DNA of 27,326 nucleotides from a virus. Made by a program: the position numbers and the translations under genes. Below, one piece after another: positions 1-27,326 of this stretch; position 1 is the first letter of the stretch, and each line of letters begins with the position of its first letter. The stretch lies in IMG/VR virus record IMGVR_UViG_3300036857_000441, positions 1 to 27,326 of that record, one strand, 5' to 3'. A model generated the notes under the pieces. It was not told the origin of the DNA and did not search any database. It worked only from the letters and a program-made list of their open reading frames with translations.

Positions 1-75
1 CGGGTCAACCTGCCGGCGGTCGCGCAGGTCGTCGTCGCGGTGGTGGCGGTCGTCGCGCTGGTGCACTTCTGGTGA
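1..75 (+). CDS. C-terminal part of the 28-residue membrane protein (redundant copy)
   Basis: These are the last 24 codons and TGA of the ORF that starts at 27216; the start lies across the circular junction. It is the same gene, seen twice because of the 99-base overlap. Confidence 0.5.
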   Translation, partial: RVNLPAVAQVVVAVVAVVALVHFW

Positions 76-99
76 GCTCGACTGCCGCAGCGATCCTCG
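1..99. repeat. Terminal direct repeat, left copy (contig circularises)
   Basis: Bases 1-99 are identical to 27228-27326. Genes run through the junction without interruption: a small ORF starts at 27216 and its stop is reached both at 27302 and at 75. An exact 99-base overlap is what a de Bruijn assembler leaves on a circular or circularly permuted molecule, so it is more likely an assembly overlap than a biological terminal repeat. Annotation of 1-99 and 27228-27326 is therefore redundant. Confidence 0.95.
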
Positions 100-212
100 G
101 CGCCCTGCTCAGCTTCCTCGCCTCGGGGATCATCTTCCTCGCCTACTCGCTGTCCCGCACGCGGGAGCGGCTGGCCCGAGTCGAGCAGCGGCTGGAGGAT
201 CACCGGCGATGA
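72..212 (+). CDS. Small membrane protein with one helix and a charged tail
   Basis: A 46-residue ORF with GTG start at 72, overlapping the preceding stop by four bases and overlapping the next gene's ATG at 209. Residues 3-27 form a hydrophobic helix, followed by a strongly charged tail (RTRERLARVEQRLEDHRR) that looks amphipathic or coiled. This layout resembles small accessory membrane proteins next to phage holins. It may be a second holin-type or anti-holin protein; this is inference from position and topology only. The start of this gene recurs at 27299-27326 in the redundant end. Confidence 0.6.
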   Translation: MSSTAAAILGALLSFLASGIIFLAYSLSRTRERLARVEQRLEDHRR

Positions 213-511
213 TGGCGCGGGACTGGGTGGCGGTCCTGCTGGCGGTCGGGATCGCGACGGCGGTCAACGTCATTACCGCCGCCGTGCTCTACGACGCGAT
301 CTTCTCGCAGGGTCCGGGCCTGTCCGACAACGCGACGCAGCTGCTGACGACTGCCTTCGGCGGGATCATCGGCGTGCTCGGTTCCTACGTGGGGTTCCGC
401 GCGGGCCAGGCCGCGAATGGCTACGTGGCAGGGGAGGGCGCCGGGGTACCGCTCGGCCGGGTGCCGCTCACCGCCGAGACCGAGCCGAGCATCGAGGGCG
501 AGGCGTCGTGA
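209..511 (+). CDS. Holin candidate, two-helix membrane protein
   Basis: A 100-residue protein whose ATG at 209 overlaps the TGA of the previous gene; a second ATG at 212 is equally possible. Two transmembrane segments are clear, at about residues 5-30 and 43-65, joined by a short polar loop, followed by a 35-residue soluble Pro/Glu-rich tail. Two-helix proteins of this size in a chain of small membrane genes are typical of class II holins, which release the endolysin through the inner membrane. The endolysin (16626-17591) is far away on the map, so assignment rests on topology and context. Confidence 0.55.
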   Translation: MMARDWVAVLLAVGIATAVNVITAAVLYDAIFSQGPGLSDNATQLLTTAFGGIIGVLGSYVGFRAGQAANGYVAGEGAGVPLGRVPLTAETEPSIEGEAS

Positions 512-542
512 TGTTGTCACGCGAGGCGACGGCGGTTTTTGA

Positions 543-830
543 GTGAGCGCGCTCGCGAACGACCCCGGTCGTCCGACCCCCCCCGCTCGCGCGCGCTCGA
601 CGGTCGCGCGCGGCTACGGCGCCCGACACCGGCAGATCCGGCGCGGCCTCGCCCGATGGGTCGCGACCGGGAACGCCAGCTGCGCGCGCTGCGGTCGGCC
701 GATCCGACCCGGCGAGCCGTGGGATCTCGGCCACGTCGATCACGACCGCTCGCGCTACGCAGGCCCGGAGCACGCCCACTGCAACCGCGCGACCGCCAAC
801 CGACCGGGCCGGGTGTCGCGCGCATGGTGA
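543..830 (+). CDS. HNH endonuclease
   Basis: A 95-residue protein with a basic N-terminus and a compact HNH fold. Visible elements are C47-x2-C50, then LGHVDHD with H64, H67 and D68, and finally H77-x-H-C-N with C80 and N81, matching the ββα-metal core and its zinc-binding cysteines. Small HNH nucleases beside terminase genes are common in siphoviruses and are needed in some (for example HK97) for cos cleavage or packaging. The start is GTG at 543. Between 511 and 543 only an 11-codon ORF exists, which I do not call. It lies 4 bases upstream of the methyltransferase gene. Confidence 0.85.
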   Translation: MSALANDPGRPTPPARARSTVARGYGARHRQIRRGLARWVATGNASCARCGRPIRPGEPWDLGHVDHDRSRYAGPEHAHCNRATANRPGRVSRAW

Positions 831-834
831 GGCG

Positions 835-2139
835 ATGACGCCGACCCTGCCCGTGAGCGCGATCGCTCCTGGCCTCGCCGACCTGCGCGTGCCGATCGAG
901 TCGCTGCACCCCTACTCGCGCAACCCTCGGCGCGGCAACCTGGAGGCGATCAAGGCCTCGCTGCTCGCCCACGGCCAGTACCGCCCGCTCGTCGCGCGCA
1001 AGGGCAGCGGCGAGGTGCTGGCCGGGAACCACACGCTGGCCGCCGCGCGCGAGCTCGGCTGGGACTCGATCGCCGCGACCTTCATCGAGGTGGACGACGA
1101 GCAGGCGGCGCGGATCGTGCTGGTGGACAACCGCACCGCTGACCTGGGCGTCTACGACGACGGCGAACTCGCGGCGCTGCTGCAGTCGCTGCCGGGTCTC
1201 GACGGCACGGGCTGGGATGAGAACGAGTTCGCGCGTCTGGTCGCTCAGCTGCAGAGCGGCGATGATCGAGACACGCCGCCAGGGCCGCCACCGGCCGAGC
1301 CGATCGCGCGACTGGGCGACCTCTGGCAACTCGGTCGGCACCGCCTGCTTTGTGGCGATGCGACCGACCCGGCGGCTGTGGAGCGGCTGCTCGGAGGAGC
1401 CAAGCCGAAGCTGCTCGCGACCGACCCGCCCTACGGGGTGAGCCTGGACATGGAGTGGCGCGACCTGGCCGGGTTCAACAATGCGCGCTTCCTTGGCACG
1501 AAGGACCGTCGGGATGGCTACGTCGCGCCAGCAGAGCCGAGCTATCTGCGCAGCAGGCAGGGCAACCGCTCGATCTCTGGTGACGACCGGGCCGACTGGT
1601 CGGAGGCCTTCGCGCTCGTCCCGAGCCTGCGCGTTGCGTATGTGTGGTTCGCCGATCGCTACTGCCTGACGGTCGGCGCCGGTCTTGAACGGCTCGGCTT
1701 CGAGCTCGCGCAGCTGATCGTGTGGGACAAGCAGCGAATGGTGCTCTCGCGCACGCACTACCACTCGCAGCATGAGCCATGCTGGTACGCGCGCAGGAAG
1801 GGTGCCGGGCGCTTTCTCGGGCCTCGCAATCAGACGACCGTCTGGTCGCATCCGTCGCCGAAAATGATCTCAACCGGCTCCGAGCCTGACGACGAGCGCG
1901 AGGATCATCCAACACAGAAGCCGGTCGAGTTGTTCGCGCGGCCGATGCGTAATCACCTGGGCCGCAGGGATAGCTTCTACGAGCCGTTCTGCGGCTCCGG
2001 CACGGCGCTCGTTGCTGGCGAGAACGTTGGTCGCCAGGGCTTCGCGCTGGAGATCGACCCGGTCTACTGCGACGTGATCGTGGATCGCTGGCAGCGGCAC
2101 ACGGGCGGGAAGGCCGAGGTCGAGCATGCCGCGCTATAG
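835..2139 (+). CDS. ParB-like domain / DNA adenine methyltransferase fusion
   Basis: A 434-residue two-domain protein. Residues 15-110 are a ParB/sulfiredoxin-like domain, with RNPR at about 29-32 and GNHT at 64-67 in place of the usual GxHR. A Pro-rich linker (about 146-156) leads to a methyltransferase: DPPY at 197-200 (motif IV) comes before FCGSGTA at 385-391 (motif I), the order of β-class amino-methyltransferases, and DPPY favours N6-adenine. It probably methylates phage DNA to protect it or mark it for packaging. No cognate restriction endonuclease is visible. The gene sits just before small terminase and overlaps it by 14 bases. ParB-methylase fusions are a recurring phage architecture. 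Confidence 0.88.
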   Translation: MTPTLPVSAIAPGLADLRVPIESLHPYSRNPRRGNLEAIKASLLAHGQYRPLVARKGSGEVLAGNHTLAAARELGWDSIAATFIEVDDEQAARIVLVDNRTADLGVYDDGELAALLQSLPGLDGTGWDENEFARLVAQLQSGDDRDTPPGPPPAEPIARLGDLWQLGRHRLLCGDATDPAAVERLLGGAKPKLLATDPPYGVSLDMEWRDLAGFNNARFLGTKDRRDGYVAPAEPSYLRSRQGNRSISGDDRADWSEAFALVPSLRVAYVWFADRYCLTVGAGLERLGFELAQLIVWDKQRMVLSRTHYHSQHEPCWYARRKGAGRFLGPRNQTTVWSHPSPKMISTGSEPDDEREDHPTQKPVELFARPMRNHLGRRDSFYEPFCGSGTALVAGENVGRQGFALEIDPVYCDVIVDRWQRHTGGKAEVEHAAL

Positions 2140-2506
2140 CCGACCGAGCGAGCGCGTCCAGCAGCTGATCGCGATGCTGCGCGCGGGCAACTACCTGGAC
2201 GTCGCCTGCCGCGCCGCCGGGGTCGCGGTCGAAGACCTTGCGGACTGGGTCGAACGCTCGGACGAGCTTGCGCGCCAGGTGGCGCAGGCCGTCGCCGAGG
2301 GCGAGGCGCGCGCCGTCACGCAGATCGCGCAGGCCGCGCGCGAGAACTGGCAGGCGGCGGCCTGGCTGCTGGAGCGGCAGTACCCGGAGCGCTGGGCGCG
2401 CCCGCTGGCGCGGACGACCGACGAGGCGGTGCCCGCGCTCGGGACCGACGCGGTCGATGAGCTTGCCTCGAAGCGCGCGACGCGAAGGGCGCGCCTCAGT
2501 CCGTGA
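2126..2506 (+). CDS. terS: Terminase small subunit
   Basis: A 126-residue, mostly helical protein. The N-terminal part (about residues 5-50) reads as a helix-turn-helix of the kind that binds packaging sites (RAGNYLDVACRAAGVAVEDL). It is followed by a helix and the phrase NWQAAAWLLERQYPERW, which is characteristic of phage small terminases of actinobacterial and proteobacterial phages. It overlaps the methyltransferase upstream by 14 bases and the large terminase downstream by four. It should recognise the pac or cos site and hand DNA to the large subunit. Confidence 0.85.
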   Translation: MPRYSRPSERVQQLIAMLRAGNYLDVACRAAGVAVEDLADWVERSDELARQVAQAVAEGEARAVTQIAQAARENWQAAAWLLERQYPERWARPLARTTDEAVPALGTDAVDELASKRATRRARLSP

Positions 2507-3948
2507 GCGTCGCCGAGGTCGGGGTGCAGAGGCCGCGCATCATGCGCGTGCCGAAGTACCAGTCGAGCGCCGGCGCCGAGGCGGTCGAGCTTGCGGCGAT
2601 GGCCGGTCTGGCGCTCGACCCCTGGGAGGCGCTGGTCTTGAAACACGCCCTGGGCGAACGGCTCGACGGGCGCTGGGCAGCGACCGAAGTCGGCCTCTGC
2701 GTGCCACGCCAGAACGGTAAGAACGCGGTGCTGGAGGCGCGCGAGCTTTTCGGCCTGTTCCTGCTCGGCGAGCCGCTGATCATCCACTCGGCGCAGCACT
2801 TCAAGACGGCCAAGGAGCACTTCCTGCGCCTGCTCGCGCTGATCGAGGGGACGCCCGACTTTGCCCGCCGGGTCAAGCGCGTGATCCGCACGCACGGCGA
2901 GGAGGGGATCGAGCTCACGAACGGCCAGCGGATCCTGTTCTTCGCGCGCACGAAGTCCTCGGGCCGAGGCTTCACCGCGCCGCTGGTCGTCTACGACGAG
3001 GCGATGTTCCTGGCCGAGGCTTCGCTGGGTGCGTTGATGCCGACGATGGCGACGATGCCGAACCGGCAACGCTGGTTCACCGGCTCGGCGGTCGATCAGC
3101 TGGTGCATCTCGAAGGCGTCGTCTTCACGCGCGTGCGCGAGCGCGCGCTGGCGACGAGCGACCCGCGTCTTGCCTACTTCGAGTGGTCGCTGGAGCACGA
3201 CACGCCCGACCTGCTCGACGCCGAGACGGCGCGCGACCCCGGCGCCTGGGCGATCGCTAACCCCGGCCTCGGGATCCGGGTGATGAGCGAGGCGGTCGAG
3301 GACGAGTTCAACACGCTTGACCGGCGCACGTTCGCGGTCGAGCGGCTGGGCGTCGGCGACTGGCCGCCGACCGACACGACCACGCCCGCGCTGGTGGCGC
3401 CCGAGGCCTGGTGGGCGCTGACCGACGAGGCCTCGCAGCTGCTCGACCCGGTCTGCTTCGCCTTCGACGTCGCGCCCGACCGCTCCTCAGCGGCGATCGC
3501 CGCCGCCGGCCGACGCCACGACGGGTTGCTGCACCTGGAGATCGTCGCGCACGACCGAGGCGCGACCTGGGCACCGCAGCGGCTGGCGCAGCTGAACGAT
3601 CGCTGGCACCCGCTCGCCGTCCTCTGCGACGCGGTCGGGCCGGTCGCCTCGCTGATCCACGCCTGCGAGGAGGCGGGCGTAATCGTTCGGCCGGTCAAGG
3701 CGTCCGAGCACGCGAAGGCCTGCGGGATGCTGCTGGACACGATCGAGGACGAAGGCCTGCGCCACCTGGGCAGCGCCGAGCTCGCGGTCGCGCTGGCGGC
3801 GGCGACCAAGCGCCCGCTGGGAGATGCCTTCGCCTGGTCGCGCAAGAACTCGAACGCCGACATTACGCCGCTAGTCGCGGCCACGCTGGCGCTGTGGGGG
3901 TCGATCACGCTCGGCTGGGATCCCGACGAGGAACTGCGGATCTACTGA
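2503..3948 (+). CDS. terL: Terminase large subunit
   Basis: A 481-residue packaging motor. The ATPase shows a Walker A-like PRQNGKN at residues 68-74 and a Walker B LVVYDEA with D165-E166. In the C-terminal nuclease, acidic residues are visible in FAFDVAPDRS, VLCDAVG and the final GDAFAWSRKNSNAD. Length and order match Terminase_1-type proteins of siphoviruses. Translation probably starts at GTG 2503, in the four-base overlap with small terminase. It pumps phage DNA through the portal and cuts it. After the stop there is a 77-base gap with a promoter-like sequence, so this operon ends here or is supplemented here. Confidence 0.95.
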   Translation: MSVAEVGVQRPRIMRVPKYQSSAGAEAVELAAMAGLALDPWEALVLKHALGERLDGRWAATEVGLCVPRQNGKNAVLEARELFGLFLLGEPLIIHSAQHFKTAKEHFLRLLALIEGTPDFARRVKRVIRTHGEEGIELTNGQRILFFARTKSSGRGFTAPLVVYDEAMFLAEASLGALMPTMATMPNRQRWFTGSAVDQLVHLEGVVFTRVRERALATSDPRLAYFEWSLEHDTPDLLDAETARDPGAWAIANPGLGIRVMSEAVEDEFNTLDRRTFAVERLGVGDWPPTDTTTPALVAPEAWWALTDEASQLLDPVCFAFDVAPDRSSAAIAAAGRRHDGLLHLEIVAHDRGATWAPQRLAQLNDRWHPLAVLCDAVGPVASLIHACEEAGVIVRPVKASEHAKACGMLLDTIEDEGLRHLGSAELAVALAAATKRPLGDAFAWSRKNSNADITPLVAATLALWGSITLGWDPDEELRIY

Positions 3949-3952
3949 GCCG

Positions 3953-3982
3953 TTGCGACCTGACGCCGACCTTCGTTAGCCT
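3953..3982 (+). promoter_or_regulatory. Putative promoter of the HicA/ParB-like gene
   Basis: TTGCGA at 3953-3958 and TAGCCT at 3977-3982 fit a σ70/SigA-type promoter with an 18-base spacer (actinobacterial -10 elements have the form TAnnnT). It lies in the 77-base gap after large terminase and 43 bases before the next start codon, and its -10 falls inside the dyad at 3975-3992. Confidence 0.5.
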
Positions 3983-3992
3983 TCCGGCAAAC
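3975..3992. promoter_or_regulatory. Operator-like dyad, copy 1
   Basis: GTTAGC-N6-GCAAAC overlaps the -10 element and start region of the promoter before the HicA/ParB-like gene. It matches the perfect dyad GTTTGC-N6-GCAAAC at 5792-5809, with the same spacing and one changed base in the half-sites. Recurrence at two putative promoters supports an operator bound by one dimeric regulator. Confidence 0.55.
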
Positions 3993-4025
3993 CTGCCCGA
4001 GACGCGAACGAGGAGGACGATCTAA

Positions 4026-5468
4026 ATGACCGAGGTACAAGGCACCGGCCGGGTGCAGCTACCGGCCTCGAAAGACCTGCGCGCGCTCAGCCGCCGCTTC
4101 AAGCAGGGCTTCCGCTGGAAGCCAACCCGAGGCGGGCACTGGCGCCTGGTCGATCGGCACGGCCGTTACGTCGAACACGACGGGACGAACATCACCGTCG
4201 GAGACAATCCCAGCCCCGGCGCGCTGCGCGCTCTCACCGAGCAGCTAACCGAGGCGCGCGTCTTGAGGGGGACGCGACAGCGCGACGTCAGCGGCGCCGG
4301 TCTCAAGCGCCGAGCCGACGCTTACCGCAAGATGGCCGCCGCTCGCGACGAGCGCCGCCAGGTGGTCGCCACCGACCGGCTCAAGCGGTACGCCGCTGTG
4401 CTCAAACCGATGGGCGGGATCGAAACGCCAGGGATCGCGACTGAACTCGGCGCCGCCGGGATGGTCGTCGCGCGCGAAGACCTCGGGCGCGAGCTGGGCC
4501 TTGACCTGCTGGCGCAGAACGCGCGCCGCGTGGTCAACGGCGCCTGGGTCGAGGATCGCTACGGCGAGATTTGGGACGCGGTGCTTGCCCGGCTGGAGCG
4601 AGCGCCGGACGCGGTCGGCGAGTGGTTCACACTGATCCGCGAAGGGCGCGGCCTCCCGGCTGACCACGTCGAGGTGCGACTGCCGAAGGGCGCGCAGGAC
4701 GACTGGCCCTTTGACGTCAAGCTGCTACCGCTCGACGCGCTGTTCGCCGACGAGACCTACCAGCGCCCGGTCAACTGGCCGTTCGTGCGCAAGGAGGCGG
4801 CGCGCTTCGATGCCTCGCTGGTCGGGACGATCGACGTCGCCCAGCGCGGGCCAGCCCAGTTCGCGATCCTCGACGGGCAGCAGCGCCAGCAGATCGTGCG
4901 GCTCGCGGGGAAGACGACGCTGTTCGCCTCGATCTACGTCGGCCTCGACCTGCCCAGTGAGGCGCGCTTCTTCCTGCACAAGAACCGCGACCGGCGCAAC
5001 GTCCACCCCTACTACACCTACCAGGCGAAGCTGACTGCGCGCGACCCGGACGCGCTCGGGATCGAGCAGGCCGTCAGCAAGTTCGGCTACAAGATCGCGA
5101 TCGGTGCTCCTCGCGGCGGCGAAATGCCGGACAACATCGCCGCGATCGCCGCCGTCGAGATCGCCTACGGTCTCAAGCTGCCCGACGGCAGTGACGCGCT
5201 CACGCCCACTCTGGCGACGATGCGCGAGGCGACCTACGGGCGCGCGCTCGGCAACAGCGCCGCCCTGATCCGAGGCCTCGCGACCATCTACGCCGAGAAC
5301 GGGCTGCACGGCAACGTCGATCCCGAGCGGATGGCGAAGGCGATCCTGGGCGTCGGCCCGGAACTCCTGGTCGGGCGCGCGCGCGACGTCGTCCGCTCCT
5401 CGGGCGGGCAGGTCTACCGGCGGATGGTCGATGTGCTGCTGGCCGAGTACCGGAAGGCCTCGAAGTGA
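4026..5468 (+). CDS. HicA-like domain fused to ParB-like domain
   Basis: A 480-residue protein in its own transcription unit, with an ideal AGGAGG (4011-4016) nine bases before ATG. Residues 18-80 resemble a HicA/YcfA double-stranded-RNA-binding fold: RGGHW with H38 in the place of the HicA catalytic His, strands in VDRHGRYV, then a helix starting PSPGALRALTEQL. After a basic, probably helical linker (80-125), residues 225-300 form a ParB/sulfiredoxin-like domain with DGQQR at 283-287. The C-terminal 180 residues are helical and unassigned. ParB-like proteins of unknown role are widespread in actinophages; I know no characterised one with this HicA-like head. It could bind nucleic acid and regulate its own operator, or act on host RNA. 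Function is not proven. Confidence 0.7.
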   Translation: MTEVQGTGRVQLPASKDLRALSRRFKQGFRWKPTRGGHWRLVDRHGRYVEHDGTNITVGDNPSPGALRALTEQLTEARVLRGTRQRDVSGAGLKRRADAYRKMAAARDERRQVVATDRLKRYAAVLKPMGGIETPGIATELGAAGMVVAREDLGRELGLDLLAQNARRVVNGAWVEDRYGEIWDAVLARLERAPDAVGEWFTLIREGRGLPADHVEVRLPKGAQDDWPFDVKLLPLDALFADETYQRPVNWPFVRKEAARFDASLVGTIDVAQRGPAQFAILDGQQRQQIVRLAGKTTLFASIYVGLDLPSEARFFLHKNRDRRNVHPYYTYQAKLTARDPDALGIEQAVSKFGYKIAIGAPRGGEMPDNIAAIAAVEIAYGLKLPDGSDALTPTLATMREATYGRALGNSAALIRGLATIYAENGLHGNVDPERMAKAILGVGPELLVGRARDVVRSSGGQVYRRMVDVLLAEYRKASK

Positions 5469-5656
5469 TCCGGGTCGAGGTCGTCAACGATGGCACCGGC
5501 GACGTCGAGCGCGGCAACTACGACGTGAGCGTCACAGTGCCGCGTCGCGGGGAGGCGGTCGTTTACTCGGCGAGGGTCAAGGACTTCGACCGAGGGCGTG
5601 GCTGGGCCGAACTCGTGCGCGAGGCGGTCGCGGCTCTGGAGGAGGTCGGCGTTTGA
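5465..5656 (+). CDS. Small hypothetical protein after the HicA/ParB-like gene
   Basis: A 63-residue protein with GTG start at 5465, overlapping the preceding stop by four bases and so translationally coupled. The sequence alternates strands (MIRVEVVN, YDVSVTVP, VVYSARV) and ends in a helix (WAELVREAVAALEEV), a small β-β-β-α shape. It is reminiscent in size and composition of a HicB-type or other small antitoxin partner, but no family motif is clear. Position immediately behind a protein with a HicA-like domain makes a partner role worth testing. Confidence 0.65.
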   Translation: MIRVEVVNDGTGDVERGNYDVSVTVPRRGEAVVYSARVKDFDRGRGWAELVREAVAALEEVGV

Positions 5657-5705
5657 ACATCTGGCGCTGGCAGCTGCGCGAGCGCGCCGATCTCGCGATG
5701 AGGCC

Positions 5706-5711
5706 TATAAG
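5706..5711 (+). promoter_or_regulatory. Possible -10 element in the gap before portal
   Basis: TATAAG stands out in a GC-rich gap, but no -35 match lies at the right distance. If active, it would give a short transcript of about 75 bases ending at the hairpin 5758-5791. Weak call. Confidence 0.25.
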
Positions 5712-5757
5712 ATCGCCGAGTGTCCGCGCGTCCGGGCAGGACTGCGGCGAGCACGAC

Positions 5758-5791
5758 GATGAGGGAGGGCGGCTGCGGTCGCCCTCTCATC
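5758..5791 (+). terminator. Hairpin terminator before the portal operon
   Basis: GATGA-GG-GAGGGCG pairs with CGCCCTC-TCATC around an eight-base loop: twelve base pairs with a two-base bulge, followed by GTTT. It sits between the HicA/ParB-like unit and the head operon. The T-run is short, so it may be a partial terminator. The gap 5657-5827 holds no convincing gene. Confidence 0.6.
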
Positions 5792-5810
5792 GTTTGCACC
5801 TGGGCAAACG
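5791..5810. promoter_or_regulatory. Operator-like dyad, copy 2
   Basis: CGTTTGC-N6-GCAAACG is a perfect seven-base-arm inverted repeat. It covers the -35 (TTGCAC, 5794-5799) and much of the spacer of the portal promoter. The same dyad with one changed base is at 3975-3992. A repressor bound here would block the head operon. Confidence 0.6.
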
Positions 5811-5821
5811 GGCCGTAGAAT
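5794..5821 (+). promoter_or_regulatory. Portal (head operon) promoter
   Basis: TTGCAC (5794-5799), a 16-base spacer and TAGAAT (5816-5821) form the best σ70-type promoter I see in the window. The expected transcription start falls at or next to 5828, the A of the portal ATG, and there is no Shine-Dalgarno between the -10 and the ATG. The mRNA is therefore probably leaderless. Confidence 0.7.
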
Positions 5822-5827
5822 CTGAAC

Positions 5828-7057
5828 ATGCGGCTTCGTCGTCGCCGCGAGCCACTCCCCGCAGCGGATAACGCAGTCCCGCCGACCTTCACGAGCTTCG
5901 GCGACTTCCTCGGGCACGCGCTGCGGAACCGCGCCGACGGCTGGTTCGAGTCGCTGGTCGGTTACCGGGGCGAGCAGGTGGGGACGGTCGATCGCTGTCT
6001 GCAGCTGAACTCGCAGCAGATCGCCTCGATGCCGCTGCGCTATCGACACTCAGAGGCGACCTCGGCCGACCGGCCGGCCTGGGTCTCAGACCCCGATCCG
6101 GCTTGGTACCCGAACGGGATCCACGACGCGATCTTCGCGGCGATCTGGTCGATCTACGCCCAGGGCGAGGCCTTCCTGTACGTGACCAGCCGCTACGCCG
6201 ACGGCTACCCGCTGACCTGGACGCTGCTCGACCCGGTGACGATGAAGGTCGAGGACGAGGGCGGAATGCGCTGGTACCAATCGAACGGCCACCCGCTCGA
6301 CCCCGGCGACGTGATCCAGGTGATGCGCGATCCGACCGGCGCGCTGCGCGGGCGCTCGTCGCTGGATGCCTACTGGTCGAACGTGAGCTCAGCGGCTGCC
6401 GCCGACAGCTACGCGGCCGATGTCTACTACTCGACCGGCGTCAACCGGATGGCGCTCAAGTCCTCGCGGCGGCTCGACGCCGAGCAGGCGGCGGCGATCC
6501 AGGCGCAATGGGTGGCGGCGGTCTCGAAGCGGCTTGGCGCGCCCGCGATCATCCCGCCCGACCTGGAACTGCTGCAGGCGTTGACCATCTCGCCGAAGGA
6601 CATGATGCTGCTGGAGTCGCGCGACTGGGACGCGCGCCAGATCGCCGCCGCCTTCGGCGTCCCGGCGATCCTGCTCAACATCCCGGTGAGCGGCAGCCTC
6701 GTCTACCAGAACCCGGCGATGCTGGCCGACCTCTGGTGGCGGGCGGAGTTGATGCCGACGGCGGTCAAGCTGCAGGAGGCGCTGAGCCGCTGGCTGCCGC
6801 GCGGGCACTGGGTCGAGTTCGACCCCTCGGCCTCGATCCGCCCCGACCTGAGCACGCTGGTGACGATCTACTCGAAGGCGCTCGCCGACGGCGCCGTCAC
6901 CGCCGACGAGTACCGCGCAGCGGTCTTCGACCTGCCGCCGCTGCGCGAAGGCGACCAGGCGGCCGACTACTACGAGGAGGCCGGGACGCACGGCTCGATC
7001 GGCTCGTCGCCGACGGCGCTCGACGCGGCTCTGCCCGAGGAGGTGTTGACGCCATGA
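5828..7057 (+). CDS. Portal protein (HK97 family)
   Basis: A 409-residue portal that forms the dodecameric ring at the capsid vertex for DNA entry and tail attachment. Family features include a basic N-terminus, VDRCLQLNSQQIASMPLR near residues 54-71, YAQGEAFLYV near 113-122, a GDVIQVM loop segment, and DARQIAAAFGVPAILLNIP near 272-290, a hallmark of HK97-like portals. Its order before protease and capsid is canonical. No ribosome site precedes the ATG, which lies just after the -10 element (see promoter). The stop overlaps the ATG of the protease by four bases. Confidence 0.93.
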   Translation: MRLRRRREPLPAADNAVPPTFTSFGDFLGHALRNRADGWFESLVGYRGEQVGTVDRCLQLNSQQIASMPLRYRHSEATSADRPAWVSDPDPAWYPNGIHDAIFAAIWSIYAQGEAFLYVTSRYADGYPLTWTLLDPVTMKVEDEGGMRWYQSNGHPLDPGDVIQVMRDPTGALRGRSSLDAYWSNVSSAAAADSYAADVYYSTGVNRMALKSSRRLDAEQAAAIQAQWVAAVSKRLGAPAIIPPDLELLQALTISPKDMMLLESRDWDARQIAAAFGVPAILLNIPVSGSLVYQNPAMLADLWWRAELMPTAVKLQEALSRWLPRGHWVEFDPSASIRPDLSTLVTIYSKALADGAVTADEYRAAVFDLPPLREGDQAADYYEEAGTHGSIGSSPTALDAALPEEVLTP

Positions 7058-7644
7058 GCGACGACGAGCAGACCCAGGTACTGCGCCGAACCTTCACGGC
7101 GCCGCTGGAGTCGCGGGAGGGGCGGATCCTGGAGGGCTGCTGCGTGCCCTACGGCGAGGCGCAGAAGGTGCGCGACTCGCCGACCGGCCCGAGCTACTTC
7201 GAGGTCTTCGAGCCGGGCGCGTTCGCCAAGCAGCTGCGGGCAGCCGACAAGGTCGAGCTTCGCTACGAGCACGGCACCGGCCTGGCCGACTCGGTCGGGA
7301 TCTGCCGGACGCTCTACGAGGAGGCCCACGGGCTGTTCGGCACCTTCGCGATCCACGCCGGCGCCTTCGGCGACCAGGCGCTTGAGCTCGTCCGCTCGGG
7401 CATCCTGCCCGGCTTCTCGGTCGAGTTTCAGGATCGCTTCCGCCACTGGCGTCGCAATGCCCAGGGCGCGGTCGTCCGCCAGAAGTGCCTGCTGCTGTCG
7501 GTCGGCCTGGTGCGCGTCCCCGCCTTCCCGACGGCGCTCGTGACCGCGATGCGTTCGCGCGAGGAGATGCTGGGCGATCTTGACCTGCCGGGGCTGGACG
7601 ACGCGCAGCTGGAGCGCTTGCGCGGAGTCGGGATCGAGGTCTAA
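7054..7644 (+). CDS. Prohead (capsid maturation) protease, HK97 family
   Basis: A 196-residue S78-type serine protease that cleaves the capsid delta domain and itself during prohead maturation. H73 in RYEHGTG and S122 in ILPGFSVEF are the expected catalytic His and Ser, in the usual spacing. The N-terminus (EGRILEGCCVPYGEA) and the late PAFPTALVTA segment also fit the family. The ATG at 7054 overlaps the portal stop (ATGA). The C-terminus is short, with no fused scaffold; the capsid protein carries its own N-terminal delta domain. Confidence 0.92.
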   Translation: MSDDEQTQVLRRTFTAPLESREGRILEGCCVPYGEAQKVRDSPTGPSYFEVFEPGAFAKQLRAADKVELRYEHGTGLADSVGICRTLYEEAHGLFGTFAIHAGAFGDQALELVRSGILPGFSVEFQDRFRHWRRNAQGAVVRQKCLLLSVGLVRVPAFPTALVTAMRSREEMLGDLDLPGLDDAQLERLRGVGIEV

Positions 7645-7651
7645 GCTTCCA

Positions 7652-7750
7652 GCAGAACGGCACCCCGCAGCGGCACGCGGACACCGGCACCCCGTAGCGC
7701 GCAGAACGGCACCCCGGACACCGCCACATAGCCCGCACGGCGGCACCCCG
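7652..7750. repeat. Four direct repeats of CGGCACCCCG before the capsid gene
   Basis: CGGCACCCCG occurs at 7658, 7685, 7707 and 7741. The first and third copies extend to a 16-base identity (GCAGAACGGCACCCCG at 7652 and 7701). All lie in the untranslated gap 7645-7781 between protease and major capsid genes. No gene is visible in the gap. They may bind a protein in DNA or mRNA, or be a slippage product. Confidence 0.7.
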
Positions 7751-7781
7751 TCGAACTCGATCGACGTGAGGAGTGATCCCC

Positions 7782-9047
7782 GTGGGCAACCCCGTCCTGC
7801 AGCGCCTGGTAGACGAACGCGGCCAGACGCAGGAGAACATCGACCGGATCCTCGACCGGGCAAACGAGGAGGAGCGCGACCCGTCCGAGTCTGAGCGCGA
7901 GCTGATCAACGGGCACCGCGAGCGCCTGCAGCAGCTGGAGCCGATGATCGGCGAACTGCTGGAGGTCGAGGAGACTCGCGGCCAGGCCCGCGACGCGCGC
8001 GCCGCCCTGTCTCGCACCCGTCGGGGCGAGACGACCGAGGGCGACGGCAACGGCGACGGCGACGGCGACGGCAACGGCGGCGAGGAGCCGCCCGACGGCG
8101 AGTACCAGACGTTTGCCCGCTACGCGCGCGACGTCATCCTGACCCGCTTCAACCACATCGGCGCGAGCGTCCCGGCGCACCAGCGACATCAGGCGCAGGA
8201 GCGCCTGCAGCGCGCCGTTCAGCAGGTGCTGACGGCGGACGTCGGCCCGCTGATCCAGCCGCAGTACATCAACCAGATCATGCAGGTGATCGACAACTCG
8301 CGGCCTCTGGTCGATGCCTCGAACCGCGTCACCCTCTCCTCGGGCAAGCTGGAGTGGCCGCACATCGTGGAGCGGCCGACGGTCGGCGAGCAGGCGACCG
8401 AGAAGACCGAGGCGGGCGACGGCACGCTGACGGTGGACGTCCTGAACACGGTCGCGAAGACCTACCTGGTCGCGGCCAACTTCTCCTGGCAGACGGTGCA
8501 GTGGTCGAACCCGGACGCGATGCGGCTCTGGTTCGACCTGGCCGCCGCCGACTACGCGAAGAAGACCGACGCCGCCGCCGGCGCGGTGCTGGCTGCGGCC
8601 GACACCACGCCGACGGTCGTCGCCAGCGGCGACCTCGAAGGCTGGATGGCCGCGATCGCTGCGGCCTCCGGTGAGGTCTACGCCAACACCGGGCGCTTCC
8701 CGAACGCGATCGCCGCCAACCCGGCGGACGCCTTCACGCTGCTCGGGTTCGTCTCGCAGGTCGCGCCCGTCTTCCTGACGACCGGGCAGGGCAACCTCTC
8801 AACCGGCACCTTCCCGCCGATCGGCGGGCTGCGCTTCATCGCAACCAACGGCCTCCCGGCCGGGACGGCGATCGTCGGTGACTTCTCGGCGCTGCTCTGC
8901 GCCGAGACGGCCGGATCCCCGGTCGAGCTTCGCGCGGTCGAGCCGTCCATCGGCGGGATCGAGGTCGGGATCATCGGCGCCTTCGCCTGCGCGATCACCG
9001 ATCCCGGCGCCTTCGCCGAGATCACCGCCCCGGCGGTCGGCCCGTGA
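7782..9047 (+). CDS. Major capsid protein (HK97 fold) with N-terminal delta domain
   Basis: A 421-residue capsid protein. I prefer GTG at 7782, eight bases after GAGGAG (7768-7773), over GTG 7773, which would overlap that ribosome site. Residues 1-80 are charged and helical with heptad-like spacing: the delta (scaffold) domain removed by the protease. Residues about 86-105 are a Gly/Asp/Asn linker encoded by GGCGAC repeats and probably hold the cleavage region. The rest is the HK97 fold, with VGEQATEKTEAGDGTL forming the E-loop region, then the spine helix and P-domain, ending near IGAFACAITDPGAFAEI. Many copies build the icosahedral head. Four-base overlap with the next gene. Confidence 0.93.
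   Translation: MGNPVLQRLVDERGQTQENIDRILDRANEEERDPSESERELINGHRERLQQLEPMIGELLEVEETRGQARDARAALSRTRRGETTEGDGNGDGDGDGNGGEEPPDGEYQTFARYARDVILTRFNHIGASVPAHQRHQAQERLQRAVQQVLTADVGPLIQPQYINQIMQVIDNSRPLVDASNRVTLSSGKLEWPHIVERPTVGEQATEKTEAGDGTLTVDVLNTVAKTYLVAANFSWQTVQWSNPDAMRLWFDLAAADYAKKTDAAAGAVLAAADTTPTVVASGDLEGWMAAIAAASGEVYANTGRFPNAIAANPADAFTLLGFVSQVAPVFLTTGQGNLSTGTFPPIGGLRFIATNGLPAGTAIVGDFSALLCAETAGSPVELRAVEPSIGGIEVGIIGAFACAITDPGAFAEITAPAVGP
8041..8085. repeat. GGCGAC hexamer repeat inside the capsid gene
   Basis: Tandem GGCGAC/GGCAAC units encode a Gly-Asp/Gly-Asn run between the delta domain and the mature capsid fold. It is an in-frame low-complexity linker and could vary in length between relatives. 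Confidence 0.7.
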
Positions 9048-9250
9048 CCAGGTACCGCGAGCGACGCGAGGCGGGCGAGTTCGAGCCTCCAGCGGTAGTC
9101 GAGCAGGAGGGCGCCACCCCCAGCGCGCCCTCCTACGACTCGATGACGAAGGCCGAACTGCTGGCCGAGGCGCAGAGCCGAGGGATCAGCCCTGCGAACA
9201 ACGACATGACCAAGGACGAGCTTCGAGCGGCGCTGGAGGGCGCCGAGTAG
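9044..9250 (+). CDS. Small head protein with SAP/HeH-like helix motif
   Basis: A 68-residue protein, GTG start in the overlap with the capsid stop. A disordered acidic N-terminal half precedes a helix-extended loop-helix unit at residues 33-66 (MTKAELLAEAQSRGI, then MTKDELRAALEG), as found in SAP, HeH/LEM and Rho-N-like modules. Such small proteins often follow the capsid gene in actinophages and may bind DNA or help the connector assemble. A similar unit ends the tail tube protein at 9999-10601. Confidence 0.7.
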   Translation: MTRYRERREAGEFEPPAVVEQEGATPSAPSYDSMTKAELLAEAQSRGISPANNDMTKDELRAALEGAE

Positions 9251-9577
9251 GTGAGCGCCTACGCGACCGTGGACGAGCTCGCGGCGGCGCTGCGCGTCCG
9301 CGTGACCGAGGAGAACACCGACGCGCTGCAGGCCTGCCTCGACGCGGCGGCCGAGGAGATCGACCACGACGTAGATCGGATCGAGCCGATCCCGCAGGAT
9401 GATCCCCTCGCCAACCGGGTCAACATCGTGCGGGCGGTCGAGTGGTACAAGGCGAACGACGCCGCCTTCGGCGTGATCGGCTACGACCAGACCGGTGCCC
9501 TGCAGGCGCCGCGCGACGGCTTCAACCGGCACGCCTACACGCTGACGCCGCTCAAGCAACAGTGGGGACTGGCGTGA
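9251..9577 (+). CDS. Head-tail connector (HK97 gp6-like)
   Basis: A 108-residue protein starting with GTG directly after the upstream TAG. The sequence starts YATVDELAAALRV, followed by the helical DALQACLDAAAEEIDHDV, as in gp6-type adaptor proteins that form a ring under the portal. A second helix (VNIVRAVEWYKANDAAF) is also typical. Position after capsid and before tail terminator agrees. Confidence 0.8.
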   Translation: MSAYATVDELAAALRVRVTEENTDALQACLDAAAEEIDHDVDRIEPIPQDDPLANRVNIVRAVEWYKANDAAFGVIGYDQTGALQAPRDGFNRHAYTLTPLKQQWGLA

Positions 9578-10002
9578 GCGGGAACGGATCCCTTCCGCTC
9601 ACATCGGTGAGGGCGGTTGCCGCTTCCGCCCTCACCCCCAGTCCCGACGACCCGCCGATCGCCGTTCTGCCCGACCTGGTCGATGCGGTCGAGCCGCCCG
9701 CGCTGATGCTGGAGTGGAACGATCCCTGGCTGGAGCTCGAGACGGTCGCGGGCGGGTTCGGGATCTTCTACGCCCGCCTGAACGTGATCTGCTTCGCTGG
9801 CCGGGTCGAGCCTGGGCCGGGAGTCGCGACCCTGGAGCAACTGGTCGCCTACGCGCTCGGCCGCTTCCAGACCGACCCGCACTCCTGGCCGCTGGCCGAC
9901 TCGCAGGCGCCTCGGCGCTTCGACATCAACGGCATCCCGCTACTGGGTGCGCGGCTCCTGTTCCGGGTGCCGGTCGCGCTCGAAGAAGGAGGAACCCCGT
10001 GA
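9574..10002 (+). CDS. Probable tail terminator / tail completion protein
   Basis: A 142-residue protein, GTG start overlapping the connector stop by four bases. After a variable Pro-rich N-terminus, the core reads as a tail-terminator fold: strands in LMLEWNDPWLEL and FYARLNVICFAG, helix in TLEQLVAYALGRF, and a final strand pair including LGARLLFRVPVAL. Terminators cap the tail tube and join it to the head connector, and the gene lies between connector and tail tube as expected. Family call is by fold pattern and order, so moderate. Confidence 0.7.
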   Translation: MSGNGSLPLTSVRAVAASALTPSPDDPPIAVLPDLVDAVEPPALMLEWNDPWLELETVAGGFGIFYARLNVICFAGRVEPGPGVATLEQLVAYALGRFQTDPHSWPLADSQAPRRFDINGIPLLGARLLFRVPVALEEGGTP

Positions 10003-10601
10003 GCATCCCCATGCCGCTGATCCTGGACGACGCTTCGCTCAAGATCGGCACCGACGACACGCCGACGAGCCTCGCCGAGCTTGCCTGCGTGACCAACCAC
10101 CTCGAACTCTCGCCCGACGTCGCGGTGACGACGCTCGACACGATGTGCGGCTCGGTCGATTACCCCGGCGTCGTCAAGTGGTCGCTGGTCGCGACGCTCT
10201 ACCAGTCGCTCGAACCCGGCGCGACGGAGGACATCCTCAGCCAGGCGGTCGAGGCCGACACGGCCGTGCCGTTCGAGATCGTTCCCTACAAGTCGAAGCC
10301 GGTCGGGCCGGACAATCCCAGCTGGTCGGGGATGGTGATCCCGCAGCCCTACTCGCCGATCAACGGCGACGCCGGCGATGCTTCGACCATCGACCTGGAG
10401 TGGTCGGTTGTCGGCCAGCCGACGAAGTCCGAGACGGACGCCGCGACGGCGGCTGCGTCGGCGGCGAGCGACCTGCAGGCGATGACCCGCGCCCAGCTGG
10501 ACGACCAGGCGACCGCGCTCGGGCTGAACCCGGCCGACTACGCGACCAAGGACGACGAGATCGCCGCGATCCAGGCGGCGCAGCCGACGCAGGTGGCGTG
10601 A
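9999..10601 (+). CDS. Major tail (tube) protein with C-terminal SAP-like unit
   Basis: A 200-residue protein with GTG at 9999, six bases after AAGGAGG (9986-9992); ATG at 10011 is an alternative start. The first 140 residues are β-rich (LILDDASLKIGTDD, VVKWSLVATLYQ, TIDLEWSVVGQP), like tail tube proteins that stack as hexamer rings. An Ala-rich hinge leads to residues 159-196 (MTRAQLDDQATALGL, then ATKDDEIAAIQAA), a helix-loop-helix like the one in 9044-9250. In other phages C-terminal decorations of tube proteins face outwards. The strong ribosome site agrees with high copy number. Confidence 0.85.
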   Translation: MSIPMPLILDDASLKIGTDDTPTSLAELACVTNHLELSPDVAVTTLDTMCGSVDYPGVVKWSLVATLYQSLEPGATEDILSQAVEADTAVPFEIVPYKSKPVGPDNPSWSGMVIPQPYSPINGDAGDASTIDLEWSVVGQPTKSETDAATAAASAASDLQAMTRAQLDDQATALGLNPADYATKDDEIAAIQAAQPTQVA

Positions 10602-10999
10602 GCGAAGACGCCAAGATCACGGTCGTCGGCTTCGATGAGTTGGCGTCCGGTTCCAAGCGCCTGTTCGGCAAGATCGGCGACCGCGCGGTCAAGGACTTCG
10701 AGCGGATCGCCGCCCAGCAGGCGGGCACGGTGCGCGGGCGCGTGCCGCGCGAGACCGGGCGCCTGGCCGGGTCGGTCACCAGCTTCCGCGAAGGCGACCG
10801 GGCGGTCGTCGGGATGGGCGACGGCGTCCCCTACGCGGGCTGGATCGAGTTCGGCGGCACCCGAGGGCGCCCCTACCTGCCGCAGGGGCGCTACCTGTTC
10901 CCGGTCGTCTCAGGCGCCGAGCCGCAGGTCGTCGCGGCGGGCACCAGGGCGGCCGACCGCGAGATCGGAGGCTTCCAGTGGAAGACGCCCAGCCCGTGA
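10598..10999 (+). CDS. HK97 gp10-like minor head/tail protein
   Basis: A 133-residue protein with GTG in a four-base overlap. The hallmark segment is RGRVPRETGRLAGSVTSF, then VVGMGDGVPYAGWIEFGG and RPYLPQGRYLFPVV, typical of the HK97 gp10/tail-completion family. It is placed after the tube gene here instead of before it, which is a minor rearrangement of the usual order. Probable role in head-tail joining. Confidence 0.8.
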   Translation: MSEDAKITVVGFDELASGSKRLFGKIGDRAVKDFERIAAQQAGTVRGRVPRETGRLAGSVTSFREGDRAVVGMGDGVPYAGWIEFGGTRGRPYLPQGRYLFPVVSGAEPQVVAAGTRAADREIGGFQWKTPSP

Positions 11000-11304
11000 G
11001 CCGCTTGCCGCTGCCGAGGGAGGTGACGATCCCGACCAGCGCCGCCGAGATGATGCCGACGCCGCGCGAGATGCGTGAGCTCAAGCAGACCTCGGGCCTG
11101 CGGCTGGAGTACCTATTCGGCGAGGAGTCCGACCTAGACGAAAAGACGCAGATGATGATCTGGTTGCAGCTGCGGCGCCAGGGCTTCGAGGTCACCTGGG
11201 ACGAAGCCGCCGACGTGCAGCCGGTGCAGGAGGTCGAGCAGCCAGACCCTACGAGCGGCGCGTCCTCGAAAACCTCGCCGCCTTCTGTCGCTACTGGCGA
11301 ATGA
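10978..11304 (+). CDS. Tail assembly chaperone, short form (gpG-like)
   Basis: A 108-residue acidic protein with GTG start at 10978, six bases after GGAGG (10967-10971), overlapping the upstream gene by 22 bases. Helical segments (MRELKQTSGLRLEYLFG, TQMMIWLQLRRQGFEVTWDEA) fit phage tail chaperones, which coat the tape measure during tail assembly. The last 17 residues after VEQPDP (Thr/Ser/Pro-rich) are not protein-like compared with the overlapping -1 frame, which suggests that part of the ribosomes shift frame (next entry). Confidence 0.8.
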   Translation: MEDAQPVSRLPLPREVTIPTSAAEMMPTPREMRELKQTSGLRLEYLFGEESDLDEKTQMMIWLQLRRQGFEVTWDEAADVQPVQEVEQPDPTSGASSKTSPPSVATGE

Positions 11305-11420
11305 CGCCGCGAGAGGTGGACGCGCTCAGCCCGGACGAGTACCGCGTGCTGGTCGCCTACCAGAACCGCGAGACGCGCGAGGCGAACCGAGCGGCGAGCC
11401 GCGCGAGGAGGAAGCGGTAG
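10978..11420 (+). CDS. Tail assembly chaperone, frameshifted long form (gpGT-like)
   Basis: The -1 frame is open to TAG 11418-11420 and encodes a helical, basic extension: YERRVLENLAAFCRYW, then REVDALSPDEYRVLVAYQNR and an Arg/Ala tail, the usual look of the T part. The most economical slip is at 11247-11250 (CCCT): the Pro codon CCT at 11248-11250 can re-pair one base back as CCC with the same tRNA. That gives 91 + 56 = 147 residues. An in-frame ATG at 11301 overlapping the short-form stop offers an alternative of a separate 39-residue protein, but it would leave the conserved-looking upstream helix untranslated. Location just before the tape measure is canonical. Confidence 0.7.
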
Positions 11421-13163
11421 ATGGCGAACCCGTCCGTCTTCGTTGAGTTCGTCGCCAACACGCAGAAGCTGGCGGCAGGCGTCAAGGATCTGCAGAAGAC
11501 CGGCGACCAGGCCTCGAAGGGCTGGGACTGGAAGCGGGTGGCGAAGTGGGCTGGCGCGGCGGCGGCGGTCGGCGCGGCCTCGAAGTACGTCAAGGACGCG
11601 GTCGGGCAGACCGAGGATCTGGCGAAGTCCACCCTGGCGCTGACGCGCACGACCGGGATGGACGTCAAGACCTCGTCCGAGTGGGCCGAGGTCTTGCACT
11701 CGCGCGGGATCGAGACCAAGGCCTTCCAGATGGGGATGGTCAAGCTCTCGAAGGAGATGACGAACGCGGCGGCTGGCTCGAAGAAGTCGGTCGCCGCCTT
11801 CCAGGATCTCGGCGTCTCGATGGAGGACGTCCGCGCGGGCAACACGCAGGCGGTGATCATGCAGGTCGCCGACGGCCTCTCGAAGATGACGAACCCGGCG
11901 AAGCGGGCCGCGCTCGCCCAGCAGCTGTTCGCGCGCCAGGGCCAGGCGCTCGCGCCGCTGCTGTTCAAGGGCTCGGCGGCGATCCAGGAGCAGCTGGACA
12001 CGGCCGAAAAGTACGGCGCGACGCTCGACGGCAAGACGACGAAGTCCGTCGGCGAACTGATCGCGCAGCAGCGCGAGATGGGGATCGCGATGGACGGCGT
12101 CAAGATCAAGGTCGGCACCGCGCTGATGCCGGTGATCCTCGACCTCTCCTCGGCGCTCGTTGACCTGCTGCGGATCTTCCAGCCGCTGCTGACCTCGGCG
12201 ACCGCGCTCAAGATCGTGATCGGGGTGCTGGCGGGCGCCTTCATCGCCTACAAGGTCGCGATGATCGCGGCGACGATCGCCGAGAACGTCTTCAACGTCA
12301 CGCTCGGCGCGACGCAGATCCTGCTGACGGCCGGGATCGTGGTCGCGATCATGGCGGTGATCGCGGCGGGCTACCTGCTCTACAAGCACTGGGACGACCT
12401 CTCGAAGCTGGCCGGGAAGGTGTGGGACGGGATCAAGAAGGGCGCGCAGGCGGCGCTCAGCTGGATCCGCTCGAACTGGCCGCTGATCCTCGGCGTGCTG
12501 ACCGGCCCGTTCGGCCTCGCGATCGTCGCGATCTACAAGAACTGGGATCGGATCACGGCCGCCGTCCGCGACGCCGTCAACACGATGAAGAACCTGCTGA
12601 GCGGCTTCCTCGGCTGGCTCGGCGGGATCGCCAACTCGATCGCCGGGGTCGTCTCGCGGATCGTCGCCGCCTTCGGGCGCTTCGATGACCCGGTGCGCGC
12701 CTCGGTCGCCGCGATCAAGGACGCGCTCGGCAGCCTGCCCGGATTCATCACGGGGATCATCGCGCGCGTCCGCGCTGCCGCCAACGCGGTCGCCGACGCG
12801 ATCCGCGCGCCGATCAACGCCGTCATCCGGGCCTGGAACGGGATCTCATTCACGATCCCGAAGATCAAACTGCCGAGCGTCAAGATCGCTGGGCACAAGA
12901 TCGGCGGCGGCTCGTTCGGTGGCTGGACGGTCGCCTTCCCGAACATCCCGACGCTCGCTGCCGGCGGGATCGTGACGACGCCGACGCTGGCGATGATCGG
13001 CGAGGCAGGCCCGGAGGCGGTCGTCCCGCTCACCGGCCCGAGCTCGCAGCCGATCGAGGTGCGCGTCTTCATCGGCGAGACCGAGTTGCGCGGGCTGGTC
13101 AAGGCCGAGGTGCGGACGGTCAACAACCGCACCGCCCAGGTGCTGCTGGCAGGAGCGCGCTAG
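11421..13163 (+). CDS. Tape measure protein
   Basis: A 580-residue protein, ATG directly after the chaperone stop. The first 240 residues are helical with Ala/Lys-rich segments and the frequent tape-measure phrase VKIKVGTALMPVILDLSSAL. Three hydrophobic stretches follow, near residues 262-282, 296-320 and 353-373, then a glycine-rich β-type C-terminus (LAAGGIVTTPTLAMIGEAGPEAVVPL) that is very common at tape-measure ends. It sets tail length; at about 0.15 nm per residue a tail near 87 nm is expected (inference). Longest gene of the window, as usual for siphoviruses. Confidence 0.95.
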   Translation: MANPSVFVEFVANTQKLAAGVKDLQKTGDQASKGWDWKRVAKWAGAAAAVGAASKYVKDAVGQTEDLAKSTLALTRTTGMDVKTSSEWAEVLHSRGIETKAFQMGMVKLSKEMTNAAAGSKKSVAAFQDLGVSMEDVRAGNTQAVIMQVADGLSKMTNPAKRAALAQQLFARQGQALAPLLFKGSAAIQEQLDTAEKYGATLDGKTTKSVGELIAQQREMGIAMDGVKIKVGTALMPVILDLSSALVDLLRIFQPLLTSATALKIVIGVLAGAFIAYKVAMIAATIAENVFNVTLGATQILLTAGIVVAIMAVIAAGYLLYKHWDDLSKLAGKVWDGIKKGAQAALSWIRSNWPLILGVLTGPFGLAIVAIYKNWDRITAAVRDAVNTMKNLLSGFLGWLGGIANSIAGVVSRIVAAFGRFDDPVRASVAAIKDALGSLPGFITGIIARVRAAANAVADAIRAPINAVIRAWNGISFTIPKIKLPSVKIAGHKIGGGSFGGWTVAFPNIPTLAAGGIVTTPTLAMIGEAGPEAVVPLTGPSSQPIEVRVFIGETELRGLVKAEVRTVNNRTAQVLLAGAR

Positions 13164-13997
13164 ATGGCGGTCGCGATCAGCGCCGACCTCGACACGACCC
13201 GCCTGGCGGCGCTGCTCAGCGTTAGCGGCCTCCCGGCGGCCACGGCGACCCTCTCGATCAGCCGGGTCGGCCCGAGCGGCGTCCCCGCCGGGGTACGCGG
13301 CTCGGTCGGCGTCGTCGCGCACGCGCCGACCTACTCGGCACGCGACTTCGAGGTGCCGCTGGACGTGAGCGTCATCTACACGGTGACCGTCTACGACGCG
13401 GCGGGCGCGGTCGTCGGCAGCGCGACCATGGACTTCCAGATCGCCTACGCCGACTGCCGTGCCTGGCTGGTCGATCTCGCCCGCTCGACCAACAGCCTGG
13501 TGGCGACGGTCGAGTCGATGAACGAACTCGACTACCTCGTCCCGTCCGGGATCCACCGCGTGCTCAACCGACGCGCGCCAGTCGTCAGCGCACTTCCGGC
13601 CTGGACGCCGTCGAGCGAACTGATCGTCCTGACCGACACGCAGCCCGAGCGCGACCGCGTCCGCGCGCTGCTCGGGACGGGCTACCCGTTCCTGCTGCGG
13701 ACGGAGCCTGAGCAGGGGATCGGGAACATGTACCTGACTGTCACCGAGTTCGTGGAGGAGCGGTTCCTCAGCCTCGGCACGGCAACCGAGCGCCGCTTCC
13801 GCATCCAGGTGGTGCAGGTCAACCGGCCGGATCCCTCGATCTACGTCCCGGTCGCGCCGAACACCTACGCCAACGTCAAGGCGACCTTCGCGACCTACGC
13901 CGACCTCAAGGCGGGCGTCGCCGACTACGACGAGCTTGCCTACACCTACCCGGAAGGGATCAACCCGGTGCCGATCTGGCCGCCGGACGACGTCTGA
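13164..13997 (+). CDS. Minor tail protein, probable distal tail (Dit-like)
   Basis: A 277-residue β-rich protein starting directly after the tape measure stop. The C-terminal 35 residues repeat a Thr-Tyr-Ala pattern (NTYANVKATFATYADLK, then DYDELAYTYPEG), a short repeat seen in tail-tip proteins of actinophages. Position between tape measure and the hub gene corresponds to the distal tail protein that ends the tube. I see no enzyme motif. The TGA overlaps the next ATG by one base (TGATG). Confidence 0.7.
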   Translation: MAVAISADLDTTRLAALLSVSGLPAATATLSISRVGPSGVPAGVRGSVGVVAHAPTYSARDFEVPLDVSVIYTVTVYDAAGAVVGSATMDFQIAYADCRAWLVDLARSTNSLVATVESMNELDYLVPSGIHRVLNRRAPVVSALPAWTPSSELIVLTDTQPERDRVRALLGTGYPFLLRTEPEQGIGNMYLTVTEFVEERFLSLGTATERRFRIQVVQVNRPDPSIYVPVAPNTYANVKATFATYADLKAGVADYDELAYTYPEGINPVPIWPPDDV

Positions 13998-15190
13998 TGC
14001 TGGCCGTCTCCGATCGCTTCCTGCGCGCGCTGCGCGACACGCACACGATCAGCGTCGCCGCCCGCATCTACCGCCCGTCGGCGCCGACGATCCCGATCGC
14101 GGCCCAGGTCGTCGGCGGGCAGATGACCTGCGACATCGACGCGACGATCCTGCGCCAGGCGACGCTCGACATCGCCTTCGGCCTGACCGACGAACTCACG
14201 GTCGAGATCGTGCGCGAGCTTCCGTTCGGTGGCTACTGCACCCTGGAGCGCGGGATCCGCTACGCCAGCGGCGAGGTCGAGCGCGTCCAGCTCGGGCGCT
14301 TCAGGATCGACACGGTCGTGTGGGCCGAGCTTCAGGGCCAGGCCTCGCTGACGCTCAACGATCGGATGGCGCAGATCGCCGACGAGGCCTTCGTCACGCC
14401 CTGGGCGGTCACCGGCCAGCGCGCCTCGGACGCGATCGTCGCGATGGTGCAGGACGTCTTCGGCGCCTCGATCGCCTATCACGTCTCGACCAGTCCGGCG
14501 ACGGAGCCGGTGCTGGGCGACACGATCTACGACGAGGATCGGGCGGGCGCGATCTCGGAACTCGCCGCGAGCATCGGCGCCGAGGCGCTGTTCGACAACC
14601 TGGGCGACTTCGTGCTGCGCCCTCGCCCGACGCTCGACGCCGGCGGGGCGCCGGTCTGGACGATCGACGCGGGTGAGGGCGGCGTGCTGCTCGGCGCGGA
14701 GGAATCGTTGGATCGGTCGAGCGTCCGCAACGGGGTCGCGATGCGCGCGCAGGCCGACCCGGCGCTGCCGCCGATCTACTCGCTGGCGACCGACAGCGAC
14801 CCGCTTTCGCCGACGCGCTGGGGCGGGCCGTTCGGGAAGGTGGCGCTGGTCGCGCGCTCGTCCTCGATCGCGACCCAGGCGCAGGCGGACTCCGTGGCTC
14901 GCTCGCTGCTGAACCTGCGCCTTGGCCTCTCGCGTAACCTGACGCTGCGCGGCGTGCCGAACCCGGCGCTGGAACCCGACGACCTGATCGAGATCGTGCA
15001 CGCCGACGGCCGGGTCGAGCCGCAGATCGTGAACGCGCTCACGATCAGCCTCGACGCGGAGGGCGAACTTGAGCTCACGACGCGCGCTAACTGGCGCCCG
15101 CAAGCGATCGGGATGGCCGCTCGCGCGCAGGTCTGGAGCGGCGAGGCGATGCTGCAGGAACTCGAAGACGCGGATCTGGTCGAGGCGTGA
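13997..15190 (+). CDS. Baseplate hub / minor tail protein
   Basis: A 397-residue protein. The N-terminus (VSDRFLRALRDTHTISVAARIY) and the segment QMTCDIDATILRQATLDIAF resemble tail-tip proteins of Streptomyces phages (DUF5047-like), where a crossed β-barrel forms the hub. The second half contains FDNLGDFVLRPRPTL and RNLTLRGVPNPALEPDDLIEI, typical of gp27/Tal-like hub domains. It should join the distal tail ring to the cell-piercing tip. No peptidase or lysozyme domain is visible. GTGA overlap with the next gene. Confidence 0.72.
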   Translation: MLAVSDRFLRALRDTHTISVAARIYRPSAPTIPIAAQVVGGQMTCDIDATILRQATLDIAFGLTDELTVEIVRELPFGGYCTLERGIRYASGEVERVQLGRFRIDTVVWAELQGQASLTLNDRMAQIADEAFVTPWAVTGQRASDAIVAMVQDVFGASIAYHVSTSPATEPVLGDTIYDEDRAGAISELAASIGAEALFDNLGDFVLRPRPTLDAGGAPVWTIDAGEGGVLLGAEESLDRSSVRNGVAMRAQADPALPPIYSLATDSDPLSPTRWGGPFGKVALVARSSSIATQAQADSVARSLLNLRLGLSRNLTLRGVPNPALEPDDLIEIVHADGRVEPQIVNALTISLDAEGELELTTRANWRPQAIGMAARAQVWSGEAMLQELEDADLVEA

Positions 15191-15804
15191 GCAGCGTCCC
15201 CTTCACCCGCACGCTCGACTACGTCCTGCGCGACCAGATCGGGGGTAGCAGTCAGGGCGCCGCGCTGCGCGCGGGCGTCGTGACCGCGATCCCGGACGCC
15301 AAGCATGTGACCGTGGCGATCGGCGGCCAGACGCTGACGATCCCTCGTCTCTCGATCTACGCGCCGACCGTCGGCGAGGGCGTGCAGATCCTGGCCGACG
15401 AAGATGTCGGCCTGCTGCTGGCGATCGGCGCCGTCGGCGGCGTCTCGCCGAGCGGCGGGGTTGGACCGGGGAGCGCCGTCGGGCAGATCCTGACCTGGAA
15501 CGGCTCGGCCTGGGTCGCCGGGAGTTCGGCGCCGCAGCTGGGCGGGCTGACGCCCGACCGCTACGTCCAGAACGCGCAGACCGGCACGCGCCGACTCTGG
15601 TTCACGCAGCAGACGCTGGTGACCGACGGCGCCGGGGTCGGCGTGATCGGGAACGGCCTCGGTGTCGTCCCCGCCGTCTGGTTCGTCTTCTCGAACCAGA
15701 CGCCCGGCCAGGTGCTCGGCGCGACCGCGACCGCGACCACGATCACCGCTATCACGACCGTCATCAGCGGCTCGATTCTCGTGTCCTGTCTACTGATCGC
15801 CTAG
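15187..15804 (+). CDS. Tail tip protein with OB-fold-like domain
   Basis: A 205-residue protein, GTG start. Residues 27-82 (GVVTAIPDAKHVTVAIGG, then IYAPTVGEGVQILADEDV) look like the OB-fold found at the start of spike and hub proteins. Then comes a Gly/Ser linker and a C-terminal β-rich region rich in Thr/Val/Ala with a repeat-like TATATTITAITT. It may be a trimeric spike or receptor-binding tip. Function from context. Confidence 0.6.
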   Translation: MSSVPFTRTLDYVLRDQIGGSSQGAALRAGVVTAIPDAKHVTVAIGGQTLTIPRLSIYAPTVGEGVQILADEDVGLLLAIGAVGGVSPSGGVGPGSAVGQILTWNGSAWVAGSSAPQLGGLTPDRYVQNAQTGTRRLWFTQQTLVTDGAGVGVIGNGLGVVPAVWFVFSNQTPGQVLGATATATTITAITTVISGSILVSCLLIA

Positions 15805-15817
15805 AAGGAGGGCGCCA

Positions 15818-16408
15818 ATGGCTTCCGCGACTCCCGTCTATCAGCTGCCCTTTCCGGTCCCCGCCGATCCGGCCGACGTTCCGGCCGACATGCAGGCGCT
15901 CGCGAACCGGATCGAGGCCGTCATCGCGCCGGGCAGCGCATCGGGGCAGATCCCGATTTGGGACAACGCCGCGCACAAGTGGACGCCAGGCACGCCGCCC
16001 GCCCAGGGCGCCGAACTGGTCTACGTCGAGGGGACGGCAGCGATCGTGATTAACACCGTCACGCAGGCGGCGATCACGATCGTGACGGCCGGAGCGCTCA
16101 CGCTCGATGGCTCGACGCCGATTTGGGTCGAGTTCTTCGCGCCGCAGGCGACTCTCTCGGGTGCCGCCAGCCAGGGCATTCAGTTCTGGTTGTGGGACGG
16201 CTCGACCAGCCTTGGCGTGGTCGCGCAGGTCGTCGGCGCGAGTGCGGTCGGTGGTCCGGTGATCGGGCGGCGGAAGCTCACACCGTCGGCCGGAAGCCAC
16301 ACCTACAGCATCCGCGCGAACTCACTGGCGGCCGGGTCGAACAGCGTCGGCGCGGGCACCGGACCTGGCGGCTACGTGCCGCTCTACATCCGGGCGACTC
16401 GTGTCTAG
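15818..16408 (+). CDS. Tail appendage / receptor-binding candidate
   Basis: A 196-residue protein with a good AAGGAGG (15805-15811) seven bases before ATG. The N-terminal PVPADPADVPADMQALANRI is a short helical attachment segment very common in small tail proteins. After a linker (SGQIPIWDNAAHKWTPG) the C-terminal 130 residues form a jelly-roll-like β domain (FWLWDGSTSLGVVAQVV, HTYSIRANSL, YVPLYIRATRV). This is how minor receptor-binding proteins of actinophages look. Its base composition is slightly less GC-rich than that of the neighbouring structural genes, as adhesin genes often are. Confidence 0.65.
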   Translation: MASATPVYQLPFPVPADPADVPADMQALANRIEAVIAPGSASGQIPIWDNAAHKWTPGTPPAQGAELVYVEGTAAIVINTVTQAAITIVTAGALTLDGSTPIWVEFFAPQATLSGAASQGIQFWLWDGSTSLGVVAQVVGASAVGGPVIGRRKLTPSAGSHTYSIRANSLAAGSNSVGAGTGPGGYVPLYIRATRV

Positions 16409-16611
16409 CGACGCCGGGACGGCTCGTGCGGATGGGGCAGTGCCCAGGAGCGGGCCGAGCGCCACATCGACAGCGGGATCAGGTCGGGTATCTCGCGGCG
16501 GCGGTGGCCGCAGTTCTCGCACACGTAGGGAGCGCCACCCTTGACGAACGGCGCGAGTCGGTAGCGATGGCGACGGCGCAAGCCACAGCGGAGTTGGGCA
16601 AGCAGACGCAC
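16405..16611 (-). CDS. Antisense small zinc-ribbon protein
   Basis: A 68-residue ORF on the minus strand in the gap between the tail appendage gene and the endolysin. C9 and H15 (RCGLRRRHRYRL) and C31-x2-C34 (YVCENCGHRRRE) make a compact zinc-binding pattern shared by small actinobacterial and phage proteins of the type RCxxxRHxY...CxxCG. The start is GTG at 16611, with no clear ribosome site. Its TAG shares the four bases CTAG with the opposite stop at 16406-16408. The plus strand of this 217-base gap has no credible gene, which supports the call. Function unknown; the C-terminus may be unstructured. Confidence 0.5.
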   Translation of the reverse strand: MRLLAQLRCGLRRRHRYRLAPFVKGGAPYVCENCGHRRREIPDLIPLSMWRSARSWALPHPHEPSRRR

Positions 16612-16625
16612 GGAAGGAGCGAAGC

Positions 16626-17591
16626 ATGGCAGATCCGGCCCTAGCGTGGGTGATCGGGCCTGGCCCGCGCCCGCACAACAACAGCCGACTGACGCGGACG
16701 CTCTACGCGCCCGACAACCCGAACCAGAAGACGCAGAGCGACGGCAAGGACGTGCAGGCGATCAAGCGGATGGTCTCGCGGGCGGGCTTCTGGAAGTGGC
16801 AGGAGTTCGACCGCAGCTACAGCAACGCCTTCGCCCACGGCGCGACCGGCCCGACAGGCTCCGGGCCGGGGGTCGATGGCCTGCGCAAGGCGCTCGGGAT
16901 CTTCGACGGCTCGGGCACCTTCAACGAACGCTGCTACCACGCGCTGCTCTACGCGAAGGTCCCGGCCGGGTCACCCCACGCCGGGGAGTGGGTCTGTGAC
17001 GCCACCAGCGCCCAGCTGCTGGCCGAGTACGAGCAGGCCTGGAAGAAGGATCACCCGGACCCTAAACCCGAGCCTGCGGGGAAGCCGCGCGATGTCGCCA
17101 TGCGCCACCTGGCCGCGCGCGTCGGCTACACCGAGCAGCCCGCAGGCTCGAACTGTGACGACCGCTCGGACGGGATCCGCACCGCGCAGACCAAGACGGC
17201 GGGCGGCGGCACCTGGCTGCTCTACCAGCCCTGGTGCGGCTGCTGGTGCTTCTACGCACTCCAGGCCGCGAAGGTCGCCAAGCTCGGCTCCTGGATGGCC
17301 TCGGTCGCCTCGATCGAGACCTACGCGAAGTCCGCCAGCTACTGCTTCCAGGGCTGGACGACCGATCGCTCGCGGGCGCGGCCCGGCGACCTCGCCTGCA
17401 TCGGTGGCTACGGCCAGCACGTTGAGACGGTGCGCGGCAAGCTGCAGGCCGACGGAGGCCTGCCGACCTACGGCGGGAACACGTCGCCGGGGTCGCCAGG
17501 GTCGCAGTCGAACGGCGGCGGCGCCTACGCGCGCGTTCGCTACTCGGGCGAGGTGCGGGGGATCGCGCTCGTCCGCTACCCAGGGGAGTGA
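16626..17591 (+). CDS. Endolysin with C-terminal CHAP domain
   Basis: A 321-residue cell-wall hydrolase, ATG six bases after AAGGAG (16614-16619). Residues 1-125 form an N-terminal domain with GKDVQAIKRMVSRAGFW and the end FNERCYHALL, like modified peptidoglycan-binding regions of actinophage lysins. A Pro/Lys linker (about 138-155) leads to a CHAP cysteine peptidase/amidase: C204 in YQPWCGCWC, H265 in GYGQHVETV and N285 in YGGNTSPG are the expected triad. It cuts peptidoglycan at lysis after holin opening. No signal peptide is present. The domain start at GSNCDDRSDGI is typical of this CHAP subgroup. Confidence 0.9.
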   Translation: MADPALAWVIGPGPRPHNNSRLTRTLYAPDNPNQKTQSDGKDVQAIKRMVSRAGFWKWQEFDRSYSNAFAHGATGPTGSGPGVDGLRKALGIFDGSGTFNERCYHALLYAKVPAGSPHAGEWVCDATSAQLLAEYEQAWKKDHPDPKPEPAGKPRDVAMRHLAARVGYTEQPAGSNCDDRSDGIRTAQTKTAGGGTWLLYQPWCGCWCFYALQAAKVAKLGSWMASVASIETYAKSASYCFQGWTTDRSRARPGDLACIGGYGQHVETVRGKLQADGGLPTYGGNTSPGSPGSQSNGGGAYARVRYSGEVRGIALVRYPGE

Positions 17592-17593
17592 CG

Positions 17594-17743
17594 ATGGACG
17601 ATGACGAGCAGATCGAGGAGGGTGACTACGGCGATGAGGACGCGGACGTGGCCGGTGAGCAGGCGCCCGCGAACTGGAGCGAGCAGCCGAACTCAGACGC
17701 CGGGCTGACGCCGGGAGCGCGCGAGAGGCTGGGACTGGCCTGA
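17594..17743 (+). CDS. Acidic small protein after endolysin
   Basis: A 49-residue, strongly acidic protein (MDDDEQIEEGDYGDEDAD at the start, LTPGARERLGLA at the end). The ATG at 17594 lies two bases after the endolysin stop; GTG at 17588, overlapping that stop, would add two residues. No family recognised. Last gene of the late operon before the DnaA-box region. Confidence 0.6.
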   Translation: MDDDEQIEEGDYGDEDADVAGEQAPANWSEQPNSDAGLTPGARERLGLA

Positions 17744-17749
17744 TCCTGC

Positions 17750-17791
17750 TTATCCACACCGAGCCGCGCGCCCTGTGGAACGTGGGGAAAA
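17750..17791. promoter_or_regulatory. DnaA-box cluster, candidate replication origin
   Basis: TTATCCACA at 17750-17758 is a perfect consensus DnaA box. TGTGGAACG (17774-17782) is a partial box in the opposite orientation, and TGGGGAAAA (17783-17791) is an eight-of-nine match to the reverse box if A/T is allowed at position 3. The cluster lies in a 193-base gap between the late operon and a PAS-domain gene. It resembles bacterial oriC text, and the phage has no polymerase genes, so host DnaA may start replication here. Dense spacing is the main support; this is inference. Confidence 0.5.
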
Positions 17792-17810
17792 CCGGGGTCG
17801 GCGCTTGCGG

Positions 17811-17903
17811 GCGTTCGCCAGCCCTGGCAACCTCCCCTGCAAGTGCATGACGGTCGGGGGGACGGGTCCTCCGATGAGCCTGGTCTCGGTGAAAGGGCGA
17901 GAC
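17811..17903 (+). other. Possibly structured leader of the PAS-domain gene
   Basis: The untranslated stretch before 17937 can fold into several hairpins: GTT-c-GCCA/TGGCAAC around 17813-17831, GGGGA/TCCTC around CGGG near 17866-17880, and GTCTCG/CGAGAC at 17883-17903. The motif GGCAACC followed later by CCGATGAGCC recalls words used in SAM riboswitches, but the order does not match, so I do not call a riboswitch. It could be a structured 5' leader or part of the origin. Confidence 0.25.
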
Positions 17904-17936
17904 ACCCCACGAAGACTGCGGCTGGAGGTTCGGAAG

Positions 17937-18470
17937 ATGGAGCAGTGTGCAGCAGCGGTCGAGGAGCGGGGTCGCTACTCAGCGTCGGAGGTCGCGGTGA
18001 TCGTCCGGCGGCTAAGCACTGCGGTCGGGGTCGATCACGCGGCCGACATCGACGTGCGGGCACACCTGGTCGAGGTCGCGCGGATCGTCCTGCGCGGTCG
18101 CGAACGGCTCGCGCTGATGCGCCGCTACGCCTGGAAGTTCGCCTCAACCGAGCGGCCTCTCTGGCTGGTCAGCGCCGACCGGATCCTGCTGGCGGTGAGC
18201 GCGTCGGCAGCGGCGAGTCTCGGCTACGAGCGGGCCGAACTTGTCGGGCACTCGACGGCGGTGCTGACGCCCTCCGGGCACGACGCGGCCTGGGCGGCAA
18301 GACGGCGCGTGATCGAGCAGCAGAAGATCGGCGAGGGGATCGCGCACGCCCGCGCGAAGGACGGGCAGGTGGTCGCGGTCGCCTACCGGGCGCGGCTGGT
18401 CCCCGTGCAGATGGCGATCCTGGTGCAGACGAAGGTGCTCGTCCCCCTGCTGACGCTGGTCGCCGCATGA
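17937..18470 (+). CDS. PAS-domain protein
   Basis: A 177-residue protein. I choose ATG 17937 because GGAGG (17924-17928) lies eight bases upstream; earlier in-frame starts would read through the structured leader. Residues 1-72 are helical and unassigned. Residues 73-165 read as a PAS fold: PLWLVSADRILLAVSASAAASLGYERAELVGHS is split over β1-β2 and the first helices, followed by a helix (AAWAARRRVIEQQ) and strands (IAHARAKDGQVVAVAYRARL). No kinase, cyclase or HTH domain is attached. PAS domains bind ligands or partners, so it may be a small sensor or anti-regulator. Standalone PAS proteins are rare in phages. Confidence 0.7.
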   Translation: MEQCAAAVEERGRYSASEVAVIVRRLSTAVGVDHAADIDVRAHLVEVARIVLRGRERLALMRRYAWKFASTERPLWLVSADRILLAVSASAAASLGYERAELVGHSTAVLTPSGHDAAWAARRRVIEQQKIGEGIAHARAKDGQVVAVAYRARLVPVQMAILVQTKVLVPLLTLVAA

Positions 18471-18652
18471 GTGCCCTGGTCGCGCTCGCGATCGCCGCCG
18501 CCCTGCTCAGCCTCGCCGCCGTTGGCCTCGGCCTTCTGCTGCGCGTACTGGATCGGATCGAGGAGGAGTTCAGCGCCGAGGAGCAGGCCGCTGAGCACGC
18601 GCGGCCGCTTGGTAGCGTCGTCGTCTTGCGAGAGAGGCGGCGGCGGCGATGA
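18467..18652 (+). CDS. Small one-helix membrane protein
   Basis: A 61-residue protein, ATG in a four-base overlap with the PAS gene. Residues 2-27 are one hydrophobic helix, followed by an acidic helix (DRIEEEFSAEEQAAEHA) and an Arg-rich end. Coupling to the PAS protein suggests a membrane partner; no family recognised. Confidence 0.6.
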   Translation: MSALVALAIAAALLSLAAVGLGLLLRVLDRIEEEFSAEEQAAEHARPLGSVVVLRERRRRR

Positions 18653-18816
18653 CGACGAACGAGATGGAGCGCATCGCGCGAGAGGCCTGGTCGGTGTGGG
18701 GCTGGGCGTTCGTGCTCTACACGGGCTGCGCCAGCTGCGGGCGGCAACGGGTCTGCCGGGGTCGGCGGCGCGCGCGGATGCTCTGCCTCGAATGCTGGGA
18801 CGGCGGCGCACGGTGA
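18649..18816 (+). CDS. Small zinc-ribbon protein
   Basis: A 55-residue protein, ATG in a four-base overlap. C27-x2-C30 and C46-x2-C49 form a zinc ribbon, with an extra C36. The N-terminal WSVWGWAFVLY is aromatic. One of several tiny zinc proteins in this phage. Function unknown. Confidence 0.6.
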   Translation: MTTNEMERIAREAWSVWGWAFVLYTGCASCGRQRVCRGRRRARMLCLECWDGGAR

Positions 18817-18992
18817 CCTGGCTGGTCGTCAACCGCGAGACCGGGGTCGTCGTCTCGCGCTGGCTGGAGCCGGGCGAGGCCGTCGAGGACAAGCAGCGGC
18901 GTGACGCGATGTACGCCTACGTCGAGCCGGTCTCGCTGCTCGACGTGCTCTACGAGGCGGTCGGCGACTCAGACGAGGAGGGCGCCAGGTGA
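18813..18992 (+). CDS. Small hypothetical protein
   Basis: A 59-residue protein with GTG at 18813 in a four-base overlap. The sequence has two strands (TWLVVNRETGVVVSRW) and a helix (DKQRRDAMYAYV), with an acidic end. No family recognised. The chained overlaps on both sides support translation. Confidence 0.6.
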   Translation: MTWLVVNRETGVVVSRWLEPGEAVEDKQRRDAMYAYVEPVSLLDVLYEAVGDSDEEGAR

Positions 18993-19234
18993 AGACCTCG
19001 AAGAAGTTTCACCTGACGCCCGAGGCGCGCGACGAACTGCAGGCGGTGCTCGATGCGGAGGCGCGGCGGCTACTGGCCGCGACCCTCGACCGTGACCCGG
19101 TCCGGCCCGCGCCCCGGCGCCACCGTCGCCCGCGCCACGACCGCGCGAATCACGCCGCGCTTGCCGTCGAAGCTGAGGCGATCCCAGTCCGCCGCCGTCG
19201 TGACGGTCACGTCCGGCGAGGTCAGGGAGACTAG
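18989..19234 (+). CDS. Small basic protein overlapping the integrase 3' end
   Basis: An 81-residue ORF, GTG start overlapping the previous stop. The first 30 residues (KKFHLTPEARDELQAVLDAE) form a credible protein with a helix. From about residue 28 the ORF lies antisense to the last 165 bases of the integrase and becomes Arg/His-rich low-complexity sequence. Either the natural protein is short-tailed and the rest is forced by the overlap, or the original 3' end was replaced when the integrase module was inserted. Confidence 0.5.
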   Translation: MKTSKKFHLTPEARDELQAVLDAEARRLLAATLDRDPVRPAPRRHRRPRHDRANHAALAVEAEAIPVRRRRDGHVRRGQGD

Positions 19235-20431
19235 GCGCTCGTGTTCGCTCGCCGCCTGATCGCGCTGCGCTTGGAGTTCGTCCAGGGTCTCCTTGGTCGC
19301 CTCCTCCCCGCCGAGACCCGCGAGCGAGCGGATGGCGTTCGCGAGCCGCGTTTCCGTATCGACCTTCGCGAGCCGAGCGGCCTCCAGTTCGGCCTTGGCC
19401 GAGGCGCGGCCAGCGACCTCGCCCGAGAGGCGGATCGCCTCCTCGCTAACGGCCTGCTCAGCGACGTCGCAGGAGACCATCGGCGCCGCCTCGCAGAGCC
19501 GGTCGCCGCAGCGGTAGTAGGCGTACTGCTTGCCGTTCGCGTGGTCGCGAACGTCCACCGTCATGCGAGCGCCGCAGGCCTCGCAGACCAGAACGCCGAG
19601 CCGGGCGAGCAGGCGCGGCGAGCGCGCCTGACGCCCGCGCGGCGCGCGCGTGGAGTTCAGGCGCCGGTAGGTCGCATGGTCGATCAGCGGCTCGGTGATC
19701 GCGTGCAGGTTCGGCGTGAAGTCGCCGAAGTGGATCTCCCCGACCAACAGCTTCGAGGCGAAGGTGCGCTGGACGCGAGCGGGCGTCATCGGGATGCCGC
19801 GCTCGGTCAGCCAGCGCGCCAGCTGCGTGTAGGAGGCGGCTGGCGTCGCCAGCCGCATCTCGATCGCCTTGCGCAGCAGCTTCGCCTTCGGCGGGTCAAG
19901 TTCGAGCGTCCCGTCCTCGCGCCGCCGGTAAGCGGCGGTGATGCGCGGGAAGGGCGGCACGCCCTTGTCGATGTTGCGCTGCTTCGAGACGGCCGTACGC
20001 TCGGCGGTCGTCCGCGCGAAGTATTCGGCGAAGGCGGCGTGTTGGGTCGAAGACAGCCAGCCGATCGCCGTCCCGTTCGAGATGTCGCCGAGGTCGAGCG
20101 TCACGACGTTGCCGCCCTTGGCTTCGACCCGGTCGAGCACTTCGTCCTTGACCTTCACCGAGCGGACGAAGCGGTCGAAGTAGGCGGCCATCAGCAGGTC
20201 GGCCCGGCCGGCCTCGACGTCGGCGACCGCCTGCTTGAGACCGTGCCTGCGGTCGAGCGGGCGGCGCCCGCTCACGTCTTCTTCGGTGTAGACCTCGACC
20301 AGATCGGCGCCTGCCCGCTCGCACTCAGCGCGCATGCGTTCGATCTGGTCGGGGACGCTCATGGAGCCGTCGTTGACGCGCGACTGGCGCGCGACCCCGA
20401 CGACCCTGCGGCCTTCGATGGACGACGTCAC
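19070..20431 (-). CDS. int: Large serine recombinase (phage integrase)
   Basis: A 453-residue site-specific recombinase, GTG start immediately after the stop of the upstream gene. The resolvase domain shows VGVARQSR with the catalytic S17, the following SVPDQ with Q29, and DRFVRS at 86-91. A recombinase domain (about 160-265, including RKAIEMRLATPAASYTQLA) is followed by a zinc ribbon (C283, C286, C308, C313) and a coiled-coil stretch (about 335-400). It should integrate the phage by attP/attB strand exchange without host factors. At 453 residues it is near the lower end of the usual size. No separate excision factor is recognised. Confidence 0.95.
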   Translation of the reverse strand: MTSSIEGRRVVGVARQSRVNDGSMSVPDQIERMRAECERAGADLVEVYTEEDVSGRRPLDRRHGLKQAVADVEAGRADLLMAAYFDRFVRSVKVKDEVLDRVEAKGGNVVTLDLGDISNGTAIGWLSSTQHAAFAEYFARTTAERTAVSKQRNIDKGVPPFPRITAAYRRREDGTLELDPPKAKLLRKAIEMRLATPAASYTQLARWLTERGIPMTPARVQRTFASKLLVGEIHFGDFTPNLHAITEPLIDHATYRRLNSTRAPRGRQARSPRLLARLGVLVCEACGARMTVDVRDHANGKQYAYYRCGDRLCEAAPMVSCDVAEQAVSEEAIRLSGEVAGRASAKAELEAARLAKVDTETRLANAIRSLAGLGGEEATKETLDELQAQRDQAASEHERLVSLTSPDVTVTTAADWDRLSFDGKRGVIRAVVARATVAPGRGPDRVTVEGRGQ

Positions 20432-20821
20432 CTAGATCGCCTCCTCGGCGAACGGCTCGGGCCGCTCGGTCGTGAAGACGGCGGGCAGTTCAAGCTCACC
20501 GGGCGATCCGGCGATGGCCGCGATCCCGTCAAGCAGGGCGTCGCTGTCGATCCCGTCGAACCCGTCGATGGACTCGGCGCGGAGGTGCTCGGTCTGACCG
20601 ACCCAGTTCTCCCAGGCCTCGGGATCGGGCCAGAGGCCGAAGTAGGCCCAGCCCTGATCCGGCTCGGGCGTGTTCGCGTCGCCGTTGGTAGCGAACAGGA
20701 TCCGGTCGTCGGAGAAGACGACCTGCAGGCCGTCGCAGCCTCCCCCGGTCCCGATCACCTCGGCGACCGCGACGCTCGGGATCGCGAGGATTCGGTTGGT
20801 CAAGTCGCGGTACTCGGTCAT
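20432..20821 (-). CDS. Acidic hypothetical protein upstream of integrase
   Basis: A 129-residue protein. ATG at 20821 follows an ideal AGGAGG by six bases, and the gene abuts the integrase without spacing, so the two are probably one leftward operon. Segments: a helix (EYRDLTNRILAIP), strands (VAVAEVI, GLQVVFSDDRILFAT), an aromatic stretch (GWAYFGLWPDPEAWENW) and an acidic C-terminus. No HTH is visible and no family is recognised. As the first gene of the integrase operon it could be a control or excision-directionality protein; this is inference from position. Confidence 0.75.
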   Translation of the reverse strand: MTEYRDLTNRILAIPSVAVAEVIGTGGGCDGLQVVFSDDRILFATNGDANTPEPDQGWAYFGLWPDPEAWENWVGQTEHLRAESIDGFDGIDSDALLDGIAAIAGSPGELELPAVFTTERPEPFAEEAI

Positions 20822-20849
20822 GCTGTCCTCCTTCGTCGTTGTTGTGGGA

Positions 20850-20855
20850 ATAGTA
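20850..20855 (-). promoter_or_regulatory. Leftward promoter (-10) of the integrase operon
   Basis: On the minus strand TGC-TACTAT gives an extended -10 (TGn before TAnnnT). Transcription would start near 20843, about 22 bases before ATG 20821. The -35 region is poor and overlaps the dyad at 20868-20881. Confidence 0.45.
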
Positions 20856-20867
20856 GCACATCGAGAG

Positions 20868-20881
20868 ATCGACGGGTCGAT
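20868..20881. promoter_or_regulatory. Dyad ATCGAC-GG-GTCGAT in the divergent gap
   Basis: A perfect six-base-arm inverted repeat about 50 bases upstream of the leftward start and 27 bases before the rightward GTG 20908. It lies where a -35 would be for the leftward promoter, so an operator is likely. It also has the form expected at a serine-integrase crossover core (arms around a non-palindromic dinucleotide, GG), so attP in this gap is an alternative. Symmetry does not extend beyond the six bases. Confidence 0.4.
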
Positions 20882-20907
20882 AAACCCACACTAGCGAGGC
20901 AGGCCGC

Positions 20908-21063
20908 GTGAAGCCGCCGCGCCACCTTCGCCCGCTGCCGACGCCCGAGGAGCGCGAGCGCGACCGCCAGATCGCGCGCGCCATCGGGACCGTGCTGCTC
21001 GCCGGCGGCTGCGTGCTGGTGACGGTCGCCCTCCTACGCCTGGCTTGGCGGGTGCTCGGGTGA
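20908..21063 (+). CDS. Small one-helix membrane protein, first gene of the rightward operon
   Basis: A 51-residue protein, GTG start. A basic, charged N-terminus (TPEERERDRQIARAI) precedes one helix at about 26-46, and the stop overlaps the methyltransferase GTG by four bases. It opens the rightward early-type operon. No ribosome site of strength is visible. No family recognised. Confidence 0.55.
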   Translation: MKPPRHLRPLPTPEERERDRQIARAIGTVLLAGGCVLVTVALLRLAWRVLG

Positions 21064-22268
21064 ATGTCGGATCGCTGTTCAGCGGCTGCGGCGGACTCGA
21101 CCTCGGGCTGGAGCGGGCCGGGTTCGAGATCGCCTGGGCCTGCGAGTCCGACGCCGCCTGCCGCTCCGTCCTCGCCCGACGCTGGCCCGACCTCGACGTC
21201 GCCGCAGACGTGCGTGAGCTCGACGCCGGAACTCCGCGCGTTGATCTGCTCGCTGGCGGCTTCCCTTGCCAGCCGGTCTCGCTCGCCGGACGCGGATACG
21301 CGCAGGCCGACGAGCGCTGGCTCTGGCCCGAGTTCGCCCGATGCGTTCGCCTACTTCGACCGCGAGCGGTCGTCGTGGAGAACGTGCCAGGCCTCGCTGC
21401 TCGCGGACTCGGAGACGTGCTCGCCGACCTGGCCGAAGCGCTTTACGACGCGCTCGTCTTTCGCCTACGCGCTGCCGACCTCGGCGCGCCCCACGGGCGC
21501 GAGCGCCTGTTCCTGGTTGCTACCGACGCCGAGCGCGGCCGAGTCGGATCCGACCGAGCCGCTGCTGGAGGAGATCCGGGCGCACCTCGACCCGGCGGAC
21601 CCGCACCATCGCCTCTGGCTACCGGGCCGGGAGTGGATGAGCCAGCGCACCTTGAAGCGGACGGCGGCGGCGCTGCTGCCGACGCCGGTCGCGTGGCTGG
21701 GTCGTCGCCCGGAGAACGCGATGGCCGACCCGGAGCGGGCGGCCAGCCAGGGACAGCGGTCGATCGAACTACCGGACGCGCTGGCGCTGTTGCCGACGCC
21801 GACGGCCAACGAGGAGAACCCCGGAGCGGGCGGCGAACTCAGAGCGGCACTCGCCCACGGCCCGGAGCGACGGAACTTGACCGGGGTCGATTCGTGGGGT
21901 CGCCCGAACCAGGGACGGCCATCGCAGCTGCTGCCGACGCCGACCTTCCAGCAGGGACGGAACTCGACCTCGGCGCGGCCGGACGACTCGCAGCATCACG
22001 CCGGGACGACGCTGCAGGACCTAGCTTTCAGTGGGGCGTTTACGGGCCTGCCGTCCTCGCCTGGGAGCGACTGCTCGGATGCGCCGCTCCCCGGCCAACT
22101 GACGATCGAGGGCGCCTGATGCCCGAGTTCGTGGAGTGGATGCTCGGCTTCCCGCTCGGCTGGACCGAGGGCGAGCGCCGGACGCACCGGCTGCGGATGC
22201 TGGGCAACGCCGTGCAGGTGCAGGTCGCCGAGGTCGTCGGCCTGGTCGCGATCGAGGAGGCGGCGTGA
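21060..22268 (+). CDS. C5-cytosine DNA methyltransferase
   Basis: A 402-residue Dcm-type enzyme. Start GTG 21060 puts motif I (GSLFSGCGGLDLG) at residues 4-16. Motif IV is GGFPCQPVS with catalytic C70, motif VI is ENV at 107-109, motif VIII is HGRERLF near 145, and motif X (MLGNAVQVQVA) is near 380. The variable region of about 155-330 is Gly/Asp/Arg-rich and low complexity. In the +1 frame this DNA stays open and repeats LLPTP four times, a signature found in the same place of other phage methyltransferases. The enzyme probably protects phage DNA from host restriction. No partner nuclease is seen. Confidence 0.9.
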   Translation: MNVGSLFSGCGGLDLGLERAGFEIAWACESDAACRSVLARRWPDLDVAADVRELDAGTPRVDLLAGGFPCQPVSLAGRGYAQADERWLWPEFARCVRLLRPRAVVVENVPGLAARGLGDVLADLAEALYDALVFRLRAADLGAPHGRERLFLVATDAERGRVGSDRAAAGGDPGAPRPGGPAPSPLATGPGVDEPAHLEADGGGAAADAGRVAGSSPGERDGRPGAGGQPGTAVDRTTGRAGAVADADGQRGEPRSGRRTQSGTRPRPGATELDRGRFVGSPEPGTAIAAAADADLPAGTELDLGAAGRLAASRRDDAAGPSFQWGVYGPAVLAWERLLGCAAPRPTDDRGRLMPEFVEWMLGFPLGWTEGERRTHRLRMLGNAVQVQVAEVVGLVAIEEAA

Positions 22269-22768
22269 GGAGCGCTCGCAACGGCGCCTGCGCTCTGCTC
22301 GCCTCGCTCGGGCTGGCGACGCCGCTGGTGGTCGCCGCGACGGGCGGCGGCGCCGACGAGCCGACGACGAGCGAGCCGACGACGACCGCGCCCGAGACCG
22401 ACTGGCAGGCGCGCGCGCAGGCGAACGCGCGCGAGGCGCACTACTGGAAGCGGCATGCGCATCGCTACCGGGGCTGGGTGCTGCGGCTGCGCGCGTCGCT
22501 CAAGGCGATGCCCAGCCCGGTCAGCGCCGGGTTGCGCTGCGTCCACCTGGGCGAGGGCGCCTGGAGCGCGAACACGGGCAACGGCTACTTCGGCGGGCTG
22601 CAGATGGATCGCCACTTCCAGGCGACCTACGGCGCGCCGCTGCTACGGCGCTACGGCTCGGCCGATCGCTGGCCGGTCGAGGCGCAGCTGGCGGTCGGGA
22701 CGATCGCCGTCTACTCGGGTCGCGGCTTCGGGCCGTGGCCGAACACGCGAAGGCCCTGCGGCCTGTGA
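22265..22768 (+). CDS. Secreted Rpf-like lytic transglycosylase
   Basis: A 167-residue protein, GTG start in a four-base overlap. Residues 1-30 form a Sec-type signal (GACALLASLGLATPLVVAA), then a Thr/Pro/Glu linker and a helical neck (about 45-80). Residues 90-167 are a lysozyme-like Rpf/transglycosylase domain: E97 in CVHLGEGAW is the expected catalytic Glu, followed by NTGNGYFGGLQM and WPNTRRPCGL. C92 and C165 may form a disulfide. Wording of this domain resembles host proteins of Thermoleophilia. It lies in the early/lysogeny region away from the late lysis genes, so it may serve prophage or host cell-wall modification, or superinfection control. Confidence 0.82.
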   Translation: MRSARNGACALLASLGLATPLVVAATGGGADEPTTSEPTTTAPETDWQARAQANAREAHYWKRHAHRYRGWVLRLRASLKAMPSPVSAGLRCVHLGEGAWSANTGNGYFGGLQMDRHFQATYGAPLLRRYGSADRWPVEAQLAVGTIAVYSGRGFGPWPNTRRPCGL

Positions 22769-22779
22769 GGAGGGATGCG

Positions 22780-23037
22780 ATGGAAGCACCGCTGCAGCTG
22801 AGTCTGGAGGTCGGCGGCGACGAGCCGGAGGCGGCCAGCCTGCGCCTGCGCGGTAAGGCGAACGTGCTGCGCGAGTTGCGGATGGGCGAGGAGGTCTACC
22901 TGCGCCTGACCGACGCCGACGGGATCGTGCTCGCCGAGGGCGAGGGCGAGGTCACCATCGTCAGCTTCGAGCACCACCCGGCGCCGACGCACGGGCGCGC
23001 CTGGACGGAGCGCGTCCAGGTGGTGAGCCTGCGGTGA
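22780..23037 (+). CDS. Small β-rich hypothetical protein
   Basis: An 85-residue protein; ATG 22780 has AGGAGG (22768-22773) six bases upstream, so I reject the earlier in-frame ATG 22735. It alternates strands (LQLSLEVGG, EVYLRLTDADGIVLAEG, EVTIVSFEH, ERVQVVSL). No family recognised. Confidence 0.7.
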   Translation: MEAPLQLSLEVGGDEPEAASLRLRGKANVLRELRMGEEVYLRLTDADGIVLAEGEGEVTIVSFEHHPAPTHGRAWTERVQVVSLR

Positions 23038-23150
23038 ACGAACTCAACCGCGTCCTGCTCGAAGGACAGCGGGCGGTCGAGCGGATCGCCGTGCGGCTGG
23101 TGCTCGCGCGGCTGGTGCTCGGCGTCTACCTGGAGGAGATCAGGCGGTGA
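23034..23150 (+). CDS. Tiny helical hypothetical protein
   Basis: A 38-residue ORF with GTG start and four-base overlaps on both sides. It is one helix, partly amphipathic (AVERIAVRLVLARLVLGVYL). Supported mainly by its place in the chain of overlaps. Confidence 0.5.
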   Translation: MNELNRVLLEGQRAVERIAVRLVLARLVLGVYLEEIRR

Positions 23151-23275
23151 TCTTCTGGTTCCGCCACCGCCTCTCGAATCGGGTCGTGCGGATCGAGACC
23201 CGGCACGGCCTCGCGCACTGCCTGGCCTCGCCCTACTGGGCCGAGGTCAGGCGCGAGTGGGCGGAGGACGAGTGA
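23147..23275 (+). CDS. Tiny hypothetical protein
   Basis: A 42-residue ORF (starts MIFWFRHRLSNRVVR), GTG start, overlapping both neighbours by four bases. Mixed basic and aromatic, no family recognised. Confidence 0.5.
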   Translation: MIFWFRHRLSNRVVRIETRHGLAHCLASPYWAEVRREWAEDE

Positions 23276-23742
23276 GCGTCGCGTTCGTCGTCTACGGCAA
23301 GGCCGAGCCGGGCGGCTCGAAGCGCTGGCTGCCCGCCGGCGGGCGCTCGGGCGGGCGGCCGATCATCGTGGATGCCAATCGGCGGACGAAGGACTGGCAG
23401 CGCGCGGTCGCCTACGCGGCGGGCGCCGTGATGAACGGCCAGGCGCTGCTCGACCGGCCGGTGCGGCTGACGCTGCGCTTCTACGTCGCGCGGCCCGCCG
23501 GGCACTTCACTACTACCGGGGCGCTGTCGGCGCACGGGCGGCGGCACCCCTTCCCGGACGTTCGGCCCGACCTAACCAAGCTGACGCGGGCGGTCGAGGA
23601 CGCGCTGACCGGGATCGTGCTGCGCGACGACGCGCGCGTCGTGCAGCAGGACGTCGCGAAGCTGTGGGGAGAACCGGCGCGGCTAGAAGTGGAGGTCGAA
23701 CCGGCGCTCCCTTTCGAGGACGGGAGGACGAACCTCCCGTGA
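23272..23742 (+). CDS. rusA: RusA-like Holliday junction resolvase
   Basis: A 156-residue protein, GTG start. The family signature is clear: PDVRPDLTKLTRAVEDAL, then TGIVLRDDARVV, giving the conserved Asp residues that bind metal, and an N-terminal strand plus GSKRW. RusA dimers cut four-way junctions made during recombination-dependent replication. Located with the RecT-like gene in the early operon. Confidence 0.92.
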   Translation: MSVAFVVYGKAEPGGSKRWLPAGGRSGGRPIIVDANRRTKDWQRAVAYAAGAVMNGQALLDRPVRLTLRFYVARPAGHFTTTGALSAHGRRHPFPDVRPDLTKLTRAVEDALTGIVLRDDARVVQQDVAKLWGEPARLEVEVEPALPFEDGRTNLP

Positions 23743-23990
23743 AGCGGCTGGAGCGGATCGAGGCGGCGATCGGCGACGAGCTCGCGGTCGATCGCGACGA
23801 GCAGCTGCGGCTGACGCTGCGGCTGATCGAGGGCCGCGACCAGTGCCGCTGCGGCGAAGTCCTCGACCCCTTCGAGCGCGTCTGCCTGGACTGCGGGCGC
23901 GCAACCTTCTCCCCCTACGCACGACCGGCCGAACGGGCTGCAGGTGTGCCCCTGACGCCGGAAACCCTGGAAAGAGCGGACTTCGGATGA
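23739..23990 (+). CDS. Zinc-ribbon protein
   Basis: An 83-residue protein, GTG start overlapping rusA by four bases. A helical N-terminus (LERIEAAIGDEL) is followed by C36-x-C38 and C49-x2-C52 (RCGEVLDPFERVCLDCGR). May bind DNA or RNA. The stop overlaps the next ATG. Confidence 0.7.
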   Translation: MKRLERIEAAIGDELAVDRDEQLRLTLRLIEGRDQCRCGEVLDPFERVCLDCGRATFSPYARPAERAAGVPLTPETLERADFG

Positions 23991-24023
23991 GGCGAGCCGA
24001 CGTTCGGATGAGGCGGGCCGACG
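23982..24023. repeat. 21-base tandem duplication at a gene start
   Basis: 23982-24002 and 24003-24023 are identical at 20 of 21 bases. Each unit holds an ATG, so the following protein starts with MRRADVR-MRRADV. It looks like a recent slippage duplication. Confidence 0.8.
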
Positions 24024-24727
24024 TCGTGCTAGTGGCGCTGCGGTCGTGGGGCGGGCCGGATGGCACGGTCTGCGCGCCAGTAGCCGAGATCGCCGCACTC
24101 ACCGACCTGAGCGAAGCGATGGTGCTGAAGGCGCTGAGCGATCTCTGCGCCGATCGGCGGCTCGTCTTCAGCGGGCGGCGCGACCGACGCGGCACTGCGA
24201 TTTTCCACCTTTCGCAGGGCTGCGAGGCCGAGGCGGCCGTGGCGGCAGTCGGAGGGGACGTTCTAAAGAACGGTCCCCATCCGACTGACTCCGAGCAGGC
24301 GGGCACACCGGCAGCGGCTGACGCCGCACCGGGTGCCGCCGACTCGGTCACGGATAAGCCCTGCGATCCCGAGCCGAGCGACGAGGAGGTGGCCGAGATG
24401 CGGCGGATTGGGCTGGAGCACGCCTACGCCTGGCTCGACCGCTGGGTGGCCGAGATCGGCAAGCCCGACCTGGGCGCCGGGCCGTGCGGCGAGTGCGGCG
24501 CCGAGGCGAGGGTGCGCTGGTCGTTCGGCCTCTATGTGCTCTGCCGCGACTGCCGACGCCGACGGGCGCGAGTCGCGGCCAAGGTCGCGAGTGAGGCGGT
24601 GGGCCAGTCCGCCGTAACGGGCGCTGCCGACGCTCAACATGCCGGTGATCCCGTGCCGCCTCACCGCGAACTGGTGCTGGTCGATCCACCCGACGACGAC
24701 GGGCCGTGGCAGCGGCCGGACTTCTAG
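23987..24727 (+). CDS. Winged-helix / zinc-ribbon protein, possible replication protein
   Basis: A 246-residue protein. The start may be ATG 23987 (overlap with the previous stop) or ATG 24008 in the duplicated unit. Residues 12-75 form a winged HTH (LVALRSWGGPDGTVCAPVAE, then LSEAMVLKALSDL and RRGTAIFHLS). A long Pro/Ala/Asp linker follows, then a helix (EEVAEMRRIGLEHAYAWLDRW) and a zinc ribbon with C167, C170, C186 and C189. HTH-plus-zinc proteins next to recombination genes often act as replication initiators or helicase loaders; this is inference. No ATPase motif is seen. Confidence 0.65.
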   Translation: MRRADVRMRRADVVLVALRSWGGPDGTVCAPVAEIAALTDLSEAMVLKALSDLCADRRLVFSGRRDRRGTAIFHLSQGCEAEAAVAAVGGDVLKNGPHPTDSEQAGTPAAADAAPGAADSVTDKPCDPEPSDEEVAEMRRIGLEHAYAWLDRWVAEIGKPDLGAGPCGECGAEARVRWSFGLYVLCRDCRRRRARVAAKVASEAVGQSAVTGAADAQHAGDPVPPHRELVLVDPPDDDGPWQRPDF

Positions 24728-24742
24728 AGCAGGAGGGATCCG

Positions 24743-25345
24743 ATGAATGAGCAGAAGCAGGACTTGGCGGTGCGCGAGCAGGCGGACCTGGAGTACGACC
24801 GCTTCGCCCGCCTCGGGACGTGGCTGGCGGCGACCGAGGGCAGCGACGACCCGCGCGGCAAGGACGGGATGGTGGCGGCGCTGCGCTTCGCGCTGGCCGC
24901 CGAGCTTGGCTGGCCGCTGCGGGCGGCGTCCGAGATCGCGGTGATCCACGGCCGTCTGCACATCTCCTCGAAGATGCTGCGCGCCCTCGCCGAGCGCGAG
25001 GGCTACCGGGTGGTGCGGGCCGAGGAGACGCCGAGCAGCTGCACGGCGGCGGTGCTCGACTCGGCGGGCGAGGAGGTTGGGCGGGCGACCTTCACGATCG
25101 AGGACGCGCAGCGGGCGGGCCTGATCCGCGAGCGCAGCGGCTGGAAGACCTACCCGGCGCGGATGCTGTGGGCGCGGGCGGCGGGCTGGGCGATCAACGA
25201 CGCGATCCCGCACGTCGCGCTCGGCCTGCCGATGACCGAGGAGGCCGACTGGATCGAGGCGACCGCCGAGGAGGTCAGCGAGGCGATCGAGCGCGGCGCC
25301 CCGGCCGAGACCGAGCAGCCCGAACGGGAGGAGGCGCCCGCATGA
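24743..25345 (+). CDS. RecT-like single-strand annealing protein candidate
   Basis: A 200-residue protein with AGGAGG a few bases before ATG 24743. The order of segments matches RecT/Bet-type phage recombinases: LRFALAAELGWPL near 47-59, IAVIHGRLHISSKMLRALAE near 65-84, a C100-containing strand, FTIEDAQRAGL near 117-127, W134-KTYPARMLWARA near 134-146, and a final LGLPMTEEADW. Such proteins anneal complementary single strands. No exonuclease partner is recognised nearby. The family name needs a profile search, but the pattern is good. Confidence 0.75.
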   Translation: MNEQKQDLAVREQADLEYDRFARLGTWLAATEGSDDPRGKDGMVAALRFALAAELGWPLRAASEIAVIHGRLHISSKMLRALAEREGYRVVRAEETPSSCTAAVLDSAGEEVGRATFTIEDAQRAGLIRERSGWKTYPARMLWARAAGWAINDAIPHVALGLPMTEEADWIEATAEEVSEAIERGAPAETEQPEREEAPA

Positions 25346-25584
25346 TCGCCGCCGGCGAGCGCGTGCTGACGCCCGAGGGCTGGCCCGGTCGGGTGCGCTT
25401 CGTCCGTCGCCAGGAGCCGCCTCACGGTGGCCCGCGTATCCCTGGCGGTGGGATCGGAGCGAAGCGCGCTCGGCTCGGCGAGCTCGAGGCCGCCTACGCC
25501 GGGTTGAAGACCTACGCGCTGGTCGATCTCGACCGAGGCGGCTTCGCCAACTACGAGGTGGGCGTCTTGGAGGCGCAGCGATGA
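25342..25584 (+). CDS. Small hypothetical protein
   Basis: An 80-residue protein, ATG in a four-base overlap. The first 25 residues (GERVLTPEGWPGRVRFVRRQ) and the end (KTYALVDLDRGGFANYEVGVLE) look like a KOW/SH3-type β barrel with a loop between. No family recognised. Confidence 0.65.
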   Translation: MIAAGERVLTPEGWPGRVRFVRRQEPPHGGPRIPGGGIGAKRARLGELEAAYAGLKTYALVDLDRGGFANYEVGVLEAQR

Positions 25585-26012
25585 GCGGCAAGACCGTCGG
25601 ACCGGGCGGCGACCGCCGCAGCGTGACTGTCACGTTCGGCTACCCGGAGGGGCTGCGGACACTGGTCGCGAAGACGCTGCGCTACGCGCTGGTGCTGGCC
25701 GAGGCGCGCTGGGGACGCTGGCAGACGATCGAGTCGATCTCGACCCCGGACACGATCTACGCCGACGTGACCGGCGCGACCCTGCGGAGGCATGAGACCA
25801 ACCAGGGCGTGCACGGCGGCTATCAGTCGGTGCGCTCGAAGCTGGAGGCGATCGGCTACCACCCCGGCCCGGAGGAGATCGGGACGCTGCGCTTCTTCCG
25901 CGAGGCGTTGCCGACGATGCACCGACGCACCCGGCGTGGGCGCGGCGGCTATCGGCGGCCGCTGAGACCGACGCCGACCGCCTACGACGACGAGTTCGGC
26001 AGCGGGCAGTGA
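25581..26012 (+). CDS. Hypothetical protein of the early operon
   Basis: A 143-residue basic protein, ATG in a four-base overlap. Helical middle (LRTLVAKTLRYALVLAEARW), then a YADVTGATLRRHET segment and an Arg-rich linker near 113-130. No motif that I can name; possibly nucleic-acid binding from its charge. Confidence 0.65.
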   Translation: MSGKTVGPGGDRRSVTVTFGYPEGLRTLVAKTLRYALVLAEARWGRWQTIESISTPDTIYADVTGATLRRHETNQGVHGGYQSVRSKLEAIGYHPGPEEIGTLRFFREALPTMHRRTRRGRGGYRRPLRPTPTAYDDEFGSGQ

Positions 26013-26218
26013 GCGGCTACTACGAGGAGCGGTTCCACTGCGCGCGTTGCGGCGTCGCGGTGCGCGTGAGCTCCAGCTACCGGATCGACCCCGACCTGTT
26101 CGTCTGCGTCGAGTGCCTGACGCCGCTCGACCCGACGGAGCGGCAGCTGGCGCTGAGCGTCGAGCGCGAGGAGCGGCGCGACGACTACGACCCGACGATC
26201 GCGGCGATCCCGTTCTGA
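26009..26218 (+). CDS. Small zinc-ribbon protein
   Basis: A 69-residue protein, GTG start in a four-base overlap. C11-x2-C14 and C33-x2-C36 (HCARCGVAV, FVCVECLTPL) form a zinc ribbon. The acidic C-terminus follows. Function unknown. Confidence 0.65.
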   Translation: MSGYYEERFHCARCGVAVRVSSSYRIDPDLFVCVECLTPLDPTERQLALSVEREERRDDYDPTIAAIPF

Positions 26219-26391
26219 TGCAGGCGCCGAGCCGGGAGCGACGGCGGGGGATCTCGAACGCGCTGCGCGACGGCTGGGTGCTCGGGCGAACCTGCGAGTG
26301 CCGACGCCCGCAGCCGCGCCTGGTCGGCGGGCACTGGTACATCACGACCGTCTGCCTGCGCTGCCGCAGGCGGGCACGCCGGGAGGCATGA
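26218..26391 (+). CDS. Small basic zinc-finger protein
   Basis: A 57-residue protein whose ATG shares one base with the preceding TGA. C26-x-C28 and C46-x2-C49 (RTCECRR, VCLRCRRR) in a very Arg-rich context suggest nucleic-acid binding. Last gene of the rightward early operon; the gap after it holds a strong hairpin. Confidence 0.6.
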   Translation: MQAPSRERRRGISNALRDGWVLGRTCECRRPQPRLVGGHWYITTVCLRCRRRARREA

Positions 26392-26463
26392 TGGGCGGCG
26401 GGTGCGCGCGTCGGGTCGGCGTCCTCACAGTCGCTCACTCCAGGCTCGGCGCGCGCCCCACCA

Positions 26464-26499
26464 CGACCGACGCCTCCCGCTGGGGAGGCGTCGAGGTCG
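26464..26499. terminator. Bidirectional hairpin between convergent genes
   Basis: GACGCCTCCC-GCTG-GGGAGGCGTC is a perfect ten-base-pair stem with a four-base loop, extended by CGACC/GGTCG across a two-base bulge. It lies between the end of the rightward operon (26391) and the end of the leftward HARE-HTH gene (26517). No T-run follows on either strand, so it may stop transcription as an intrinsic hairpin of the GC-rich type or protect mRNA ends. Confidence 0.7.
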
Positions 26500-26516
26500 A
26501 GCGGGTGAGCGGGAGG

Positions 26517-26810
26517 CTAGGCGGCGGGCGCGGCCTTCTTCGGCTTCGCGGCGCGCGGCTTCTTCGGCGCCTCGGCCTTGGCCGTCGCGGTCTTGCGCTT
26601 CGGGTTCAGCTTGAACTTGCCCTTGCCCGCCTTGACCACCAGGCCGTCCTTCTTCTTCGCCTCGGTGTAGAGCAGCGCGGCGAGGGTCGCCTTGGGCGTC
26701 TTGCCCTTCAACCCCGTCGCGATCTTCGCGGCCTCGCTGGCGATCTCCGTCGCGGGCGTCGCGTTGCGCTTCCCGCTCAGAACCTGCTCGATGGCTTCGC
26801 GTCCGGTCAT
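26517..26810 (-). CDS. HARE-HTH protein with histone-H1-like tail
   Basis: A 97-residue protein, ATG 26810 six bases after AGGAGG. Residues 1-68 are a winged helix of the HARE-HTH type (REAIEQVL, TEIASEAAKIATGL, GKTPKATLAALLYTEAKKK, GLVVKAGKGKFKL). Residues 69-97 are Lys/Ala/Pro-rich (including APKKPRAAKPKKAAPAA), like the tail of histone H1 and of some actinobacterial nucleoid proteins. It should bind DNA, either as a nucleoid-type protein or as a repressor. It is monocistronic and leftward between two rightward operons, a place where a regulator would be expected. Confidence 0.8.
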   Translation of the reverse strand: MTGREAIEQVLSGKRNATPATEIASEAAKIATGLKGKTPKATLAALLYTEAKKKDGLVVKAGKGKFKLNPKRKTATAKAEAPKKPRAAKPKKAAPAA

Positions 26811-26827
26811 GCTGTCCTCCTAGTTCG

Positions 26828-26846
26828 GCGGGCGCCTCTCGCCCGC
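26828..26846. promoter_or_regulatory. Hairpin in the leader of the HARE-HTH gene
   Basis: GCGGGCG-CCTCT-CGCCCGC is a perfect seven-base-pair dyad just upstream of the ribosome site of the leftward gene. It could be an operator, or an mRNA hairpin that regulates translation. The divergent gap 26811-26940 otherwise shows only weak promoter elements. Confidence 0.4.
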
Positions 26847-26914
26847 GACGTACACACACATAGCGTGACCCGCCCGAGGTGTGGCGACCCATCTGGAGCA
26901 TGTCGATTCGGCGC

Positions 26915-26920
26915 TACGAT
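26915..26920 (+). promoter_or_regulatory. Possible rightward -10 element
   Basis: TACGAT fits the actinobacterial TAnnnT form, 20 bases before ATG 26941, but no good -35 is seen at 16-18 bases upstream. It would drive the operon that runs across the circular junction. Confidence 0.35.
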
Positions 26921-26940
26921 CCGGTCGAGGAGGTGGCTCG

Positions 26941-27219
26941 ATGGCACGCGGTAGACCGAGACCACGCCGGGCCTCGACGGCGAAGGGCGTCAAGCGCCTG
27001 CCGTCTTCCGCGTTCGCCTACCCGAAGACGCGGCAGTACCCGATCAACACCGTGAAGCGGGCGCGCAACGCCCTCTCGCGCGCGGGCCAGTCGAACACCT
27101 CGGGCACCTACGCGCACGTCGCCCGAGCGGTGCGGCGGCGCTACGGCAACCGGGTGGCGACGGTCGGCAAGGCGAAGGGGACGACGACCCGACCCGGCCT
27201 GCGCAGGCGGCGGCGGTGA
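26941..27219 (+). CDS. Basic protein of the DUF6582-like phage family
   Basis: A 92-residue, highly basic protein. I choose ATG 26941 because GAGGAGG (26927-26933) lies seven bases upstream. The core LPSSAFAYPKTRQYPI, then VKRARNALSRAGQS and ARAVRRRYGNRV, matches a small domain usually found fused to phage capsid or head-maturation proteins (written as xYPI...HARNAL...). Here it stands alone with Arg-rich ends, which suggests DNA binding. First gene of the operon that continues into the membrane proteins and terminase. Confidence 0.75.
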   Translation: MARGRPRPRRASTAKGVKRLPSSAFAYPKTRQYPINTVKRARNALSRAGQSNTSGTYAHVARAVRRRYGNRVATVGKAKGTTTRPGLRRRRR

Positions 27220-27302
27220 ACGGCGTTCGGGTCAACCTGCCGGCGGTCGCGCAGGTCGTCGTCGCGGTGGTGGCGGTCGTCGCGCTGGTGCACTTCTGGT
27301 GA
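27216..27302 (+). CDS. Very small one-helix membrane protein
   Basis: A 28-residue ORF with a GTG start that overlaps the TGA of the upstream basic-protein gene by four bases (GTGA). After a short polar start (MNGVRVNLPAVAQ) almost every residue is Val or Ala, making one transmembrane helix, and it ends in HFW. It is followed by another GTGA overlap with the next membrane gene (GTG at 27299, equal to 72). Tight coupling between two other membrane genes argues that it is translated. It may belong to a lysis cassette with the holin candidate at 209-511, but nothing in the sequence proves a function. Confidence 0.5.
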   Translation: MNGVRVNLPAVAQVVVAVVAVVALVHFW

Positions 27303-27326
27303 GCTCGACTGCCGCAGCGATCCTCG
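27228..27326. repeat. Terminal direct repeat, right copy
   Basis: Exact copy of bases 1-99. It holds the last 24 codons of the small membrane ORF that starts at 27216 and the first codons (GTG at 27299) of the membrane gene annotated at 72-212. Confidence 0.95.
27299..27326 (+). CDS. Start of the membrane gene at 72-212 (redundant copy)
   Basis: GTG at 27299 is the same start codon as at 72; the rest lies across the circular junction. Confidence 0.6.

What the first reader, a model, noticed from the sequence alone, without database searches (positions are those of the whole stretch)
4026..5656. HicA-like domain fused to a ParB-like domain, with a coupled small gene
H38 in RGGHW with following strands and helix looks like HicA; D283-G-Q-Q-R looks like the ParB/sulfiredoxin core. 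The pair has its own promoter, an ideal ribosome site and an operator shared with the head operon. A protein that joins an RNA-targeting toxin fold to a ParB fold could be a new phage control or defence module, with 5465-5656 as candidate partner or antitoxin.
Basis: partly seen in the sequence, partly recalled or inferred. Interest (0 to 1): 0.75.

Follow-up and report, generated by a model that had tools for sequence, protein, structure and literature searches.

The report
Phage HicA-like–ParB-like fusion with partner
A virus of an actinobacterium-like host carries a protein that joins a small RNA-cutting-toxin-like fold (HicA-like) to a nucleotide-binding ParB-like domain, always followed by a small acidic partner gene; this joint is not listed in the published surveys of either family, and what it does has not been tested.

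Summary
The 480-aa gene (4026-5468) and the 63-aa gene overlapping it by 4 nt (5465-5656) are real, under purifying selection, and stay together in five distinct phage contigs and three genomic neighbourhoods.

C-terminus: Pfam DUF6551 (E 4e-8, above cut-off), profile-related to ParB_N (E 1e-6), with the GxxR motif. Published work shows that phage DUF6551 proteins can bind CTP or ATP.

N-terminus (10-85): no Pfam hit, but its top PHROG is phrog_2089 (E 0.005), the family of actinophage 'HicA-like toxins'. A profile built from that family aligns over residues 9-80 (E 6e-6, score 32.4; best of 300 shuffles 23.4), H38 on the HicA catalytic His. AlphaFold gives the HicA alpha-beta-beta-beta-alpha topology.

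The partner is acidic and the domain basic, as in HicAB pairs, but HicB homology is only marginal (3 of 200 shuffles as good).

Neither the 14-class HicA survey nor the 2025 ParB-fold survey lists this joint: a new architecture made of known parts. Most likely mechanism (inferred): NTP binding by the ParB fold switches an RNA-acting HicA-like head, restrained or tuned by the 63-aa partner. Catalysis and toxicity are untested.

The parts
4026..5468 (+). HicA-like / ParB-like (DUF6551) fusion protein, 480 aa
   Evidence: homologues in L001-L006
4053..4280 (+). N-terminal HicA-like (dsRBD-type alpha-beta-beta-beta-alpha) domain, residues 10-85
   Evidence: AF2 model, residues 11-80 with pLDDT about 90; phrog_2089 E 0.0053; hhalign E 6.4e-6 against actinobacterial HicA-like profile; HicA structures among top VIA hits
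4137..4139 (+). Codon for H38, aligned with the catalytic His of HicA
   Evidence: Invariant in five homologues and in a 16-sequence alignment with HicA proteins
4281..4709 (+). Middle, helix-rich segment, residues 86-228, no known family
   Evidence: No Pfam match above cut-off; helices predicted at low confidence; dN/dS 0.27-0.44
4752..5444 (+). DUF6551 domain (ParB-CTPase fold), residues 243-473
   Evidence: Pfam PF20188 33.5 bits against cut-off 26.8, all 5 relatives; ParB_N profile match E 1.2e-6
4872..4886 (+). D283-G-Q-Q-R287, P motif (GxxR) of the ParB fold
   Evidence: G, Q and R invariant across 8 diverse DUF6551 proteins
5465..5656 (+). 63-aa acidic partner, GTGA overlap with the large gene
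   Evidence: Kept next to the fusion gene in L001-L005; L006 contig ends before the position
4011..4016 (+). AGGAGG ribosome-binding site
   Evidence: also in L003, L005 and L006
3975..3992 (.). Palindrome GTTAGC-N6-GCAAAC upstream of the fusion gene
   Evidence: kept in L003
5755..5794 (+). Terminator-like hairpin between the pair and the portal gene (no T run)
   Evidence: -28.8 kcal/mol, z -4.5; kept in L003
5792..5809 (.). Palindrome GTTTGC-N6-GCAAAC overlapping the portal promoter

Best explanation
A two-gene phage cargo cassette. The large protein has an N-terminal HicA-like domain (dsRBD-type fold, presumed catalytic His38), a helical middle, and a C-terminal DUF6551 ParB-type nucleotide-binding domain. 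Binding (and perhaps hydrolysis) of CTP or ATP at the GxxR pocket changes the protein's dimer or conformational state, and this switches the HicA-like head between an idle state and one that binds or cleaves RNA (host or competing-phage mRNA). The co-translated acidic 63-aa protein binds the basic head or the whole protein and keeps it in check. Shown here: both domains, conserved H38 and GxxR, constant linkage of the pair, opposite charges, purifying selection. From the literature: nucleotide binding by phage DUF6551 proteins and toxicity of an actinophage HicA. Inferred: the switch, RNA as target, inhibition by the partner.
For: HicA-like head: isolated N-terminus hits phrog_2089 (E 0.0053), which holds the annotated HicA-like toxins Abt2graduatex2 gp67 (6e-22) and StarStruck gp7 (8e-24). 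hhalign to nine such phage proteins E 2.4e-4, score 25.1, no shuffle of 200 as high; to a 23-sequence profile E 6.4e-6, score 32.4 against best shuffle 23.4; that family in turn matches canonical HicA at E 4.9e-7. AF2 model pLDDT 83, topology as HicA; VIA hits include HicA 5yrz (Z 3.8), 6g26 (3.4), 1whz (3.3); BFVD 'HicA-like toxin' has the highest Foldseek probability of the rows shown, 0.91. ParB fold; phage DUF6551 proteins bind CTP or ATP through the GxxR arginine (PMC12704722). Partner: kept in three contexts, acidic pI 4.8-5.2 against head pI 9.6-11.7; Adephagia HicA/HicB show the same charge pattern, and toxin-inactivating substitutions there include H31 (PMC11373665).
Against: No RNase or toxicity data. 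VIA Z values (3-4) are low in absolute terms; Foldseek E-values are all above 0.09. Direct profile comparison with canonical HicA fails (E 0.12). The partner has no significant HicB match (prob 2.3%; 3 of 200 shuffles as good), and for the HicA-like protein of Abt2graduatex2 no protein antitoxin is known (PMC5773734). The C-terminal domain did not fold confidently with five sequences. No nucleotide binding was tested for this protein, and 17 of 28 ParB-fold proteins in the published assay bound none.
Confidence: 0.45

Rival explanations
1. The HicA-like head is only a nucleic-acid-binding adaptor (no catalysis): the protein is a nucleotide-dependent regulator or DNA/RNA-processing factor of the phage, the DUF6551 fold being the working part, and the 63-aa protein a cofactor.
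For: DUF6551 proteins elsewhere lack the head and in several phages sit early in the operon that follows the repressor or excise gene; in Microcystis phage MinS1 the DUF6551 protein is longer and annotated Lsr2, i.e. another nucleic-acid-binding type of N-terminus; in L005/L006 the fusion gene follows a RecT-like gene. The ParB-fold protein DndB is a transcriptional repressor (PMC12704722).
Against: The catalytic-type His is invariant in all five homologues and aligned in most HicA-like relatives; a pure adaptor would not need it.
Confidence: 0.35
2. It is a defence or superinfection-exclusion toxin-antitoxin carried by the prophage: the ParB fold senses an incoming phage (or nucleotide depletion) and frees the toxin head, as CapRel-type fused toxins do.
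For: Cargo-like mobility between three contexts; its own unit separated from the head operon by a strong hairpin; HicA fusions are proposed to act in anti-phage defence (PMC10865869); a serine recombinase in the window suggests a temperate phage.
Confidence: 0.15
3. Ordinary ParB-type partition protein of a plasmid-like prophage.
For: ParB-type fold.
Against: No HTH, CTD or ParA-type partner gene found: Pfam shows only DUF6551, and the 63-aa neighbour has no Pfam match.
Confidence: 0.03

Closest known systems
DUF6551 (PF20188) ParB-CTPase-fold phage proteins (Gordonia, Mycobacterium abscessus, Staphylococcus phages; Mycobacterium plasmids)
   Same: Residues 229-480 align end to end at about 25-32% identity, GxxR motif kept; family members bind CTP or ATP (PMC12704722)
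   Different: Most known members inspected are about 260-aa stand-alone proteins in the early region (MinS1 is longer); here there is an N-terminal extension of about 228 aa with a HicA-like head
Actinophage HicA-like toxins, phrog_2089 (Abt2graduatex2 gp67, StarStruck gp7)
   Same: Same fold and His/Gly pattern, profile E 6e-6
   Different: Stand-alone proteins of 63-80 aa in phages and 79-131-aa open frames in actinobacterial genomes; no ParB domain, no constant 63-aa partner
HicAB toxin-antitoxin, including Adephagia gp91/gp90
   Same: alpha-beta-beta-beta-alpha head with His at the start of strand 2; basic head, small acidic partner of about 65 aa
   Different: Not matched by the HicA Pfam model; partner not shown to be HicB; toxin fused to a nucleotide-binding domain
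SMC-HicA fusion (class 14 of Gerdes 2024, PMC10865869)
   Same: HicA domain joined to a nucleotide-binding DNA-related protein
   Different: HicA is C-terminal there, and the nucleotide-binding part is an SMC ATPase, not a ParB fold
DndB / DGQHR domain (TIGR03187) and GmrSD_N
   Same: YQR...DGQxR signature in the ParB-like part, weak match E 3.5e-4
   Different: 20.4 bits against a cut-off of 58.85; no dnd or restriction partner seen

Membership tests
DUF6551 / ParB-CTPase fold | Match to PF20188 above gathering score | tested here: met
   33.5 bits against 26.8, all relatives
DUF6551 / ParB-CTPase fold | Relation to ParB_N | tested here: met
   hhalign E 1.2e-6, probability 91%
DUF6551 / ParB-CTPase fold | GxxR P motif | tested here: met
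   G284-Q-Q-R287 invariant
DUF6551 / ParB-CTPase fold | NTP binding | not testable with these tools
   Known for other phage DUF6551 proteins only
Canonical ParB partition protein | HTH and dimerisation domains | tested here: not met
   Pfam finds only DUF6551
[quoted passage not shown]
   AF2 model; HicA chains among the top VIA rows at Z 3.3-3.8, low in absolute terms
HicA-like domain | Sequence homology to the actinophage HicA-like family | tested here: met
   phrog_2089 E 0.0053; hhalign E 6.4e-6, above all 300 shuffles
HicA-like domain | Catalytic His at start of strand 2, preceded by Gly | tested here: met
   G37-H38, strand 38-42
Canonical HicA (PF07927) | Match to the HicA_toxin profile | tested here: not met
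   No match; the proven toxin Adephagia gp91 also has none, so this is weak evidence
HicAB toxin-antitoxin module | Adjacent HicB homologue | tested here: inconclusive
   63-aa partner against HicB: probability 2.3%, 3 of 200 shuffles as good
HicAB toxin-antitoxin module | Ribonuclease toxicity neutralised by the partner | not testable with these tools
   Needs expression assays
DndB / DGQHR (TIGR03187) | Score over curated cut-off | tested here: not met
   20.4 against 58.85 bits

The most novel reading that the evidence does not exclude
A nucleotide-gated HicA: a single-chain phage ribonuclease whose toxin head is switched by CTP or ATP binding to a ParB fold, with a new class of 63-aa antitoxin or regulator unrelated to HicB.
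Probability: 0.25. Interest if true: 0.8.

Novelty: new variant of a known kind. Interest (0 to 1): 0.55.

Why it matters
The ParB fold is now known as a general CTP/ATP switch, but what most phage versions switch is unknown; HicA heads occur in many contexts with unknown control. A protein that joins the two, with a constant small partner, gives a compact system in which both questions can be tested with two point mutants (H38A, R287A). It would extend the published lists of HicA contexts (14 classes) and of ParB-fold fusions.

Tried and rejected
Sequence searches of the whole protein against Pfam, PHROGs, NCBIfam, PADLOC and PDB gave no HicA hit; only the isolated head and actinophage-specific profiles did. 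Direct head against canonical HicA profile: no signal. 396 actinobacterial genomes searched with the head profile: five marginal hits, about the number expected by chance, none convincing on inspection. Two genome-contig scans found no cellular copy of the fusion and one stand-alone DUF6551 in Gordonia. AF2 of the full chain was poor outside 10-80, so fold searches with it say nothing on the middle or C-terminal parts. Rfam: nothing meaningful near the hairpin. The 63-aa protein has no relative in phages or plasmids beyond chance. Self-regulation through the palindrome: disfavoured, since the site is absent upstream of the gene in L004-L006.

Full report
WHAT IS THERE. The window is a 27,326-base IMG/VR virus contig. 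Its terminase is nearest to Rhodococcus, Gordonia and Mycobacterium phages (about 40% identity), so the host is probably an actinobacterium (inference). Between the large terminase (2503-3948) and the portal (5828-7057) lie two overlapping genes: 4026-5468 (480 aa) and 5465-5656 (63 aa).

C-TERMINUS. Residues 243-473 match Pfam DUF6551 above its gathering score, as do all relatives. A diverse DUF6551 alignment matches a ParB_N alignment at E 1.2e-6. The GxxR arginine is invariant. A 2025 survey of the ParB-CTPase fold found one phage DUF6551 protein that binds CTP and one that binds ATP, and lost nucleotide binding in the GxxR arginine mutants (PMC12704722). A weak DGQHR (DndB-type) match, below its cut-off, points to the same superfamily.

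N-TERMINUS. General libraries were silent on the whole protein, but the isolated domain has phrog_2089 as its best PHROG, E 0.0053. That family contains the proteins published as HicA-like toxins in Streptomyces phage Abt2graduatex2 (PMC5773734) and Gordonia phage StarStruck (PMC9583778). A profile of nine such phage proteins aligns to the domain at E 2.4e-4, score 25.1 against a best of 23.1 in 200 column shuffles. Adding hits from actinobacterial genomes raised this to E 6.4e-6 over residues 9-80, score 32.4 against a best shuffle of 23.4 in 300; that 23-sequence profile includes a few short or poorly aligned fragments. The phage family itself matches canonical HicA at E 4.9e-7. H38 falls on the family His, and H38 and G46 are the only residues invariant in a 16-sequence alignment that includes E. 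coli HicA and the proven toxin Adephagia gp91 (PMC11373665). AlphaFold2 on the domain (pLDDT 83) gives helix 16-22, strands 30-33, 38-42 and 57-59, helix 64-76. In the PDB second look, five HicA entries stand in the top 13 rows (Z 2.5-3.8), behind or tied with YkfF (Z 3.9); in the viral library a protein named HicA-like toxin has the highest Foldseek probability of the rows shown, 0.91. The Z values are low and would not suffice alone; the sequence profile evidence carries the assignment.

PARTNER. The 63-aa protein is found beside the fusion gene in every related contig long enough to show it: L001-L004 directly behind, L005 behind an inserted 96-aa gene; L006 ends inside that 96-aa gene. The pair occurs in three neighbourhoods: between terminase and portal (window, L001-L003), behind a RecT-like gene (L005, L006), and in another context in L004. 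No relative without the fusion gene was seen. It is acidic in all (pI 4.8-5.2) while the HicA-like head is basic (9.6-11.7), the charge pattern reported for Adephagia HicB/HicA. Homology to HicB is not established: 3 of 200 shuffles score as well.

REGULATION. A palindrome GTTTGC-N6-GCAAAC overlaps the portal promoter (TTTGCA-17-TAGAAT, ending 7 nt before the ATG), and a one-mismatch copy lies upstream of the fusion gene; both are kept in L003. L004-L006, where the gene sits elsewhere, lack it, so it looks like an operator of the resident phage. A hairpin of -28.8 kcal/mol separates the pair from the head genes, although it lacks a T run and the terminator scan did not call it.

HOW IT MOST LIKELY WORKS. 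A ParB-type nucleotide switch controls a HicA-like, RNA-directed head, and a co-translated acidic partner restrains it. The domains, motifs, linkage and selection (dN/dS 0.14-0.44) are shown; nucleotide binding is known for relatives; the switch, the RNA target and the inhibition are inferred. The chief rival is that the head is a non-catalytic nucleic-acid-binding adaptor of a phage regulator, as the differing N-terminus of the MinS1 DUF6551 protein suggests.

NOVELTY. The HicA survey lists 14 contexts, including HicB and SMC fusions, and does not mention ParB (PMC10865869). The ParB-fold survey's main text does not mention HicA or toxins. Literature searches found no such fusion; only open-licence papers are held, so absence is not proof. 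I rate it a new architecture of known parts.

LIMITS. Only five distinct sequences of the fusion are known here, all from metagenome contigs; conservation of H38 within them is modest evidence. The C-terminal model is poor, and no biochemical property was tested.

Noticed in passing
window 5690-5828 and L003:5936-6074: Block between the 63-aa gene and the portal ATG is about 95% identical between the two phages (compared by eye) although portal synonymous divergence is 0.25: a -10-like TATAAGAT, the strong hairpin, the palindrome and a promoter ending 7 nt before the ATG (leaderless-like). Possible small RNA or compact terminator-operator-promoter block.
   Followed up: partly
L006 about 3130-3391 and L005 about 1290-1540: Further ORFs matching the HicA-like profile (E 2.5e-5 and 0.003) but without the catalytic His; possible inactive HicA-like proteins in the same phages.
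   Followed up: no
L005:4965-5945 and L006:4964-5932: Proteins resembling the window's RecT-like protein end in an SSB-type acidic tail (DDIPF), while the window's RecT-like protein (24743-25342) lacks it.
   Followed up: no
window 835-2136: ParB_N domain fused to an N6/N4 DNA methyltransferase just upstream of the terminase genes: a second ParB-fold protein in the same phage.
   Followed up: no
L022:3725-4936 (Microcystis phage MinS1): DUF6551 protein with a different N-terminal extension, annotated Lsr2: DUF6551 may be a module that takes different nucleic-acid-binding heads.
   Followed up: no
L019:4021-5768 and L021:3082-4756: In phiGD20-1 and Staphylococcus phage EW the DUF6551 gene directly follows and overlaps a canonical ParB-type regulator gene: pairing of two ParB-fold proteins.
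   Followed up: no
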